A DNA stretch of 64,000 bases from Lachnospiraceae bacterium (GTDB taxonomy: Bacteria > Bacillota > Clostridia > Lachnospirales > Lachnospiraceae): the NCBI GenBank assembly GCA_017940415.1, contig JAGAYR010000021.1, forward strand, positions 1-64,000. The letters run 5' to 3'. Shown in pieces: positions 1 to 64,000 of the stretch (its first letter is position 1; the number at the start of each line of letters is the position of its first letter). The notes under the pieces are model-generated. The model saw nothing but the letters and a program-made list of their open reading frames with translations, did not search any database and was not told the DNA's origin. A program made the translations under genes and the position numbers.

Positions 1-237
1 TGCACCTTCTGCAGTCTGTACTGCGGAGATACCGTCCTGTGCATTGGTAGATGCCTGGGTCAGACCTCTGACCTGACGTCTCATCTTCTCGGAGATTGCA
101 AGTCCTGCTGCATTATCTGCTGCACGGTTGATCTTGTATCCTGACGAAAGCTTTTCGGTCGACTTTGCAAGTGAATTAGTTGTGAGACCGAGCATTCTGT
201 TAGAGTTCATTGCCGTAAGGTTATGCTGTACTACCAT
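1..237 (-). CDS. fliC: Flagellin, N-terminal part (cut by window edge)
   Basis: This is the first 79 codons of a flagellin, the exported subunit of the flagellar filament. Translation starts [17 protein letters not shown] and continues with the conserved D0/D1 helix pattern, including [20 protein letters not shown] and a later [13 protein letters not shown] segment. These are hallmark residues for filament packing and export. The ATG at 237 follows an AAGGAGG-like ribosome binding site at about 241-250. The central variable domain, where glycans are normally attached, and the C-terminus lie outside the window. The nonulosonic acid operon ends about 150 bp upstream, and a sigma-D-like promoter sits between the two, so flagellin appears to be its own transcription unit. 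Confidence 0.95.
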
Positions 238-341
238 AATATTATCCTCCTTGAGTTTGTCCTCATCCTACCAACGGGACATTACCTGTTAACAATTCCA
301 TATGTAGCGCTTTTTGCATTTTCTTTTCGCTTACATTCAAT

Positions 342-367
342 ATATCGGACTCTATAAAAAAAAATTA
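342..367 (-). promoter_or_regulatory. Sigma-D (sigma-28)-like promoter of flagellin
   Basis: On the minus strand TAAT (364-367) is followed after 14 nt by TCCGATAT (342-349), close to the flagellar sigma factor consensus TAAA-N15-GCCGATAA. It lies about 105 bp upstream of the flagellin ATG, in the gap after legF. This fits late-class flagellar control, but the call rests on consensus matching only. Confidence 0.6.
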
Positions 368-388
368 ACCCTATTTTCACGATTTTTT

Positions 389-1081
389 TTATTTTTTGGT
401 TTGATGGTTAAAAATAGCCTCAGCAACCCAGAAATCCAGCTCCGTATCTATATCTACACTCCTGTTTTGCGGCATGATATACGCAAATCCCCCTTTTTGA
501 TAGAAAAACTTCTCATTTTTAAATTTGTCTATATCAACTATATATATGGCCCCATTCAACCTATAATACTTTCCATTTGCCTGTCGTCGCTTAATACTTT
601 CCCTATCTATAAAGTTGATAAACTCACCATTATCCGGTAGTTTTCCGCTCCATAAAGGGGAATGTTCTGCCTCACACACAGAAACAACTGCAAAATCCGC
701 CTTTTCCTCATATAAATTATATGCCTCTATTATATCATCCGAGTTTCGAAGCGGAGATGTAGGCTGAAGTAAGCAAAAAGTGTCAAATTCTCTCCCCAGT
801 TTCCTATATCGATTCAATACTTCCTCAACCATATCCCAAGAACTGGCCGAATCGGAAGAATTGGTTTCGCTTCTCAAAAAAGGCACCTTAGCGCCAAATT
901 TTCTAGCAATCTCCGCATATTCCCCCGAATCAGTAGAGACCATCACCTCTTCAAACTTATTGCTATCTAAAGCAGCCTCGATCGTATATGCGATAAGAGG
1001 TTTTCCGCACAGAATTTTGATATTCTTATCAATTACCCCTTTTGATCCACTTCTTGCAGGAATTATAGCTATATTTTTCAT
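389..1081 (-). CDS. legF: CMP-nonulosonate (probably CMP-legionaminate) synthetase
   Basis: 230 residues, full length for the acylneuraminate cytidylyltransferase family (NeuA/LegF/PseF). It should transfer CMP from CTP to a nonulosonic acid, the activation step before glycosyl transfer. The N-terminal nucleotide-binding motif AIIPARSGSKGVIDKNI and the LLQPTSPLR segment near residue 105 are visible. It is the last gene of the operon, and legI, legG, legH, legC and legB homologues precede it, so legionaminic acid or a derivative is a more likely substrate than neuraminic acid. Sequence alone cannot separate LegF from NeuA with certainty. No strong ribosome binding site is seen directly before the ATG at 1081. 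Local base composition is AT-richer than the flanking housekeeping genes. Confidence 0.85.
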   Translation of the reverse strand: MKNIAIIPARSGSKGVIDKNIKILCGKPLIAYTIEAALDSNKFEEVMVSTDSGEYAEIARKFGAKVPFLRSETNSSDSASSWDMVEEVLNRYRKLGREFDTFCLLQPTSPLRNSDDIIEAYNLYEEKADFAVVSVCEAEHSPLWSGKLPDNGEFINFIDRESIKRRQANGKYYRLNGAIYIVDIDKFKNEKFFYQKGGFAYIMPQNRSVDIDTELDFWVAEAIFNHQTKK

Positions 1082-1107
1082 ATTACCGATTTATATTCCT
1101 TTGATAA

Positions 1108-1770
1108 TCAATCGATACAACTTCTTATCAGATAAAACGCCTCACTGCATTTATGATATGCTGTCGCCCCTCTGTATGAGGCCAACCCTCTGATTGCCTG
1201 TTCATTCCTTGGAAAGGGAGGTTGATTAATCTCACTTTTATAAATCTTCATAATATCTATCTTCTTTTCAATGTAATCACTGATATCCACAAAAACATTG
1301 GGTGAAAAACTGTTCATCCGGAAGGCATGATCCGTTTCAGAAATAATCTCCATGCAAAGAACTGTTTTCAAATAAGGAGCTCTAAAAGATTTAATGCATG
1401 AGTATACCGAGTCAAAAATGACTCGGTGATCAGAATGAACATCAAAACCAAATGGCAAAAACAAAAGTTCCGGTTTTACTTCTTCTAGAACACTCTTAAA
1501 TTTTGATACAAGTTCTCCGGTTTCATATTGTTCCATACCAGCCGGCTTCATTTCAAAATTATAAAACCCACTGAAGTCGTAAGCTTCATTCACTAATAAA
1601 ATCTCTCTATTACGCTCTTTAACCCGCTCATCTGAATATCCATATTCCGGCTTCATATTAGTTACATTAAGCCAATATATCTTATGCCCGGAATCCTTCA
1701 TCTTAAGTAAAGTTCCACCCGCCCCTAAAGTCTCATCATCCGGGTGTGGTGAGATTACCAAAATATTCAT
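1108..1770 (-). CDS. PIG-L/LmbE family N-deacetylase in the nonulosonic acid operon
   Basis: A 220-residue zinc-dependent de-N-acetylase of the PIG-L family. The metal-site motif PHPDDE occurs about residue 8, and a second metal ligand region FDVHSDHR about residue 115. Family members remove N-acetyl groups from GlcNAc-type sugars. I place the start at the ATG at 1770 (MNILVISPHPDDE), because an AAGGAG site precedes it and it overlaps the TGA of the upstream formyltransferase as ATGA. A longer frame to 1809 would add 13 residues with no family precedent. It sits between the formyltransferase and legF and is not part of the canonical legionaminic route, so I infer that it uncovers an amine for another acyl group. 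The substrate is unknown. Confidence 0.8.
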   Translation of the reverse strand: MNILVISPHPDDETLGAGGTLLKMKDSGHKIYWLNVTNMKPEYGYSDERVKERNREILLVNEAYDFSGFYNFEMKPAGMEQYETGELVSKFKSVLEEVKPELLFLPFGFDVHSDHRVIFDSVYSCIKSFRAPYLKTVLCMEIISETDHAFRMNSFSPNVFVDISDYIEKKIDIMKIYKSEINQPPFPRNEQAIRGLASYRGATAYHKCSEAFYLIRSCID

Positions 1771-2657
1771 AAAAGATATTCTCCTTCTTTCAACCGAACT
1801 GAATCGCATTCAATAACATGAACAATACCATCATACGCTTTGACAATAAATTCATTGTCCGAACGAACCATGAGGACCTTTCCGGGTTCAATATTCTTAT
1901 ATGTATCATTCTGTTCCGCAATACATTTCCATATCTTTATTTCCTTATCACCATAGACAAAATGGGCTCCTACATATGGATGTGTAAGACCGCGAACTAA
2001 ATTATATATAGCCTCGCATGACATCCTCCAATCTATCTGACCATCCAGTTTATTTCTCTTTCTCCATGTATTCCCCGTGCCCGTTTTTTGCGGAATCCTA
2101 ACCAACGAATCAGCATTTAACATACCAGTCAATTCTATAACCTGATCCTTAGCTACATTAAGAATCTTTTCATATAAACTATATGCATCATCATTATAAT
2201 CAATGACTACTTGTTTTTGGCTGATAATATCCCCGCTATCAGCTCCCTCATCCATGACAAAAAAAGTTGAAGCAGTTTTATCAAGCCCAAGGACAAGAGC
2301 CCATATCAGAGGATGTCTTCCTCGATTCATAGGTATTTCAGCAGGATGAAAACCGATAATTCCATAGGGAGCTAATGTAAGCAATTCCTTTCCAATCAAA
2401 TTTGACCAACCAAAGCAATAAATCACATCCGGTTTTTTTGAACTTATAAATTCATAAGACGCTTTATCGTTTATATTTTTAGTACAGAAACTTTCAATTC
2501 CATATTCATCAGCCAATGAAATCAAAGAGTGAAAATCAGAATTAACCGAGGACTGTTCTTTCGTAACTATTCCGGAAACCATATACCCTTTCTCAAGCAT
2601 ATGTTTTAATATTTGATACGAGCTTTCAACGCATCCTATATAAACAATTCTTTTCAC
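1767..2657 (-). CDS. Formyltransferase-family protein (putative sugar N-formyltransferase)
   Basis: 296 residues with an N-terminal formyltransferase fold and a C-terminal domain like that of Fmt/ArnA. It probably transfers a formyl group from N10-formyl-tetrahydrofolate to a sugar amine. The catalytic His lies in GFHPAEIP and the catalytic Asp in MDEGADSGDI. The Asn that normally sits two residues before the His is Gly here; as far as I recall this also occurs in a GFHP subfamily found in glycan clusters. I choose the GTG at 2657, one base inside the TAG of legG, because AAGGTGG precedes it at good spacing; the GTG at 2666 has none. It is followed directly by a deacetylase, which together suggests an acetyl-to-formyl exchange. 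It could still be an enzyme for another sugar. Confidence 0.75.
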   Translation of the reverse strand: MKRIVYIGCVESSYQILKHMLEKGYMVSGIVTKEQSSVNSDFHSLISLADEYGIESFCTKNINDKASYEFISSKKPDVIYCFGWSNLIGKELLTLAPYGIIGFHPAEIPMNRGRHPLIWALVLGLDKTASTFFVMDEGADSGDIISQKQVVIDYNDDAYSLYEKILNVAKDQVIELTGMLNADSLVRIPQKTGTGNTWRKRNKLDGQIDWRMSCEAIYNLVRGLTHPYVGAHFVYGDKEIKIWKCIAEQNDTYKNIEPGKVLMVRSDNEFIVKAYDGIVHVIECDSVRLKEGEYLL

Positions 2658-3829
2658 TAATCCCACCTTAAATCATAGAATGACTTCTTGATATTAATAT
2701 CTCCACCTTGTTCAAATATACCATGTATTATTGCAGTTATTGTTTTCGAGGTATTTCCATCTCCAAACGGATTTGTCATAATAAGAACCTTTGCCTGAAA
2801 TTCTTTATCCAAAGCATTATTAATCGCTTTAACTATGCTTTCCTCCTCAGGAATACAATTAATAATGCTATCCGGCATAAATCTCCCTTTTTGCCTATCT
2901 CCGATATTAACAGTAGGAACATGCAGACACGGTGCTTCTATAATACCGCTTGATGAATTCCCAATAACAACCTTACAGCCTTTAACAGCACTCAGGTATT
3001 TCCTAACTCCTAGAGATGTTACGGCAATAACATTATCATACTTACGTGCATAGTCATCAATTATCTCATTAATTCTGCGTCCACCTGCATCTGCATTGGC
3101 TTTAGTGATGATAAATGACATATTCCGAAAATAAGTGAGTGCCGCCAGCACCTCCCTGATTTGTTCAACACCACTGTTTTTTTCCAAAGTGACCGGATGA
3201 AACGTGACAACTCCGTAATCTTTTGTCAAATCGATACCAATTGCCTTTCCCAATTCCTCCGAGGATATATAATCCATATTCAAAATATTTTCAACGGCTA
3301 ACGCGCCTACGTTGAACACTCTATCAGGCTGTTCTCCCATTTGAACTATACGTTTTCGATACATCTCGGTACAAGCGAAATGAAGCTGACTCATCTTTGT
3401 GATAGAATGCCTTATTGCTTCATCTATTAGTCCTTCAGTCGCTTCCCCACCATGAATATGAGCTATGGGGATTTCAAAATTCATAGCGGCTATGCATACA
3501 GCCATGGTTTCATATCTATCCCCCAAAACAATCAGCAGATCTAATTTGTGTTTTTGAAAATACTCGCCAAACCCCCGTAAAGCCATAGCCATATTTTCAG
3601 AAATAGCCCTAGGGTTATCTCCATCGGTAAGACATTCAATTTTTTCAGCAATAGGGATTCTTGCTTCTTCAATTTCTTTATAAGTATACCCAAAATCCGG
3701 TGAAAGGTGTGCACCAGTAACTAAAACCTTAACCTCAAAACAATCATCTTTCATAAGGTTTTGGATAAGTGGTTTAAGAAGACCAAATTCTGCCCTTGTC
3801 GATGTTAAAACTCCAATTTGTTTTTTCAT
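2657..3829 (-). CDS. legG: UDP/GDP-sugar hydrolysing 2-epimerase (LegG/NeuC family)
   Basis: 390 residues, the usual length of the hydrolysing UDP-GlcNAc 2-epimerases. In the legionaminic route LegG converts the NDP-2,4-diacetamido sugar to free 2,4-diacetamido-2,4,6-trideoxymannose and releases the nucleotide. Family signatures are VLTSTRAEFGLLKPL at the N-terminus, GDRYETMA about residue 105, HIHGGEATEGLIDE about residue 125, and VIGNSSSGIIEAP near residue 290. The start is taken at ATG 3829; a TTG six bases upstream would add MK, and neither has a convincing ribosome binding site. The gene lies between legI and the formyltransferase. Length and motifs cannot separate LegG from NeuC, but the neighbouring aminotransferase and dehydratase favour LegG. 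Confidence 0.87.
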   Translation of the reverse strand: MKKQIGVLTSTRAEFGLLKPLIQNLMKDDCFEVKVLVTGAHLSPDFGYTYKEIEEARIPIAEKIECLTDGDNPRAISENMAMALRGFGEYFQKHKLDLLIVLGDRYETMAVCIAAMNFEIPIAHIHGGEATEGLIDEAIRHSITKMSQLHFACTEMYRKRIVQMGEQPDRVFNVGALAVENILNMDYISSEELGKAIGIDLTKDYGVVTFHPVTLEKNSGVEQIREVLAALTYFRNMSFIITKANADAGGRRINEIIDDYARKYDNVIAVTSLGVRKYLSAVKGCKVVIGNSSSGIIEAPCLHVPTVNIGDRQKGRFMPDSIINCIPEEESIVKAINNALDKEFQAKVLIMTNPFGDGNTSKTITAIIHGIFEQGGDINIKKSFYDLRWD

Positions 3830-3845
3830 TTTCAATCAGTCAATG

Positions 3846-4835
3846 TTAAACAAGTTCATTTGTTGCATAATCTCTTTCTGCTACAGTCCCGATAATTTCA
3901 TTCCACTTCATAGGAGATAGACCATTTCCCGGACGTTTTGTGGTCAGATTACTTTCAGAAAAAAGCTCACCTCGCTTTATTTCCTTAGAAGTAACAATGC
4001 TCTTTCTAACTATTGCTATATTCTTCTTTTCCGATAGAGAAGGTTCTTTAACTCCCGAGCCAAATGCCTCTTCAACATGCCGAATACTCTCTACCATATT
4101 TCTAAGTTCATCCGGTTCGAGACTAGCCTTATGATCCGGCCCCTCCATTTTTCGATCAAGAGTAAAGTGCTTTTCAATGACAGTAGCCCCCATTGCCACC
4201 GCTGCTATTGGAATTTCTATACCCTTTGTATGATCGGAATAGCCAACCTCTAAGCCCAATTCTCTTCGCATAGATTCCATAGCATTAAGGTTAACATCCT
4301 CAAACGGAGTAGGATATTCCGTATTACACTGTAAGAGTTTGATATCTCCACAGCCATTGCCCTTGAGCACCTCAACCGCCGCGCGGATTTCTTCCATACT
4401 ACACATGCCCGTACTCATTATAACCGGTTTGTGGGTATTAGCCAGGGCTACCAAATACGGATAATTAGTCACCTCGCCGGAAGGAATCTTCCAAAAAGGC
4501 ATATCAATAGAATTAAGAAAGACAATGCTTTCAAGATCAAAAGGCGTAGACAAAAATGAAATCCCTACGCCGTCGCAGTACTTTTTAAGCCCAAGAAATT
4601 CATCATATGATAATTCCAGTTTCTTGAGCATATCCTCCTGAGACCCTTCTCCGGTAGTTTCCTTTTGATAATTCGCTTTCTGGGCATTATTAGACACAAG
4701 ATTCTTTGCCTTGAAGGTCTGAAACTTTACGCAATCTGCCCCCGCCTCTTTTGCAGCATCAACGAGTTTGCATGCCAGTTCAAAGCTTCCGTTATGATTT
4801 ACGCCGGCTTCCGCAATAATGTACGTTTTACCCAT
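3846..4835 (-). CDS. legI: Nonulosonate synthase (probable N,N'-diacetyllegionaminate synthase)
   Basis: 329 residues with the NeuB fold: a TIM barrel (about 1-255) and a C-terminal SAF/antifreeze-like domain (about 270-329). It condenses phosphoenolpyruvate with a 6-carbon amino sugar to make a nonulosonic acid. Motifs seen are IIAEAGVNHNGS, CVKFQTFKA, the LQCNTEYPTP strand and VIEKHFTLDR. The chosen ATG at 4835 has GGAG at good spacing; a GTG six bases upstream would shift the start by two residues. It is co-transcribed with legH upstream and legG downstream, which supplies its acceptor. Sialic acid synthase is the alternative, but the pathway context favours legionaminic acid. Confidence 0.88.
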   Translation of the reverse strand: MGKTYIIAEAGVNHNGSFELACKLVDAAKEAGADCVKFQTFKAKNLVSNNAQKANYQKETTGEGSQEDMLKKLELSYDEFLGLKKYCDGVGISFLSTPFDLESIVFLNSIDMPFWKIPSGEVTNYPYLVALANTHKPVIMSTGMCSMEEIRAAVEVLKGNGCGDIKLLQCNTEYPTPFEDVNLNAMESMRRELGLEVGYSDHTKGIEIPIAAVAMGATVIEKHFTLDRKMEGPDHKASLEPDELRNMVESIRHVEEAFGSGVKEPSLSEKKNIAIVRKSIVTSKEIKRGELFSESNLTTKRPGNGLSPMKWNEIIGTVAERDYATNELV

Positions 4836-4846
4836 TTCCACTCCAC

Positions 4847-5479
4847 TTAAATCTGTCCGGCAGGAACACCTGCAACCCTTGTATTGAATGAAACATCCCT
4901 ATTAACGACGGCCCCTGCACCAACTATACAATTATCGCCTATATCAAGGCATTGAATAACCGTGCTTCCCGCTCCGATAAAACATTGCATGCCAACCCTC
5001 ACTTTACCGCACAAAACCGTTCCTACTGATACATGAGAGTAATCACCAATCAAACATTCATGTTCCACTATTGCACCAGAATTGATAATGCAATGCCTCC
5101 CTATCACGGCATCAGCATTTACAATAGCTTTCTTGCCTACAAATGTACCCGATCCGATTACAGCAAAATCAGATACAATCGCAGTCGGATCAATGACTAC
5201 CGGAAATCGAAAACCGATTCCGGATGCTTTTTCAGCAAGTTTTTCCCTCAAATAATTAACGCCGATACTCCCGACAGTGATAAATGCATTATCAAATCCT
5301 TTAGTAAACAATTCTTCTAGGCATTCATCAGTTCCGACAACCTCACAACCATATATTTTTTGACCGGGAGTTATCACCGGATCAGTTATTACTATCTGCT
5401 CAAAGCTATTCATTCTTATAGCGGAATCAAGTACAGATTTACAATGCCCGCCGCCGCCCAACAATACCAGTTTACTCAA
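4847..5479 (-). CDS. legH: Sugar N-acetyltransferase, NeuD/PglD hexapeptide family (probable LegH)
   Basis: 210 residues. The N-terminal part is a Rossmann-like domain (LVLLGGGGHCKSVLD) and the C-terminal part a left-handed beta-helix of hexapeptide repeats (about 95-205), ending GVPAGQI. PglD/LegH members acetylate the 4-amino group of an NDP-4-amino-4,6-dideoxy sugar with acetyl-CoA. A catalytic His is expected near VEHECLIGD. Translation starts at TTG (5479), supported by CCGGAGG seven bases upstream; no in-frame ATG gives a better start. It lies between the ptmE-like and legI genes, where LegH would act after the aminotransferase LegC. A NeuD-like role as sialate O-acetyltransferase is possible but less consistent with the neighbours. 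Confidence 0.83.
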   Translation of the reverse strand: MSKLVLLGGGGHCKSVLDSAIRMNSFEQIVITDPVITPGQKIYGCEVVGTDECLEELFTKGFDNAFITVGSIGVNYLREKLAEKASGIGFRFPVVIDPTAIVSDFAVIGSGTFVGKKAIVNADAVIGRHCIINSGAIVEHECLIGDYSHVSVGTVLCGKVRVGMQCFIGAGSTVIQCLDIGDNCIVGAGAVVNRDVSFNTRVAGVPAGQI

Positions 5480-5494
5480 AAGTATTCCTCCGGT

Positions 5495-6550
5495 CTATTC
5501 TCCATACAACTTGATTCTCATTTTTTCCAGTTCCGGAAGTTGCCCCATATCCATCCAATCGCTTTCGCTCACAGGAAAAACTGCCACTTTCTTTCCCTTC
5601 TTACGTTCAAGCTCAATAATGTCCGGGAATCCCATCGGAACTCCATCTCCAATATCATCTATCACTTCAGGCTCGACTATATATATTCCGGTATTCGTCA
5701 GAAATGACATCAATGGTTTTTCACGCATTTCCTTAATGCTTCCGTTAACACCGATATCTACTACACCGTATGGAATATTGATATTCTTATATGCACACAT
5801 CATAGTGATCATATTCTTGTTATCTTTATGAAATTTGATCATACTCTCATAATTCGCGGTAAGAAGTGCATCACAATTTGCAAAAAAGAAAGTACTATCA
5901 AACTTCCCTCGAAGTAAACTTAGACCACCACCGGAGCCCAAAGGCTTATCCTCATCATACCAAGTGATGTTATAATTATTTTCATTATCGGCGAAATACG
6001 CCTTCATAAGATCTTTTTTATAATTGACGATAATATGAAATTCATCACAGGAATATAATAAGTACTCCCTCATAATATGTTCAATGATAGGTAAATCCCC
6101 TACAGGAATGAGAGGCTTAGGAAGAACCTTAGTATACGGATCCAGTCTTGTTCCCTTACCGCCTGCGTTTATCACCACAGGAATATTAAGCGGAGATCTG
6201 TTTTTCTTAATAGACGCCCCCAATTCACCCGTATACAGATCAACCACTACACCATCGTCATCCACTATAGGAATTACAATAAAGTTTTTGTGATGATATA
6301 GGTGTTTGGCTTCCTCCAAAGAATGAGCAGCTTTAGGAGATTTATTGGCCGCATCAAATGCAGTTCCGTTCATTTCTCCACCGGCAAGCAGATAACGTCT
6401 TACATCTCCGTCAGTAACACATCCGACCAGTTTTCCCTGCTCATCTGTCAAGAATAAAATACCGCACGCATTATTATCAATTCTCTGCATTGCTTCAGAG
6501 ACCGATAAATCCTTGCTTCCTATGAATCTTTCAAGTTCGCGGTTATCCAT
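5495..6550 (-). CDS. ptmE: CBS-domain sugar-1-phosphate nucleotidyltransferase (PtmE-like)
   Basis: 351 residues. A CBS pair (about 10-115) is fused to a nucleotidyltransferase domain whose signature NAGGKGTRLDPYTKVLPKPL lies about 128-147. In Campylobacter, PtmE has this architecture and makes GDP-glucosamine for the legionaminic route, so this enzyme probably supplies a GDP-sugar. The CBS pair may bind an adenine nucleotide and regulate the enzyme. The start overlaps the end of legC by eight bases (ATGGATAA), with GAGGAG inside legC at good spacing. A mannose-1-phosphate guanylyltransferase-like role is the main alternative. The nucleotide cannot be proved from sequence, but this fusion next to legB and legC is the best clue that the pathway is legionaminic. 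Confidence 0.82.
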   Translation of the reverse strand: MDNRELERFIGSKDLSVSEAMQRIDNNACGILFLTDEQGKLVGCVTDGDVRRYLLAGGEMNGTAFDAANKSPKAAHSLEEAKHLYHHKNFIVIPIVDDDGVVVDLYTGELGASIKKNRSPLNIPVVINAGGKGTRLDPYTKVLPKPLIPVGDLPIIEHIMREYLLYSCDEFHIIVNYKKDLMKAYFADNENNYNITWYDEDKPLGSGGGLSLLRGKFDSTFFFANCDALLTANYESMIKFHKDNKNMITMMCAYKNINIPYGVVDIGVNGSIKEMREKPLMSFLTNTGIYIVEPEVIDDIGDGVPMGFPDIIELERKKGKKVAVFPVSESDWMDMGQLPELEKMRIKLYGE

Positions 6551-7721
6551 TAGCCATCTCCTCTAGAAGACTTTTAACCTGATCTGCAACATATACAATT
6601 TCCTCTTCCGTGATCTGTGTCGAAGAAGGAATATTAAGTATCCGATCTGCATAATAAGGTGCTTTCTCAAGCTTGTATGTAACTTCACCTTCATAAGGCT
6701 TCTGTTCGTTAATCAGACCCCAAATTGCTCTGGTTTCCATTCCTTTATCATGAAGTGCTACTATGATCTCTCTCATAGAGTTTTTAATCTTACTTCGATC
6801 TATGCAAATCGAATAAAACCACTTATTTGACTCTGTCCCCGTTCTGAAGGGCATCAGCTTTCCGAGTTCAAATCCCTCAAAGAGCTTCTTATATTTATCG
6901 TAATTAGCTTGCTTTCTACGTATGAACTCGGGAAGTTCCTCCATCTGTGCTACGCCAAGTGCCGCCTGCAGGTTGGTCATTCTGTAGTTATATCCGATTT
7001 CATCATGGATATAGTAATGAGGATCTGTTTTAGCCTGTGTGGACAAAAATCTAATGTGATCTACAGTCTTAGGATTATTGGAGGTTACCGCTCCGCCTCC
7101 GCCTGTTGTGATAATTTTATTGCCGTTAAAGCTATAGCAGCCGAAATCTCCGATAGTTCCGGCATATTTGCCTTTATATCTTCCTTCGGTATACTTGGTG
7201 CCCAACGCTTCGGTAGCATCCTCAATCACTTTGAGTTTAAAGCGCCCTGCTATATCCATAACAGATTCCATATCTGCCATGTTTCCGAATACATGAACAA
7301 CGACAACAGCCTTAACGCTTGCACCTTTATACTTAAGTTCCTGACCGTTCCATTCGCATTCATCCTCGCAAAACCTCTTAAGCTTTACAGGATCCATGCA
7401 AAAGCTGTCATCGCAATCTATAAAGACAGGTGTAGCAAACTGATACTTAACAGGGTTTACTGCAGCTATGAAGGTAAGTGGTGGAACAAGAACAACATCT
7501 CCCGGCTTTACCCCTGCTTCAACAAGGCTTAAATGAATCGCCGATGTTCCGCTTTGGCATGCAGCTACATTATCGGCGTGAAGAAACTTTGCCATACCCT
7601 GTTCCAAACGGGTGATATATGCACCGCCTGTTGAAACCCATCCCTGGTCAATAGCATCGTCAACATATTTTCTTTCGTTCCCCTCAAAATTGGGAATTGA
7701 TAAAGGAATAAACTTATCCAT
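6543..7721 (-). CDS. legC: PLP-dependent sugar aminotransferase (LegC-like, DegT/DnrJ/EryC1 family)
   Basis: 392 residues, full length for the family. It is expected to aminate the NDP-4-keto-6-deoxy-GlcNAc made by LegB. The PLP lysine lies in SFNGNKIITTGGGG (K202), the substrate-binding turn is ACQSGTSAIHL (about 54-64), and the PLP-ring Asp lies in VIEDATEALG. The long DegT form starting IPLSIPNFEGNE matches what I know of LegC. An AGGCGG site precedes the ATG at 7721. The gene lies 14 bp downstream of legB and overlaps the nucleotidyltransferase, so the three are surely co-translated. Base composition here is nearer to the genome average than in the genes further down the operon. Confidence 0.88.
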   Translation of the reverse strand: MDKFIPLSIPNFEGNERKYVDDAIDQGWVSTGGAYITRLEQGMAKFLHADNVAACQSGTSAIHLSLVEAGVKPGDVVLVPPLTFIAAVNPVKYQFATPVFIDCDDSFCMDPVKLKRFCEDECEWNGQELKYKGASVKAVVVVHVFGNMADMESVMDIAGRFKLKVIEDATEALGTKYTEGRYKGKYAGTIGDFGCYSFNGNKIITTGGGGAVTSNNPKTVDHIRFLSTQAKTDPHYYIHDEIGYNYRMTNLQAALGVAQMEELPEFIRRKQANYDKYKKLFEGFELGKLMPFRTGTESNKWFYSICIDRSKIKNSMREIIVALHDKGMETRAIWGLINEQKPYEGEVTYKLEKAPYYADRILNIPSSTQITEEEIVYVADQVKSLLEEMANG

Positions 7722-7735
7722 AATCAGCCGCCTAT

Positions 7736-8944
7736 TTACATCTTGCTATCCAGAGATTTTCCTTTTTCGATATGTTCGAAATTGGGAAGATATCTCTTCA
7801 TGATTTCAACCACTTCGTCTTTTGAAAGCTCTTCTCTGCCGAATGCCTCATCAAGTTCTCGGATCAGCTTCTCGATTCCTGCTTTATCCGGAATCTGTTT
7901 TCCCGTAATAACCCCGAGAGATTTAAATCTGTCATAATCTGCCGTTTCCGAGTCGGTTACAAATTCCTCAAAGGGCTTTTCACCGGATGTATCGGATACA
8001 GAATAATGAACAGGATACTTATTACTGCCCTTCTTCAGATCTTCAGCTTTCTCAATGGCTTCCTTGTCTGAATTGCACTCAAGAACTTCGTATCCTTGAA
8101 CTTCCAGCAGTTTTGTTCCAATGGCATCAAACGTCATCATCTGAGCCTCTTCAAGCTTAGGGAAGAATATTGCCCTGTTTTCACCTAAAATGCATGAAAG
8201 GAGACATATCTGGCCCGATTCTTCAGGGCTGACAAAAAAACGCCTCACATCACTGGGACCAGATAAGGGCTGTAGTTTTTGGATTCTGGCCAAAAAGCCG
8301 GCAGGAAGTGAGCCGTTTGAAAAAGCCACATTGGCAAATCTGGCTGTCTTAACAGGGAATTTATCGGAATAGCTGAATATGAGATCTTCCATGATGCGCT
8401 TGGAAGCTCCCATGATATTAACCGGATTAGCTGCCTTATCGGTAGAAACACAGAAGTATTCTTCAGGCGGAAATTCAGACAGCAGATCAAGAAGTTTCTT
8501 GGCATGTAAAACATTATTTTGAAGCAAAGCTTCTACAGAGTATATATCCTTCTCACTCCTGACATGCTTATGAGCGGAGAAATTTCCGACAATATCAAAT
8601 CCTTTCCTGGAGCGGAACATCTTCTCAAACACAGGAGACGCAAAATCCATGGGATAAGGGATATAATCATCAGGAATATACATGCCGTTAGTGGATCTGA
8701 GATCTCTGGTAAGCTCTGCAAGAGCATTCTCATTCAGATCTACAACCACCAATGCTCCGGGCTTGAACGGGAGAATTGCTTTAATAAACGAAGATCCGAT
8801 GGACCCTGCACCTCCTATCACAAGAACGCTTTTACCGGCGATTTTCTTACTCAGCAATTCCCTGTTGGATTCTATATCAGGATAGAACATAGAAGTCGGA
8901 CGTTTTGTCACATATTCAGAAATAAACAGATCTAAACTAAACAT
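7736..8944 (-). CDS. legB: NDP-GlcNAc 4,6-dehydratase (LegB-like, short-chain FlaA1/CapD family)
   Basis: 402 residues, first gene of the sugar operon. It should remove water from GDP- or UDP-GlcNAc to give the 4-keto-6-deoxy sugar. The Rossmann motif GGAGSIG is at about 44-50. The catalytic region reads STDKAANPVNIMGASKR, with Met-x3-Lys in place of Tyr-x3-Lys, as in FlaA1-type dehydratases. A C-terminal extension of roughly 100 residues beyond the SDR core is charged and not recognised. The ATG at 8944 has GAGGG six bases upstream; a GTG three bases earlier is less well placed. The nucleotide preference cannot be read from the sequence. Confidence 0.8.
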   Translation of the reverse strand: MFSLDLFISEYVTKRPTSMFYPDIESNRELLSKKIAGKSVLVIGGAGSIGSSFIKAILPFKPGALVVVDLNENALAELTRDLRSTNGMYIPDDYIPYPMDFASPVFEKMFRSRKGFDIVGNFSAHKHVRSEKDIYSVEALLQNNVLHAKKLLDLLSEFPPEEYFCVSTDKAANPVNIMGASKRIMEDLIFSYSDKFPVKTARFANVAFSNGSLPAGFLARIQKLQPLSGPSDVRRFFVSPEESGQICLLSCILGENRAIFFPKLEEAQMMTFDAIGTKLLEVQGYEVLECNSDKEAIEKAEDLKKGSNKYPVHYSVSDTSGEKPFEEFVTDSETADYDRFKSLGVITGKQIPDKAGIEKLIRELDEAFGREELSKDEVVEIMKRYLPNFEHIEKGKSLDSKM

Positions 8945-8997
8945 CACTAACCCTCACAAATAGTTTCGGACGGTTTAAGAATTCAGTCCTGTCCATT

Positions 8998-9026
8998 ATT
9001 ATATTTTAACTCAAAATCAATATAAA
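8998..9026 (-). promoter_or_regulatory. Possible housekeeping promoter of the leg operon
   Basis: On the minus strand a perfect TATAAT (8998-9003) lies 17 bp after a weak -35, TTTATA (9021-9026). It is about 55 bp upstream of legB and just past the terminator-like hairpin of the flagellar operon. The -35 is poor, so the call is tentative. Confidence 0.35.
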
Positions 9027-9066
9027 ATGAACGCAAAATAAGCAATTTGCCTGTTTTGCGTTCATT
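9026..9066 (-). terminator. Hairpin after the fliD-fliS operon
   Basis: Perfect 13-bp arms, AATGAACGCAAAA (9026-9038) and TTTTGCGTTCATT (9054-9066), are separated by 15 nt. On the minus strand the hairpin is followed by TTTATATTG, a modest U-rich run. It lies just after the FliT/FlgN-like gene and before legB, so it probably separates the flagellar and sugar operons at least partly. Confidence 0.5.
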
Positions 9067-9082
9067 ATTACACATCAATATT

Positions 9083-9562
9083 TTACTGCTTTGAATCTAA
9101 AAACAACGATTCTGAATTATTCAGACCTCTTTGTGACTGAAGATAACTATAGGCTACATTCAAAGAATTTCTGCCCTTTCCGATACCGGCACGGGTACTC
9201 TGAAAAAATCTCTCTATAAGTGCCTTATTTTCCGCCTCCTGCTTCTGAATGCCTACACTCTTATCGGTTATTTCCCTGATCAGTTCCTGTAGCTTTCTTA
9301 TTCTGGATGCATTACCGGGAATATCTGACTTTAAAGTATCGGCAACTCTCGCGTATAAAGTCTCAAAGCCTTCATCCAGAGAATTTAATTCATCTATCAA
9401 TTTTCCTTTTTCTTCGATAAACGAATCAAATTTATCAAAATCAGGCGTGGAATCCTCCGAAGAAAGAACATCTTTCTGCTTTATGTTAAACTTTTCTATC
9501 TCGTCAAGCACCCTAATTTTCTTGACAAGTGACTCTTCCAAAAGCTGCAGATAATCTTCCAT
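9083..9562 (-). CDS. FliT/FlgN-like flagellar export chaperone (tentative)
   Basis: 159 residues, almost wholly charged and helical, with predicted coiled-coil character through most of its length. It has no membrane segment or catalytic motif. The position directly after fliS and fliD suggests a FliT- or FlgN-type chaperone for export of FliD or hook proteins. The ATG at 9562 is chosen because GGAGAG lies just upstream; an upstream TTG at 9577 would overlap fliS. The C-terminal stretch TRAGIGKGRNSLNVAYSYLQ resembles the tail of such chaperones by eye only, so the family assignment rests mainly on gene order and composition. Confidence 0.5.
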   Translation of the reverse strand: MEDYLQLLEESLVKKIRVLDEIEKFNIKQKDVLSSEDSTPDFDKFDSFIEEKGKLIDELNSLDEGFETLYARVADTLKSDIPGNASRIRKLQELIREITDKSVGIQKQEAENKALIERFFQSTRAGIGKGRNSLNVAYSYLQSQRGLNNSESLFLDSKQ

Positions 9563-9573
9563 ACTCTCTCCAA

Positions 9574-9960
9574 TCAAGTTCTCCAGGTAATTCCGTTAAC
9601 CTTCATAACTTCTTTCCAGGTATCTCTTACGGAATGAAGATGCCCATTCACTTCCTGAATGATCTCCGGATCCTTCTTAAGATTAGCTTCGATCAATCTC
9701 TGGGAAAGATACGAATAGATATTCTCAAAATCCTGTGCAACGGCATATTTCATATCCAGAGTCTGTCTGAGATAATCAATAATATGCTCAGCTTTCAATA
9801 TATTGGTATGAGCCTTCTGAATATCATTTTCCTCTATGGCGCCAAGTGCAATATTGAGAAACTTAATGGCCCCATCATAGAGCATAAGAGTAAGTTCTGC
9901 AGGGGAAGCAGTCATTACTTTATTGTTGGCATACTGTTGATACGCGTTGGGTAAAGGCAT
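9574..9960 (-). CDS. fliS: Flagellar export chaperone FliS
   Basis: 128 residues, standard FliS length. It binds the C-terminus of unpolymerised flagellin in the cytoplasm and delivers it for export. The start NAYQQYANNKVMTASPAELT and the LMLYDGAIKFLN helix are typical of the family, as is the all-helical makeup. It lies between fliD (26 bp away) and the putative FliT/FlgN gene, the usual fliD-fliS order. It is probably transcribed from the sigma-D-like promoter upstream of flaG. Confidence 0.95.
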   Translation of the reverse strand: MPLPNAYQQYANNKVMTASPAELTLMLYDGAIKFLNIALGAIEENDIQKAHTNILKAEHIIDYLRQTLDMKYAVAQDFENIYSYLSQRLIEANLKKDPEIIQEVNGHLHSVRDTWKEVMKVNGITWRT

Positions 9961-9986
9961 TCCTTTATCTCCTTAGAGTATTATCA

Positions 9987-11534
9987 TCATGCACCTGTTC
10001 CGAGAAGTCCGGCTAAAGCAGAACTCTTCTTTTGCAGGTTGGCTAGGGCAGCTTCCATAGAGGAGAATTGCTTGTAAAGCCTGTCCTCATAATCATTGGC
10101 TTTCTGTTCCAAGTTCTTAATCGTGGTCTTGTAGCCGTCATAATCGGCTTTCATCTTCTTATCGTCATAGAAACTGCCATAACTTCTATATCCATCCACC
10201 GATTTGGAAGCACCATCCAGTTTGGAGTAAAGTTCCTGAGAAATTTTGCTGAAGAACTCTGTTACAAGTTCAGGATTCGAAGCTATCATTTCCGATAATT
10301 TGTCTGCCTTATCCTTAACGGTCGCGTCATCCTTGTCTCCATCAATGTGAAGGGCATGCTTCTCATTGTCGGGAGTAGTAAAGTAGCTACCAGTTCCTAT
10401 GCCGAAATCAGACAAATAATAGGTCTTTTCTCCAATCTGAATGCCGGAGGACATTGCGGTAGTGAAAATAGTTCGAAGAGATGAAAGATTATTATCGCTC
10501 CTCAACAATCCGGATTTGATCTTATCCTCATACTCCTCTACCTCTTTATCCTTCATTGCTTCCTTTTCTTCGTCAGTAAGCATGGAGTACTTTCTAACAG
10601 AATCAGCACCATAATACTTATCAATCTCGTTGATAGCTTTATTATACTGGCTGACCATACCTTTGATCATGTCATAGATACCGCTGGTATCTGTTGTGGT
10701 GGTCAAGGTAACTTCTTTATCGCCCGTTTCATCAAGTGCTGTAATCGTAAGGCCATTAATCTTGAACGTGTTAGTATCTCCGGTGAACTTAGCATCATTT
10801 AAGTAAATTTCCGCATCCGAACCATCAATCTTAGAAGCATACTGAGACTGGTCAAAATCGTCCGCTTTTTTCTCATCATCGGTAGCTATCTGAAGGCCTA
10901 AAGCTGCGAGAGCACCGTTTCCTCCATCAGAAAGTTTGAAATCATGAGATGATCCGGTGGATTTAGAGCTTACAAAGAACCTCTGAGTATCCTCATCAAA
11001 GGATGCATTCAGACCTGCTCCCTTAAGATAAGTCAGAACATCTGATATGGTGGTTTCACCGGTAACATTAAGAGAATCCTGAGCTTTTCCGCCAATACTC
11101 AGATTGATAGCATCACCTTCACCGGTAAATCCCAGCTCAGAAAGCGTACTTGAAGCAGTAAATGTCTTATCCTTACTTTCACCGTTAAGATCTTTTCCGG
11201 TTAAGTAGGCGCTCTTAGCAAGTTTCTCAACGCGAAGTTTCTGAGTTGCATTAACTGCACTGTCTCCGGTAATAACACTGGCAACGGATGAATTGGAGAC
11301 AGCAGTTGTCATCTTGCTGTATGAACCAGAAAATCTCATAACAGACAGATGTGACTGGAACAATCCCTTGATATTTGTATTGATGTCTTTCCAGATATTC
11401 TGCTTCCATTCAAGCTTCTTCTGGTCGTTCTTAGCATCAGTTACCTTTTGCTTTTTATTGCTTACGAGGGCTTCTATTACGGAATCCGTATCCATGCCGG
11501 ATATCAAGCCGCTCATTCTCATTTTATCAGACAT
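9987..11534 (-). CDS. fliD: Flagellar filament capping protein FliD
   Basis: 515 residues. FliD forms the cap at the filament tip that folds incoming flagellin. The conserved N-terminus is MSGLISGMDTDSVIEALV, and the C-terminal coiled coil has the pattern LEQKANDYEDRLYKQFSSM followed by SALAGLLG. The central part is acidic and Asp/Lys-rich, as expected for the variable surface domain. AAGGAGG precedes the ATG at 11534. It lies 12 bp downstream of flaG and upstream of fliS in one operon. FliD binding to mucus or fibre is known for some species, but nothing here shows it. Confidence 0.95.
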   Translation of the reverse strand: MSDKMRMSGLISGMDTDSVIEALVSNKKQKVTDAKNDQKKLEWKQNIWKDINTNIKGLFQSHLSVMRFSGSYSKMTTAVSNSSVASVITGDSAVNATQKLRVEKLAKSAYLTGKDLNGESKDKTFTASSTLSELGFTGEGDAINLSIGGKAQDSLNVTGETTISDVLTYLKGAGLNASFDEDTQRFFVSSKSTGSSHDFKLSDGGNGALAALGLQIATDDEKKADDFDQSQYASKIDGSDAEIYLNDAKFTGDTNTFKINGLTITALDETGDKEVTLTTTTDTSGIYDMIKGMVSQYNKAINEIDKYYGADSVRKYSMLTDEEKEAMKDKEVEEYEDKIKSGLLRSDNNLSSLRTIFTTAMSSGIQIGEKTYYLSDFGIGTGSYFTTPDNEKHALHIDGDKDDATVKDKADKLSEMIASNPELVTEFFSKISQELYSKLDGASKSVDGYRSYGSFYDDKKMKADYDGYKTTIKNLEQKANDYEDRLYKQFSSMEAALANLQKKSSALAGLLGTGA

Positions 11535-11546
11535 AGTATCCCTCCT

Positions 11547-11990
11547 TTATCGTTTTTCGTTGACAAAGAGTCCGGCCATCTCCCATACCTTAGCGATCAT
11601 ATCAAGGGTCTTCTCGGGAGGAAGCTCTTTAATGACTTCTTTGGTCTTCTTATCTACTATTTTTATGGTTACTCTGTTGGTTTCTTCATGGAATCCGAAG
11701 ACTGCTTCAGAGCTCTCCATCTGAGCGCTGTTGATCTTCTCAACAGCTTTCTTTATCTGTTCCTTGGAGAGTTGCGCATTATCCTGATTGGAATCAGGAT
11801 TTTGGGAATTATCGGCATTTCCCTTCTGAGAAGCATTATCAACTACTGCAATATCCTCAAGAGCAGGCGCTGCAGAGTCGACGCTTGTGCGAAGTTCAGC
11901 AGAATCGGCAAACGTATTAGCCGGCTTCGGTGCCGGAGAATAAGTCTGCTGCTGAATACTCATTACACTGTTAATAGGTTCGATTGACAT
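11547..11990 (-). CDS. flaG: FlaG family flagellar protein
   Basis: 147 residues. The C-terminal FlaG domain (about 75-147) contains VTIKIVDKKTKEVIKELPPEKTLD, split here by the usual KIVD and ELPPE motifs; the preceding 70 residues are a low-complexity Asn/Asp/Ser/Ala linker. FlaG proteins influence filament length in several species, but their biochemical role is not settled. GGAGGTGATCTG precedes the ATG at 11990, a very strong ribosome binding site. It is the first gene after a sigma-D-like promoter and is followed by fliD. Confidence 0.9.
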   Translation of the reverse strand: MSIEPINSVMSIQQQTYSPAPKPANTFADSAELRTSVDSAAPALEDIAVVDNASQKGNADNSQNPDSNQDNAQLSKEQIKKAVEKINSAQMESSEAVFGFHEETNRVTIKIVDKKTKEVIKELPPEKTLDMIAKVWEMAGLFVNEKR

Positions 11991-12113
11991 TCAGATCACC
12001 TCCATGTGATATTTCGGACGTTTTCCTTATCATCCTTAGGGTTAACGGTTTCAATTACCTTTTTCATCTCATAAAAGGGTACAAAAACAGCTGAATATAC
12101 TTTTCTATCCCTT

Positions 12114-12141
12114 ACATCGGCATTCCTTTGCCGAAAAATTA
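12114..12141 (-). promoter_or_regulatory. Sigma-D (sigma-28)-like promoter of flaG-fliD-fliS
   Basis: On the minus strand GCCGATGT (12114-12121) is preceded by TAAT (12138-12141) with a 16-nt spacer. The -10 matches the sigma-28 consensus GCCGATAA in six of eight positions. It lies 124 bp upstream of the flaG ATG. The same type of element occurs before flagellin at 342-367. Confidence 0.6.
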
Positions 12142-12185
12142 CCCCTTTTAATAAAAATATAGCGTTTTTTATAAAAATACAAGTG

Positions 12186-13325
12186 TTATGGCTGAATATG
12201 CTCATCAACAAGTCTGCTGACAAAACGTTCGGTCATCTCATAAACCAGTACATCACACTCTCCGTCTTCGAGAATAGAAGGATCCCAGTACTCCTTAGGG
12301 ATCATATTTATGGTATTGAACTGCTCTCCGAGGAAGTATCTCATGATATTACAGAATGAGTCTCTGTAGATAACCACATTTCTGGGATCTCTTCCCGGAT
12401 TCTGATATGACAGGATTCCGTTTACATTGTCGGAAAGCATCTGCATTCCTTCTACGGGATATCCTTCAAATTTATAATCGGTGTCGTTGAAAAGATCACT
12501 GGCACCAAGATTCATCAACATAACAAGGTCACCGAAGTGAAGTTCTCTGGGAGTTATATATCTTTCATCGGGTGAAGGAATCTCTATTCCGAGCTCTCTG
12601 AGGAGCGCTCTTGCTCCGATATATCCTCCCATATAGTTCCAATGGGTATCCAGATGGTAGTAAACAGGTGTATCGGGATGACCGTTCTTATATTCCAGGA
12701 GATCTTCATAAGCCCATACAACCCTGATATCGGTATTAGCTCTGAGATACTCTATAAGCTGGTCGGTATTACAATGCTCTTCTGCAATTCCGGGAATATA
12801 CTGATTCGGCATATACTCGGAATACATGCGCTCTTTGTTGGGGCAGATCATGAGGACAAACTCCATGTCATGCTCTTTGCACCACTCCGCGGTGGCTTCA
12901 AGGCTCTCTGCCGCCTGCCTGAGTTCCTCATCAGTAAAAGTAGCCATTCCCTTAAACTGACCAATATTGGATCCGTCCAGACTGCTCTCGGAATTATAGA
13001 AAAGCCATCCGTCCTTACCGACTATAGTTGAGCCTACGCCCTCATTGAAAAGCTGGTACGCAATACGGCTGTTTGCAGTGATCAGTTTGCTTCTGAAAGG
13101 GAAGTTATCGTTGTAATAATTCTCAAATTCAAGAGGATAAATGCTCAGAGTATCCCATGTGAAAACCGGCATCTCTGCCAGATTTCTGTTTTCATTATTC
13201 TCCTCATTCAGTCTGGGGGAGACAAACTTATACACAATGGGAAGCAGTATAATGAATCCCCAGAACGTGATGTGCACGAATAATGCACGTATATTCAATT
13301 TCTTCTTAGAAGTATTATCTGTCAT
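12186..13325 (-). CDS. AlgJ/AlgX-like SGNH-fold protein, partner of the MBOAT acyltransferase
   Basis: 379 residues with one N-terminal membrane anchor (about 13-33) and an extracytoplasmic domain. The motif YYHLDTHWNYMGGYIGARAL (about 220-240) is the D-x-H-W signature of AlgJ/AlgX and DHHW proteins, and VVIYRDSFCNIM (about 324) supplies the expected Ser. Such proteins take acyl groups from a membrane MBOAT partner and transfer them to a surface polymer. The MBOAT gene lies directly upstream with a two-base gap, so the pair should act together. The target polymer is unknown; the flagellar and nonulosonic acid genes downstream make a flagellar or wall glycan conceivable, but that is inference from proximity. 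Confidence 0.8.
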   Translation of the reverse strand: MTDNTSKKKLNIRALFVHITFWGFIILLPIVYKFVSPRLNEENNENRNLAEMPVFTWDTLSIYPLEFENYYNDNFPFRSKLITANSRIAYQLFNEGVGSTIVGKDGWLFYNSESSLDGSNIGQFKGMATFTDEELRQAAESLEATAEWCKEHDMEFVLMICPNKERMYSEYMPNQYIPGIAEEHCNTDQLIEYLRANTDIRVVWAYEDLLEYKNGHPDTPVYYHLDTHWNYMGGYIGARALLRELGIEIPSPDERYITPRELHFGDLVMLMNLGASDLFNDTDYKFEGYPVEGMQMLSDNVNGILSYQNPGRDPRNVVIYRDSFCNIMRYFLGEQFNTINMIPKEYWDPSILEDGECDVLVYEMTERFVSRLVDEHIQP

Positions 13326-13327
13326 AA

Positions 13328-14722
13328 CTAGAATCTGAAATAAATAAACGGATTATAAGTATTACTTGCCAGCAGCAGTATGCAGATTCCGAAGATCACC
13401 GCACACCACACATACTGGACCACGGGATTCTTCACAATCTTGTTAACCGCAGGAATCTTCTCGGGAATAAGCTGAAGTATTCCGGCACCAAGTATTCCAA
13501 GTACCGCAATGACCATACATCTGTGGGACATCATCTCACCGAGGGTGTAATAGTTCTTAAGTCCGGGAGTGAACATCTTGGAAACCACGATGAATGCATT
13601 CTTAAGTCCGCCGACTCTGAAAAATACCCATCCTAAATTCACTACGAAGAATGTATAGATCAGCGCAAGGGGCTTGCACTTTTTAAGTACTTTCGAAAAA
13701 CCCAGTCTTTCTATGATACTGAAAAATCCGTGGTAGAGTCCCCAGAAGATGAAAGTAAAACCGGCGCCGTGCCAGAATCCGGTAAGGAAGAATACGATTA
13801 TCAGATTCAGGTAGGTTCTGTTTTTACCTTTTTTGTTACCGCCCAGAGGGATATAGAGATACTCCCTGAACCAGGTTCCCAGCGAGATATGCCACCTGCG
13901 CCAGAACTCGGAAATGGACGTGGACATGTAGGGATATCTGAAGTTCTCCAGGAATTCGAATCCGAACATCTTGCCGAGACCGATAGCCATATCCGAATAT
14001 CCCGAGAAATCGTAATAAATCTGAAGAGTGTAAAGGATCGAAGCAACCCATACTACCTTTGCGGACATGGTGTCGGGATTATATGCATAGATCCTGTCTG
14101 CCGCTTCCGCAACAGTATTGGCAATGATAACCTTTTTGCCGAGGCCAAGGATGAAACGTCTGATTCCTTCAGTAGATTTTTCTATAGTGATAGTTCTGTT
14201 TTCCAGCTGGTCGTTGATGTCCTCATATCTGACAATGGGACCTGCAATGAGCTGTGGGAAGAAGGAAATGTAGAGTGCAAGGTTTACGATCTTCTTCTGA
14301 ACAGGGAACTTTCCTCTGTAGAGATCGATGATGTAAGACATTATCTGGAAGGTGAAAAAAGAAATACCGATGGGAAGTCTTACGCTTATAGGTGTTATGG
14401 GAATGTGGAGGTAATTAACCAGAACCACGGTTCCGAAGGAAGCGTATTTGAAAAATCCCAGAAGTCCCAGATTAAAGATGATATCCAGGACCAGGATCAG
14501 CTTCGCTTTGCTTTTGAACTTATCAAGTGCAAGACCGGCGAAGTAATTCACGATGATCGATGTGAGCATCAAAAGAACGTAAACCGGCTCCCCCCAGGCA
14601 TAGAAGAACAGGCTGGCAAGGAGCAGAAGTACATTAACATATTTGTTTTTGCGAAGTATTCTGCTGCCGATAAAAACGACGGGCAGGAATACCATGATAA
14701 ATATCAAAGAACTGAAAAGCAT
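13328..14722 (-). CDS. AlgI-like MBOAT O-acyltransferase
   Basis: 464 residues with about ten membrane segments, the normal size for AlgI/DltB-type MBOAT enzymes. They move acyl groups, usually acetyl, across the membrane for O-acylation of polysaccharide. Family motifs are FWRRWHISLGTWFREYLYIP (about 275) and the catalytic His in FLTGFWHGAGFTFIFWGLYH (about 310-330). I take ATG 14722 (MLFSSLIF), as GGAGA lies four to five bases before it; a TTG at 14746 would add eight residues. It pairs with the AlgJ-like protein. DltB is excluded because no dltA or dltC is nearby. Confidence 0.88.
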   Translation of the reverse strand: MLFSSLIFIMVFLPVVFIGSRILRKNKYVNVLLLLASLFFYAWGEPVYVLLMLTSIIVNYFAGLALDKFKSKAKLILVLDIIFNLGLLGFFKYASFGTVVLVNYLHIPITPISVRLPIGISFFTFQIMSYIIDLYRGKFPVQKKIVNLALYISFFPQLIAGPIVRYEDINDQLENRTITIEKSTEGIRRFILGLGKKVIIANTVAEAADRIYAYNPDTMSAKVVWVASILYTLQIYYDFSGYSDMAIGLGKMFGFEFLENFRYPYMSTSISEFWRRWHISLGTWFREYLYIPLGGNKKGKNRTYLNLIIVFFLTGFWHGAGFTFIFWGLYHGFFSIIERLGFSKVLKKCKPLALIYTFFVVNLGWVFFRVGGLKNAFIVVSKMFTPGLKNYYTLGEMMSHRCMVIAVLGILGAGILQLIPEKIPAVNKIVKNPVVQYVWCAVIFGICILLLASNTYNPFIYFRF

Positions 14723-14779
14723 ATATCTCCGAATTTTAAGGTCCAAAGGGACCCGGATAATTGTGTATACAACCTATAT

Positions 14780-14785
14780 ATTATA
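14780..14785 (-). promoter_or_regulatory. -10 element upstream of the MBOAT/AlgJ pair
   Basis: A perfect TATAAT on the minus strand, 57 bp before the MBOAT ATG, in the gap after the preceding glycosyltransferase. No good -35 at 17 bp is seen, so the promoter is only possible. It sits in the arm of a short GTGTATA/TATACAC inverted repeat. Confidence 0.35.
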
Positions 14786-14818
14786 CACCAAAGAGGGCTT
14801 TTTCGCACCGCCCCGGAC

Positions 14819-16009
14819 TTAAGAAAGCTTCTCCGACAGGATCAGTTTAACTATCTCAAGAGCCCTGAGAAGAACCGTATGTGATGCGGAAACTGCCTTG
14901 AATCCTTCGACCGCGATTTCTTCAGCCGAACCGGGATTATCAAGAAACTTTCTGCATATTCCCGGAAGTTCTTCATATCCGTCAAAAGAAAACAGATGTC
15001 TTCCGGGCTCAAGTACTTCTCCCAGTGCAGAAGTCTCATCGGTTACGCAAAACGACCTGCACCCGATTATGTCCCAGACTCTCTGAGGCAGACCGTCCTG
15101 TATGGTTCTCGATGTGAGATTCAGATTAATGAGGGATTTTCTGAAAACACCGGGCATTTCAACAAGAGACTCAACTCCCCCGTGCACGGTGATCCTCTTA
15201 TCAAGTTCCGACGTATCTGACCTGGTAAAGAGATGAACACTTCCCTCGGGAAGATTCTCCGCAAGAAGATTCAGTACCGAGATGCGGTCAAGGGATGTGA
15301 GGTGATTTCCGAGATAGTTGTTCACCGCAACATACCTGTCCATATCGGTAACGGCATCCGGATCCGTGTAAAAAGAAGGATCCGCAGCTTTGAGTGCATT
15401 GATATCTTCCGCAGTCAGCCCTTCGCTGACTATATCAAGTCCGGGTGCTTTAAGCTGCTCTTCTATGAGCTTTTCCATATGCTCCAAAGCAGGTCCCGAA
15501 ATCTTTCCGCTCTTTTTCAAAGCTTCATATTTATCTTTTTCGTTGTAAAGAGATCCGATAAAGCTGACCGGGTATTCTTTTTTATCCGGAAAAGGAATGG
15601 CCTCAAGTCTCTCAACAGGAGCACCAAGAGGCATGTATCTGATGTTTCCCGGATTTTCGTCCTTCACACTTTCGTATTGAATCTTGTCGAAAAGAAAGAT
15701 TCTATTACAAGAATTTCTTATGGTACTGCTATAGATCTCTGCAACGGGGCAGTCCACCGACAAAGCGGCATATACCACCGATGTCCTCTCGCATACTATG
15801 GAGATAAAAGGGAAATAATCTATCGAGAAAACAAAGAGGGGCTTATGAGCCGCGATGTTTTCAAGAAGAATCCTGAATCTTTCCTCTGCGGGAATTTCCT
15901 TCCTGTACATCTCCTCGGTTATTTCCACAACTTCAAGTCCTGCTTTCTTAAAAGCAAGAATATAATCCGGCTCGCATATGCTGTTGTATCTGTAGAACAG
16001 AATTTTCAT
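14819..16009 (-). CDS. Glycosyltransferase, CgeB/DUF3880-like
   Basis: 396 residues, soluble. The C-terminal half carries HLFTRSDTSEL, the NLTSRTIQDGLPQRVWDIIG block and FCVTDETSALGEVLEPG, a GT-B type nucleotide-sugar site as in CgeB-like transferases; the N-terminal half resembles DUF3880 regions. The sugar donor is unknown. Such proteins often lie beside flagellin loci in Clostridia, which makes flagellin O-glycosylation one possibility, but this gene is in the nfeD-argF-birA-dus operon instead. Its ATG overlaps the expected dus stop as ATGA (16006-16009), so its translation should be coupled to full-length dus. Confidence 0.65.
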   Translation of the reverse strand: MKILFYRYNSICEPDYILAFKKAGLEVVEITEEMYRKEIPAEERFRILLENIAAHKPLFVFSIDYFPFISIVCERTSVVYAALSVDCPVAEIYSSTIRNSCNRIFLFDKIQYESVKDENPGNIRYMPLGAPVERLEAIPFPDKKEYPVSFIGSLYNEKDKYEALKKSGKISGPALEHMEKLIEEQLKAPGLDIVSEGLTAEDINALKAADPSFYTDPDAVTDMDRYVAVNNYLGNHLTSLDRISVLNLLAENLPEGSVHLFTRSDTSELDKRITVHGGVESLVEMPGVFRKSLINLNLTSRTIQDGLPQRVWDIIGCRSFCVTDETSALGEVLEPGRHLFSFDGYEELPGICRKFLDNPGSAEEIAVEGFKAVSASHTVLLRALEIVKLILSEKLS

Positions 16010-16965
16010 ACGGGAAAAATATCCTCGATAGCCTGATATAGGTCTTCCATAGCAAGAAGCTGACTTACTCTTCCTCTAAGTTTGGATGCACCGGGCATTC
16101 CATGGGTATACCAGGCAAGATGTGCTCTCATCTCACGAACCGCTGTATACTCGCCCTTGTATTTCATGAGAAGATCGGCATGCTTTATGGCAATCCTTCT
16201 TTTCTCCGAATTATCGGGAACGTAGATTTCTCGGCCTTCTTCGCAATCCCTGATCTGTCTGAATATTCAGGGATTACCTCTTGTAGCCCTGGCGATCATC
16301 ACCCCGTCGCATCCGGTCTCTGCCATCATCTTCATGGCACTTTCGGGAGAAGTGACATCACCGTTTCCGATAACAGGTACGCTTACCGCTTCTTTAACCT
16401 GTCTGATGATATCCCAATCCGCCTCACCGGCATAATACTGAGCCCTGGTCCTTGCATGAACCGCTATGGCGCTTACTCCCGCGTCCTCTGCGATCTTGGC
16501 AATCTCCACGGCATTTACGCTGTTTGCGTCCCAGCCTTTTCTGATCTTGACGGTAACGGGCTTTTTAGGTGAATTGTCCACCATAGCTTTTAAGATTTTT
16601 CCCGCAAGCTCGGGATTCTTCATAAGTGCGGAGCCTTCACCGTTGCCGGCAACCTTGGGAACAGGGCAGCCCATGTTCAAATCTATGATCTCAAAATCTT
16701 CATCCTGGAGCTGTGCAGTAACTTCTCCGAGAATATCGGGTTCGGATCCGAAGAGCTGCATGCTTACGGGATGTTCACTCTCCTCAGTCTTAAGCATGGA
16801 TTCGGTGTTCTTATTGTGATAAGAAATGGCCTTTGCACTTACCATCTCCGCACACACAAGACCGGCGCCCAGCTCGGAACAGATTATCCTGAATGCCGTA
16901 TCAGTGACTCCCGCCATGGGACCCAGGATATATTTATTTTTCAGTTCAACATTACCTATCTTCAA
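16006..16965 (-). pseudogene. dus: tRNA-dihydrouridine synthase (DusB-like) interrupted by an in-frame TGA
   Basis: The frame encodes a 319-residue Dus flavoprotein that reduces tRNA uridines with NADPH. Seen are PMAGVTD (about 16-22), the catalytic Cys in NMGCPVPKVAGNGEGSAL (C100), and RGNP at 229-232. Codon 233 is TGA (16267-16269), where the family has Trp (GNPWIF). The same frame then continues IFRQIRDCEEGREI to the natural TGA at 16006, giving the normal family length. Translation starts at TTG 16965, overlapping the previous stop. Without read-through the product lacks the C-terminal helical domain. A TGG-to-TGA point mutation or a sequencing error are the likeliest explanations. Confidence 0.85.
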
Positions 16966-17384
16966 AGTTCAAAACCCGTATCGATGGAAAGATCATCCAG
17001 AACCGTGGCAGCGTCCTCTTTCAGGATCAAAATCCTGTAATATGCGCTGAGGCAATCCAAGAGTTCTGCTCTGTTTTTACGGATCTGTCCTATCATAAGT
17101 CCCGCAGACACTTCATCATAAGTAATGTCTTCTTCCTCGCATCTGTTCTGAAGGCATACTTCGCCGTCGGGATCGAATGCGATCATAAATATGCCTCCGC
17201 AATCTTCGGTAAAAAGAACAGAAATGACATGAATGTCATCCTGAATGGATCTCGGAAGATTTGCGAACTTCTGATTAAAATAATATTTCTTATCATAGGA
17301 ATTGGCAGCGCACAGAACCATTCGTCCGTCTGCCATTCCTTCATCCTCGGTAACCGTTTCGTAGTTTTTAGTCTCTTCAGACAT
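16962..17384 (-). CDS. Conserved hypothetical protein between birA and dus
   Basis: 140 residues, acidic and soluble, with no membrane segment or catalytic motif that I recognise. The middle part reads VLCAANSYDKKYYFNQKFANLP followed by DDIHVISVLFTEDCGGIF. I recall small Lachnospiraceae proteins of this kind listed as a domain of unknown function (DUF6145), but this is memory and not a search. It starts at ATG 17384 with GAGGAG nine bases upstream. It overlaps birA by eight bases and the dus start by four, so all three are co-translated. No function is proposed. Confidence 0.6.
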   Translation of the reverse strand: MSEETKNYETVTEDEGMADGRMVLCAANSYDKKYYFNQKFANLPRSIQDDIHVISVLFTEDCGGIFMIAFDPDGEVCLQNRCEEEDITYDEVSAGLMIGQIRKNRAELLDCLSAYYRILILKEDAATVLDDLSIDTGFEL

Positions 17385-18435
17385 AACCGTACACTCCTCT
17401 TACGGATACTTCTCCGGAATTGATCTCGTGGATAATTCCGTCAGGGGTTTCAACCAGAAGTTCTCCGTTTTCATTTATTCCTCTTGCCAGGGCTTCATAA
17501 TCCCCGGAAGGGCTAAGTACTTTAACTTTCTTTCCCGCATTGACAAGGCGGTCCAGATACAAGCCTCTTACAAATCCCAGATCGCGCTCTTTTTCAAACT
17601 GCGTAAGGAGAGGTCCGAACTCGTTCATAACCTCCGCAATGAGAATGCTTCTTTTAACCTTCATATCCCATGCATCATCCAAAGCAATCGCAGTATTCCG
17701 GATCTCAGGTGCGAAATCTTGATGCCTTACATTGATACCGACACCGATGACCACATGTCTGATGTAGTCTTCTTCGCAGCTCATCTCAGTGAGCATTCCG
17801 CAACATTTCCTGCCGTCTATCACGATGTCATTGGGCCATTTGATAAGCGGTGAATCCGGAGTTCTGCCCGCAGTCCTTTTGCGGTTCGGTGCTTTTCTCG
17901 CCTGTCCGTCGTGAATCTTCTCCATCCCCCTGCATACCGCAAGTGCCATGAGAAGTGTCAGCATGGGTGCGCATTTGGGATCTATCTTGGGCCTTATCAT
18001 CAGTGAGAAGTAAACATTCACGCCATGGGGCGATTCCCAGGTGCGTCCGCGTCTTCCTCTGCCGAGACTCTGATCTTCGCTCACAACAAGAAGTCCGCCC
18101 TCTTCACCTGCTTCGGCACGTCTTGCGCATTCCGAGTTGGTAGAATCGATGGTATCGAAAAAGAGAACATCCCTTACACCGGACATTTCATCCAGACGGC
18201 TCTTGATCTCATGGGCAGAATAGATGTCCGCACTATCCGAATCTCCTGACTCGGCATTTTCTTCGATCAGTCTGTAACCTTTGTTGCGGACTGCCTCGAT
18301 GTGATAGCCTTCGCTTTCAAGAGACCTTATGGATTTCCATACGGCAGTGCGTGATACGTTTAAAATTTTACAAAGCTCCTGGCCGGATACGTAATCACCA
18401 TTCCGGCGCAGGAGCTCCAATATCTTAGCTTTCAT
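17377..18435 (-). CDS. birA: Bifunctional biotin ligase/biotin operon repressor
   Basis: 352 residues. An N-terminal winged helix-turn-helix (about 1-60, LCKILNVSRTAVWKSIRSLE) is followed by the biotin ligase domain with GRGRRGRTW (about 127) and KWPNDIVIDGRKCCGML (about 200), and a C-terminal SH3-like domain (about 300-350). It activates biotin to biotinyl-AMP, attaches it to carboxylase subunits, and should repress biotin genes. An Arg/Lys-rich insert of about 20 residues (around 178-197) breaks the catalytic domain before KWPND; such a loop is unusual but does not touch the motifs. The gene follows argF by two bases. Confidence 0.92.
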   Translation of the reverse strand: MKAKILELLRRNGDYVSGQELCKILNVSRTAVWKSIRSLESEGYHIEAVRNKGYRLIEENAESGDSDSADIYSAHEIKSRLDEMSGVRDVLFFDTIDSTNSECARRAEAGEEGGLLVVSEDQSLGRGRRGRTWESPHGVNVYFSLMIRPKIDPKCAPMLTLLMALAVCRGMEKIHDGQARKAPNRKRTAGRTPDSPLIKWPNDIVIDGRKCCGMLTEMSCEEDYIRHVVIGVGINVRHQDFAPEIRNTAIALDDAWDMKVKRSILIAEVMNEFGPLLTQFEKERDLGFVRGLYLDRLVNAGKKVKVLSPSGDYEALARGINENGELLVETPDGIIHEINSGEVSVRGVYGYV

Positions 18436-18437
18436 TT

Positions 18438-19427
18438 TTACAGAGTGGCATCCATTATTGCTTTGATAGTATGCATCCTGTTCTCAGCTTCAACGAAGAC
18501 CAGTGAATTAGCCGACTCGAATACTTCGTCGGTTACTTCCATCTCGTTAAGGCCGTATTTCTCGGAAATTTCTCTTCCAATCTTGGTTCCGAGATCATGG
18601 AAAGAAGGAAGACAATGCATAAAGATCGCATCAGAGCCTGCATTATCCATGATAGCCTTATCAACACGATATGCGGAAAGATCTGCGATTCTCTCTTTCC
18701 AGACATTCTCAGGCTCTCCGAGGGATACCCATACATCTGTGTAAATGATATCTGCACCCATGGATGCTGTAAGAGGAACATCGGTGATAACTATCTCGGA
18801 TCCGGTATCCTTGGCAATATCTCTTGCCTTCTGAATGTACTCATCGGCAGGCTGATATTTCTTGGGTGCACAGATCACACAGTTCATTCCGGTAAGTGCA
18901 CAAGCCACCATAAGTGAATTACCGGTATTGAGTCTTGCATCTCCCATATAGCAAAGAGTCAGTCCTTCGAGATGTCCGAAATGCTCTCTGATGGTGAGAA
19001 GGTCTGCCAGCATCTGTGTGGGATGGGACTCATTGGTAAGTCCGTTCCATACGGGAACCTTGGAATAATAAGCGAGCTCTTCTACGATGCTCTGCTCAAA
19101 TCCTCTGTACTCGATACCGTCATACATTCCCGCAAGAACTCTCGCGGTATCCGCAATGGACTCTTTCCAGCCGATCTGAGATCCGGCAGGATCGAGATAT
19201 GTTACATGCATTCCGAGATCATGAGCGGCAACTTCGAAAGAGCACCTTGTTCTGGTGCTGGTCTTTTCAAAGATCAGTGCGATATTTTTGCCGGTATGAT
19301 GGTCGGCAACGGAGATCCCGTTCTTTTTTTTATCTTTCAGATCTGCTGCAAGATCGAGGAGATAGAAAACTTCCTCTGTAGATAGATCTGCCATCTTGAG
19401 CAGGTCACGTCCTTTTAAATTAACCAT
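18438..19427 (-). CDS. argF: Ornithine carbamoyltransferase
   Basis: 329 residues, normal for the family. It makes citrulline from ornithine and carbamoyl phosphate in arginine synthesis. The carbamoyl-phosphate motif STRTR lies in FEKTSTRTRCSFE (about 55-67), with HPTQ about 135, DVWVSLGE about 233 and the ornithine loop MHCLPSFHD about 270. ATG 19427 is preceded by AAGGA; a longer frame to 19481 adds residues that do not fit the family. A catabolic role (arcB) is possible, but no arcA or arcC is present. It follows the SPFH gene by 11 bases. Confidence 0.94.
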   Translation of the reverse strand: MVNLKGRDLLKMADLSTEEVFYLLDLAADLKDKKKNGISVADHHTGKNIALIFEKTSTRTRCSFEVAAHDLGMHVTYLDPAGSQIGWKESIADTARVLAGMYDGIEYRGFEQSIVEELAYYSKVPVWNGLTNESHPTQMLADLLTIREHFGHLEGLTLCYMGDARLNTGNSLMVACALTGMNCVICAPKKYQPADEYIQKARDIAKDTGSEIVITDVPLTASMGADIIYTDVWVSLGEPENVWKERIADLSAYRVDKAIMDNAGSDAIFMHCLPSFHDLGTKIGREISEKYGLNEMEVTDEVFESANSLVFVEAENRMHTIKAIMDATL

Positions 19428-19438
19428 TTCATTATTCC

Positions 19439-20431
19439 TTACTGAGGGCAATCCTCGTATCCGTCGTGAGGAGCGATGCATTCGCCAACCTTAGCTACAC
19501 CGGGCTTTGCATTCTTTGCAGACTTGATGCCCTCTTCGAGAGCAACACCCATGCTTGCGATTCCGGAAAGATCTGCGGGAAGAAGGATGGTGGTAGCCTG
19601 TCCGTCTGCAACCTTTTCAAATGCTTCGAGGCTCTTGATCTTAAGAACGGCTTCATCCGCACCTGCTTCTCTGAGAAGGGTGATACCGTCTGCCTTAGCC
19701 TGCTGAACCTTGAGAATAGCAGCTGCCTGACCTTCTGCCTCGAGGATCATCTTCTGCTTGTGAGCATCAGCGTGAAGAATCATTGCCTGCTTCTCTGCTT
19801 CTGCGTTAAGAATTGCGGATTCCTTGTTACCTTCTGCCTCAAGGATTCTTGCTTTCTTATCACCTTCTGCTCTGGTAACGGCTTCACGTCTCTCACGCTC
19901 TGCCTTCATCTGCTTCTCCATCGCATTCTGAATCTCTGCGGGAGGAATGATGTTCTTAAGCTCTACACGGTTTACTTTGATTCCCCAGGGATCGGTAGCA
20001 ACATCAAGAGTGGATCTCATCTTGGTGTTGATGGTCTCACGGGAAGTAAGAGTCTCATCGAGTTCGAGGTCACCGATGATATTACGAAGAGTTGTTGCGG
20101 TGAGGTTCTCAATAGCGGACATGGGATTCTCAACGCCGTAAGCATAAAGCTTGGGATCGGTAATCTGATAGAAGACTACGGTGTCGATACGCATGGTAAC
20201 GTTATCCTTGGTAATAACGGGCTGAGGAGGGAAATCCGCAACCTGCTCCTTGAGGTTAACCTTACGTGCGATACGATCGAAGAAAGGCAGCTTCATGTGA
20301 AGGCCTACAGGCCAAGTCGACTGGTATGCACCAAGTCTCTCAACGATGTAAGCATTAGCCTGAGGAACTACCTTTACGCAGCTAACGATTACTACAAGAA
20401 AAAGAACCAATACAGCAATTATCCAACCCAT
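19439..20431 (-). CDS. SPFH/band-7 membrane protein (stomatin/QmcA-like)
   Basis: 330 residues. One N-terminal membrane helix (about 3-22) precedes the SPFH domain (about 25-190), which carries RVELKNIIPPAEIQNAM, followed by an Ala/Glu/Lys-rich helical coiled coil (about 185-270) and a short tail with two Cys. These proteins oligomerise into flotillin-like membrane assemblies. The NfeD-family gene lies directly upstream, the usual partner, so the two probably form one complex that affects membrane order. AGGAG precedes the ATG at 20431. Downstream argF is co-transcribed but not obviously related in function. Confidence 0.9.
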   Translation of the reverse strand: MGWIIAVLVLFLVVIVSCVKVVPQANAYIVERLGAYQSTWPVGLHMKLPFFDRIARKVNLKEQVADFPPQPVITKDNVTMRIDTVVFYQITDPKLYAYGVENPMSAIENLTATTLRNIIGDLELDETLTSRETINTKMRSTLDVATDPWGIKVNRVELKNIIPPAEIQNAMEKQMKAERERREAVTRAEGDKKARILEAEGNKESAILNAEAEKQAMILHADAHKQKMILEAEGQAAAILKVQQAKADGITLLREAGADEAVLKIKSLEAFEKVADGQATTILLPADLSGIASMGVALEEGIKSAKNAKPGVAKVGECIAPHDGYEDCPQ

Positions 20432-20461
20432 AACTTTTTTCTCCTTTTTTATCTTAAAAGA

Positions 20462-20974
20462 TCAGTCATCCTGTTCTTCTATATGCTCGGGGCTGAGAAG
20501 TACGTCGGACTTTTCAAGATGAATAAGGTCCTTGAGAGATTCATCAAGTTCAACAATAAGCTTAACTCCCTCGATCCTCTTGATAACGACAACCGCTTTC
20601 TCGGGAATTACCAGTCCGTCTTCTTCCGTTCTGGCACTCCAGTCAAGTCCGGATACGGTAACTTCTCCGATACCTTTGAGATTATCGATTTCGGAAACAA
20701 CGATGGCTCTTTGTCCGATAAGGCTGTCCGCATTGGTCTTGATACGGCCCTTGTTAAAGTACTTAACTGCAATGGGCTTTGTGAAGACCAGCAGAATCAC
20801 GCTCACGATGATGAAAGCTACGATCTGAACCCAGAAATAGGGACAGATGAATGCTATCAAAGCCGCTATCAGAGCGCCTCCCGCAAACCATACGCTTGTC
20901 AGACCCATAGTGATGAGTTCGACGATAGCACAGAGTGCAAGGACTACAAGCCAAAAAACTACCTGTTCAGTCAT
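20462..20974 (-). CDS. NfeD family membrane protein
   Basis: 170 residues with two to three N-terminal membrane helices (about 6-60) and a C-terminal OB-fold (about 80-150), the short NfeD form without a protease domain. It accompanies SPFH proteins and probably anchors or stabilises them. ATG 20974 (MTEQVVFW) has GGGAGGG nine bases upstream; a longer frame to 21007 lacks that site. Within the OB fold RAIVVSEIDNLKGIGEVTVSG shows the usual Gly-rich strand turn. First gene of the nfeD-SPFH-argF-birA-dus operon. Confidence 0.87.
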   Translation of the reverse strand: MTEQVVFWLVVLALCAIVELITMGLTSVWFAGGALIAALIAFICPYFWVQIVAFIIVSVILLVFTKPIAVKYFNKGRIKTNADSLIGQRAIVVSEIDNLKGIGEVTVSGLDWSARTEEDGLVIPEKAVVVIKRIEGVKLIVELDESLKDLIHLEKSDVLLSPEHIEEQDD

Positions 20975-21066
20975 CTTATTACCCTCCCGGAAAAATATAT
21001 CATACATTTTACCATATTTTCTTATATTTTCTTACTATAATTTAGTGTATTGACTCGAAAAAGCGC

Positions 21067-21109
21067 AAAAAAATAACCGCCAGCCATAGGCTGATGCGGT
21101 TATTTTTTT
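21067..21109 (-). terminator. Intrinsic terminator after the wall hydrolase gene
   Basis: Perfect outer arms of 14 bp (21067-21080 with 21096-21109), centred on ATAACCGC and GCGGTTAT, hold an inner CAGCC/GGCTG stem (21081-21085 with 21089-21093). On the minus strand the stem ends in a T-run. It lies 27 bp after the hydrolase stop. Confidence 0.8.
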
Positions 21110-21135
21110 AATCACTAAAGTATGTGGGCAATCGC

Positions 21136-22200
21136 TTAATAGAAAATATGATGTCCGATGGCGATTCCGGTGTGAGCTCCGTTATTGGTTCTGAAGTGGG
21201 TAAAGTCTCCTACGTTGGATACTCCGCTGAGGGCTTCCTGTGCGGCAAGTATACAGCTCTGCTTGATGTTTCCGGAGTTGTAAACCTGGTTAACTCTTCC
21301 GCTCATTGCAGGTGTGAACTGTCCGGATGCATAGATTACACCGTGAATGGTGTTGGGATATGCTGCAGATCTTACTCTGTTCATTACGACCGCACCTACG
21401 GCTACCTGACCTTCATAAGGCTCTCCGCCCGCTTCACACTGGATAAGTGCCGCAAGAAGGAGCATGTCGTCAGCGCCCGTCATATACTCGCCATAGTTCT
21501 GATGGCGTCTTGCTTCAGCCTCGGCTGCTTCCCTTGCTCTTATCTGAGCCATGGTCTCGCCGGCATCCACTTCAAAAGATATATCAACATATTCGGCGGC
21601 AACATATCCGTCGATATCGCCGTAATCCACATAAACCCATCCGGGTGTGGTCTGATCTACAACTTCAAGTATCTCGTTCTTGGGAACAACCGTAAGAACT
21701 TCACTGTCCAATGATCCCTCGGCGTGAACCCTGAGTGATGCTGTATTGACCACCGCAAAAGTCATTCCGACGTCAGCTGCCATTTCCTTGGCATCTTCCC
21801 CAAAAAGAAGATACTCATTCTCGACCCATCCGATGAGCTCGCCGGACTTAAGCAGTGACCATTCCTCTCCTTCTTCCAGGAGAATGCCTCCGCAGTCCTT
21901 GTACATTACGCCCATCTTCTCGGAATCGACGGTAGCTTCACTTCTGACATTTACGTAATTGCGTATATCAACCATTACCAGATCATCATTTTCAATCTCA
22001 TCCGGAAATAAAATCTGGAGCTCGGTAACGGTATCATCAATAACCTGGGAAGCATTAGAAGAATTAAGAACTTCCGAAGCACCGCCTCTTGCACCATCAA
22101 GAGGACCCGCACTTACGGTAAGTCCGGTGAAAGGAGACATGAGGCAAAGAATGCCTGCAGTCATACCTGATAAAATTTTCAAAGAAATATTATTCTTCAT
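21136..22200 (-). CDS. Secreted SH3b-domain cell wall hydrolase (SleB/CwlJ-type)
   Basis: 354 residues. An N-terminal signal peptide (about 1-30) leads to two SH3b domains (about 75-130 and 145-205), then a Glu/Ala/Arg linker and a C-terminal hydrolase_2 domain (about 240-354) with the catalytic Glu in ALIQCEAGGEPYEGQVAVGA. Family members (SleB, CwlJ) cleave peptidoglycan, mostly in spore cortex; the two SH3b repeats suggest a wall-binding role in growing cells instead. I choose ATG 22200 although its ribosome binding site is weak; a GTG at 22209 is an alternative. It is followed by a clear terminator and stands alone. Confidence 0.87.
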   Translation of the reverse strand: MKNNISLKILSGMTAGILCLMSPFTGLTVSAGPLDGARGGASEVLNSSNASQVIDDTVTELQILFPDEIENDDLVMVDIRNYVNVRSEATVDSEKMGVMYKDCGGILLEEGEEWSLLKSGELIGWVENEYLLFGEDAKEMAADVGMTFAVVNTASLRVHAEGSLDSEVLTVVPKNEILEVVDQTTPGWVYVDYGDIDGYVAAEYVDISFEVDAGETMAQIRAREAAEAEARRHQNYGEYMTGADDMLLLAALIQCEAGGEPYEGQVAVGAVVMNRVRSAAYPNTIHGVIYASGQFTPAMSGRVNQVYNSGNIKQSCILAAQEALSGVSNVGDFTHFRTNNGAHTGIAIGHHIFY

Positions 22201-22293
22201 CTCATGCACTAAGGCAGCACCAAGGTGTTACCTCTCTGTTACACAATTTTTACAGAATTGTTACAGCGCATGTATGATATCAAAACACTTTAT

Positions 22294-22875
22294 TTATGTC
22301 AACTTGAGATTACGGAGTGGAGGCAAAGGCACTTGATCACGCTGTGCGATGATAATTCCCTTATGACCGGCCACTTCTTTTATGTACGAAAATACTTTTT
22401 TTGTCATCTCATCGTCCATCCCCCTGAAGGGTTCGTCCATTATCAGAATGTCGGAAGGAACGGAAACCGCCCTTACAATGGCAGTGATTCTTCTGTGAAC
22501 AGGGGATAATTCACTCACCGGAATGGAAACTAAGTCCGCCGGCATGAGCTTTTCCAGTTCTTCCGCAGCAACCGCAACAGAGGTCTCAGGCCGCACTATT
22601 GCTACGTTTTCAGCTGCTGACATTTTGTCAAAAAGCCTGTCTTCCTGGAAAACTACACCCGCATTGACCCTGTCGTACTTATAATCCCCCAGAAGCCTCA
22701 CCCTTCCGGATGTGGGCTGCAGTGTTCCAATAATTATTGAGATCAAAGCCGTCTTTCCGCTCCCCTCAGGTCCCGATAGAAGCCATATGTCATCCGAAGA
22801 TACCTCCCAGGAGATATCCTTCAGAATTTCTTTTCCTTCAGATGTATAAGATACATTTTCAACTTCTATCGTCAT
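22294..22875 (-). CDS. Degenerate ABC transporter ATPase (orphan)
   Basis: 193 residues, somewhat short for an ABC ATPase. Walker A is intact (GPEGSGKTAL, about 34-43) and Walker B is ILIMDEP (about 144-150). The signature reads LSPVHRRI instead of LSGGQ, and the H-loop region reads IIIAQRD with no His. These losses argue against normal ATP hydrolysis. No complete permease or binding-protein gene is adjacent; only a 36-residue permease remnant remains upstream. ATG 22875 has AAGGG eight bases before it. By overall pattern it resembles the nitrate/taurine group. It is probably a decaying gene, although a regulatory role for an inactive ATPase cannot be excluded. Confidence 0.7.
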   Translation of the reverse strand: MTIEVENVSYTSEGKEILKDISWEVSSDDIWLLSGPEGSGKTALISIIIGTLQPTSGRVRLLGDYKYDRVNAGVVFQEDRLFDKMSAAENVAIVRPETSVAVAAEELEKLMPADLVSIPVSELSPVHRRITAIVRAVSVPSDILIMDEPFRGMDDEMTKKVFSYIKEVAGHKGIIIAQRDQVPLPPLRNLKLT

Positions 22876-23003
22876 GTCGAATCCCTTTTCATATAGCAAG
22901 AGCCGGCCAACAACTTTCTCACCGACTTAATTTATCATTGCTCCAATCTGAAACCGCGAAACTGTTCTGCCATTTAGGGGGTGACGCGAATGCATAAGTT
23001 GTC

Positions 23004-23113
23004 GAGACAGTTGTCTCTGACAGGATGTCAGATAGACTTGCCGCATGTACAAGGAAGTACATGCAAGTCCTGTGGCAGGACCCTATGAAACAGCAGAACC
23101 GTCCCCCTGTTTC
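23004..23113. repeat. Cluster of five small palindromes (REP/MITE-like)
   Basis: Five inverted repeats fill 110 bp: GAGACAGTTGTCTC (23004-23017); CTGACA/TGTCAG (23017-23031); GACTT+GCATGTAC paired with GTACATGC+AAGTC across a three-base bulge (23035-23069); GTCCTG/CAGGAC (23067-23081); and GAAACAG/CTGTTTC (23087-23113). The third and fourth share bases 23067-23069, so they cannot form together. No coding frame is supported. The GAAACAG...CTGTTTC end borders the permease remnant and overlaps its stop codon by two bases. I recall similar GGGACGGTTCTG-type palindromes as dispersed repeats in Clostridia, but cannot check copy number. Confidence 0.55.
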
Positions 23114-23222
23114 ACTTGCCTTTTCTGAACAGTGAGGGCAGAATAATGTACTTGAAGATCCGAAACTTGGGCATATGGAAAACCTTGGCCATTTCGAGAA
23201 GCTGCTTGTCCTCTTTTGTCAT
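23112..23222 (-). pseudogene. ABC transporter permease remnant (36 residues)
   Basis: A 36-codon frame with GGAGGAAC six bases before its ATG. The ATG (23220-23222) overlaps the TGA of the upstream methyltransferase as ATGA. The product contains LLEMAKVFHMPKF and RIFKYIILPSLF, which match the cytoplasmic EAA loop of binding-protein-dependent permeases (E-x-A-x3-G/F...I-x-LP). Everything else of a roughly 250-residue permease is missing: no membrane helices remain, and a palindrome cluster starts at its stop codon. With the degenerate ATPase downstream it is best read as the remains of one transporter operon. It may still be translated. Confidence 0.6.
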
Positions 23223-24037
23223 CTGTTCCTCCTCTGCCTTGCGGCTTCATATGAAAGAATCGCAGCCGACACTGCCGCGTTCAAACTCTCTGTTTTTCCG
23301 GACATGGGAATATAGATTCCCTTGGATGCCGCCTTGGTGACTTCCTCCGACAATCCGTTCCCTTCGTTTCCTATAAGAAGCGCTGCGGGAGCCGTCAGAT
23401 CGCATTTGTCATATTCCGAGGCTGCATCAAGTCTTGCCGCATAGCAGCTGATGCCCTCCGATTCCAATTTCCTTACCGAAGATGCAAGATCTTTCGTGAT
23501 CACAAAAGGCATTCTGAAGATGGCGCCCATGGTTGACCTGACCACCTTGGGACTTAATGGATCGGCGCATCCTTCGGATAAAAGAATACCGGTTACGCCT
23601 GCTGCCTCCGCAGTCCTGAATATGGTCCCCACATTTCCGGGATCCTGGATATCCTCCAAAATAAGGATGAGCGAAACGCCCTTTGTAATGTCTTCTTTCT
23701 TATAAGAAAGAGTTCTTAAAACGGCAAGCATGCCCTGGGGTGATTTCTGGCTTGAGATCTTCTCGAATACATGATCCGAAACCTTGATGACGGCTTCATC
23801 GGGGAGTGAAGATCTGAGCTCGTTAAACTTCTCCCACAGATTTCCTTTCTCTGACTCAAGCTCCTGAAGGCAGCTTTCCGATACAAAAATCTCCCGGACC
23901 ATTTCACCGGGAGATTCAATTACAAGCTTGGTACCTTCCGCAATGAAAACTCCGTCTTCTTTTCTGACGGAAGCTTTCTGCGAATAAAGGGCTATGCGTT
24001 TTATTTTTTCATTGGATGTTGATGAGATAAACTGCAT
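23219..24037 (-). CDS. TrmH/SpoU-family RNA 2'-O-methyltransferase
   Basis: 272 residues: an N-terminal substrate-binding domain (about 1-105) and a C-terminal SPOUT methyltransferase with the knot. Motifs are LILEDIQDPGNVGTIFRTAEA (motif 1, in LEDIQDPGN), LLIGNEGNGLSEEV (motif 2) and IPMSGKTESLNAAVSAAILS (motif 3). It methylates a ribose in rRNA or tRNA with S-adenosylmethionine; the nucleotide is not predictable here. ATG 24037 lies one base after the proC stop with AGGAAA inside proC. It is co-transcribed with proC upstream and the permease remnant downstream. Confidence 0.9.
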   Translation of the reverse strand: MQFISSTSNEKIKRIALYSQKASVRKEDGVFIAEGTKLVIESPGEMVREIFVSESCLQELESEKGNLWEKFNELRSSLPDEAVIKVSDHVFEKISSQKSPQGMLAVLRTLSYKKEDITKGVSLILILEDIQDPGNVGTIFRTAEAAGVTGILLSEGCADPLSPKVVRSTMGAIFRMPFVITKDLASSVRKLESEGISCYAARLDAASEYDKCDLTAPAALLIGNEGNGLSEEVTKAASKGIYIPMSGKTESLNAAVSAAILSYEAARQRRNR

Positions 24038-24038
24038 A

Positions 24039-24836
24039 TCAAAGCTTTCCTGATTTCTCACATGCAGCGACTACAGCGTCGATAACTGCGCCTCTGAAGC
24101 CCTTTTCCTCCAGGGTCTTAACTCCCTCGATGGTGGTTCCGCCGGGAGATGAAACCATATCTTTAAGATCACCGGGATGGCGGCCGGTCTCAAGCATAAG
24201 CTTTGCACTTCCCATAACGGTCTGAGCAGCAAACATATAAGCCTGTGCTCTGGGCATTCCGCACTGAACGGCTCCGTCTGCAAGTGCCTCCATGAACATG
24301 AAGACAAAAGCGGGTGAAGATCCGCTGAGAGCACATACCGCATCCATAAGTCTCTCGGGAACAACGGAAGCTTTTCCGAAAGATCTCATGATCTTCAGAG
24401 CAAGTTCTGTCTCATCCTCGGAAACATTGGCATTGGGGCTGATTGCTGTGCATCCCTCACCTACAAGTGCCGGAGTATTGGGCATGGTACGAATGATCTT
24501 GGCTTTATCTGATCCGAAATTCTTCTGAATAAACTCAAGAGTCTTGCCGGCCATGATGCTGATGATCAGTGTCTGCTCGGGTGTTGCCTTGGCAATCTCT
24601 CTTATAACTTCCTGAGCAAATACGGGCTTGATGGCAAGCACAAGGATATCAACCTTCTTGGCAAGTTCGATGTTGTCCTTGCAGATATTTATTCCGTATT
24701 TTTCTTTAACGGAGTCTGCCATCTGAGAAGACTTGTCGCTTCCGTAGATATCGGCAGGTGCAAAGAGTCCGCTCTTTACGATGCCGCCGATGATGGCTCC
24801 GCCCATGTTACCGAGTCCGATAAATCCGATAGTCAT
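24039..24836 (-). CDS. proC: Pyrroline-5-carboxylate reductase
   Basis: 265 residues, normal length. It reduces pyrroline-5-carboxylate to proline with NAD(P)H. The Rossmann motif IGFIGLGNMGGAIIGG is at the N-terminus, LSGSSPAFVFMFMEALADGAV lies in the middle, and VSSPGGTTIEGVKTLEEKGF near the end is the family signature. It is followed directly by the TrmH-like gene. No proA or proB is in the window. Confidence 0.95.
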   Translation of the reverse strand: MTIGFIGLGNMGGAIIGGIVKSGLFAPADIYGSDKSSQMADSVKEKYGINICKDNIELAKKVDILVLAIKPVFAQEVIREIAKATPEQTLIISIMAGKTLEFIQKNFGSDKAKIIRTMPNTPALVGEGCTAISPNANVSEDETELALKIMRSFGKASVVPERLMDAVCALSGSSPAFVFMFMEALADGAVQCGMPRAQAYMFAAQTVMGSAKLMLETGRHPGDLKDMVSSPGGTTIEGVKTLEEKGFRGAVIDAVVAACEKSGKL

Positions 24837-24889
24837 AATAATTCTCCCTTACAAAAACCGTCACTTTTCAAATAAGTGCTCTTCCATGA

Positions 24890-24923
24890 TTATACAAACG
24901 GGAATGACATTTGTCATTCCCGT
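24890..24923 (-). terminator. Intrinsic terminator of pfkA
   Basis: Perfect 11-bp arms, ACGGGAATGAC (24898-24908) and GTCATTCCCGT (24913-24923), enclose a four-base loop. On the minus strand TTTGTATAAT follows. It lies 23 bp after the pfkA stop and before proC. Confidence 0.75.
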
Positions 24924-24946
24924 AAACTGATATATCCGAAATAATA

Positions 24947-25915
24947 TTAAAGAAGTCTTGATACTTCGTATTCGTACTCATCGATGCTCTTGGTCATTGC
25001 AAGACCTTCTTCGATATCGACATCCATGAACTTACCGTCTCTGTATCCGACAACTCGGTTGGTCTTGCCGGCGATCAGTATGTCAACGGCTCTTGCACCC
25101 ATGATCGATGCATAATATCTGTCTTTGGCAGTAGGTGATCCGCCACGCTGCATGTATCCGAGAATGGTGGCTCTGGTCTCGATTCCGGTAGCGGCCTCGA
25201 TACGTCTTGCCATTGATGCTGAATGTCCGATTCCCTCTGCATTGATGATAAGGTGATGGCTCTTACCCTTCTTACGGCTGAGGATGATGTTGTTGATTAT
25301 CTTCTGCTCGTCGAAATCATATTTCTCGGGAAGAAGGATGTCCTCCGCTCCGTTTGCGATTCCGCACCAAAGAGCGATGAATCCTGCATTACGTCCCATA
25401 ACTTCGATGATTGAACATCTCTCGTGAGATGATGAAGTATCCTTAACCTTATCGATAGCCTGCATTGCGGTATTGACTGCGGTATCGAATCCGATGGTGT
25501 AATCGGTACATGCAATATCAAGGTCGATGGTTCCGGGAAGTCCGATGGTATTGATGCCGAGTCTTGAAAGAGCCTGAGCTCCTCTGTAGGATCCGTCTCC
25601 TCCGATAACAACCATTCCGTCTATTCCGTGCTTACGGCATATATCGGCGCCCAGCTGCTGTCCCTCATGAGTCTTGAACTCGAGACATCTTGCGGTTCCG
25701 AGAATGGTACCGCCCTTCTGAATGATATCGGAAACATCATGAGAGTTCATATCAAAGATATCTTCATTAAGAAGACCCTGATATCCTCTTCTGATTCCCT
25801 TTACTTTAAGTCCTCTTGCAAGTGCCACACGTACAACGCTTCTGATAGCCGCGTTCATTCCGGGTGCGTCACCGCCGCTTGTAAGTACACCGATTGTTTT
25901 TACTTCCTTAGCCAT
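24947..25915 (-). CDS. pfkA: ATP-dependent 6-phosphofructokinase
   Basis: 322 residues, typical bacterial PfkA. It phosphorylates fructose-6-phosphate in glycolysis. GVLTSGGDAPGMNAAIR is the ATP-site start, and GGDGSYRGA (about 104-112) keeps the Gly that favours ATP over pyrophosphate. The catalytic block reads GTIDLDIACTDYTIGFDT, with Leu where Asn usually separates the two catalytic Asp residues; both Asp are present. SSSHERCSIIEVMGR follows. CCGGAGG precedes ATG 25915. It has its own promoter and terminator, so it is monocistronic. Activity with pyrophosphate is unlikely. Confidence 0.95.
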   Translation of the reverse strand: MAKEVKTIGVLTSGGDAPGMNAAIRSVVRVALARGLKVKGIRRGYQGLLNEDIFDMNSHDVSDIIQKGGTILGTARCLEFKTHEGQQLGADICRKHGIDGMVVIGGDGSYRGAQALSRLGINTIGLPGTIDLDIACTDYTIGFDTAVNTAMQAIDKVKDTSSSHERCSIIEVMGRNAGFIALWCGIANGAEDILLPEKYDFDEQKIINNIILSRKKGKSHHLIINAEGIGHSASMARRIEAATGIETRATILGYMQRGGSPTAKDRYYASIMGARAVDILIAGKTNRVVGYRDGKFMDVDIEEGLAMTKSIDEYEYEVSRLL

Positions 25916-25969
25916 ATATGCCTCCGGGTAATAGCAATAACCCCACTAAATTTTTCCAAAACAATATTT

Positions 25970-25998
25970 TATATATTTTTTTGCTCTAAATCAATCAA
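25970..25998 (-). promoter_or_regulatory. Promoter of pfkA
   Basis: On the minus strand TTGATT (25993-25998) is followed after exactly 17 bp by TATATA (25970-25975), with TATAAA overlapping two bases further on. It lies 55 bp upstream of the pfkA ATG in very AT-rich sequence. Confidence 0.5.
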
Positions 25999-26015
25999 AA
26001 AATAGCAAAAATTAC

Positions 26016-27011
26016 TTAATGATTATCAAGGTCTGTGAGAAGCTTTTCCCTGAGCTGTTCTACGCTGAGCCACTCGGTATTGGTTCCCGAACTGTATTCG
26101 AACTCGGGTGCTACCAGTTTTCCGCCGGGAATAATGTCTCTGTCCTTCCACCAGTTGTAGTGAGGATAGATGATGTAGTGCTTCTCGTACTCATAGGTGT
26201 GAAGCGAATCCTCTCTGGTGATCATGATCTCATGGAGCTTCTCACCCTCACGGATACCGACTTCTTTTTTCTCACATTCGGGAAGCATTGCCTCTGCAAG
26301 ATCTGTGATCTTAAAGCTGGGGATCTTGGAGATGAAGGTCTCTCCTCCGTTTGACTCCTCGAGAGCTTTGATAACAAGCTCAACACCCTGCTCAAGGCTG
26401 ATCCAGAATCTGGTCATGCGGAAATCGGTAATGGGAAGTTCCTTACCGCCGTTATCGATAATATTCTGGAAGAAAGGAATGACTGATCCGCGGCTTCCCG
26501 CAACATTTCCGTAACGGACAACAGAGAATCTGGTTCCGTTTTCTCCACCGTATGCATTGGCTGCGCAGAAGAGCTTATCGGATACAAGCTTGGTTCCGCC
26601 GTAGAGGTTGATGGGATTTACCGCCTTATCGGTGGAAAGAGCAACAACCTTCTTAACTCCTGCTTCAAGAGATGCATTGATAACATTCATTGCACCGTTG
26701 ATATTGGTGAGAATAGCCTCGTTGGGGTTGTACTCACATGCGGGAACCTGCTTGAGTGCGGCTGCATGAATAACGTAGTCAACTCCGTTCATGGCCATGC
26801 GAAGTCTTGCACCGTCTCTTACATCACCGATGAAAAATCTGAGAACATCGGCATGCTCCTTGTATCTGTTCTGCATGTTGAACTGCTTGAACTCGTCACG
26901 GCTGTAAATGATGAGCTTTTTAGGCTTATAGTGCTCCAGAACGTAATCTACGAAATGATGTCCGAAAGAACCTGTTCCTCCGGTTATAAGTATTGTCTTA
27001 TCGTTAAGCAT
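26016..27011 (-). CDS. pseB: UDP-GlcNAc 4,6-dehydratase, PseB-like (inverting)
   Basis: 331 residues, PseB length. It should convert UDP-GlcNAc to the 4-keto-6-deoxy-L-sugar that begins pseudaminic acid synthesis. The NADP motif is ITGGTGSFGHHF and the active site STDKAVNPINLYGGTKLVSD has the family's Tyr-x3-Lys. CCGGAGG precedes ATG 27011. No pseC, pseH, pseG, pseI or pseF is nearby; its neighbours are pfkA and dnaE, so it stands alone. It may serve a pathway encoded elsewhere, or supply a 4-keto sugar to another surface polymer. The legB gene at 8 kb is from a clearly different subfamily, so the two are not duplicates. Confidence 0.87.
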   Translation of the reverse strand: MLNDKTILITGGTGSFGHHFVDYVLEHYKPKKLIIYSRDEFKQFNMQNRYKEHADVLRFFIGDVRDGARLRMAMNGVDYVIHAAALKQVPACEYNPNEAILTNINGAMNVINASLEAGVKKVVALSTDKAVNPINLYGGTKLVSDKLFCAANAYGGENGTRFSVVRYGNVAGSRGSVIPFFQNIIDNGGKELPITDFRMTRFWISLEQGVELVIKALEESNGGETFISKIPSFKITDLAEAMLPECEKKEVGIREGEKLHEIMITREDSLHTYEYEKHYIIYPHYNWWKDRDIIPGGKLVAPEFEYSSGTNTEWLSVEQLREKLLTDLDNH

Positions 27012-27072
27012 ATTTTCCTCCGGGTGAGCTTTTGGCTTTACAACTCACACCTGTCTATTTTATCATACGTGC

Positions 27073-30000
27073 TTATTTTACCGCAATATTGTCCCTTCCG
27101 AACATGACATAGAGGCTGTTTAAAAGATCCTCGGAAATATTCACGCATTCATTCAGGACTTTCAGCTGTTTTTCGGCCTGCGTAAAGACCACGCACCTGT
27201 ATTCGCCAGGGTAGGTCTTAAGTGCCTCTTCCAAAAGAGCAAGGCCTCCTTCATAGGACTTTCTGTCCGCAAATCTCACAAAGAGCCCGTGGGAAGGAAT
27301 CGAGCCGCCCGTAGCCTTGGGAGCGGAATCTCCTTTCTTAAAAGCTTTCTCCGCCACCTTACGTGAATCCATGGCAGCTTTCTCAGAATCCATCGGCGAC
27401 TGTGCACTTGAACCTGACTGAGTCTGCCCCGCAGTCTGCCTGACATATACAGCACCGCCACGCCTTCCGAAACCTCTGAACCCGGGTGAGGAAGCATCCT
27501 CGAAAGTCACCACATCCATGGCAATGACTTTGGCGCCTCTGTCATCGGTGTCGTCGTACCTGCCGCGGACGAAAAGCTTCTCATCCTCTGCGATGGCATT
27601 CCCGGCCTTTTCGTATGTCTTGGGAAAGGCCACCAGATCTATCTCTCCCGTCAGATCCTCCAGCTTAAAGGTAGCCATCAGATCCCCGTTTTTCGTTGTC
27701 CTCTGAGTAACATTCCTTGCAATACCGCACACGGTCACGTAATCGCCGTTTTTGATATTCTTATCGCCCTCATCCGAAGAAGCCTCTTCCTCATCATCGG
27801 AGGAAGCCGCAAGATCCGATGAATCCGCAGTCGCATATCTTTTTATAAGAGGAAGCCAGTCATCAAGAGGATGGCCGCTTACATATATTCCCAGAACTTC
27901 TTTCTCCAGAGCAAGCTTGGTCTCCGAATCGTAGTCCGGAATATCCGGCAGATTGCCCATTCTGGGACCGTCTTCCGCAGAATCCGGCTCCGAACCGCCC
28001 GCGGAAGGCAGGTCAAACAGCGACATCTGACCTTCTATCTGTCCTCTTTTGGAATCGATAAAAGATTCCATGATCCTTTCAAAAGTCTCAAGGCACTGCT
28101 TTCTGTTGGGAGCGATCTCGGACAAAGCCCCCGATCTTATAAGTACATCAACGGCTCTCGTACCAACCTGGCTTCCCGAAACTCTCTTCAGGAAATCCAT
28201 GTAGTTTTTGAAATCACCGTCTCTGTCCCTGAATCCTTCGATTGCCGCAACCACAGGATATCCGATGCCCTTTATTGCACTTAAGGGATACCTGATGCAT
28301 TCCCCTTCCGGTGAAAAGAAAACACCGCTCTTGTTAATGTCCGGCGGAAGTATCTTGATCCCCAGCCCTCTTGCAGCGGAGATATAACCCGACAATTTAC
28401 CGGGATTTCCTATTTCCGAATTCATAAGAGAAGCCATGAATTCCAGAGGATAGTGATATTTCAAATACGCAGTCTCATATGCAAGATATGCATAGCACAC
28501 AGCGTGAGCCTTGTTGAATCCGTAACTTGCAAATTCCATAAGAGCCGCATAGATCTTCTCTGCGATCTCTTTTTTAATTCCGTTTGCGATACAGCCGGGA
28601 ACGGGCTTCGGAAGCTTGTCTTCGGGAGTTCCCTTTGCTCTTGCTTCCTCGATCTCACGTGCATTTCCGTTTATGAAAATATCACGCTCATACTCCATGA
28701 GTGATGCTTTCTTTTTACTCATGGCCGCACGGACTATATCACTCCTGCCCATGGAATATCCGGCAAGACTTCTTACGATCTGCATTACCTGTTCCTGATA
28801 AACTATGCAGCCGTTGGTAGAAGACAGTATGGGCTCAAGCTCCGGACACAGATATCTGATGGAAGATTTATCTTCCTTACCTCTGATGTAATCATCGATG
28901 GAATTCATGGGTCCGGGTCTGAAAAGTGCGATGCCCGCAATGACATCGTCGAGGCTCTCGGGCTTAAGCGCCCTCATGAACATTCTCATACCGCGGGATT
29001 CAAGCTGGAACACACCGTCGGTATTTCCTTCCCAGAGAGATTCGAAAACTTTCCTGTCATCAAAATCCATCTTGGAGAAATCAATAACCTCTCCGGTCCG
29101 CTCCTTAACTGCCTTCAAAGTATCCTCGATGACCTTCAGATTTCTGAGGCCCAGGAAATCCATCTTAAGAAGCCCCAGTTTTTCAAGAGGCTCCTTGGTA
29201 TATTGGGACTGAATATTATCTTCCGTTCCCAGTGACAAAGGAACGAAATTATCAGCTTCATCCGCACATATGACCACGGCTGCGGCATGGGTTGAAGAAT
29301 GCCTGGGTAGTCCCTCAAGCTTCTTAGCCATGTCGATGACTTTTCTGACATCCGGGTCAGTTTCGTATTCATATTTTAATTCCTTTACGGAAGCAAGGGA
29401 TTCATCAAGGGTAACTCCAAGTTCCCTGGGAATCATGTTGGAAATATTCGAGCCAAAAGAATACGGAAGATCCATGACTCTCGCAACATCCCTGACCACG
29501 CCTCTCGCCGCAAGAGTTCCGAAAGTAACTATCTGAACAACGTTTCTTTCACCGTATTTACGGGAGACATATTCAAACATCTCCTGTCTCTTGTCCGGTG
29601 CAAAATCCACGTCTATATCGGGCATGGATATTCTGTCGGGATTCAGGAACCTTTCGAATACCAAATCATATTTGACCGGGTCGATCTCCGTGATCCCGAG
29701 GCAATATGAAACTATGCTTCCCGCAGCGCTTCCTCTTCCGGGACCCACACTGACATCATGAGTCTTCGCATAATTTATGAAATCCCATACGATGAGAAAA
29801 TAAGACGAAAAGCCCATGTCACGAATGACCCCGAGCTCATAATCAAGCTTCTCACGGAGGCTTCTTCCCGAAGAATCCTTAAGAGTCTCTGCCTTATCAC
29901 CGTAGCGTTTCTTAAGTCCTTCCTCGCACAGATGCCTTAAATAGCTTTCATTGTCGAATCCTTCCGGAACCTTATAATCCGGAAGTCTGGTTACTCCGAA

Positions 30001-30825
30001 TTCTATTGTGACATTACATCTGTCCGCAATCCTCTGAGTATTTTCCAGGGATTCGGGAGCATATTTAAAAAGAGAACGCATCTCCTCTTCCGAGCGCACA
30101 TAGAACTGTCCCGGAACATATCGCATGCGGTCTTCATCCATAAGCCTGCTGCCGGTCTGAAGACATAAAAGTGCATCGTGTGCTTCTGTATCGGAGGCAT
30201 ACGTGTAGTGACAGTCATTGGTACAGATGAGGGGAATGTTCGCAGCTTTAGAAATGGACAAAAGCTCCGTATTTACAAGAGTCTGCTCGGGAAGTCCGTG
30301 ATCCTGAAGCTCCAGGAAAAAGTATCCGTCTCCGAATATCCTCTTATATTCAAGCGCAGCTTCAAAGGCCTCCTTACGAAGACCGTGTGTGATAAGAGAA
30401 GCTATCTCACCGTTTAAGCAGGCGCTGGAAGCGATGAGACCTTCATGATATTTTTCCAGTAATTCTTTATCTACTCTGGGTTTGTAATAAAAGCCTTCTG
30501 TGAACCCCAGGCTCACAAGCTTCAGAAGATTTTGATATCCCTTATTGTTTTCACATAAAAGGATCAGATGATAATATCTGTCATCCCGGGGAGTCTTGTC
30601 GAATCTTGAACCGGGAGAAACATAAACCTCACACCCTATGATGGGTTTAATGCCCTGTTTTCTGCATTCATCATAAAAATCGATCACGCCGTACATTACG
30701 CCGTGATCGGTTATTGCTGCGGAGTTCATCCCAAGTTCCTTAACCCGTGCAACGTAATCCTTGATACGGTTGCATCCGTCAAGGAGCGAATACTGGGTAT
30801 GCGTATGGAGATGAACAAAGCTCAT
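27073..30825 (-). CDS. dnaE: DNA polymerase III subunit alpha
   Basis: 1250 residues. An N-terminal PHP domain (HLHTHTQYSLLDG at residue 5) is followed by the polymerase core with GPGRGSAAGSIVSY (about 363) and PDIDVDFAPDKRQEM (about 402-416), helix-hairpin-helix and OB-fold (about 1040-1110), then a C-terminal part. The DnaE architecture (no 3'-5' exonuclease insert) distinguishes it from PolC. About 60 residues around 1010-1030 are Asp/Glu/Ser-rich and about 1130-1180 are low complexity, both likely linkers. It lies 47 bp from pseB and three bases from the membrane protein gene upstream, whose stop nearly meets its ATG. Confidence 0.95.
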   Translation of the reverse strand: MSFVHLHTHTQYSLLDGCNRIKDYVARVKELGMNSAAITDHGVMYGVIDFYDECRKQGIKPIIGCEVYVSPGSRFDKTPRDDRYYHLILLCENNKGYQNLLKLVSLGFTEGFYYKPRVDKELLEKYHEGLIASSACLNGEIASLITHGLRKEAFEAALEYKRIFGDGYFFLELQDHGLPEQTLVNTELLSISKAANIPLICTNDCHYTYASDTEAHDALLCLQTGSRLMDEDRMRYVPGQFYVRSEEEMRSLFKYAPESLENTQRIADRCNVTIEFGVTRLPDYKVPEGFDNESYLRHLCEEGLKKRYGDKAETLKDSSGRSLREKLDYELGVIRDMGFSSYFLIVWDFINYAKTHDVSVGPGRGSAAGSIVSYCLGITEIDPVKYDLVFERFLNPDRISMPDIDVDFAPDKRQEMFEYVSRKYGERNVVQIVTFGTLAARGVVRDVARVMDLPYSFGSNISNMIPRELGVTLDESLASVKELKYEYETDPDVRKVIDMAKKLEGLPRHSSTHAAAVVICADEADNFVPLSLGTEDNIQSQYTKEPLEKLGLLKMDFLGLRNLKVIEDTLKAVKERTGEVIDFSKMDFDDRKVFESLWEGNTDGVFQLESRGMRMFMRALKPESLDDVIAGIALFRPGPMNSIDDYIRGKEDKSSIRYLCPELEPILSSTNGCIVYQEQVMQIVRSLAGYSMGRSDIVRAAMSKKKASLMEYERDIFINGNAREIEEARAKGTPEDKLPKPVPGCIANGIKKEIAEKIYAALMEFASYGFNKAHAVCYAYLAYETAYLKYHYPLEFMASLMNSEIGNPGKLSGYISAARGLGIKILPPDINKSGVFFSPEGECIRYPLSAIKGIGYPVVAAIEGFRDRDGDFKNYMDFLKRVSGSQVGTRAVDVLIRSGALSEIAPNRKQCLETFERIMESFIDSKRGQIEGQMSLFDLPSAGGSEPDSAEDGPRMGNLPDIPDYDSETKLALEKEVLGIYVSGHPLDDWLPLIKRYATADSSDLAASSDDEEEASSDEGDKNIKNGDYVTVCGIARNVTQRTTKNGDLMATFKLEDLTGEIDLVAFPKTYEKAGNAIAEDEKLFVRGRYDDTDDRGAKVIAMDVVTFEDASSPGFRGFGRRGGAVYVRQTAGQTQSGSSAQSPMDSEKAAMDSRKVAEKAFKKGDSAPKATGGSIPSHGLFVRFADRKSYEGGLALLEEALKTYPGEYRCVVFTQAEKQLKVLNECVNISEDLLNSLYVMFGRDNIAVK

Positions 30826-30828
30826 ATA

Positions 30829-32592
30829 TTAATATCTCGCGTATACGATAAGGTTATCATCGCGGCCGATGACTTCATATCCTGCTTCACGGCACATCTC
30901 GTCGACTCTGCCGCCTGTGGGCACCGCGATATATCTGCATCTTAATCTGTAGAAATTCTTCTCGGTATAACTGCTTCCGCCGTTTATATCCATGCAGCAG
31001 CTTATTCCGGTTCCCGAAGGAAGTGCGTAGAGCATCTGCCATTCAGTGGTGACATATTCTCCGTCCACATCATCCCTGAATTCCCAGATGATGGAATTCT
31101 TATATGAAGGAACATCGGAAAGATCAAGTACGATACCTTCTTTGAATGCTTTTTCCCAATACATGTAATCTGCTTCGGTGGCGGCTGTTTTCACGGGAAT
31201 TCCGAAATCATAATCATTGCCTACGCAGTGGAACACACCGAAGTAGATAACCACAAGGCTCATGATAAGTCCGCAGATAAGTCCCTTCTTTTTATCCAGT
31301 ATCATAACTAGAACTCCCGCCATGATAAAGGTAAGAAGGTGCTTGCTCCCTTCGGTCAGCTTATACATAAGAAGTATTGCCATGAGGAATGCAAAATCCG
31401 CAAAGACCATGTAAAGACCGCAGAGAAACTCACTGTAAACGGATTCTTTGGCAGGCTCGTCAGTCTTAGTCTCGGATGAATCAGCTTTTGCTAGTTCGGG
31501 AGCCTTGGCATCTGCTATAGCCTCAACAACGGCTTCCATTTCTTTTGAAGCATCAGCCTTCTTTTCTTCGGGCTTCACTTCGGTTTCTTTTGCGTCAGCT
31601 TCGGTCTTATCCTCAGCCTTTGCTTTCTTACGGAAGATCCTTCTGATATCGCCCACGGACATAATGAACTGAAGAAGCATCATGATAAGGAAGATCCAGA
31701 AGAATATTCCGGGTGCGGAATCTGATATAAATGCCGCCTTCATGAATCCCATGAAATCACGTCCCTTGTAATACAGAGTTCCAAAGAGGTGGTGTATTCC
31801 CGCTCCGATACCGTCCGTGAAAAACGTGGTAATGAAATCCGTATAGAAAAAGGGCATCAGGTATTCCGCAGACAGAAAATGATTGATCAGATAATATACA
31901 AACCCGGTCAGACTAAAAGCCATGATCGCAAGTATTACATCGATGAACTTCCTTTCCCTCCTGGCTGTCGCAATCATCACTATAAGCGAAAACAGCAGAA
32001 ACAGGATCAGGTAAGGCCTCATGAATGTCATAAGAATGGCAAGCACAATGGCACCGCCGACCTCGGATTTCTTACCGCCCCTGAGATACGAGATCATAAG
32101 TTCCCAGTAGATTATCAGATGAGAAAAGCATATAACCTCAGGCATGCTCGAATAGATATATCTTGCATTCAGGAAAAAAGAAAGAAACCAGACCGAGATA
32201 ACGGCAGTCTGTTTGAAGTTCGGCTTGACCAATACACCGAATGAGATCATTGCGATGATATAGATCAAAAGATTATAGATAAAGACGTTATCAAGCGTCC
32301 ATCCGAATATGGATCCGAATAAAACCCAGGGCCATACAAGCACCGGGCTCCATGCTGCAAAGCTGAGTGACAGTGCCTTGCTTTCATTAAAACCGTAGAA
32401 TCCCCTGGGATATCCGTAATCGATTATGGATTCAACCTGTTTAAAATAAAACAGTTCATCGTTCCACTGACTTGTGATAAGCGATACGGGTGCGGGGTTA
32501 ATGATATTTCTTATGAGTACGCTAAGAACAGGAAGTAATCCCAAGATTGCGATACATATGATTCCGGAAATTTTATTATTCTTAGTCTTCAT
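30829..32592 (-). CDS. Large multi-pass membrane protein, possible glycan-assembly protein
   Basis: 587 residues with about ten or eleven membrane helices and a C-terminal extracytoplasmic domain of roughly 120 residues. The loop at about 315-385 is a run of Ala, Glu, Lys and Asp repeats (for example KAEDKTEADAKETEV) that is very unlike the rest and may be a recent expansion. The hydrophobic pattern resembles GT39-type or DUF6056-like membrane glycosyltransferases, but I see no diagnostic motif. It overlaps a GtrB-like glycosyltransferase gene by one base (TAATG) and lies after it, which suggests that a lipid-linked sugar made by the transferase is used by this protein. Function is inferred from context only. 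Confidence 0.55.
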   Translation of the reverse strand: MKTKNNKISGIICIAILGLLPVLSVLIRNIINPAPVSLITSQWNDELFYFKQVESIIDYGYPRGFYGFNESKALSLSFAAWSPVLVWPWVLFGSIFGWTLDNVFIYNLLIYIIAMISFGVLVKPNFKQTAVISVWFLSFFLNARYIYSSMPEVICFSHLIIYWELMISYLRGGKKSEVGGAIVLAILMTFMRPYLILFLLFSLIVMIATARRERKFIDVILAIMAFSLTGFVYYLINHFLSAEYLMPFFYTDFITTFFTDGIGAGIHHLFGTLYYKGRDFMGFMKAAFISDSAPGIFFWIFLIMMLLQFIMSVGDIRRIFRKKAKAEDKTEADAKETEVKPEEKKADASKEMEAVVEAIADAKAPELAKADSSETKTDEPAKESVYSEFLCGLYMVFADFAFLMAILLMYKLTEGSKHLLTFIMAGVLVMILDKKKGLICGLIMSLVVIYFGVFHCVGNDYDFGIPVKTAATEADYMYWEKAFKEGIVLDLSDVPSYKNSIIWEFRDDVDGEYVTTEWQMLYALPSGTGISCCMDINGGSSYTEKNFYRLRCRYIAVPTGGRVDEMCREAGYEVIGRDDNLIVYARY

Positions 32593-33533
32593 TATTTATC
32601 CAGGTTCCATCTGTCGCGGATCACGTACTGAGGCGAATTGTTCATGCTTATATAGATCCTGCCGATGTACTCTCCGATCAGTCCCAGCATCAGAAGGATC
32701 ATTCCGCCGAAGAAAACAATGGCACTCATGGTTGCCGCAAATCCCATGGCCTCATCGGGGATGTCGATGATCAGTCTTCTGATGATGACATACAATCCGT
32801 ACAAAAGGCCAAGGCATGCGGAAACTCCGCCGATAAATGTTGCGATCCTAAGGGGCTTTACGGAAAACGCGGTGAATCCGTTGAACCAAAGTCCCAATAA
32901 CTTCTTAAGAGTATAACCGCTGGATCCCTCCATACGGTCTCTGTGGTCGATGTCCACATTCACAATGGACTTGGTGCTTCTGAGCACCAGACCGATGACA
33001 TAAGGATATGAATTCTCATATCTGATCATGTCCTCAACCACAAAACGCCTTACGGCAAAATAACTGGAAACAAAAAGCTCCTTGGGTTTGGAAAGCATTA
33101 TGCGGAGCATCATGTCGTTTACTCTGCTTCCGAAATTTCTGAAACCCGAATGCTTCTTGTGATCGTATCTGGCATAAACCGCATCCGCACCGTTTTCGAT
33201 GGCATCAAGGAGTCTGTCCACCTGATCTGCGGGGGTCTGTCCGTCGTCATCGAGCGCTACGCAGATATCACCGTCGGAATATCTGAAGCCTGCCATAAGC
33301 GCGGCATGCTGTCCGAAATTCCTTGCAAAAGAAATCCCTCTGATACGGGAATTTTCTTCGCAAAGTTTCTCGATCACGCCGGCGGTTCCGTCGGGTGATG
33401 CATCGTTTATAAGGAAAATATCGTATTCATATCTGTCCGCCATCTTTGCCATGGCCGTTTCGATCTCATTAACCACGATGCCCAGAGTTTTTTCGGAGCG
33501 ATAGCAGGGAATAATAAAACTTACTTTTTTCAT
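32592..33533 (-). CDS. GtrB/ArnC-type polyprenyl-phosphate glycosyltransferase
   Basis: 313 residues. The N-terminal GT2 domain (about 1-230) holds FIIPCYRSEKTL, INDASPDGTAG and ALDDDGQTPAD, the last carrying the DXD-type Asp pair. Two membrane helices (about 235-300) follow, the usual arrangement of undecaprenyl-phosphate glycosyltransferases. It should make a lipid-linked sugar on the inner membrane face. ATG 33533 lies 14 bp after the stop of the next GT2 gene. The gene downstream is an eleven-helix protein that could accept the product. Confidence 0.85.
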   Translation of the reverse strand: MKKVSFIIPCYRSEKTLGIVVNEIETAMAKMADRYEYDIFLINDASPDGTAGVIEKLCEENSRIRGISFARNFGQHAALMAGFRYSDGDICVALDDDGQTPADQVDRLLDAIENGADAVYARYDHKKHSGFRNFGSRVNDMMLRIMLSKPKELFVSSYFAVRRFVVEDMIRYENSYPYVIGLVLRSTKSIVNVDIDHRDRMEGSSGYTLKKLLGLWFNGFTAFSVKPLRIATFIGGVSACLGLLYGLYVIIRRLIIDIPDEAMGFAATMSAIVFFGGMILLMLGLIGEYIGRIYISMNNSPQYVIRDRWNLDK

Positions 33534-33547
33534 ATCTGCCTGTTAAT

Positions 33548-34492
33548 TCAGTTTTCCTTTCTGGAAGATTCGAGTCTGTCATGAATACGGGTCAGTCTGT
33601 ACTCGAAATCTTTGCGATCCTTGGAATCAACAACTTTCAGGATCATACCCGTGAACATGGCAAGGAGTCCCGCCATGAATACAAATCCGCAAGTGATGAG
33701 AGTGGGGAATCTGGGAACCAGTCCGGTTGTTGCGTAATCTCCGATGATGGGAACCATGAAGATCAGGCTCACCAGCATAAGAAGTGCGGCAATAAATCCG
33801 AAAAATTCCATGGGTCTGTAGTTTCTGTAAAGAGACATCATCTTACGGATGACCTTGAATCCGTCGGGAAGAGTGTTGAGTTTGCTCTCGCTTCCCTGAG
33901 GTCTGTCTCTGTACTCGACAACCACATTGTCTACCTGAAGATTGTAATTGACCGCATGAATGGTCATCTCGGTCTCAATCTCGAATCCCTTGGAAAATAC
34001 GGGGAAAGTCTTAACAAAATCATAGGACATGGCCCTGTAACCGGTCATGATGTCTCTTATATCCGCTCTGAACAGGGAATTAATGCCCCATCTCATAAGT
34101 GAATTTCCGAAATTGTGGAAGGGACGCTTATTTTCCGTAAAATATGTCGATGAAAGTCTGTCGCCGACTACCATGTCCGAATTCTTCTCAAGCACCAGCT
34201 TTACCATCTCGGGTGCACTCTCAAGGGGATAGGTATCGTCACCGTCTATCATCAGATAGCACTCGGCATCAATCTCCCTGAACATTCTCCTGATAACGTT
34301 TCCCTTACCCTGCTTGTACTCGTTCCTGACGACGGCACCGCATTCCGTAGCGATCTTCTCGGTATCATCGGTGGAATTATTGTTATAGACGTAAATAACC
34401 GCCTCGGGAAGTACATTCTTAACATCGCCTATAACTTTGGCGATGGTCTGAGCTTCGTTATAACAGGGTATCAGAACTGCAATCTTATCCAT
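33548..34492 (-). CDS. GT2 glycosyltransferase with C-terminal membrane helices (DPM1-like)
   Basis: 314 residues. GT2 domain with VLIPCYNEAQTIAKVI, YNNNSTDDTE and MIDGDDTYP (the DXD motif), then the family block GYRAMSYDFVKTFPV and ETEMTIHAV. Two membrane helices follow (about 225-290). Dolichol-phosphate-mannose synthase-like enzymes have this shape. I choose ATG 34492 with GGAG five bases upstream; a longer start at 34510 lacks one. It is the first of three co-transcribed genes, and its upstream 78 bp are shared with the divergent SGNH hydrolase. Confidence 0.85.
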   Translation of the reverse strand: MDKIAVLIPCYNEAQTIAKVIGDVKNVLPEAVIYVYNNNSTDDTEKIATECGAVVRNEYKQGKGNVIRRMFREIDAECYLMIDGDDTYPLESAPEMVKLVLEKNSDMVVGDRLSSTYFTENKRPFHNFGNSLMRWGINSLFRADIRDIMTGYRAMSYDFVKTFPVFSKGFEIETEMTIHAVNYNLQVDNVVVEYRDRPQGSESKLNTLPDGFKVIRKMMSLYRNYRPMEFFGFIAALLMLVSLIFMVPIIGDYATTGLVPRFPTLITCGFVFMAGLLAMFTGMILKVVDSKDRKDFEYRLTRIHDRLESSRKEN

Positions 34493-34570
34493 TTTCACTC
34501 CATACAACAAAATATTGTCAATCTATGCACAATCAGTGATATTATACCATAGGAAGCGAGAAAAATACCG

Positions 34571-36121
34571 ATGAAAAAAGAATTTACCATTAAGTTCAAA
34601 AGTAAAACCATAAATTGCAAAATCACCCCCAAAAGCATTGCCATAACCCTTGGCGTGCTTGTATTGGTCACCCTCGGGCTCATATTCCTGATCCATAAGA
34701 TCACTCTTCCGAGAAAATCCACAAGTCACGAAGAAATACATATAGAAATGCCTGCCATCGGTCCGAAAAAAGGCGGTGGGATCATTGTCGCATCTCTCCA
34801 TGATGTGGATGCGGTCATTGCATATATGTATGACTCCAACAAGACCGACAGCGTATTTACAGGCAATTACGGTATCGAATCCGTGATCATGCCCAAAACA
34901 TATCACTCCATCAGATTTTTCAGAGATTATGTCACCGGATCTCTTGCATCCCTTGAAGGCGACGATTTCCCCCACCATGTGGTCCTGGGAATAGACCCTT
35001 ATGCCTCATATTTACAGTGCTGCGCCAATAAGGAATATTTCAAGAAAAACATAGATTTTATAGCGGAGCTTGCGGGAGACCATCCCACCACCGCTTTCTA
35101 CATATATCTCCCCGACGATTCCGCGGCGAAATGGGCATCTTACTCCGAAGACGAGCTTACAAGTGCCAGAATGTCATATATCGTTTTTGTAAGACAGTTT
35201 GAGCAATATCCCAATGTACACATCTATTACCACCCCTGCGAAGAGTGGTATCTGTACTCAGATTCCATCAGAACGGGGTCAGGCAACGGAGCCGTAAGAA
35301 GCGATGTCTATACAAGCATAATGTTTGCGGACATTTCCGACCACGACCTGAGATATATGCTCCTCGCCGATACCGTCAACGCCCGTATGGATGAGGTCAT
35401 TGATATGGCCCGCGATTACGAATCGGTACGTGCTTCCTATGCGGATCTTTCAGACAAAAAAGTTATCTTCCTTGGAGATTCCATCTTCGGAAATTACAGG
35501 AATGAAACTTCCGTATCTTCATTTTTCGAGGATATGACAGGTGCGGCCGTCTACAACCTTGGAGTCGGAGGAAGAGCCGGTGTCAACGTAGCGGATCCCA
35601 CATCCGACGTAGGCATTGCATATAATTACCTTCTGGGAAAAGAAAACATCTCAGCGCTTGAAAACGCATGTAAAAACCTTCCCGCATACAACTCCATGAG
35701 ACTTGCGGGTTCACTCCTTGCGGGAACTGACGGAGACGGTTTTATTTTCATCCTGGAATACGGACTTAACGATTACTTCGGTGGATCGTGTGCAGCTGAA
35801 TACGAAGAAGCATTAACAAAGCTGGTAAACGGCATCAAGCAGGCATATCCGAAGGCTGAGATTGTTCTCCTTTCACCGGGATACCTGAGCGTATTCGATG
35901 AAGGACAGATGATCGTTGAAGAAGGCGGTGACATTCTGCCCGCATTCAGAGAGGCAACCGTAAATGTTGCCGCAACTACCGGTGTACCTGTATTAAACCT
36001 TACCGATGATTTCGGCTTCAGTCAGGAAACCACATGGGAATTCCTTCTGGGTGACGGTGTTCATTACAACGAGATTGGAAGATACAGAATGGCCCAGACA
36101 CTTGCAAGATATTTTAAATAA
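34571..36121 (+). CDS. Membrane-anchored SGNH/GDSL hydrolase
   Basis: 516 residues. One N-terminal membrane helix (about 23-46) anchors a roughly 230-residue domain I do not recognise (TAFYIYLPDDSAAKW and IYYHPCEEWYLYS are typical stretches), followed by an SGNH hydrolase (about 298-516). Its catalytic set is visible: Ser304 in LGDSIF, Gly in GVGGRAG, Asn in YGLNDYF, and Asp495/His498 in DGVHYNE. Such enzymes are esterases, often O-deacetylases of surface sugars. The ATG is preceded by AGGAAGCGAG. It is followed, with a one-base overlap, by an anchored serine protease, and is divergent from the GT2 operon. The substrate is unknown. Confidence 0.8.
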   Translation: MKKEFTIKFKSKTINCKITPKSIAITLGVLVLVTLGLIFLIHKITLPRKSTSHEEIHIEMPAIGPKKGGGIIVASLHDVDAVIAYMYDSNKTDSVFTGNYGIESVIMPKTYHSIRFFRDYVTGSLASLEGDDFPHHVVLGIDPYASYLQCCANKEYFKKNIDFIAELAGDHPTTAFYIYLPDDSAAKWASYSEDELTSARMSYIVFVRQFEQYPNVHIYYHPCEEWYLYSDSIRTGSGNGAVRSDVYTSIMFADISDHDLRYMLLADTVNARMDEVIDMARDYESVRASYADLSDKKVIFLGDSIFGNYRNETSVSSFFEDMTGAAVYNLGVGGRAGVNVADPTSDVGIAYNYLLGKENISALENACKNLPAYNSMRLAGSLLAGTDGDGFIFILEYGLNDYFGGSCAAEYEEALTKLVNGIKQAYPKAEIVLLSPGYLSVFDEGQMIVEEGGDILPAFREATVNVAATTGVPVLNLTDDFGFSQETTWEFLLGDGVHYNEIGRYRMAQTLARYFK

Positions 36122-37671
36122 TGGAACAGACTAAATCCCCCATATGGGGGAACAGAAAAATAAATAAGAAAAGACTCTTCATGTTAATAGGCGCCGTAGT
36201 GTGTTTCATTGCGGGGCTTATTTATTCCGGTCATCTCCTCTTCCACGCAAAACCTTTCGAAGAAGAACCGGTATTTGAGCTGGGAGATTCATTAACGGAC
36301 GATCCCTCGAATTTCATAAATGTCGGATTCATCGCAGATAAAATAATAAATCCCGACATGAGTGAGGTGGATGTTTCATCTCCCGGAAATTACCACGTGG
36401 GCATAAGATATTTCGGCCGCGACTTAAGCACGGATATCAGGATTGAGGATACCGTCACACCCGAATTTCTTTACAAAGAGGGACCATTGTATTTCCTCAC
36501 GGATACGGATATCAGACCCGCAGATCTTATAAGTGCCGTAAAGGACGCTGATAAAGATGTCACACTTCGGTTTGACGGAAACCTGATCAATGTTGAAAGC
36601 CTTCATTATGATGTTCCCGGAAATCATGCCGTCTGGATCGTGGCAAATGATTCATCGGGAAATTCCGCAAGGGCTTTAATAGACTTTATCGTAGATGCTC
36701 CGCCTCAGATTGATGTTCATGATGATTTTTATATTGCAACGGGCTCTGAAGAAAATCTCCTGGATTACGCAACTGCTTTCGATGAAACTGACGGGGATCT
36801 GACGGGAAATATCACACTGATATCGGAAGAGTGCGACTACTCCGAAGAAACGGATTTCACGGTTACCTTCTCGGTTACCGATTCATGTGAATTCAACACT
36901 TCCAAGGAAGTAACAATACATGTAATGGATGCGGAGAAGATCCAGGCACTCATCGGAAGAGGAACCATCTCCAGAAAAAATGCGACTATCATCGGTGCCA
37001 TCAATGTTTATGACACAGGACTTATTTCCAATCAGAATTTTGAGAACACTCTCATAGACTTGATGCCCGCCATCGTTCATATAGAAGTTCCCGAAAGTGC
37101 GGGCACTTATAAAACCGGATCCGGATTTATCGCAGAGATCACAGAGGATTATATCTACATAATCACAAACAGACATGTAATAGGTCAGGCTAAGGACTGC
37201 GAAGTATATTTCTACACCGGAGACTGCTACTCCGGAAAGCTTGTGGGATGTGCGGATGATTATGACGTAGCTGTCATAAAAATCCCGTTCGCACTTCTTC
37301 CTCCGGGATTTGATGACATAATCTCAACGGTTCATATCGATATGACCTATTGGGAAAAGCTGGATGATAAAGACAATATCTCCCTGGGACTGGAGAATCT
37401 TGATACAGACGGAACCATTGTCCATTACACTTACGGGCAGCTGGTTAACCTTCACGGAAATTTCGAATATTTCGAGCCTCACGAGCAGACAGAAATGTCT
37501 CTCAGATTAAGACCCGGTGATTCCGGATCGGCGGTATTCGATGCAAGGGGCAGGCTCATATGCATGGCCTTCGGATATTCAATCTCGCCCGAGAGGGACT
37601 GGGGAGTGCCGCTGGATGAGATCGTCGGGGCATACGAAGCGATCACAGGACACGTGCTGTATACTTACTAA
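36121..37671 (+). CDS. Membrane-anchored trypsin-like serine protease with Ig-like modules
   Basis: 516 residues: one N-terminal helix (about 18-38), two to three beta-rich modules (about 60-275; the stretch ending VTFSVTDSCEFNTSKEVTIHV looks like an HYR/cadherin-like fold), and a trypsin-like domain (about 315-510). The triad is visible: His352 in TNRHVIG, Asp382 in DYDVAVIKI and Ser468 in RPGDSGSAVF. There is no PDZ domain, so it is not HtrA. The protease faces the outside. It overlaps the SGNH hydrolase stop by one base. Its mate and length (both 516) suggest a dedicated pair. The protease may trim surface proteins or activate its partner; the target is unknown. Confidence 0.8.
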   Translation: MEQTKSPIWGNRKINKKRLFMLIGAVVCFIAGLIYSGHLLFHAKPFEEEPVFELGDSLTDDPSNFINVGFIADKIINPDMSEVDVSSPGNYHVGIRYFGRDLSTDIRIEDTVTPEFLYKEGPLYFLTDTDIRPADLISAVKDADKDVTLRFDGNLINVESLHYDVPGNHAVWIVANDSSGNSARALIDFIVDAPPQIDVHDDFYIATGSEENLLDYATAFDETDGDLTGNITLISEECDYSEETDFTVTFSVTDSCEFNTSKEVTIHVMDAEKIQALIGRGTISRKNATIIGAINVYDTGLISNQNFENTLIDLMPAIVHIEVPESAGTYKTGSGFIAEITEDYIYIITNRHVIGQAKDCEVYFYTGDCYSGKLVGCADDYDVAVIKIPFALLPPGFDDIISTVHIDMTYWEKLDDKDNISLGLENLDTDGTIVHYTYGQLVNLHGNFEYFEPHEQTEMSLRLRPGDSGSAVFDARGRLICMAFGYSISPERDWGVPLDEIVGAYEAITGHVLYTY

Positions 37672-37679
37672 ACTAGCAG

Positions 37680-37840
37680 AGACAGCTCCTGCATTCCTGG
37701 GGGTCCTGTCGCGGTACATAATTTTCTCGCTTTTCGAGGTCAGGCGGCCGTAGAACCATGCCGGTACTATCTCATGCCGCAGACCATCGAAGTCTCGAAA
37801 ATCATGTATCCGCGCCACCCGCGGAATGCAGGAGCTGTCT
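37680..37840. repeat. 161-bp structured element with 18-bp perfect inverted repeat
   Basis: AGACAGCTCCTGCATTCC (37680-37697) is repeated exactly inverted at 37823-37840. Inside, 37711-37726 pairs with 37797-37813 (one bulge, one mismatch), CTCG/CGAG closes a small hairpin (37726-37738), GGTC and GCGGC pair with GCCGC and GACC (37738-37748 with 37776-37785), and TAGAACC with GGTACTA (37751-37769, one mismatch). Thus one long stem carries at least two branches. It fills the gap between two convergent genes, starting eight bases after each stop. There is no T-run at either end, so it is not a standard terminator. It may be a mobile MITE-like repeat, a structured RNA, or a hairpin ending both transcripts. 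Confidence 0.6.
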
Positions 37841-37848
37841 TCGTTGGT

Positions 37849-39114
37849 TCAGTATTCATCTTCTGATTTATCGAACTTGAGGGCCGCTTCGGTTACGACG
37901 CTCTCATCGCGTACTTCTTCGCGGGAGCAGGGGCCGTCTTCCCAGGGGATAACGGTCTGGGTGGGAACTTCTCTGGAGGGAACTCCGCATTCGTCATCGG
38001 ATATTCCCCAGGCTTCGGAAAGGATTCCGATGAGCTGCACCATGCGGTCTGCGGCATTCTGTGCATTCCATGTATATCTTACGGTCTCGTATGCACGCCG
38101 GCCCATCTTCTTTCTGATATCGGGATATCTTGCGGCCTGCATTGCACAGGATAAAAGTTCATCGGTGTCATCGGATCTGAATACATATCCGTTGTATCCG
38201 TTTTCGATCATGTAAGGAACGGCACCTGCCTCTGCGGGAACTATCATGCAGCAGGATGAGTTCATGGCCTCGTTTATGACCGCGCCCCAGCCTTCCTGTC
38301 TGTCACTGGTGGAGATAAAGATGTCTGCCTTTTCCATATACTCGCGGACCTTTGAAGGCTCCATGGGTCCGGTAAAGGTGACATTTTCTATAAGTCTCTT
38401 GGCAGCAACTATCTGTTTCAATTCCTCTTCCATCTCACCGGTTCCGATGATATCCATGTGAAAAGGAATACCTTCACTCTTTAACTTACCCGCAACCAAA
38501 AGTGCATTTTCGGCATGTTTCCAGTCGATGAATCTTCCTGCCCACAGCACCTTTACAGGTTCACCGGGTTTGGATTTAAGCTCCGCGGGATCTTCGTTTC
38601 CGTATTCTTTTAACTCGGGGAAATAACCCCATTTGAATTTCTTGCCGGGATAGGCGCTGAATATTCCGTAGTCGGAGGCAACGTAAGCGCCCGCGCACAT
38701 GAGATATACGGGACCTTTTCTGAAAGCGGTATGCTCTTTGTATTTGGCGATAAGGCCTCTGGGATTGTAAGCGTAGAGCTGGCTTTTCTTGTAAAGTCTT
38801 TCGCTGATCCTGAGTGTAAGTGCGCCCTTCTTAAGCCTTGGCATCACAAGAGACATATCCGTGGTCCAGCCGATAAGAGCGCAGTCCGCATCCATGATCT
38901 TTTTAAGGCATTCTTCGTGAACCTTCTCACTTTCATATGCCTTCATTACATAGGCGGGCGTTTCATCCTTCCATCCCATGGAAGTACGTTCTTCTTCTAT
39001 CTTTTCCGTCTGGATAAAAACAAAATCCCCCGCGGGGCCAAGCTTTTCTGTCATGGCCTCGCAAAAGGGAATCTGATGATGATTTATATAATTGGATACA
39101 AAGACTATCTTCAT
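37849..39114 (-). CDS. GT4 glycosyltransferase (last gene of the surface-glycan operon)
   Basis: 421 residues, GT-B fold. N-terminal FVSNYINHHQIPFCEAM and C-terminal VKVLWAGRFIDWKHAENAL, EYMEKADIFISTSDRQEGWGAVINEA (the GT4 EX7E-like segment, in GWGAVINEAMNS) and GYVFRSDDTDELL support a retaining group-1 transferase. A short Glu/Asp-rich tail of about 45 residues follows. It overlaps the upstream GT4 gene by four bases (ATGA). Donor and acceptor sugars are unknown. The 161-bp inverted-repeat element begins nine bases past its stop. Confidence 0.85.
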   Translation of the reverse strand: MKIVFVSNYINHHQIPFCEAMTEKLGPAGDFVFIQTEKIEEERTSMGWKDETPAYVMKAYESEKVHEECLKKIMDADCALIGWTTDMSLVMPRLKKGALTLRISERLYKKSQLYAYNPRGLIAKYKEHTAFRKGPVYLMCAGAYVASDYGIFSAYPGKKFKWGYFPELKEYGNEDPAELKSKPGEPVKVLWAGRFIDWKHAENALLVAGKLKSEGIPFHMDIIGTGEMEEELKQIVAAKRLIENVTFTGPMEPSKVREYMEKADIFISTSDRQEGWGAVINEAMNSSCCMIVPAEAGAVPYMIENGYNGYVFRSDDTDELLSCAMQAARYPDIRKKMGRRAYETVRYTWNAQNAADRMVQLIGILSEAWGISDDECGVPSREVPTQTVIPWEDGPCSREEVRDESVVTEAALKFDKSEDEY

Positions 39115-40439
39115 GAATCAGCGCCGCACATCCTGTTGTAGATCCCGATCATCTGACCTGCTACGGTAGCGGGATCATGGTCTTTAAGTGCTCTTTGTCT
39201 TGCAGCCTTGGCTCTGCTCTTTGCAGCTTCGGGATCTGCCATAACTGCCTCAATGCATCCGCGAAGAGATGCCGCAACTTCATCAAGAGGTTTTCTCGCA
39301 TTACAGTCATAGAGAAGGCATTCTTTTTTATCCTCGATGATATCGGGAATACCTCCGACTCTGGATGCGATTATGGGAGCTTCGCAAAGAGCCGCTTCAA
39401 CTATGGAATTAGGCGAATTCTCTATTGATGAAGGGCATATGTATATGCCGCATTTTAAATACTCTTCTTTCATCTTCTCGGCGGAGATCCTTCCCAGGAA
39501 TTCCACCTTACCCTGAAGATTTCCTCTCTCAATAAGCTCTCCGAGATACTTTCCGTATTCCGAGATCTTCACTTTCTCTTTGAGAGTGTTCTGAGAAACA
39601 ATATTCTGACCTGCAACTCTTATCTTAAGCTCGGGCCAGTTGATATCCATAAGTGCTCTGAGAAGAATGTGGAATCCCTTGAGAGGATAATCCGCACCGG
39701 ATACGAAAATGGTATTGGCGTCTCTCTGAACACTTTCGGTAAGAGGCTCATAGAACACTGCTCTCATAACCTCTCCCGCATATACATACTCAGCTTCCGG
39801 GCCGAGTCTTGTCGCCCACTTTTTATCAAAAGAAGTCCTGCCGCCCAGGAATCCCGCACAGCCTGCAGCTTCAAGTTCGTTGCGTGCTCTTGCCTGGAAT
39901 TTCTCCTGCTGCTGTTTAATGGAATCCTTCTTAAGCGTATCTCTGAATGTTGCGGAGGATACGATCTCATCGGGAAGACATGCCATGTAATCCGCAGCCA
40001 CCGCCGCACAGATTCCCTGAAATGTAATGAGAAGCTTTTCTCTGCCAGGATGGTAATGGAAATCATCACCGCATACAGCCTTACCCATGGCAAGTGCATG
40101 AGGATATTCCGTGCCGAAAATATGGACCACGTCGGGTCTGTACTCATCCAGGATTCTGTTCATCCTGCCTTCAAGAGCCGGATCAAAAATCTCTGGATGA
40201 ACCGTGTCTTCACGAAAAGCAAAATAACTTACTTCAAAAGTTTCATTTAAGAAAAAGGATCCTCTTTTTCCGTCATATTCTTCGGAAACAGGAAAAGCAA
40301 CGGCAAGGCTTACATCGGATGCCGATGAAGCCATTGCAGTCATAAGGCCCTCAACCCAGCCTTCCTTGGGAATGCCGGTGATACCGAGTGCCTCGCCCGC
40401 CTGAGGCGGTATGAGATTGCAAAGCCATAGTACTTTCAT
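39111..40439 (-). CDS. GT4 glycosyltransferase
   Basis: 442 residues. The N-terminal start VLWLCNLIPPQAGEALG and the acceptor-side block RPDVVHIFGTEYPHAL are followed by the GT-B donor domain with TIFVSGADYPLKGFHILL, CGIYICPSSIENSPNSIVEAA (donor-site Glu) and ASRVGGIPDII. Retaining group-1 transferase. It directly follows the phosphoglycosyltransferase gene with no gap and overlaps the next GT4 gene. It probably adds an early sugar of the repeat unit. Confidence 0.87.
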   Translation of the reverse strand: MKVLWLCNLIPPQAGEALGITGIPKEGWVEGLMTAMASSASDVSLAVAFPVSEEYDGKRGSFFLNETFEVSYFAFREDTVHPEIFDPALEGRMNRILDEYRPDVVHIFGTEYPHALAMGKAVCGDDFHYHPGREKLLITFQGICAAVAADYMACLPDEIVSSATFRDTLKKDSIKQQQEKFQARARNELEAAGCAGFLGGRTSFDKKWATRLGPEAEYVYAGEVMRAVFYEPLTESVQRDANTIFVSGADYPLKGFHILLRALMDINWPELKIRVAGQNIVSQNTLKEKVKISEYGKYLGELIERGNLQGKVEFLGRISAEKMKEEYLKCGIYICPSSIENSPNSIVEAALCEAPIIASRVGGIPDIIEDKKECLLYDCNARKPLDEVAASLRGCIEAVMADPEAAKSRAKAARQRALKDHDPATVAGQMIGIYNRMCGADS

Positions 40440-41882
40440 TTAATCGTCCCGTCCGCCGTTTTGTTTTTCGTTCTTAAGAGCGGTTATCTGTTCCTTCTCT
40501 ACGCCTTCCGTTGAATCGGGCCAGAGAAGAACTTTAAGTGTAAGGAGCATGAGCTTGAGATCAAGCATCAATGAATACTTTTCAATATAGATAAGATCCA
40601 GCTTTAATTTGTCGTAAGGAGTGGTGTTGTATTTTCCGTAGACCTGGGCAAATCCCGCAAGGCCTGCCTTAACCTTCATACGATATGCAAACTCGGGCAT
40701 GATCTCAACATACTGCTTGATGATCTCGGGGCGCTCGGGTCTGGGTCCTATGAAGGACATCTCACCCTTTAAAATATTGAAGAGCTGGGGAAGTTCATCA
40801 AGTCTGCACTTTCTGATGAATTTACCGACGGGAGTAATTCTGGAATCGCCCTTGCTTGCAAGTCTTGCAACACCGTCACTCTCCGCATCCACTCTCATGG
40901 ATCTGAATTTGTAGATCTTGAACTCCTTGGCATTTCTTGTACATCTGACCTGCTTATAAAGCACGGGGCCTCGATCATAGAGCTTGACCGCAAGTGCAGT
41001 AAGAAGCATAAGAGGCGAAGTCAGAATGATAAGTATCAGTGAGAATACGATATCAATGGTACGCTTGATAACTCTCTCTTCGATGGTAAGTGAATACTCT
41101 CTGGTAAGAAGGATGGGAGAATCAAATACGTGAAGTTCCTCTGCACCCGTCAGTATTACATCGCCGATCTTGGGGAAAAGATAAAATCTGATGGAGTTGC
41201 CGTAGCAGTATTTAACGATCTGTTTTCTCTCATCAACAGTGATATCTCCGATGACAACCGCGTTACATTTACCGGTGGAGAAATCCTCTTCTATTCTCTT
41301 AACAACCACATCGTATCCCTGTTCAACTTCAATACGGTCGGTAATCTTGTACTTGTCTTTTCTGGTCTCGAACTTCTCGGTCAGCATATCGGGCTGTTTG
41401 CTTCCGTAGATCATGAGAAGTTTTCTGGGCGGGAAAAGATGCCTGTAGATCTTATTCGCTATGGGAATATAAATGACTACAACCAGGAACTGTTCAAAGC
41501 CCATGTATATGAAATAGGGCAGGCGGAAAAGCTGAAACGCCATGAGGGAAAGCTCACCGTATATAAGGATTCCCGCAAGGAGCGTTGCAAAAAGCTGTGA
41601 AAAAACAATCTCGGAATTTTTAAGATATCCCAGTCTCATTCCGCCGTACATGTTGGAGAACATCAGGAGAATGACGCCGTAAACAGCTATCTCGAGAACG
41701 TGACCCTTGAACCAGAAATTTCTCAGAGGTTCAACAACACTGTGCTGGAAATGGAAATACCAATGAAGACCGAAGATTGCTATCTCCAGTCCTATACATC
41801 CCATACAGAGCATCAGGTTGATAAGTCTCTTGGTACTCTCCAGTATTTGGTCTTTTCTGTAATGTTCGTCGTTGATGATCAT
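40440..41882 (-). CDS. Polyprenyl-phosphate sugar phosphotransferase (WbaP/CpsE-like)
   Basis: 480 residues: four N-terminal membrane helices (about 20-150), a linker domain (about 150-270), then the bacterial sugar-transferase domain (about 275-470) with KRTIDIVFSLILIIL, YKFRSMRVDAESDG and RLDELPQLFNILKGEMSFIGPRPE. It transfers a sugar phosphate to undecaprenyl phosphate, the first step of surface polysaccharide synthesis. The gene lies between a GT2 (one-base gap upstream) and two GT4 genes, so this operon builds a lipid-linked repeat unit. No flippase or polymerase gene (wzx/wzy) is seen in the operon. Confidence 0.92.
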   Translation of the reverse strand: MIINDEHYRKDQILESTKRLINLMLCMGCIGLEIAIFGLHWYFHFQHSVVEPLRNFWFKGHVLEIAVYGVILLMFSNMYGGMRLGYLKNSEIVFSQLFATLLAGILIYGELSLMAFQLFRLPYFIYMGFEQFLVVVIYIPIANKIYRHLFPPRKLLMIYGSKQPDMLTEKFETRKDKYKITDRIEVEQGYDVVVKRIEEDFSTGKCNAVVIGDITVDERKQIVKYCYGNSIRFYLFPKIGDVILTGAEELHVFDSPILLTREYSLTIEERVIKRTIDIVFSLILIILTSPLMLLTALAVKLYDRGPVLYKQVRCTRNAKEFKIYKFRSMRVDAESDGVARLASKGDSRITPVGKFIRKCRLDELPQLFNILKGEMSFIGPRPERPEIIKQYVEIMPEFAYRMKVKAGLAGFAQVYGKYNTTPYDKLKLDLIYIEKYSLMLDLKLMLLTLKVLLWPDSTEGVEKEQITALKNEKQNGGRDD

Positions 41883-41883
41883 T

Positions 41884-42864
41884 TTATTTCTTTATTCTTT
41901 CGTGGATCTTCTTAACAAGCTTTGCGGGGAAAAACGCAAAGAGTATCAGGTTTCTCTTATGCTTTCCCGTCAGGTACTTATCCTTCAGGATATTCCCTTT
42001 GAATGACTTTACCTTCTTCATGACCGAAGTGTAAAGAATATTGTCTTTATTCATTTCATCAGCCGGTATGTGGAGAAGAAACCACATGGCCTGCATCAGA
42101 TAAAAATGGATCGCGTCCTCTTTGTACTCAGGAAATTTTCTTTCCGTAAGTTCCAGCATCTTATCCGCGTTTTCCATCACGTTCTCGTAGAAGCTCTGCT
42201 TATAAGTGCCTCTTGTATTACTCTGGCCCCGCAGGATTATGTGATATCCCGGCTTTCTTACAATAAGCAGCTTTCTGATGGAAGAACTCATATTTACCAG
42301 AAGCTCGAAATCCTCATTCAGCCTTCCCTCGGAAAAAGAAAACCCTTCGAAGAAATCCTTCCTGAAAAGTTTCGTACAAAACGAGCTGTCTCCCCTGTGG
42401 AGCAAAAGGCTTCTGAAAAATTCCCTTCCGGAAAAAGAAACCGATTCGTCAAATCCCTCGCCGAAAGCTTTTATAACTTTGCCTTCTTCATCTTCCTCGC
42501 AGGAAAGTATCTGGGCCGCATCCGCGTCAAAGTCGTTCTCAAGAGCGGACACCAGGTTCATATACATATCTGTTTCGATATAGTCATCCGCATCGATGAA
42601 GCCTATATACTTACCGGTTGCAACTTTAAGTCCCGCGTTTCTTGCAGAGGACGATCCGCCGTTTTCTTTGGATATAACCTTGATCCCGGGATCCTCTGCG
42701 GCATAGCCCTTAAGCATCTGCAGGGATTCATCCTTGGAGCCGTCGTCTACGCAAATGACCTCAAGATTTTCATAGGTCTGTTTGCGGACACTGCCAATGG
42801 ACCGCTCGAGATACTTCGCGGCGTTGTACACAGGTATTACGATGCTCACTAATGGCTTATCCAT
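41884..42864 (-). CDS. GT2 glycosyltransferase
   Basis: 326 residues. GT2-A domain with IVIPVYNAAKYLERSI, VCVDDGSKDES and GFIDADDYIE (DXD motif), then a C-terminal helical region (about 220-326) and no membrane helix. It is one base from the phosphoglycosyltransferase gene and 52 bp after the next GT2. The acceptor sugar is unknown. Confidence 0.87.
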   Translation of the reverse strand: MDKPLVSIVIPVYNAAKYLERSIGSVRKQTYENLEVICVDDGSKDESLQMLKGYAAEDPGIKVISKENGGSSSARNAGLKVATGKYIGFIDADDYIETDMYMNLVSALENDFDADAAQILSCEEDEEGKVIKAFGEGFDESVSFSGREFFRSLLLHRGDSSFCTKLFRKDFFEGFSFSEGRLNEDFELLVNMSSSIRKLLIVRKPGYHIILRGQSNTRGTYKQSFYENVMENADKMLELTERKFPEYKEDAIHFYLMQAMWFLLHIPADEMNKDNILYTSVMKKVKSFKGNILKDKYLTGKHKRNLILFAFFPAKLVKKIHERIKK

Positions 42865-42916
42865 AACTAATTTATTATAACATACTGTGACAGCGGGGGC
42901 GCTTCACTTTTGTCAC

Positions 42917-43666
42917 CTATATTCTTCTTTTTACTGCGTTAAATCCCCAGCCTATAAAGCAAAAGCAGCTGTATATAAAGGGCAGCTTTTCCGACTGACG
43001 ATACAGGTTCCAGATACGTCTTGCGGAATCCGACTTATCCGATGAAAGAGAATTACCGATTCTTCTGTAAAGCACCAGGTTCTCGGTTACGCCGCAGGCC
43101 TTGTATCCCTTGCGGAGAAGCTTAAACCAAAGGGCGGTATCCTCGGATTTGATATCGGGGAAAACCAGTTCTTCCTTGGGTACGATCTCGGTATCGAAAA
43201 TAACCGTGGAAGTAAATATCGTGGTATTGCAAAGTGCCTTTCTGTAACTGATCTTGGAAGGAACCTTTACCACCTTGCCCATGGGATTGGCATCCTTGTC
43301 CGCAAATTCATATCCGGTGTAGCAGAAGCCGCACTTCTTCTCTTCCATGAGTTTCAGCTGTTTTTCCAGCTTTCCCTCCATCCAGAGATCGTCTCCGTCC
43401 AGAAATGCGATGTATCTTCCGCCGCTTTCCCTGATACCTAAGTTCCTTGCGCCGTGTGCCTTAAGCTTCTTACCGGGCTCGATAAGTCTGATAGGTGCTT
43501 CGATGTGGCGTGCCTTATATTTATTGATAGCGGCAACCGAATTGTCCGTACTCATGTCATCGACCAGAATGATCTCTATGTCGGAGATGTTCTGGGCAAG
43601 TACGGAATCAAGGGTATACTCTATATATTTTTCAAGATTGTAAACAGGTATTACTACACTGATCAT
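42917..43666 (-). CDS. GT2 glycosyltransferase (short)
   Basis: 249 residues, GT-A fold, with SVVIPVYNLEKYIEYTLDS, LVDDMSTDNS and AFLDGDDLW (DXD). It ends with a hydrophobic Cys-containing stretch, FIYSCFCFIGWGFNAVK. GGAGG precedes ATG 43666, and the gene overlaps the end of the upstream membrane protein by four bases. Function within the polysaccharide operon is not specified by sequence. Confidence 0.87.
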   Translation of the reverse strand: MISVVIPVYNLEKYIEYTLDSVLAQNISDIEIILVDDMSTDNSVAAINKYKARHIEAPIRLIEPGKKLKAHGARNLGIRESGGRYIAFLDGDDLWMEGKLEKQLKLMEEKKCGFCYTGYEFADKDANPMGKVVKVPSKISYRKALCNTTIFTSTVIFDTEIVPKEELVFPDIKSEDTALWFKLLRKGYKACGVTENLVLYRRIGNSLSSDKSDSARRIWNLYRQSEKLPFIYSCFCFIGWGFNAVKRRI

Positions 43667-44496
43667 AGAATACCTCCGTGTATCAGATAAAATCTCTCAC
43701 CGTTTGAAGCGGTAAATTCCTCGCAGGAAAAGCCCGCGCTTTCTATTAATGCAGGATCGCATTCTCCGGGAACCACCACGATTCCCGCTCCCATTGCAAA
43801 AGCATCTTCCACCACTTCCGCAGCCAGATGGAATTTATTATCCGCCATATCCAGAAGATCGTCACGAAGCTGTCTTACCTCCGCAGGGTAAGTACCGTAA
43901 CGGTTCTTGGTAAGTCTTCCGTCCCACATATCTCTTCCGTAGAGAGTTGTGACATCCGCACTTATTGCGTGAATGCATGCGGTTATATCATCATTTGCCA
44001 AAACCGTATTACCTTCATAATGAGTGCAGATAAATTCGGCAACTTCACGCTCGGAGACAGACGCATTTTCAAAGCGGCCCTGTCCCTGTTCTGCGCCGGT
44101 TCCCAGAGAGCCGCACAAAAGTACCGCTCCCGCTATAAGTGCGCAGCCTGTGATGATGGTACTCTTTTTCATCTTACGAATATCGGAAACATATTCACCC
44201 GCCATGTCAGACATGCACACAGCTCCCAGAGGAATCAGAGGAATTATTCCCCAGATATCGGGAACGTCGTAATATGTTCCGAAAACAATGCGGATTATCG
44301 AAGCACTGACAGGGATCATCAGCATCGCAAAAGAAACCGCAGCAAGTAAAAGAAGTGCCTTTATGCGATCATCCGTCTTCCTGCCGGTCTTCTTAAGCAG
44401 CGCTATGGCAGCTATGCCGGATACGAAAAGAGACGCGTTCAGGATAATGCATTCTCTGTAATGTGCTATGCAATCGATCAGGAGGCCTTTAAGCAT
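43663..44496 (-). CDS. Membrane protein, C-terminal partner of the adjacent membrane protein
   Basis: 277 residues starting at ATG 44496, with GGAGGG seven bases upstream. It has four membrane helices (about 15-145) and an extracytoplasmic domain (about 160-277) containing NTVLANDDITACIHAISADV and TTLYGRDMWDG. The start overlaps the preceding gene by 19 bp in another frame. Together the two products (about 610 residues) have the length of one DUF6077-type membrane protein of Lachnospiraceae as I recall it, so they may be halves of a gene split by a frameshift. The good ribosome binding site argues for genuine separate translation. Not identified further. Confidence 0.55.
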   Translation of the reverse strand: MLKGLLIDCIAHYRECIILNASLFVSGIAAIALLKKTGRKTDDRIKALLLLAAVSFAMLMIPVSASIIRIVFGTYYDVPDIWGIIPLIPLGAVCMSDMAGEYVSDIRKMKKSTIITGCALIAGAVLLCGSLGTGAEQGQGRFENASVSEREVAEFICTHYEGNTVLANDDITACIHAISADVTTLYGRDMWDGRLTKNRYGTYPAEVRQLRDDLLDMADNKFHLAAEVVEDAFAMGAGIVVVPGECDPALIESAGFSCEEFTASNGERFYLIHGGIL

Positions 44497-45476
44497 TTCA
44501 CCCTCCTTACCGCGATCATGCAGATGATAAACATCGCATAGATACATGCACAAAATCCGATTCCGTACTGAGTCCTGCAAATAAGCGCTTCGCATAATAC
44601 GGGAAGAATCGCTAAGAAATATTTTTTCTCAAAGAGAAGATACAGCATAAAAGGGATCAAAACCCAGATTCTTATGGCCGGTCCCGTCCACATCTGTGAA
44701 AGCACCGCAAATCCCTGCGCATAGGATGAAAGGTCCGATGCAAAAACAAAGAGGATCACGGAAAGCATGAATACCGAGCGCTTGAAAGCTTCGTTTTCTT
44801 TTTCGGAGAAGAGGCTCTTCGACAGAGAAAGCATGGCGCACAGTCCGGATACAAACCAAAATGCGGGCATGATGTTATATAGAATAACCTCGGGTGCGGT
44901 TCCGAAAGCAGAGGCCATAACGGAATACAATCCGGGAAGGCAAAGGATCTTGTATCTCATGGGAACGCCTTCCGCGTAGGGCTTTCCCGTCAAAGGATCT
45001 AAGGTATACATCACATTTCCCTTGAGAAATGTTCTTACCGTTTCAAGCGTTTCATCGCCGGTTGTATTAACGCGAAGTCCGAATGCTACCGTGATAACGC
45101 CGGCCAAAACCGCCAATGCTGCGATGCAGATGATCGCCTTCACACCTGCGGGTAATGTTTTCTTTTCCTTCTTCTTATCTCCCTTAGCCTTACCCATGAT
45201 CACGGTGAGAACCACAAATGCAAAATAAGATACGGTCATCAAGACTACCATGATGATGCCTGCGAGCTTTTTTTCATCTGCTACAGGTCCGCTACGCATT
45301 ATCGTAAGAAAATGGGAAACAAAAGAAACGCACAGGACTGCTAAAGAGCCTGCGCAAAAAGATGAAAAGATATCCGCTTTCTTTTTGGAAAAAAGAGCGG
45401 AAAAAAGCATCAGGGTACGCCCCGAAAAAAATGCAACAATTATCAAAAAAAGAACAAGCAGAACCGTTTTTGCCAT
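44478..45476 (-). CDS. Multi-pass membrane protein (N-terminal partner)
   Basis: 332 residues with about eight to nine membrane helices and a Lys-rich cytoplasmic loop (around 95-108). A conserved-looking extracellular block VNTTGDETLETVRTFLKG (about 135-153) is followed by LCLPGLYSVMASAFGT. It ends in a helix and the basic tail RRVKCLKAS. AAGGATATTTGGA precedes ATG 45476. It may supply the membrane-transfer function of the glycan operon, or be half of a split DUF6077-like protein together with the next gene. No enzyme motif is visible. Confidence 0.6.
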   Translation of the reverse strand: MAKTVLLVLFLIIVAFFSGRTLMLFSALFSKKKADIFSSFCAGSLAVLCVSFVSHFLTIMRSGPVADEKKLAGIIMVVLMTVSYFAFVVLTVIMGKAKGDKKKEKKTLPAGVKAIICIAALAVLAGVITVAFGLRVNTTGDETLETVRTFLKGNVMYTLDPLTGKPYAEGVPMRYKILCLPGLYSVMASAFGTAPEVILYNIMPAFWFVSGLCAMLSLSKSLFSEKENEAFKRSVFMLSVILFVFASDLSSYAQGFAVLSQMWTGPAIRIWVLIPFMLYLLFEKKYFLAILPVLCEALICRTQYGIGFCACIYAMFIICMIAVRRVKCLKAS

Positions 45477-45490
45477 TCCAAATATCCTTG

Positions 45491-46429
45491 TCAGAAGCAG
45501 TTTTTCTCATTCTTAAGATAAAGAGGACGTTCCTTCACCTCAAGGTATGCCTTGGCAATATACTGTCCCAGGATGCCGGTACAGAAGAACTGCAAGCCGC
45601 CCACAAATACAATAACCGTCATAAGGCTGGGCCATCCCGCAACAGGATCTCTGAAGATCAGCCATCTGACGATAATAAACAGGATCATTACAAATGAAAT
45701 AAAGCACAGAATTATGCCTATCAGTGAACTGAGTACGAGAGGCTTGGTGGAGAATGCGGTGATGCCTTCGAGAGAATACAATACAAGTCCCCAGAAGTTC
45801 CACTTGGTCTTGCCGGCGCTTCTGTCAACATTCTCGAAATCGATCCACTTGGTCTCATATCCGACCCATCCGAATATACCCTTGGTAAAACGGTTGTACT
45901 CTGTCATGGAAAGGACAGCTGAAATAAACTGATTTGTCATCAGTCTGTAATCTCTTGCTCCGTCCATGATCTCGGTGTCGGAGAGTTTTTTCATTACTTT
46001 ATAAAAACGTCTTGCGAAAAAGCTTCTGATCGGAGGCTCGCCCTTTCTGGTAACGCGCCTTGTGGCAACGGAATCATACCCCTGATCGATGTATGAAAAC
46101 ATCTCTTCGAGAAGTGAAGGGGGATCCTGAAGATCCGCATCCATGATAACCGCATAGTCCGAATCCGCAGCAGCTCTGAGGCCCGCATACATGGCAGCTT
46201 CCTTACCGAAATTCCTGGAAAAAGAGATCATGTGTACTCTGGGGTCACTGTCATGAAGTCCTCTTACCACCTCAACGGTCTTGTCATCTGAACCGTCATC
46301 AATGAATATAAGCTTAAGCTCAGTACCTCTTTTCTCAAGAAAAGCAGTCTGAGCAACAAGTTCTTTATAGAAAAGAGGGATTGCTTCCTCTTCATTTTTG
46401 CAGGGTACAATTACGGTAAGTTCTGACAT
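45491..46429 (-). CDS. GtrB/ArnC-type polyprenyl-phosphate glycosyltransferase
   Basis: 312 residues. GT2 domain with VIVPCKNEEEAIPLFY, FIDDGSDDKTVEVV and IMDADLQDPPSL (DXD), and two C-terminal membrane helices (about 230-290). This form makes undecaprenyl-phosphate-linked single sugars. GGAGG precedes ATG 46429. It is the first gene after an extended -10 promoter, so it opens the eight-gene operon that ends at 37849. Confidence 0.88.
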   Translation of the reverse strand: MSELTVIVPCKNEEEAIPLFYKELVAQTAFLEKRGTELKLIFIDDGSDDKTVEVVRGLHDSDPRVHMISFSRNFGKEAAMYAGLRAAADSDYAVIMDADLQDPPSLLEEMFSYIDQGYDSVATRRVTRKGEPPIRSFFARRFYKVMKKLSDTEIMDGARDYRLMTNQFISAVLSMTEYNRFTKGIFGWVGYETKWIDFENVDRSAGKTKWNFWGLVLYSLEGITAFSTKPLVLSSLIGIILCFISFVMILFIIVRWLIFRDPVAGWPSLMTVIVFVGGLQFFCTGILGQYIAKAYLEVKERPLYLKNEKNCF

Positions 46430-46466
46430 TTCGCCTCCGCATAGAATTCATTACATATTCCGATAC

Positions 46467-46475
46467 ATTATAGCA
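46467..46475 (-). promoter_or_regulatory. Extended -10 promoter of the polysaccharide operon
   Basis: The minus strand reads TGCTATAAT, an extended -10 with a perfect TATAAT. The -35 (TGTTTT at 17 bp) is weak, as expected for an extended -10 promoter. It lies 38 bp upstream of the first glycosyltransferase ATG and 19 bp past the ptsH terminator. Confidence 0.5.
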
Positions 46476-46488
46476 TATAAACGGACAT

Positions 46489-46516
46489 AAAAACAGCGGA
46501 GCTGTGCGCTCCGCTG
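46489..46516 (-). terminator. Intrinsic terminator of ptsH
   Basis: Perfect 9-bp GC-rich arms CAGCGGAGC (46494-46502) and GCTCCGCTG (46508-46516) enclose a five-base loop, with TTTTT following on the minus strand. It lies 20 bp after the HPr stop. Confidence 0.9.
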
Positions 46517-46535
46517 AAAAATCTTCTATTTAGGA

Positions 46536-46802
46536 CTATTCCCCCAAACCGCTCTCTACAACTGCAACAAGAGCTTCAAGAGCCTTATCCTCATCCTCGC
46601 CCTCACAGACGAATTCTATCTCGTCACCGCACTTGATGCACGCTCCGAGAACTGAAAGAACGGACTTGGCATTGGCTGTATTGTCATCACCGAATCTGAA
46701 TGTTATCAGCGACTTGTACTGCATTGCTTCCTTGCAAAGAATACCGGCGGGTCTCAAATGAAGTCCTGTAGGATTTTTGATCAAAACCTTCTGAGATACC
46801 AT
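46536..46802 (-). CDS. ptsH: Phosphocarrier protein HPr
   Basis: 88 residues. HPr passes phosphate from enzyme I to sugar-specific enzyme II proteins. The active His is in TGLHLRPAG (about 12-20), and the regulatory Ser site is in NAKSVLSVLGA (about 44-54), so HPr kinase control of carbon catabolite repression is expected. ATG 46802 has AAAGG upstream. It has its own promoter and terminator and lies alone after glmM; no ptsI is in the window. Confidence 0.93.
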   Translation of the reverse strand: MVSQKVLIKNPTGLHLRPAGILCKEAMQYKSLITFRFGDDNTANAKSVLSVLGACIKCGDEIEFVCEGEDEDKALEALVAVVESGLGE

Positions 46803-46875
46803 TTTCGAATGCCTTTCCTAGTCTTATTAGACACGCCTGCTGCCGTCCATGTAACAGGCTTATCTTCTATACATG

Positions 46876-46904
46876 ATAATAACAGATTACCATGATAAAA
46901 ACAA
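46876..46904 (-). promoter_or_regulatory. Promoter of ptsH
   Basis: On the minus strand TTGTTT (46899-46904) is followed after exactly 17 bp by TATTAT (46876-46881), which carries a TGT extension. It lies about 74 bp upstream of the HPr ATG, just after the glmM stop. Confidence 0.5.
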
Positions 46905-46908
46905 TATT

Positions 46909-48258
46909 TTAGAACATCCTGTCCTGTATGAGATTAGCCAGTTTTTCAGCTTCCTCGCGGATCATATTCTGATCCTTTCCCTCGATCATAACCCTTACCA
47001 AAGGCTCTGTTCCGGAGGGTCTTATAAGAACTCTTCCCTCGCCCGCAAACTTCTCTTCAAGCTTCTTGATCGCATCTGCGATCTCGGGATATTCAAGGTA
47101 CTTATCCTTCTTATGATTTGCAACCTTAGCACCCACAAGTGCCTGAGGAAGAACCTCCATAACTGTTGCAAGTTCGGAAAGCTTCTTTCCGGAATCTACC
47201 ATAACCTTGAGAAGGTGAAGTGCGGATAAAAGTCCGTCACCGGTAGTGTTTTCATCAAGGAAGATAATGTGACCGGACTGCTCTCCTCCGAGAGATGCAC
47301 CGATCTCTTTCATCTTCTCCATAACATACCTGTCGCCTACTGCGGTTCTCTCCAGATTGATGCCGTTCTTTTCACAGCTGAGCGAGAATCCCAGATTACT
47401 CATTACGGTAGCGACAATGGTGTCTTTTTTGAGAGTTCCCTCTTTCTTCATGCTGCATCCGACGATTGCCATGATCTGGTCGCCGTCAACAACTTTACCG
47501 TTCTCATCAACAGCAAGAAGTCTGTCCGCATCTCCGTCGAAAGCAAGTCCCACATCAGCCTTCTCGTAAACGACTCTTGCACAGAGTTCTTCCATGTGGG
47601 TCGATCCGCAGTTTGCGTTGATGTTGGTCCCATCGGGATGATTGTGGATTGCGATAACATTTGCACCCGCTTTTCTGAGAGCTTCGATGGAGGTGTAATG
47701 CGATGCACCCTCTGCGCAGTCAGCTACGATCTTAAGTCCGCTCAAGTTAACGGGTACGCTTCTTACAGCGTGATTGATATATTCTTCCCTTGCATCGGTA
47801 CGAACCTTGATCTTACCGACTCCGGATCCGATGGGGAACTGAATGTCCTCCATATTTCTCTTGATCTGATCTTCGATCTCATCTTCAAGTGCATCGGGAA
47901 GTTTGAATCCGTCAGCATCGAAGAATTTGATACCGTTAAACTCTACGGGATTGTGTGATGCGGAGATAACTACTCCGGCATCTGCCATGTACTTGCGGGT
48001 AAGATAAGCAACCGCAGGAGTGGGGATGACACCAACATAGATACAGTTAGCTCCGACGCTGCAGGCACCTGCCATAAGTGCGGATGCGAGCATATCTCCC
48101 GAGATTCTGGTATCGCAGCCTACCATGATGGTGGGCTTGTGGTTCTGCTGTTTGGTCAGGACATAAGCACCTGCCTGGCCGAGTTTCATTGCAAGATCGA
48201 GAGTAAGTTCTTCGTTGGCGATTCCTCTTACTCCGTCAGTTCCAAACATTCTGGACAT
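46909..48258 (-). CDS. glmM: Phosphoglucosamine mutase
   Basis: 449 residues, normal length. It isomerises glucosamine-6-phosphate to glucosamine-1-phosphate for UDP-GlcNAc. The phosphoserine loop is GVVISASHNPVEFNGIKFFD (about 95-114); FGTDGVRGIANEELT opens the protein; the metal loop is AFDGDADRLLAVDE; and the C-terminal sugar-phosphate motif is IRPSGTEPLVRVMIEG. AAGGAGA precedes ATG 48258. It follows cdaR and cdaA, the standard arrangement in which GlmM associates with the cyclase. Confidence 0.97.
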   Translation of the reverse strand: MSRMFGTDGVRGIANEELTLDLAMKLGQAGAYVLTKQQNHKPTIMVGCDTRISGDMLASALMAGACSVGANCIYVGVIPTPAVAYLTRKYMADAGVVISASHNPVEFNGIKFFDADGFKLPDALEDEIEDQIKRNMEDIQFPIGSGVGKIKVRTDAREEYINHAVRSVPVNLSGLKIVADCAEGASHYTSIEALRKAGANVIAIHNHPDGTNINANCGSTHMEELCARVVYEKADVGLAFDGDADRLLAVDENGKVVDGDQIMAIVGCSMKKEGTLKKDTIVATVMSNLGFSLSCEKNGINLERTAVGDRYVMEKMKEIGASLGGEQSGHIIFLDENTTGDGLLSALHLLKVMVDSGKKLSELATVMEVLPQALVGAKVANHKKDKYLEYPEIADAIKKLEEKFAGEGRVLIRPSGTEPLVRVMIEGKDQNMIREEAEKLANLIQDRMF

Positions 48259-48275
48259 TTCCGTTCTCCTTAGCT

Positions 48276-49562
48276 TCAGACATCTTCTTCAACGAGGGTC
48301 AGCTGAACTCTTACATAAACTGCATCAGCATTTACATGATCGCTCAGATTGAATTTGACGGGTATGGTAACGATATCTCCGTCAGTTATGTCCGTAATAT
48401 TATTTGCGGTGAGATAAGAATCTATCTCGACGATTCCGGTGAGAGATTCATTGCTCACCGCATTGAGCTCTGTTTCAAGACCTACCAGTCTGACATTTAT
48501 ATCCTCGGTTCCCACGATCTCCGCGTTGAATCCTTCAGGGATGTCGTGAAGGAGAAGTGCTTCGGGTGATATGGTCAGGTTCTTCTCAAGCATCTTCTCG
48601 ATGTATGCCGTAACGGATATTTCACCGTCAAAACTCTTGTCTTCGAATTCGACTCCGCTGGGAAGATATCTGGTCAGATCATAAGTTGCCGTTATATCGT
48701 TTCTTGCGGATCCTATATCAACGGGATCGGTTATATCGATACTTGTGATTCCGTTAAGAACGCTGGTGTCGCCCGCTATTGTGATAACCTCGGGATCAAC
48801 GGACAGATCGCCGGTATAAATATAACCCACTGAAGGGTCGCCGGTAACCGATGCGTAAATAGGAACTCTCTTGGTGGAAAGAACCGTAACGGTGGTGGTC
48901 ACATAATCGGTCTGCTTAACGATCAGCTCATTCTCAATTCTGTTTCCGGTAGCATCATAGAGGTAAATCTCCATGTCTGCGGATATGGTCTTTATGGCAC
49001 CGTCCAGATCTATGGTAACAAGAGCATATGCGATCCTGTCCACAGCGGAAGCGGGACCTGATATCTCAAGTCTGTTTCTTGCAAGCTTAACTCCGCCCTG
49101 TACGCAGCCTTCTCCCACCTCTCCGATAAGCTGATACTGTATATTTACATATTTGGTCTTCTTATCATCAACGCTTATGAGAAGTTCGTCATGATCTGCG
49201 ATTATTCTCTCCGCTCTGTCGAGGGAATAGGTGATGGGAACGGTACCGTCCTCATTTATCTCGGACAGATCGGCAACCGCAGATATATCTGATGCGGACA
49301 ATGTGCTGATAACGGATTCGGGAGCCCTCACGGTTACTTTGACAACGTCCGTCTGATCCAGTATCTGATATACCTTACCCTGTGCCTCAAGCTGTTCTGC
49401 ATTGATAAGGGTTACTCTTACGTTGGAAAAAGAAACCGTTCCAACAGGGTTGGAGATCTGGGCTACGATGACCCAGAGAACGAATGCCAGTGCCACCGAC
49501 AAAAGCTTCAGTCCGAAATTGTTTGTGATTATATTTCCGAGGCGTTTTAATGTTTTCATCAT
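48276..49562 (-). CDS. cdaR: YbbR-domain regulator CdaR
   Basis: 428 residues: one N-terminal membrane helix (about 18-36, LKLLSVALAFVLWVIVA) and four YbbR-like beta domains outside the membrane (about 40-428). CdaR regulates the diadenylate cyclase CdaA. I choose ATG 49562, because GGAGG lies eight bases before it and it overlaps the cdaA stop as ATGA; the earlier ATG at 49577 has no such site. It lies between cdaA and glmM. Confidence 0.92.
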   Translation of the reverse strand: MMKTLKRLGNIITNNFGLKLLSVALAFVLWVIVAQISNPVGTVSFSNVRVTLINAEQLEAQGKVYQILDQTDVVKVTVRAPESVISTLSASDISAVADLSEINEDGTVPITYSLDRAERIIADHDELLISVDDKKTKYVNIQYQLIGEVGEGCVQGGVKLARNRLEISGPASAVDRIAYALVTIDLDGAIKTISADMEIYLYDATGNRIENELIVKQTDYVTTTVTVLSTKRVPIYASVTGDPSVGYIYTGDLSVDPEVITIAGDTSVLNGITSIDITDPVDIGSARNDITATYDLTRYLPSGVEFEDKSFDGEISVTAYIEKMLEKNLTISPEALLLHDIPEGFNAEIVGTEDINVRLVGLETELNAVSNESLTGIVEIDSYLTANNITDITDGDIVTIPVKFNLSDHVNADAVYVRVQLTLVEEDV

Positions 49563-50425
49563 TTTCTGCGCCTCCATTTTTTGCTTGCATCCTCATTTCC
49601 TTCTTCAGCGAAAAGTCCGAGTTCGGAAATGATGTAATTTTTAAGGGCTTCTTCGCCCAGGTTTCTCTCAAGCTGTCCTTCGTGAGCTGCGGATACTCTT
49701 CCGGTCTCCTCGGATACGATGATGATCACCGCATCATATTCTTCGGACATTCCAAGCCCCGCTCTGTGTCTTGTTCCCAGTTCCTTGGATATGGTCTGTG
49801 ACTGGGTAAGAGGCAGATAACATGTAGCCGCTGAAATACGGTTGTTTCTTATGGTTACTGCGCCGTCATGAAGAGGCGTATTCTTTTCAAATATATTGAT
49901 AAGGAGCTGGTTTGTGATGTCCGCATCAACTTTGATACCGGTCTCATCAATCCTGGATACGGACTCTTTGTTCTCGATAACGATAAGTGCTCCGGTTCTT
50001 ACCCTGCCCATCTGGAAGCATGCTCTTACGATCTCATCAATGCTCTTTCTGGAAAGAATCTCCTCCGCGGGCTTCTGTCCGAAATCAAACATTCCTCCGA
50101 TGACATTGGTCTTTCCCAGTGACTCGAGAGCTTTTCTGAGCTCGGGCTGAAGAACAACGATCAGTGCGATGACCGCAAACTGGAGAATGTTGCTGGCGAG
50201 CCAGAGAATGGTATCCATGTGAAAGAGCTTTGCGAGGCAGATAAAGATGATGATCACAAAGAGGCCCTTTAAGAGGGACCATGCTCTGCTCTGGTGAATC
50301 CACTTGATCATGTAGTACAAAAGAACGGCAATGATTATGATCTCGGTATAATCCTGCCACTCGATCGTACCCATGTAGGTCACGAAGCTGTTCAGATATT
50401 CCATTGTGTCATTTAAAAATGTCAT
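49559..50425 (-). CDS. cdaA: Diadenylate cyclase CdaA
   Basis: 288 residues: three membrane helices (about 24-95), then a DisA_N domain (about 95-270). The catalytic motifs are intact: DGA in NTPLHDGAVTI and RHR in LGTRHRAGLG. It condenses two ATP to c-di-AMP, which controls potassium and osmolyte transport and wall balance. It is the first of cdaA-cdaR-glmM. Two unknown membrane protein genes lie upstream on the same strand. Confidence 0.96.
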   Translation of the reverse strand: MTFLNDTMEYLNSFVTYMGTIEWQDYTEIIIIAVLLYYMIKWIHQSRAWSLLKGLFVIIIFICLAKLFHMDTILWLASNILQFAVIALIVVLQPELRKALESLGKTNVIGGMFDFGQKPAEEILSRKSIDEIVRACFQMGRVRTGALIVIENKESVSRIDETGIKVDADITNQLLINIFEKNTPLHDGAVTIRNNRISAATCYLPLTQSQTISKELGTRHRAGLGMSEEYDAVIIIVSEETGRVSAAHEGQLERNLGEEALKNYIISELGLFAEEGNEDASKKWRRRK

Positions 50426-50450
50426 CCGTCAGCCTTCTTAAAACTTTGGT

Positions 50451-51482
50451 TTATTTCTTTTTCTCTTCTCCGGGAATGGGAGCGGTGAGATAATCTGTGT
50501 CAAATTCTTCGGTGAACTCACCTGCTAAGGGTTCACGGCTTGCGCTTGTATGAGTCTTGTGAGAACGGTTGATGTTCTTGACTCTTCTCTCGGGAGCGGC
50601 AACGCTCATCTTAGGTACTGCTTTTACGTAGTAATAATATTCGTCGTCTTCAAACTGCACGCGTTCCGTTCGCGTATAATCCACGCAGAATTTGAAGAAT
50701 TCCAGAACCTTGCCTGCACCTACCGCCAGGATACATCCGATGAATACACCGAAGATATTAAAACCTGCGGATTTAACAACGCCGCCTACAAGAACGATGA
50801 TGAGGCAGAGAGCTGCTCCGGAAAGCATTGCGATGGTCCAGCAGTGCTCGATGGGAAGTCTCCTGATCACATAGACAACGATTGTGGTGATGGCAAATGC
50901 AAGTATAAGAACCAGCATCTGCTTGTTTCCGAGAAGGGAATCAATGATGAGTCTGATCTCGCCCATCAGATCCGAGATGTTTCCGGATACATTGGCAGCA
51001 TTGGTGGTTACGGTGTTAAGCGCAAAATAAACGATGACACCGCATACGACGGAAAGTGCCGAAGCGGGGCCTCCGATAAGTCCCATGACTACGGGGATCA
51101 CGTAGGGAATCTTAAGCACAAAGAGCATGGGAGTGATGACTATGCAAAGTGATTCGGAAGGAGTAAATCTCAGATAAATGAGATACACCAGCATGTAGAT
51201 CACTGCAATGATGATCGCAATCTCGGGTGAGAGCGCGAATACATGTGCCATCGAAACTAAAGCTCCGAATAAAAGTATTGCTCCCGTGGGGAGAAAAGAA
51301 GCCGCAAGAGCTACGATAAGTACAATGCCGACATTGTTCAGCTTGCTCATGTAACCGAGTTTTCCGTTTATCATGAGCATCATGATGAATGCAAGCAGGA
51401 ACTTTACAACGGGTATTGCAAAAACATCATACTTGGTAAAAAACAACTTGATATTATCTCTGATCTCTAAAAGCTTAGTCAT
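50451..51482 (-). CDS. Conserved membrane protein upstream of cdaA
   Basis: 343 residues with about nine membrane helices (about 20-270) and a cytoplasmic tail of about 75 residues that is basic, then acidic (VKNINRSHKTHT, later EFTEEFDTDYL). Between helices there is a polar stretch VTTNAANVSGNISDLMGEI. I do not recognise the family. It lies 25 bp before cdaA on the same strand, so co-transcription with c-di-AMP synthesis is likely. A transport or sensing role is guessed only from the helices. Confidence 0.6.
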   Translation of the reverse strand: MTKLLEIRDNIKLFFTKYDVFAIPVVKFLLAFIMMLMINGKLGYMSKLNNVGIVLIVALAASFLPTGAILLFGALVSMAHVFALSPEIAIIIAVIYMLVYLIYLRFTPSESLCIVITPMLFVLKIPYVIPVVMGLIGGPASALSVVCGVIVYFALNTVTTNAANVSGNISDLMGEIRLIIDSLLGNKQMLVLILAFAITTIVVYVIRRLPIEHCWTIAMLSGAALCLIIVLVGGVVKSAGFNIFGVFIGCILAVGAGKVLEFFKFCVDYTRTERVQFEDDEYYYYVKAVPKMSVAAPERRVKNINRSHKTHTSASREPLAGEFTEEFDTDYLTAPIPGEEKKK

Positions 51483-51499
51483 AACATTTCCTTACTGTC

Positions 51500-51889
51500 T
51501 TACTGTTTATCATACATACGTCTGAGGACCTTAAGATTCCTGAAATACTTCTTGAGGCTCCTTCTGGAGGCGTTGTATTTGATGGTGCAGACTACATATG
51601 TGATCATCACGTAGATACCGGTGAACCACAGATATCTGATCATGATGTTCCTTGCAAAATCAAGTATGTCTATGTCGTACATGCTTGCCATAAATGTCTC
51701 GAAATTGTAGTAGATATACAATCCGAGAATGAGCGCATATGACAAAGTAGCGCAGACGATTCCCTTGAGGATGCCGACTGCTATATAGTCGCCTTTGAAA
51801 AATCTGACGACGTTCATATGCTTCTTTCCTTCACCGGCCTCATAAGCGGCCATTCTCGTCATAAGTATGACTCTGTCTTCATTAAGCAT
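51500..51889 (-). CDS. Small two-helix membrane protein
   Basis: 129 residues with two hydrophobic helices (about 35-60 and 80-105) and a strongly basic C-terminal tail (NASRRSLKKYFRNLKVLRR). I take ATG 51889 (MLNEDRVILMTRM); a longer frame begins at 51916. No strong ribosome binding site is seen, and a nested hairpin precedes it. It is unrecognised. It stands between yvyF and the nine-helix protein, and both membrane proteins may be expressed together with cdaA. Confidence 0.5.
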   Translation of the reverse strand: MLNEDRVILMTRMAAYEAGEGKKHMNVVRFFKGDYIAVGILKGIVCATLSYALILGLYIYYNFETFMASMYDIDILDFARNIMIRYLWFTGIYVMITYVVCTIKYNASRRSLKKYFRNLKVLRRMYDKQ

Positions 51890-51919
51890 TTTTAAACCAC
51901 ATTCCCATACACACAATCA

Positions 51920-51967
51920 GTCACCTGCCCTATTCCAAGTCCCAAAAGGACTGATATGACAGGTGAC
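51920..51967 (-). other. Nested hairpin in the gap before the small membrane protein
   Basis: On the minus strand GTCACCTG (51960-51967) pairs with CAGGTGAC (51920-51927), and inside it AGTCC pairs with GGACT around a short loop (51939-51952). There is no T-run. The structure lies between the yvyF stop and the next gene's start, and could be an mRNA leader or processing signal. Confidence 0.35.
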
Positions 51968-51985
51968 CGTATGTTTAAATCAAGA

Positions 51986-52408
51986 TCATTTGTCGAGGAA
52001 ACGCATCTTCGGATTTTCCTTGAGATTTTCCTTAAGATCTTTCCTGACCTGCTGCGTTGCAGCTTTATGTGCATTGATAATACTGTTAAGGCCGTTGGTT
52101 ACGCTGGCCTTACATCTGTCACAATATCTTCCGGATCTGATAGGTGCTCCGCAGCTTTCACAATTGAGCATAAGAGCGGAATCTTCGGTAACTTCAAGTC
52201 TGTCATCTCTGAGCCACTGACGGATCTGACCCGGATCTACTCCGCAGGCTTCGGATACTTCGCTGATACCTACACCCTTGTGCTCTCTGATGTATTCTTT
52301 TACTTCCTGGAATTTAGCTTCGGTCTGCTCCCTGCAAAGAGGGCAGATAGGCGGTCCTGCGATATAATTGAAGAGCTTTCCGCAGTTCTTACAATTTCGT
52401 ACGTTCAT
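51986..52408 (-). CDS. yvyF: YvyF-like flagellar operon protein
   Basis: 140 residues. Two zinc-ribbon-type Cys pairs occur: CKNCGKLF...CPLC at the N-terminus (residues about 6-24) and CESCGAPIRSGRYCDRC (about 83-99). Between them is a helix-turn-helix-like segment (VGISEVSEACGVDPGQIRQW), and the C-terminal 40 residues are Lys-rich helices. This matches the small protein family (TIGR03826/YvyF) that follows comFC near flgM in Bacilli and Clostridia. Its role in motility is not defined. GGAGGTGGA precedes ATG 52408. No flgM follows here. Confidence 0.75.
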   Translation of the reverse strand: MNVRNCKNCGKLFNYIAGPPICPLCREQTEAKFQEVKEYIREHKGVGISEVSEACGVDPGQIRQWLRDDRLEVTEDSALMLNCESCGAPIRSGRYCDRCKASVTNGLNSIINAHKAATQQVRKDLKENLKENPKMRFLDK

Positions 52409-52436
52409 TAAAGATCCACCTCCGTAAATATTATTC

Positions 52437-53177
52437 CTATATCCCGGCTCCGGACGCCAGTGTCATGCAGTACACGCTCTCGGCTCCCGCCTCAAGAAGT
52501 ACTTTGGCACAGGCATCAGTTGTGGCACCTGTTGTATATATATCATCTATCAATAATATACGCTTTGATTTTACTACACTTTGCCCGCTCTTGAAAGCAT
52601 TTTTGAGATTTTTTTGACGCTCCGCGGGGCTCAAAAGCTTCATGGGAGCGGTATTTCTGACCCTTTTCAAAGCTCCCGGATAAAAGGGTATATTTGTCAG
52701 TTTTGAGACCTCGCCTGCGTAGTCTTCAGCCTGATTGTAGCCTCTTTTCAGCATTTTCTTTTTGGAGAGAGGGACGCAGACTATGGCGTCAGGCTTTGTC
52801 ATGGCCAGGTAATCCCCGAGTATCTTAACCGAGCTTTCGGCGAAAAAAGCGGCATATTCACGCCGACCCAGGTATTTGAACCTGTAGACCGGATTGCTTA
52901 TGCAGGGATATTCGAACACACTCCTGCATCTTACAAAAGAATGCTCGTTTCGCTTGCAGTCACCGCATATTCCCTCGCCGAAATTAAGCTTTTTCCCGCA
53001 TTTTTCACACCATGGATATCTGAGCGCCTTTAAGGATCTCAAGCAGTCAAGGCATATCTTTTCTCCGTAAGGCGCGGCATTATCACACACGGGACATCTT
53101 GCGGGATAAACAAGGTCTACCGCCTTAGCGGCCGCACGCTTCAATGAGTCTTTCAGCAAAAGAAGTGTATCTGTCAT
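52437..53177 (-). CDS. comFC: ComFC-like phosphoribosyltransferase-domain protein
   Basis: 246 residues. A zinc-binding region (CPVCDNAAPYGEKICLDC and CEKCGKKLNFGEGICGDC) opens the protein, and the phosphoribosyltransferase domain has the PRPP loop ILLIDDIYTTGATTDA (about 208-223). ComFC/GntX proteins support DNA uptake in naturally competent bacteria, but they are also widespread in non-competent species. The start at 53177 lies 53 bp inside the end of recD2, with GAGAGG five bases upstream. It is followed by yvyF, as in the Bacillus comF-yvyF region; comFA is absent. Confidence 0.88.
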   Translation of the reverse strand: MTDTLLLLKDSLKRAAAKAVDLVYPARCPVCDNAAPYGEKICLDCLRSLKALRYPWCEKCGKKLNFGEGICGDCKRNEHSFVRCRSVFEYPCISNPVYRFKYLGRREYAAFFAESSVKILGDYLAMTKPDAIVCVPLSKKKMLKRGYNQAEDYAGEVSKLTNIPFYPGALKRVRNTAPMKLLSPAERQKNLKNAFKSGQSVVKSKRILLIDDIYTTGATTDACAKVLLEAGAESVYCMTLASGAGI

Positions 53178-55362
53178 TCGAACCTCTCGTATCGGTCATA
53201 CGGTGAATGGTCTGTGAACTTCCGAGAAGCACCACGCAGGACTTGGCCCTGGTGATACCGGTATAAAGCAGGTTCCTGTAAACCAGCGGCATGGGCGGAT
53301 CGAGAACGGGAATGATGACCGCGGGATATTCGCTTCCCTGGGACTTATGGATGGTCATGGCATATGAAAGGTCCAGTTCATCCAGTTCGGAAAAAGAATA
53401 CTTCGCTACTCTTCCGTCATCGAAAAGCACCGTCATTGTTCTGGCAGCTTCATCTATCCTTCTGATGCGGCCCAGGTCTCCGTTAAAAACTCCCGTTCCG
53501 GCCCTCTGAAGAGACTCAAGCCTTTCGTCCGTAGTCCACTCAAGTTTGTAATCGTTCTTGGTCTGCATTACCTTGTCGCCCTCGCGGTAAAGAGTATCTC
53601 CGTAGATATACTCTGCTTTGGTCTGAGCGGGAGGGTTCAGGATCTGCTGCAGGAATCTGTTTAATTCATAAGCGCCCAGCGCACCCTTTTTCATGGGGGT
53701 GAGCACCTGGATATCAAATTTACTGCAATGAATATATGCAGGCAGTTTATCCGAGATCATCCATCCGATGGTCTGTTTGATCACATTTGAATCATCTCTT
53801 TCCAGGAAAATAAAATCCCTTATGGAAGATGAAAGTTCTATATGTTCACCCTTGTCGATCTTGTGGGCGTTGATGACTATATTACTGGTCTCGTCCTGTC
53901 TGAAGATTTTCTCAAGCTTTACCATGGGGAAAGCAGGACAGGAACAAATATCATTTAAGACGCATCCTGGACCGACGCTGGGAAGCTGTGAGGCATCACC
54001 CACAAGTATCAGTCTCGAGGATATGGGAACCGCCGATAAAAGGGCTTTGAACAGCATTATGTCAACCATTGACAATTCGTCAATTATGATAACATCCGCT
54101 TCCAGAGGGTCTTCCGCGTTCTTTTGGAAGATTACGGACTGCCCCGACTCATCAGCCATGGAAGTCACCCCGAGGAGTCTGTGAATGGTGGTAGCCTCGT
54201 ATCCGGTAGCCTCCGTCATCCTCTTGGCAGCTCGTCCCGTGGGTGCCGCAAGAAGGATCTCCAGCCCCTGGTTCATGAAGTAGCCGATGATCATGTTGAT
54301 GGTGGTGGTCTTACCTGTTCCGGGACCTCCGGTCAGAATAAAGAGTCCGTTTTTGATGCACTCTTTTACCGCGTTTACCTGGAGAGGGTCCGTCTGCATG
54401 GCATTGCCCTCTGCAATCTTAACGATATCCCTTTCGATCTTCTCATCAAGTCCGGGGAGATCTTTCATCATGGGGATATTCTTCTCAGCAAGCATCCTGG
54501 CACAGGAAAGCTCGGCGAAATAAAAAGCGGGAAGATAGATCTTATCCTTATCGGTCTTGAGTTTTCCGGCGTGGATAAGCTCTTCCAGTGCGGATTCCAC
54601 ACTTCCGTGTTCGGGCCCCAGAAGCTGCTTTGTGTAGTCTATAAGTATTTCTTTGGGAAGATAGCAATGGCCTTCCGAAGCGCTTTCCGTCAAAGCATAG
54701 GTTATTCCCGCCATGCATCTTTCGGCGCTTCCCGGATCCATTCCCAGTTTGGATGCGATATCATCGGCAGTCTTAAATCCGATGCCTCTCACATCCTCCG
54801 CAAGTTTATAAGGGTTGGTCTTGATCACGGTAATGTAATCGGGACCGTAGTTGTCATATATCTTAACCGCCATGCTCTGGGTGATACCCAGACCGCTCAT
54901 GGCTACCATGGCATCGCGGAGGTCTCTTTTTTCCTCCATTGCGACCGCTATCTCCATGGCTTTTCTCTTACTGATGCCTTTGATCTCCGCAAGGCGCTCG
55001 GGTTCCTCTTCTATGATCCTAAAGGTGTCGTCCCCGAATTTGCTTACGATCTTGGAAGCCAGCTTTTCGCCCACGCCGGATACAGCGCCCGATGCAAGAT
55101 ATCTCTCCATTGCCTGAGAATCCGCGGGAGGAATAATCTTGTAGGACTCGGCCTTGAACTGAATTCCGAATTTGGGATGGTCCACGTACGAGCCGGTAAC
55201 TTCGATGGTGTCGCCTTTTGATACGTCGGGCATCTTACCCACTACCGTCTCATCGGATCCGTCGCAAATAAGAGAGAGGGCTTTATAGCCGTTCTCATGT
55301 TTCTCAAAAAAGACTTTATCGACATAGCCTTTTAAAACATTTTCTTCCTGCGAAAAATCCAA
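53125..55362 (-). CDS. recD2: RecD2-type ATP-dependent DNA helicase
   Basis: 745 residues. Helix-hairpin-helix motifs (about 90-200; VSGVGEKLASKIVSKFG) precede the helicase, with Walker A in LTGGPGTGKTTTIN (about 341), DEAD-box-like IIIDELSMVD, and SMTIHKSQGSEYPAVIIP near the C-terminus. RecD2 works outside RecBCD in replication-fork repair. The start is TTG 55362 with GAGGAG eight bases upstream; no ATG fits better. It overlaps comFC at the 3' end. A large intergenic region with a repeat array lies upstream. Confidence 0.93.
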   Translation of the reverse strand: MDFSQEENVLKGYVDKVFFEKHENGYKALSLICDGSDETVVGKMPDVSKGDTIEVTGSYVDHPKFGIQFKAESYKIIPPADSQAMERYLASGAVSGVGEKLASKIVSKFGDDTFRIIEEEPERLAEIKGISKRKAMEIAVAMEEKRDLRDAMVAMSGLGITQSMAVKIYDNYGPDYITVIKTNPYKLAEDVRGIGFKTADDIASKLGMDPGSAERCMAGITYALTESASEGHCYLPKEILIDYTKQLLGPEHGSVESALEELIHAGKLKTDKDKIYLPAFYFAELSCARMLAEKNIPMMKDLPGLDEKIERDIVKIAEGNAMQTDPLQVNAVKECIKNGLFILTGGPGTGKTTTINMIIGYFMNQGLEILLAAPTGRAAKRMTEATGYEATTIHRLLGVTSMADESGQSVIFQKNAEDPLEADVIIIDELSMVDIMLFKALLSAVPISSRLILVGDASQLPSVGPGCVLNDICSCPAFPMVKLEKIFRQDETSNIVINAHKIDKGEHIELSSSIRDFIFLERDDSNVIKQTIGWMISDKLPAYIHCSKFDIQVLTPMKKGALGAYELNRFLQQILNPPAQTKAEYIYGDTLYREGDKVMQTKNDYKLEWTTDERLESLQRAGTGVFNGDLGRIRRIDEAARTMTVLFDDGRVAKYSFSELDELDLSYAMTIHKSQGSEYPAVIIPVLDPPMPLVYRNLLYTGITRAKSCVVLLGSSQTIHRMTDTRGSNDRYTSFAERLIEACGR

Positions 55363-55595
55363 ACTAAATACTCCTCATGCAAAGTCTGAAACTGTTCTCC
55401 GAATCTTTCAGTCCGAAGCAGAAGGCTTCAAACCATATGCGCGGAATGCGCGAAGTAAGACAAGTTCACTACCTGTCTAGGATATCACTAAGAGGGCAAT
55501 AAGACAAATTAAGGTTATATTAAACCTACTTTAATTCCCTCTTTCTCCCCCGCATGAGAATGGCCCCCTCAAAAGACGGTCTTTTACCTCGGGCA

Positions 55596-55997
55596 GGCTA
55601 TAATTTCGCTCATTTATGAGCTTTTTATAGCCCCAAACCTCCTCAGAAACCGGTTCTTCACTCAAAAAGGCTATAATTTTGCCGTTTTTCGGCACTTTTT
55701 TAGCCCCTGACTTCCTCAGAAGCTTCTTTCCACCTCAAAAAGGCTATAATTTTGCCGTTTTTCGCGAGTTTTTTAGCCCCTGACCACATCTAAATCCATG
55801 TTTTCCCTAGAAAAGGCTATAATTTTGGCTTTTATCTCGATTTTTTTAGCCCCCAGCTTCCTCAGAAGCTAATTTACACACCAAAAAGGCTATAATTTCC
55901 GCGTTTTTCTTGATTTTTTTAGCCCCACCACTTCAAGCCACTGCCATATCCCACAGAAAAGGCTAATAAAGTGGAAGTTTCTGAGGATTTATTAGCC
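55596..55997. repeat. Array of six palindromic modules, exact 73-bp period
   Basis: Within the 724 bp without genes (55363-56086), GGCTA occurs at 55596, 55669, 55742, 55815, 55888 and 55961, each paired with TAGCC so that every module is exactly 37 bp. The intervals are 36 bp. Consensus GGCTATAATTTTGCCG is followed by a variable centre and TTTTTTAGCC. Five of six modules have AAAA or AAAAA just before GGCTA; on the minus strand each therefore reads as a hairpin followed by a T-run. The last module has 10-bp arms (GGCTAATAAA). Intervals share pieces such as CTCAGAA. The rest of the stretch (55363-55595, apart from the recD2 leader) shows nothing else. Confidence 0.8.
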
Positions 55998-56036
55998 CGA
56001 CAAGTCGCCACGGCCGAAAAGATGTGTAAATAGTAA

Positions 56037-56068
56037 TACCCCCGGCGGCGCGAAGCTCGTCGGGGGTA
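56037..56068 (-). terminator. Likely terminator of the flgF-flgG-flgJ operon
   Basis: TACCCCCG (56037-56044) pairs with CGGGGGTA (56061-56068), a GC-rich 8-bp stem with a 16-base loop. On the minus strand TTACTATTT follows. It lies 19 bp after the flgJ-like stop. Confidence 0.55.
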
Positions 56069-56086
56069 CCACATATATGGAATAGT

Positions 56087-56497
56087 TTAGTTGTTTTTAG
56101 GTTTGATGTAGGCCACCTGATCTGCGGGAATTGAATTGGGATCAAGGCCATAGTTTCGGCGAAGCTGCTCGTAAAGCTGCTGAGCAAGTCCGAGGCCGTC
56201 TTTTTCGGTGGACTGCTTCGCAAGTTCCTGGATAGTCTCGCCTTTGAAGAAATCTACAAGATTCTCCGTAGCTGCATCCTTGGAATCATCTCCGTTTCGG
56301 ATAACAGTCTTATCCATATGCTTGAAAACCTGCTCGAGAAGATAACTCTCAAATTGTTTGCATACGGAAAGAAGTTCATCATCGCTGCTCGCATTTTCCG
56401 CTTTGTTTGAAAGTGAATTTGCAAGCTCAGTTGCCTGAGTCTGTCCGGTGACGGAAGTATAGTAATCTGTAAGTGAAGAAATATTGGAAATATCCAT
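56087..56497 (-). CDS. flgJ: FlgJ-like rod-binding protein (without hydrolase domain)
   Basis: 136 residues. The rod-binding domain (about 40-115) has KQFESYLLEQVFKHMDKTV and a later FFKGETIQELAKQ segment, as in the N-terminal part of FlgJ. There is no peptidoglycan hydrolase domain, which is common in Clostridia. It should cap and guide assembly of the flagellar rod. GAGGAG precedes ATG 56497. It follows flgG by three bases in the mbl-flgF-flgG-flgJ operon. Confidence 0.85.
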   Translation of the reverse strand: MDISNISSLTDYYTSVTGQTQATELANSLSNKAENASSDDELLSVCKQFESYLLEQVFKHMDKTVIRNGDDSKDAATENLVDFFKGETIQELAKQSTEKDGLGLAQQLYEQLRRNYGLDPNSIPADQVAYIKPKNN

Positions 56498-56500
56498 TTA

Positions 56501-57319
56501 TTATCTCCTCAGGTTATTAGCCTCTTCAAGCATGGTGTCGGAAGTGGTGATTACTTTGGAGTTGAGCTCGTAAGCTCTCTGGGTTGTGATCATGTTGACC
56601 ATCTCATCGGCAACCTGTACGTTGGAACCTTCGAGATAACCCTGGTTAATGGTACTCTTCTGAAGATTATTGTTGTTATATTCGTTGATTGCTCTTCCGC
56701 TTGCTGCGGTCTCTTTGAAAAGAGTATCGCCTTCGCGGAAAAGACCGTTGGGGTTATTGAACTGCCACAGTCCGATCCTGATGCCCAGCGACTTGGGATT
56801 GTTCTTGTCATCGGGATAGCAGATTTCGCCGTCCTTGGTTACGGTGATAAGACTGGTGGTGTATTTTGAATCAAGAATAATGGGTTTTCCATTGGTATCG
56901 AGAACGGGATTTCCGTCCGATGTAGCAAGCATGTTGCCACCGTTTGATGCAAGAGTCCATCCGAAGTTACCGTTTCTGGTGTAGTAGGTATTTCCGTCGG
57001 CACCTTTGATTCCGTAGAAGCCGTTACCGGAAATAGCAAATGCGGTATCGCTTTCGGAAGCAAAGAAAGCACCCTGTGTAAAGCTGGTGTTAAGAGATGA
57101 AACTCTTGTTCCGAGACCTACCTGTGCACTGCCGGGCTTGGTGTCACCGTTGGCGGAAGTGGTCTTGGTCTGTATTGTCTGATAAAGAAGGTTCTTGAAC
57201 TCAATGCTCTGGGATTTGAATCCGGTGGTATTGACGTTAGCAAGGTTGTTGGCGATATTGTCAAGGCTGGTCTGCTGTGCGAGCATTCCGGTTGCGCCTG
57301 TCCATAAACTTCTGACCAT
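56501..57319 (-). CDS. flgG: Flagellar distal-rod protein FlgG (FlhP-like)
   Basis: 272 residues. N-terminal rod motif MVRSLWTGATGMLAQQTSLDNIANNLANVNTTGFK (shown in part: LDNIANNLANVNTTGF), and C-terminal NVQVADEMVNMITTQRAYELNSKVI. FlgG forms the distal rod of the basal body, secreted through the flagellar apparatus. The first and last 40 residues form the coiled coil. AAGGAGG precedes ATG 57319. FlgG and the upstream FlgF-like protein occupy the positions of FlhP and FlhO in Bacillus. Confidence 0.9.
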   Translation of the reverse strand: MVRSLWTGATGMLAQQTSLDNIANNLANVNTTGFKSQSIEFKNLLYQTIQTKTTSANGDTKPGSAQVGLGTRVSSLNTSFTQGAFFASESDTAFAISGNGFYGIKGADGNTYYTRNGNFGWTLASNGGNMLATSDGNPVLDTNGKPIILDSKYTTSLITVTKDGEICYPDDKNNPKSLGIRIGLWQFNNPNGLFREGDTLFKETAASGRAINEYNNNNLQKSTINQGYLEGSNVQVADEMVNMITTQRAYELNSKVITTSDTMLEEANNLRR

Positions 57320-57338
57320 GTTTTCCTCCTTCTAAACT

Positions 57339-58115
57339 TTATACTTTACCGATCCTGGTTACTGCAGTTTCGAGTGTTGAGTCTATTGTCTGAATGATCT
57401 TCTGGTTACTCTCATACTGTCTTGAGATAGTGATGAGGTTGACCATCTCGGTTACGGTTGAAACATTTGATGCCTCAAGATATCCGCTGTAGATCTGACC
57501 GTCGGCACTTTGCATCTCCGCACCCTGAATGGGCTCCCAATAAGTCTCTCCGTATTTTTTCAGATAATCGTAATCTTTGAAATCAGCGATCTGTATCTGA
57601 GCAATGGTCTTGCCGTCCTGAATAACATTTCCAGCTCTGTCGATGGTGGTTTCTTTTAACGGATCTACTTTGATGTGCTTTCCGTTTACGTCGAGAAGAT
57701 AGTCGCCTTCGTGAGTTACGATGTTGCCGGCATTGTCCAGCTGGAACTCACCCGCTCTCGAATACTTGGTACTGGTCTCGCCCGCTTTGTTTGTGAATTC
57801 TATTGCGAAGAATCCGTTTCCGCCAAGAGCAAGATCGTAGGTGTTGCCTGTAATTCTGAAAGAACCCTGGGACCAATCGGTGTAGTTTTCTCCGATCTTA
57901 ACGCCGCGGCTTGTGTAACCTTCTCTTGTAGCCAGGTTATAACCTACGGTTGAATCTTTGATCTTAAGATCGAGAACCTGATCAAAGGACTGGCTGGTCG
58001 CACCTTCTTTTTTATATCCGACGGTGGTTACGTTAGCCATATTATTACTGAGAACGTCCATACGATTCTGCTCGTTGATCATTCCCGTATAAGCTGTGTA
58101 CAGTCCTTTAACCAT
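57339..58115 (-). CDS. flgF: Flagellar rod protein FlgF (FlhO-like)
   Basis: 258 residues. It opens MVKGLYTAYTGMINEQNRMD and contains SNNMANVTTVGYKKEG, then the C-terminal YLEASNVSTVTEMVNLITI, typical of the proximal/distal rod family. It should form part of the basal body rod. It lies between mbl and flgG. The gene order mbl-flhO-flhP of Bacillus is thus conserved, although FlgF versus FlgG identity is hard to settle from sequence. Confidence 0.87.
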   Translation of the reverse strand: MVKGLYTAYTGMINEQNRMDVLSNNMANVTTVGYKKEGATSQSFDQVLDLKIKDSTVGYNLATREGYTSRGVKIGENYTDWSQGSFRITGNTYDLALGGNGFFAIEFTNKAGETSTKYSRAGEFQLDNAGNIVTHEGDYLLDVNGKHIKVDPLKETTIDRAGNVIQDGKTIAQIQIADFKDYDYLKKYGETYWEPIQGAEMQSADGQIYSGYLEASNVSTVTEMVNLITISRQYESNQKIIQTIDSTLETAVTRIGKV

Positions 58116-58169
58116 AGATTATTCTCCGAGTGACGCCGGGTACCGATGTCATCAATTTATCGTTTTGGT

Positions 58170-59168
58170 TTACTCTATAGAACTTCTGAATGTTGAAATG
58201 AACTCCACGTATTTACCGGTTCCGATGGCAACTGCGGTCATGGGATCTTCGGCTGTCATACAGGTAATTCCGGTTCTGTCGGTAATGAGATCTTCAAGTC
58301 CTCTGAGAAGTGATCCGCCTCCGGTAAGAACGATTCCGCGGTCTGCGATATCTGCGGAAAGTTCGGGGGGAGTTCTCTCAAGTACGGAGTGGATGGCTTC
58401 TACGATGCTGTTGGTAGAATCTTCGAGAGCCTCTTCCATCTCTTCACTTGTAACCTCGATGGATGTGGGAAGTCCCTTGACGATGTGTCTTCCTTTTACT
58501 TCCATCTTATCTACTTCAGGTCTTCTGAAGCAGGTACCGATCTTAATCTTAACATCCTCTGCGGTTCTTTCACCGATGCTGAGGCTGTGATTTTTTCTCA
58601 TGTACTTAACGATCGCGTCGTTGAAGTCGTCTCCGGCAACTTTGAGTGATGCACTCTCAACTGCGCTTCCGAGGGAAATGACTGCGATGTCGGTGGTACC
58701 GCCGCCGATATCAACGATCATGTTTCCGCAAGGCTTGGAGATGTCGATTCCCGCACCGATTGCAGCCGCGATGGGCTCTTCGATGATGAGGGTCTCTCTT
58801 GCGCCTACCTGGTAAGCTGCATCTTCAACCGCTTTCTTCTCAACTTCGGTTACGCCCGAAGGTACGCAAACAGCGATCCTGGGCTTTCTGAGAAGCTTAT
58901 GTCCGACAGCCTTCTGAACGAAGTACTTCATCATTTTCTCGGTTACCTGATAGTCGGAGATAACGCCCTGCTTGAGGGGACGGACTGCGACGATGTTGGC
59001 AGGTGTTCTACCGAGCATAAGTCTTGCGTCTTCGCCGATGGCTTTGACTTTCTTGGTGTTCTTATCGATCGCTACAACTGAGGGCTCCTTGAGGACAACG
59101 CCCTTGCCTTTTATGTATACGAGAACCGATGCGGTTCCCAAATCGATTCCGATGTCTAATGCTGCCAT
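58170..59168 (-). CDS. mbl: MreB/Mbl-type cell-shape actin
   Basis: 332 residues, full-length actin fold. Phosphate-1 motif is DIGIDLGTASVLVYIKGKG, phosphate-2 DIGGGTTDIAVISLG, and the adenosine motif GIVLTGGGSLLRGLE. It polymerises under the membrane and directs peptidoglycan synthesis along the cell side. Among paralogs, the position before flgF/flgG indicates Mbl rather than MreB, because mreC and mreD are absent here. Its upstream region has a palindrome (59261-59277). Confidence 0.92.
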   Translation of the reverse strand: MAALDIGIDLGTASVLVYIKGKGVVLKEPSVVAIDKNTKKVKAIGEDARLMLGRTPANIVAVRPLKQGVISDYQVTEKMMKYFVQKAVGHKLLRKPRIAVCVPSGVTEVEKKAVEDAAYQVGARETLIIEEPIAAAIGAGIDISKPCGNMIVDIGGGTTDIAVISLGSAVESASLKVAGDDFNDAIVKYMRKNHSLSIGERTAEDVKIKIGTCFRRPEVDKMEVKGRHIVKGLPTSIEVTSEEMEEALEDSTNSIVEAIHSVLERTPPELSADIADRGIVLTGGGSLLRGLEDLITDRTGITCMTAEDPMTAVAIGTGKYVEFISTFRSSIE

Positions 59169-59260
59169 TACTAAAACCCCTTTCGGATACTTACTTAAAT
59201 ATATACAATCCGATTTATTATACCCGATTTCGGGGGAAATTAACAGTTACAATTTATTAT

Positions 59261-59277
59261 GTTGACTTTCAGTCAAC
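59261..59277. promoter_or_regulatory. 7-bp palindrome upstream of mbl
   Basis: GTTGACT TTC AGTCAAC is a perfect inverted repeat of 7 bp with a three-base centre, 93 bp upstream of the mbl ATG. On the minus strand it contains TTGACT, a -35-like hexamer, but no -10 at the right distance. It could be an operator or a small hairpin. Confidence 0.35.
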
Positions 59278-59362
59278 AATCTGCAATTTATCGCAGTACA
59301 ATCATTTCCCGGTCACGTTCACTGCGTCATGCATTTCCGTGAGTATATCGGTATACGCTCAT

Positions 59363-59400
59363 AAAAAAGCGCACGGAAAGGCAGTTTTTGCTTCCGTGCG
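59363..59400 (-). terminator. Intrinsic terminator of the glycosyltransferase/cobalamin operon
   Basis: CGCACGGAA (59370-59378) pairs with TTCCGTGCG (59392-59400), and six T follow on the minus strand one GC pair later (59363-59368). It lies 54 bp after the GT2 stop and before mbl. Confidence 0.85.
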
Positions 59401-59453
59401 AAATAATCAGAGTTATCCTTACAAGTTGTATATCGGAAAAGAAAACGAAAAGG

Positions 59454-60272
59454 TTAACCCCTGTGATAGATTTTTTTTACCAGGGAATTATAGAGCCCCG
59501 AAAGAGGGCCTGTGGAAACGGCGTGGCGCAAAGGCTGGAGCGTTACGATCATGTAGAGCTTGCAATAGAAAAGCTGCCACTTGGTAAGATACATTCCCGT
59601 GATCTCTTTGTGCTCATCCGCAGAGCGCTTGGCCTGCTTGGGATTGTCGGAATAACCGCCGCCTTCGTAACGACAGACGGGCTCTTCCACGTAGACGGTC
59701 TGAGTATTGTTTTTAAGTACGCTCCAAAGAAAATGCTCATAATCCGCGCGCACTTTATATTCAGGTCTGAAAAGACGTTTTGAAAAACATTCTTTGGAAT
59801 AAAGAATTGCCTGATGACAGGGAATATTCCTGTAACAAACAAGTGGTGTGATCTTGGGTGAGATGTATTCAACACTTCCTGTCTGAGACGCAAATCTGCT
59901 TCCGTAAAGGATCAGCGGCTTGCTCTCCGAAGGCTCGCCGTTTGCTGCGACATACTCTTCCGCCGCTTTCCTGAAACGAGCAAGAACTGTATCGTCGTAA
60001 AAGAAATCGCCGCAGTTCATGAAAATGTAGTAATCACCCGTAGCGTTGGTGATTCCCTGATTCATGCCGTCGTATATGCCGGTATCCTTCATCTCGAAAA
60101 TATTGACATGTGCGTCATTAAGTGATTTGACAGCGTCAAGGGAGCCATCCTTTGAAAGACCGTCTTTTAGGACGATCTCAAGATCAACATCCTTCTGAGC
60201 AAGAATGTTGTTTACAGTCTCTATCAGTTTTTCTCCCGCGTTCAGGGATACGACGATTATCGAAAATTTCAT
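59454..60272 (-). CDS. GT2 glycosyltransferase at the end of the cobalamin cluster
   Basis: 272 residues, GT-A fold, with SIIVVSLNAGEKLIETV, IVLKDGLSKDGSLDAV and FMNCGDFFYDD (DXD-like). The C-terminal part carries the acceptor region RADYEHFLWSVLK. It resembles WcaA/PglI-like short GT2 enzymes. The start ATG 60272 overlaps the preceding Cys-rich gene by four bases (ATGA). Cobalamin genes precede it, so a link with surface glycans is not clear. It is followed by a strong terminator. Confidence 0.8.
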   Translation of the reverse strand: MKFSIIVVSLNAGEKLIETVNNILAQKDVDLEIVLKDGLSKDGSLDAVKSLNDAHVNIFEMKDTGIYDGMNQGITNATGDYYIFMNCGDFFYDDTVLARFRKAAEEYVAANGEPSESKPLILYGSRFASQTGSVEYISPKITPLVCYRNIPCHQAILYSKECFSKRLFRPEYKVRADYEHFLWSVLKNNTQTVYVEEPVCRYEGGGYSDNPKQAKRSADEHKEITGMYLTKWQLFYCKLYMIVTLQPLRHAVSTGPLSGLYNSLVKKIYHRG

Positions 60273-60508
60273 TTACTCTTTTTAAGATATTCCATCACTT
60301 TATCGTAGTTGCCGGGCACATGAGGGAAGTTGCAGTTTTTGCAGCTCTTTATCTTCCTGTCCCCTTTATCGATTATAGTATAATTTCCCGGACAGGCAAG
60401 ATTATAGAGAGGGCAAAAACAAAAAAGGCAGTTCATGTCGCCCTCGATCTTATGGCAGGGATAGTACTGACATTCTTTATTTGCAAAAAACTTACTTGAG
60501 TTTTCCAT
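60269..60508 (-). CDS. Cys-rich small-domain protein linked to cobalamin genes
   Basis: 79 residues with ten Cys, paired as CQYYPCHK, CLFCFCPLY, CPGN and CKNCNFPH. This is the pattern of a small Cys-rich domain (PF04071-type, as I recall) found beside corrinoid biosynthesis genes; it likely binds a metal or Fe-S cluster. The start ATG 60508 has GAGG seven bases upstream. It overlaps cbiA by 17 bases and the GT2 by four. Its exact role is not known. Confidence 0.7.
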   Translation of the reverse strand: MENSSKFFANKECQYYPCHKIEGDMNCLFCFCPLYNLACPGNYTIIDKGDRKIKSCKNCNFPHVPGNYDKVMEYLKKSK

Positions 60509-61901
60509 CACGGACCTCTTTCATCCTGTCGATAAAACTGTCAACAAACGCAGGCTTCGAAGCATAGTAAAAATGCGGAAATCCCCAGATGCCGTTATTG
60601 CGGTTTATCATACAACTCCACTGCGTTTCTCTGAACGGTTTCTTCGCAGTGCAGCTTTCGCCGTTCATACTGGAATCATAATAATGGAATTCATGACCTT
60701 TCAGACCGCTGACACTTCCGTAAAAGCAATCGTCCCTATCAGCGTCTGTTATAAGCATGTATCCGAATCTCACAAGACGTCCCGTGAATCTGCACTCCCC
60801 GGCATAGGCACCGGCCATTTCATAAACACTGCCTTTATCGTCTTCGATGGATTTTCCAAGATACATAAATCCGCCGCACTCGGCAAGGGACGGTTTCCCT
60901 TCATCAATAAAATTTCTTACGGATGCAAGCATTTCTTTATTGGCGGAAAGCTTATCAAGATAAAGCTCGGGATATCCGCCTCCCAGAAGAATTCCGTCAG
61001 CATCTTCAGGAACCTTGCTGTCATTAAGAGGTGAGAAGTATTTTATCTTCACTCCCCTTTCTTCAAACATCTCGATATTATCGGGATAATAAAAACAAAA
61101 CGCATCATCAAGTGCAACCGCAAGGGTTAAGCCCTCGCCTTTACTTTGCAAACCGGAATCATTTCTTTCGGAGATTTCCAGTTCCTGCGCATCTTCCATT
61201 ATGAATATCATCTCGGACACATCTACGTGCTCTTCAAAAACATTCGATGCGGTTTCGATCTTATCGCTTGTATCATCCGACTCTCCGGGAAGCTTAAGTC
61301 CCAGATGCCTGCTCTCAAAATCTATACCCTTAGTCTTCGGGAAAAATCCAAGCAGTTTAATATCCGGTCTTGATTCGGACAGTTCCTCTTCAAGTATGGG
61401 AAAAAGCATCTCATAAAACTTTTCGCTTATGTTGTTTAATATGATGCCTTTGATCAGTCTTCCGGTGTCATCCCCTATAACTCCTTTTATCATGGAGATT
61501 ACGGTTCTGCCCACCTTTCCCGCATTGACAACGAGTACTATGGGAGTTGATGTGATCGCAGCGATCTCATAACAGGATCCTGCGGATGAGGAAGGATCGT
61601 TGCCGTCATAAATTCCCATGGCACCTTCCATTACGGCATAACCGTTTTCAGCCTTCGCAACAGTTCTTCTTACCAGCTCTTCTCCCATAAAAAAGATATC
61701 GAGATTCCTGCTGTCTATTCCGAATGCTTTTTTGTGGAACATGGGATCGATATAATCAGGGCCGCATTTATATGATTTAAGATCATATCCTCTTTTCAAA
61801 AGACATCTTAAGAAAGCGCAGGTGAGTGTGGTTTTTCCGCTGCCGCTTGTCATACCTGCGAAGAGTAATCTGTTTACTTTTATTTCTTTGGTTTTGTTCA
61901 T
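60492..61901 (-). CDS. cbiA: Cobyrinic acid a,c-diamide synthase
   Basis: 469 residues. The N-terminal dethiobiotin-synthetase-like ATPase (about 8-220) opens FAGMTSGSGKTTLTCAFL, and the C-terminal class-I glutamine amidotransferase-like domain (about 250-460) has the reactive Cys in SLAECGGFMYLG and LLGGGYPELYL. It amidates carboxyls a and c of cobyrinic acid with glutamine and ATP. I choose ATG 61901, which overlaps the stop of the fusion gene as ATGA; a TTG at 61922 adds seven residues. Confidence 0.93.
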   Translation of the reverse strand: MNKTKEIKVNRLLFAGMTSGSGKTTLTCAFLRCLLKRGYDLKSYKCGPDYIDPMFHKKAFGIDSRNLDIFFMGEELVRRTVAKAENGYAVMEGAMGIYDGNDPSSSAGSCYEIAAITSTPIVLVVNAGKVGRTVISMIKGVIGDDTGRLIKGIILNNISEKFYEMLFPILEEELSESRPDIKLLGFFPKTKGIDFESRHLGLKLPGESDDTSDKIETASNVFEEHVDVSEMIFIMEDAQELEISERNDSGLQSKGEGLTLAVALDDAFCFYYPDNIEMFEERGVKIKYFSPLNDSKVPEDADGILLGGGYPELYLDKLSANKEMLASVRNFIDEGKPSLAECGGFMYLGKSIEDDKGSVYEMAGAYAGECRFTGRLVRFGYMLITDADRDDCFYGSVSGLKGHEFHYYDSSMNGESCTAKKPFRETQWSCMINRNNGIWGFPHFYYASKPAFVDSFIDRMKEVRDGKLK

Positions 61902-63883
61902 ATGGTAAATGAGAATATCCAAACAGGATTCTGTGCGCTGAGCAGATGATGCTCCCCCGCTTTTCTGACACCGCTGACGGAAATCTGAATGATTTCTTCA
62001 TCCGCAGCCTCAAAATCCTTCATTACTTTTTTCACTTCATCAATAGTCTCAAGGCTGACCGCATTCACAACATACCTAATACCTTTTTTACGCTCCGACA
62101 GTTTGGCGATGATTTCCGAAAGCCTTCCCTCACTTCCACCGATAAAAACTTTATCCGGCGAAGTGATTCCTTCAAAGGTATCGGGAGCATTTCCCTCTAT
62201 GACTTCGATGTTATAAAGACCTGCTTTTTTGATGTTTTCTTTTATGAGCTTTACAGCCTCGGGCTTTTTCTCGAAAGTATATACCTTAAGATCACGGGAA
62301 AGAGATGCGGCTTCTATTGATACAGAGCCCGTTCCTCCTCCGACATCATAAAGCACATCACCTTCACAAAGTTCCAGCCTGATGATACTTTCATGGCGGA
62401 TACATTCTTTGGTCATGGGCACATCGGTGCGGATCATATCACTGTCTTTGATAACATTTATCAAAGGTTTTCTTGCGGGTGCAGGATTAGATATAAACGC
62501 AGTAGTGATACCTGCATTATCGTAGGCCAATGCTTCATCAGATGACATGGTAATGACTGATTCATCATCATAAGAAAGGTTATTGCCTGCTGTGATGCTG
62601 CCGGTAATACCTGATGCAATCATGGCTTCCGCAATCTTATGAATATCCTTAGCTCCCGATAAAAGAGTAAAAACTTTGGAATTGTATTTGATCAGATCAA
62701 TGAGCTTGGCAAGATCCTCATCACTGTCATGACCGTGCAAGCTGAAAAGCTTTGCATCATCATAGGAGGTACCGATTTTTGATGCCAAGTATGATATGGA
62801 CGATATTCCCGGAAGAACTCTGATATTGATATCTTCTCTCCAATCTTTAAGAGCAGCGATCATCTTTCTGGTCCCACTGTAAAAAGAAACATCTCCGGAA
62901 TAAAGAATCACAGGTCTAAGAGGCTTCTCCGATTCCAGAACAGGGATAATATCCTTAGCCAGATACAGGGGATACTTTTTCTTATCAAAACCTGCGATAA
63001 GTCTCTCCGCACCAAATATGACATCGCTGTCTTTTATTGCCATGTGTGCGTCTAAAGTCAGATTTCCTTCCGAACCCATTCCAAGGCCGGCAATGGTGAT
63101 GTTCATTTTCGGGTCCATATCTGCAAGCATCATGGAAAGGGCTGCTTCGACGCTGACTCCTTCCTCTTTGGAAGGGCGTTCAATGATATGTGCTGTGATG
63201 CCTTCGTTACGTGCGGCAAGGATCTTTTCTTCAAAGCCTCCGCTTGCTCCGCTTTCCTTGGTCACCAGATGCTTAATGGAATACTGTCTGATAAGAGCCT
63301 CATTCATCTCTGCAGAGAAAGGCCCGTGCATTGCAATAATGTGAGACTTTTCAATCCCTGCCTTTTCGCAAAGTTCAAGGCTTTCTATTGAAGGAAGCAC
63401 TCTGACATAGGTTCTGTCCAAAACTTCCTTGGATACATTTTCCGCATAGGTTCCAAGCTCCTTACTGCCGGTAGTAAGAAGAATATTTGAATCTGTTTTA
63501 TTAAGTTCCTTTGCACAGTCAGCTGCGTTCGCATACTTAGGAAAGCCTTCAGCTGCCGACTCATCTCCGCTTCTTACGACTCTTACATATTTGAGATTAA
63601 GTTCCTCACATGCGGACTTAATGTTTGCAGTAACCTCAGATGCATATGGGTGAGTAGCGTCGATGATGATACCTTCCTCAGTGATCTTGTTTGATGAGAA
63701 GAATTCCTTCATCTGCCCCTCATCCATTCTGCCTACGTGAACTGTGCGGGCAGGATCATCTTCCATCATGTCTTCACCGTAAGTTCCGGCAACGCAAACG
63801 ATATGTTTTATCCCATGAGCGGATAAAGCATCCGATAAAATTCTTCCTTCTGTAGTTCCCGAAAAAACAATACATCCGGTCAT
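61898..63883 (-). CDS. CobK-CbiE-CbiT fusion for anaerobic corrin synthesis
   Basis: 661 residues with three enzymes in one chain. Residues about 1-255 are a precorrin-6A reductase (CobK/CbiJ; MTGCIVFSGTTEGRIL, IIDATHPYASEVTAN, HLVTKESGASGG). About 258-455 are a tetrapyrrole methylase of the CbiE type (ITIAGLGMGSEGNLTLDAH, VILYSGDVSFYSG, LPGISSISYLA). About 475-661 are a CbiT precorrin-8 decarboxylating methylase (YDVGGGTGSVSIEAAS, IEGNAPD). The protein thus performs consecutive reduction, methylation and decarboxylation steps of the corrin ring. Its ATG overlaps the CobJ stop as ATGA. Confidence 0.93.
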   Translation of the reverse strand: MTGCIVFSGTTEGRILSDALSAHGIKHIVCVAGTYGEDMMEDDPARTVHVGRMDEGQMKEFFSSNKITEEGIIIDATHPYASEVTANIKSACEELNLKYVRVVRSGDESAAEGFPKYANAADCAKELNKTDSNILLTTGSKELGTYAENVSKEVLDRTYVRVLPSIESLELCEKAGIEKSHIIAMHGPFSAEMNEALIRQYSIKHLVTKESGASGGFEEKILAARNEGITAHIIERPSKEEGVSVEAALSMMLADMDPKMNITIAGLGMGSEGNLTLDAHMAIKDSDVIFGAERLIAGFDKKKYPLYLAKDIIPVLESEKPLRPVILYSGDVSFYSGTRKMIAALKDWREDINIRVLPGISSISYLASKIGTSYDDAKLFSLHGHDSDEDLAKLIDLIKYNSKVFTLLSGAKDIHKIAEAMIASGITGSITAGNNLSYDDESVITMSSDEALAYDNAGITTAFISNPAPARKPLINVIKDSDMIRTDVPMTKECIRHESIIRLELCEGDVLYDVGGGTGSVSIEAASLSRDLKVYTFEKKPEAVKLIKENIKKAGLYNIEVIEGNAPDTFEGITSPDKVFIGGSEGRLSEIIAKLSERKKGIRYVVNAVSLETIDEVKKVMKDFEAADEEIIQISVSGVRKAGEHHLLSAQNPVWIFSFTI

Positions 63884-64000
63884 ATATCATATCCTCTGGG
63901 AGTTACCATCATCCCGTTCGTGATCTTTGTTTTAGAATTACCGACAAAAACGGTTGTGAACATATCAACGTTTTCATCGGCCAGCTGTCCTAAAGTACAT
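63880..64000 (-). CDS. cobJ: Precorrin-3B methyltransferase, C-terminal end (cut by window edge)
   Basis: The last 40 codons of a tetrapyrrole methylase. The product ends TVFVGNSKTKITNGMMV then TPRGYDI, the typical tail of CobJ/CbiH, which methylates C17 and contracts the ring. It lies immediately upstream of the fusion, with overlapping ATGA. Whether the full gene is fused to another domain (for example CbiG) cannot be seen. Confidence 0.8.
   Translation of the reverse strand, partial: CTLGQLADENVDMFTTVFVGNSKTKITNGMMVTPRGYDI

Follow-up and report, generated by a model that had tools for sequence, protein, structure and literature searches.

By analogy, DNA gyrase would be the best-known precedent for an array that wraps DNA. 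The available excerpts of PMC6379681 describe an E. coli gyrase motif of 130 bp, with a central 36-bp part and flanks that are GC-periodic at 10.75 bp. Excerpts of PMC6379681 and PMC2817692 report that gyrase cleavage sites are enriched in BIME-2, the REP-made mosaic elements of E. coli, and the locus described here shares with BIME-2 an intergenic, tandem arrangement of palindromes at regular spacing. A-tract periodicity is treated as a signal of intrinsic curvature in prokaryotes in the excerpt available from PMC3940949. Like nucleosome-positioning and phased A-tract bent DNA, the locus carries A/T tracts at every helical turn. It also resembles a CRISPR array, in that a 37-bp palindromic module plus a 36-bp interval looks like a repeat plus a spacer. 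Eukaryotic alpha-satellite DNA with CENP-B boxes consists of tandem, locally homogenised monomers that carry a bound motif, and the array is likewise made of tandem, locally homogenised monomers.

The array occupies part of the 724 bp that separate recD2 from a FlgJ-like gene in a 64-kb stretch of DNA (“the window”); both genes are on the minus strand (Table 1). FlgG/FlgF-like, MreB, ComF and YvyF genes were also named in the vicinity. As the initial annotation had described, six GGCTA-N27-TAGCC palindromes of 37 bp each start 73, 73, 73, 73 and 73 bp apart. The GGCTA...TAGCC arms that it defined are present, but they extend to 8 bp rather than 5, and the interval too belongs to the unit. All six matches to GGCTA-N{20,32}-TAGCC in the window fall inside the array. 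Six matches were reached in 0 of 100 shuffles (mean 0.43, largest 3), and a stricter motif allowing at most 3 mismatches matched five times in the window and never in the shuffles, so chance is excluded. TRF gave the array a score of 290 with a period of 73. With both 8-bp arms set aside, agreement among units 1-5 is limited to 25-42 of 57 positions, with zero indels, which bears out the earlier observation that sequence was lost while spacing did not drift. Half-sites fall into two classes, GGCTATAA (T-type) and GGCTAAHA (A-type). Modules 2-5 of the window have mismatched arms (GGCTATAA on the left and, by reverse complement, GGCTAAAA on the right) and are an exception within the family described below. 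The words CCTCAGAA(A/G), in loops or intervals, and CCTCAGTTGC, in intervals, are repeated across several arrays and species (window intervals 55633-55887; loci L003, L087, L112, L118 and L119), and are possibly a second conserved element or a subfamily mark.

Table 1. Features of the window array and its surroundings, and array copies elsewhere in the source genome.
Feature	Position	Strand	Description
Module 1	55596..55632	.	37-bp palindrome, T-type arms GGCTATAA/TTATAGCC
Module 2	55669..55705	.	Hybrid arms: left T-type, right A-type
Module 3	55742..55778	.	Hybrid arms
Module 4	55815..55851	.	Hybrid arms
Module 5	55888..55924	.	Hybrid arms
Module 6	55961..55997	.	A-type arms GGCTAATA/TATTAGCC
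Span with five 36-bp intervals	55633..55960	.	A/T peaks in phase with palindrome A/T peaks
Five intervals	55633-55668, 55706-55741, 55779-55814, 55852-55887, 55925-55960		36 bp each
Highest predicted curvature in the 64-kb window	55557..55776	.	Modelled with a wedge table
Strong hairpin after flgJ	56033..56072	-	z -4.4; kept in P6A3 (G012) and Gw197 (G007); outside array
recD2, one flank of array	53125..55362	-	TIGR01448
FlgJ-like rod-binding protein gene, other flank, end of flagellar genes	56087..56497	-	PF10135
Source genome, six units	C46:197706		Exact 73 bp
Source genome, two units	C6:7		73 bp
Source genome, four units	C7:42913		73-74 bp; 38-bp palindromes; some arms degenerate
Source genome, one 38-bp palindrome and one half-site	C43:31148
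Source genome, one palindrome	C3 near 53326

The array is a member of a dispersed family, for which we found no prior description among the matches listed from the accessible portions of the open-licence PMC literature. The source genome (2.69 Mb, 48 contigs) has further copies, and the search of the genome and its relatives proposed in the initial annotation recovered the module, at unchanged spacing, in dozens of places. A scan of a genome-contig collection for the array pattern returned 90 stretches. Arrays comprise 2-11 units, and the multi-unit ones are nearly all in records named Lachnospiraceae, including P6A3, Gw_SlDig_bin_197 (Gw197), RGIG10136, RUG13451, RUG13935, RUG12797, RUG10588, RM5, XBB2008, RGIG7558, UBA3772 and others. 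Outside these, one array record is named Eubacterium sp. RGIG507 and one is a Treponema MAG (L067). In the set of genomes compared below, P6A3 is G012, Gw197 is G007, RUG13935 is G016 and the source genome is G000; RGIG10136 (G043) and RM5 (G359) were matched through their array sequences. One RM5 array (L131) has five units at 73 bp. The Treponema record carries five T-type palindromes of 36 bp at 5813-6160, spaced 83, 74, 83 and 72; these are close to 8, 7, 8 and 7 turns, which, with four spacings in all, is only suggestive. This is an array in a spirochaete record, or the contig is mis-binned. The remaining hits in other taxa, including L111 (Prevotella) and L129 (Chlorobi), look like chance pairs. 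A phage origin was considered and rejected: the pattern occurs in 7 viral contigs, yet with zero chains of two. Family statistics rest on 254 palindromes in 59 chains; they leave out L067, L131, L111 and L129, count twice the P6A3 arrays split over L072/L082 or two chains (L109), and include 2 of the 4 units on source contig C7. Source contig C6 begins at position 1 inside an array, so assemblies may break at arrays and draft genomes may under-count them.

The geometry of the unit is conserved across the family. When the loci were rescanned less strictly, with palindromes of 33-41 bp allowed and neighbours up to 170 bp apart compared, the starts of 203 of 236 neighbouring pairs were 72-74 bp apart. 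Chain detection tolerated intervals of 33-39 bp and palindromes of 36-39 bp. In the resulting chains, a palindrome length of 37 bp is found in 205 of 254 cases, and intervals are 36 bp in 128 of 155 cases inside the clade of the source genome and in 37 of 40 outside it, the remainder being 35 or 37 bp. The collection scan itself restricted distances, and the cleanest test of geometry is the histogram of all GGCTA[TA][ATC]A half-sites in P6A3 (2.29 Mb; 194 forward, 206 reverse; distances to 400). Between 0 and 60, forward-to-reverse gaps were 21 (70 cases), 22 (3) and 8 (one), and reverse-to-forward gaps were 36 (57), 35 (8), 39 (one) and 60 (one). On P6A3 contigs C1-C3, 89 regex palindromes fall into 13 groups with zero singles, and C3 has none. 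The 73-bp unit consists of inverted 8-bp half-sites, GGCTAWWA, separated by 21 bp and followed by a 36-bp interval, and the same geometry recurs in other Lachnospiraceae genera. This recurrence in relatives, together with loss of sequence without drift of spacing, supports the suggestion of the initial annotation that geometry is under selection, although tandem duplication alone could maintain spacing inside one array.

Base composition follows the same geometry. In profiles to which each array contributed once, A/T maxima lie close to unit positions 8, 19, 30, 40.5, 50, 61 and 70.5, and A or T runs of at least 3 gather at these positions. The intervals, which had no part in array detection, have a cosine component at 10.43 bp with t=-14.3 (54 arrays), maximal near 10-11 bp. 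All 14 chains outside the clade show the phasing (t=-7.5), as do 98% of the 40 chains inside it; flanking DNA, the control, gave t=0.1, and the loops gave t=15.5. The window array has an A/T amplitude at 10.43 bp of 0.139, and none of 1254 other windows across the 64 kb exceeds 0.062. The RM5 array L131 exceeds all 190 other windows of its locus, and the Treponema array is weakly phased, with 4 of 188 other windows equally strong. Curvature was modelled with a wedge table. By this model the window array is predicted to be the most curved stretch of the 64 kb at 73, 146 and 210 bp, and the P6A3 arrays have a median predicted curvature at the 97.6-99.9th percentile. The next most curved 73-bp stretches of the window are predicted at ~21002 and ~448, and positions 21014-21034 are a ATATTTTCTT tandem repeat.

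The arrays therefore carry A/T tracts phased with the helix, as phased curved DNA does. Because this phasing of about 10.4 bp runs through both loops and intervals, the constraint acts on double-stranded DNA. It also makes the unit about seven helical turns, so that half-sites recur on one face, in agreement with the earlier proposal that 73 bp places all modules on the same side of the DNA. Of the functions first suggested for the block, a protein-binding array is the best reading of the sequence, and a unit of about seven turns agrees with the 10.4-bp A/T phasing. In its specific form, we judge it about evenly balanced whether the block is a cis-acting scaffold of double-stranded DNA, made of tandem sites at which a dimeric, sequence-specific protein would bind and bend or wrap the DNA. 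One dimer would occupy each palindrome, dimers would assemble cooperatively along the curved DNA, and the array may insulate transcription units topologically from one another or anchor a domain between them.

The initial annotation had also offered tandem terminators and small RNAs, having read five of the six modules as a weak hairpin followed by a T-run on the minus strand. On that strand, better folding than in shuffled sequence is confined to modules 1 and 2 (z -3.5 and -3.8). Their folding favours an RNA role (as terminators, mRNA-end hairpins or small RNAs), as does the scarcity of arrays between divergent genes: for 46 of the 59 chains with mechanically called ORFs on both sides (13 lack a neighbour on one side inside the locus), the neighbours are codirectional in 35, convergent in 7 and divergent in 4. 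Against an RNA role, modules 3-6 fold at shuffle level, and mismatches in transcript sense in 136 palindromes are G.U in 19 cases versus A.C in 16, with no strand bias. A terminator scan of 55300-56300 gave 2 hits, both on the plus strand, versus 1.4 expected, and 0 on the minus strand. Rfam returned 0 matches at E<=5 across 54900-56600. The hairpins that follow flgJ and pnp are conserved and lie outside the arrays, and at both the recD2 and pnp sites the array comes after the upstream gene's own hairpin. Moreover, helical phasing has no reason to exist in RNA. Neither the terminator nor the small-RNA proposal is supported by these comparisons, and we consider an RNA role very unlikely.

The arms vary in a coordinated way. 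Arm-to-arm Watson-Crick matching is 0.99 at position 6 (null 0.50; 250 of 254 palindromes) and 0.84 at position 7 (null 0.48). From position 9 inwards there is no excess, and positions 13, 15 and 18 are under chance. Palindromes are homotypic in 250 of 254 cases, the four exceptions being window modules 2-5. Arm matching can also be read as stem pairing, which counts against a code read by protein; the variation at position 7 on either side of A-type palindromes speaks against stem pairing being the only constraint. Codes differ between lineages: T in RGIG10136 (25/25) and RM5 (10/10), A in Gw197 (49/49) and RUG13935 (8/8), and both in P6A3 (53 A and 49 T). A third code, GGCTGTAA (G), has 32 pattern matches in RGIG10136, both strands counted, and zero in the other 30 genus genomes. 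The one alternative arm code for which array-less relatives were checked was GGCTGNA.

Codes are arranged in blocks within arrays. On P6A3 C1 and C2, 10 of 13 arrays are mixed, with exactly one A/T switch in each, and the pnp site of RGIG10136 has three G units, one hybrid and four T units, all 73 bp apart. At that site (L348, contig C109) one unit of the T block is altered at position 4 in both arms, to different bases (GGCAATAA and, by reverse complement, GGCGATAA), and the unit at the G/T junction is the hybrid. Along the plus strand of the contig, nine of the 10 mixed P6A3 arrays run from A to T, whichever strand the genes are on and whatever the GC skew. A replication-linked polarity was rejected, as the order does not track GC skew: on C1, with negative skew, 7 of 7 mixed arrays read A-to-T, and on C2 two with positive skew read A-to-T and one with negative skew reads T-to-A. 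Two readers, each with its own half-site preference, would explain the codes best, with reader specificities co-evolving with the arm code; local tandem duplication accounts for the A/T blocks equally well.

The pattern occurs in 5 of 31 genomes of the genus. These five form one clade, in which the pnp-adjacent DUF5685 protein has 89-91% identity, versus at most 75% for the others. Across an order sample of 392 genomes, which includes only 3 genus genomes, the T-type pattern was found in 3 (source, P6A3 and RM5). Given this rarity and patchiness, the family is dispensable. At the recD2 site the array, which adjoins the conserved hairpin after flgJ, has 6 units in the source genome, 11 in P6A3 and 3 in Gw197. 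A full recD2 was not found in RUG13935, and in the array-less G001 the gap at this site is just a few bases. Similarity between intervals at the site is weak (source versus P6A3, 15.2/36 against 10.9 shuffled, best 23; source versus Gw197, 13.0 against 10.7 shuffled). The pnp-DUF5685 site has arrays in 3 of 5 clade members and one lone palindrome in Gw197; in RUG13935 this site measures 66 bp and an array is absent. In eight array-less sisters (G018, G044, G040, G001, G021, G004, G010 and G046; G019, G023 and distant genomes were left out) the pnp gap is 65-245 bp. From the array-less sisters and the shared but variable orthologous sites, we infer that arrays were probably gained in this clade, inherited, and are turning over. 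In RUG13451 and RGIG507 (L074 and L089), the ends of T-type arrays overlap a mechanical ORF by about 50-110 bp; homology of the nuclease-like ORF of L074 to P6A3 begins outside the array.

This distribution also bears on gyrase. The arrays might be BIME-2-like gyrase sites whose phased A/T wings wrap on GyrA, forming a strong, transcription-independent gyrase sink, and the 10.75-bp periodicity of the E. coli motif in the excerpts of PMC6379681 compares with a phasing of 10.4 bp in the 73-bp unit here. However, base-specific 8-bp arms and lineage-specific codes would not be expected of gyrase. The arrays are also absent, by pattern, from most relatives, and most array-less relatives should have gyrase too. 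We regard gyrase sites as improbable.

One protein stands beside arrays in distant records. The gene next to the Treponema array (L067:4903-5721, 273 aa) is 33% identical (E 1e-33) to P6A3 C1:589476-590420 (314 aa). The P6A3 gene ends 6 bp from one array, and a second array flanks comEC (PF03772), its upstream neighbour. Relatives adjoin comEC and an array in RUG13451, RGIG507 and Gw197, with a fragment in RUG10588. In Lachnospiraceae the link could simply reflect a long-standing common gene neighbourhood around comEC; within the 8 kb read, no comEC accompanies the Treponema pair. The family matches no Pfam or NCBIfam family. Its invariant RVRSKSE, PDF and EH motifs, the match of its C-terminal part to the C-terminal end of PADLOC PDC-S68 (E 9e-29; weakly, 0.002, to HEAT_CxxC_PD-DEXK) and the order of its secondary-structure elements suggest a PD-(D/E)XK-like C-terminal domain. 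The structure model has low confidence (pLDDT 61), and a fold search with it gave no PDB match at E<=0.001, the weak entries including restriction-endonuclease-like ones. From its position we consider this nuclease-like protein a candidate reader and the best lead. It is the sole copy among the ORFs of P6A3 C1-C3 (76% of P6A3), and one copy in that portion does not alone explain two codes. Gut Firmicutes commonly encode nuclease-like proteins of this sort, a circumstance that would make the link with arrays less telling.

No relatives of the nuclease-like protein were confirmed in the viral contig collection. Part of the C-terminal domain occurs in 8 plasmid records, six annotated as AAA family ATPase and one as RecD-like helicase. 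Relatives also occur in 3 short “Bacteriophage sp.” records, in which a scripted scan found no palindrome array of the GGCTA type or of any other regular kind. In L374 (MT839528.1, human faecal), positions 3843-4205, downstream of a gene distantly related to the nuclease-like one, hold nine GTTGC/GCAAC words in 370 bp at irregular spacing, which may be an array that uses a different arm code. Among other possible readers, HU, Lrp, Y1 and one HTH family show no co-variation with arrays. HU has 3, 2, 3, 1 and 4 copies in array-bearing genomes versus 1-4 in array-less ones, fragments included; Lrp/AsnC has one copy in 11 of 12 genomes, arrays or not; and a small HTH family (three P6A3 copies) is present with and without arrays. 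Judged by eye, the list of P6A3 C1-C3 paralogues offered no clear reader, and the neighbours of P6A3 arrays included no recurrent DNA-binding protein except the nuclease-like one.

Alternatively, the arrays could be selfish: a repeat of 73 bp would establish itself at intergenic sites and expand through tandem duplication with no host function, perhaps driven in a homing-like way by the nuclease-like protein, which is encoded beside arrays in P6A3, Gw197, RUG13451, RGIG507 and the Treponema record (and as the RUG10588 fragment). Units are often near-identical within an array (C46, P6A3 C1:679k), the A/T blocks resemble local duplication, and copy number varies at orthologous sites (6, 11 and 3), all of which fit such an element. 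On the other hand, arrays from different genera retain the same spacing and A/T phase, the arms are kept while the rest of the unit falls to 25-42/57, and in 13 P6A3 C1/C2 arrays a single interior unit (C1:590499, position 8) fails stricter half-site scoring. We therefore consider a purely selfish repeat unlikely.

Extending the scaffold reading, we tentatively propose, as a possibility well short of even, that the arrays form a bacterial, satellite-like, rewritable address code, in which homodimeric readers of the T, A and G codes bind phased, curved arrays. Each lineage would use one or two codes, and a long array could consist of two blocks (A|T or G|T), in some cases joined by a hybrid palindrome. 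A change in the readers would go along with a change at dozens of sites, without any alteration of the 73-bp architecture. The nuclease-like protein beside the arrays, encoded next to comEC in Lachnospiraceae and without comEC in Treponema, may be such a reader, acting as a chromosome-marking or anchoring protein.

If the scaffold reading is true, this would be a natural bacterial DNA-wrapping array that unites base-specific half-sites with nucleosome-like phasing and is readable from sequence alone. Chromosome organisation by intergenic repeat arrays would become a testable question, for which one candidate reader protein is now at hand, and close relatives hold natural controls: arrays of 2-11 units, arrays whose codes are A-only, T-only or mixed, and orthologous sites that lack an array.

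Among known systems, REP/REPIN-like hairpins, which a RAYT (Y1) transposase mobilises in single-stranded form, are likewise intergenic, palindromic and dispersed, and the matched arm variants recall the “alternative complementary stem residues” of GTAG REPs in the available part of PMC3733652. Membership in the REP/RAYT group fails on both transposase association and tag. Y1 (PF01797) was found in P6A3 and RGIG10136 and in 7 of 26 array-less genomes, and not in the other three array-bearing genomes, G000, G007 and G016, which are 84, 90 and 80% complete. The GTAG/CGTC tag is absent from the symmetrised logo of the 205 37-bp palindromes, which consists of GGCTAWWA arms with at most 0.31 bits at the adjoining four interval positions. 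Pairing that ends at 8 bp around a 21-nt loop also speaks against such hairpins, which leave the A/T phasing unexplained, and we think them most unlikely here. The arrays differ from BIME-2 in the same respects, lacking a GTAG-tagged REP and a consistent Y1/RAYT gene, and in having 8-bp arms, a 21-nt loop, a 36-bp interval, continuous 10.4-bp A/T phasing and lineage-specific arm codes. The arrays also differ from a CRISPR array: only the 8-bp arms are constant, the centres and intervals diverge together, and intervals repeat within an array, whereas CRISPR spacers are unique. In contrast to alpha-satellite DNA, the arrays are bacterial, short (2-11 units found) and spread over many loci, and their reader is only putative. 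Finally, unlike nucleosome-positioning or A-tract bent DNA, the phasing here is locked to base-specific palindromic half-sites in discrete arrays.
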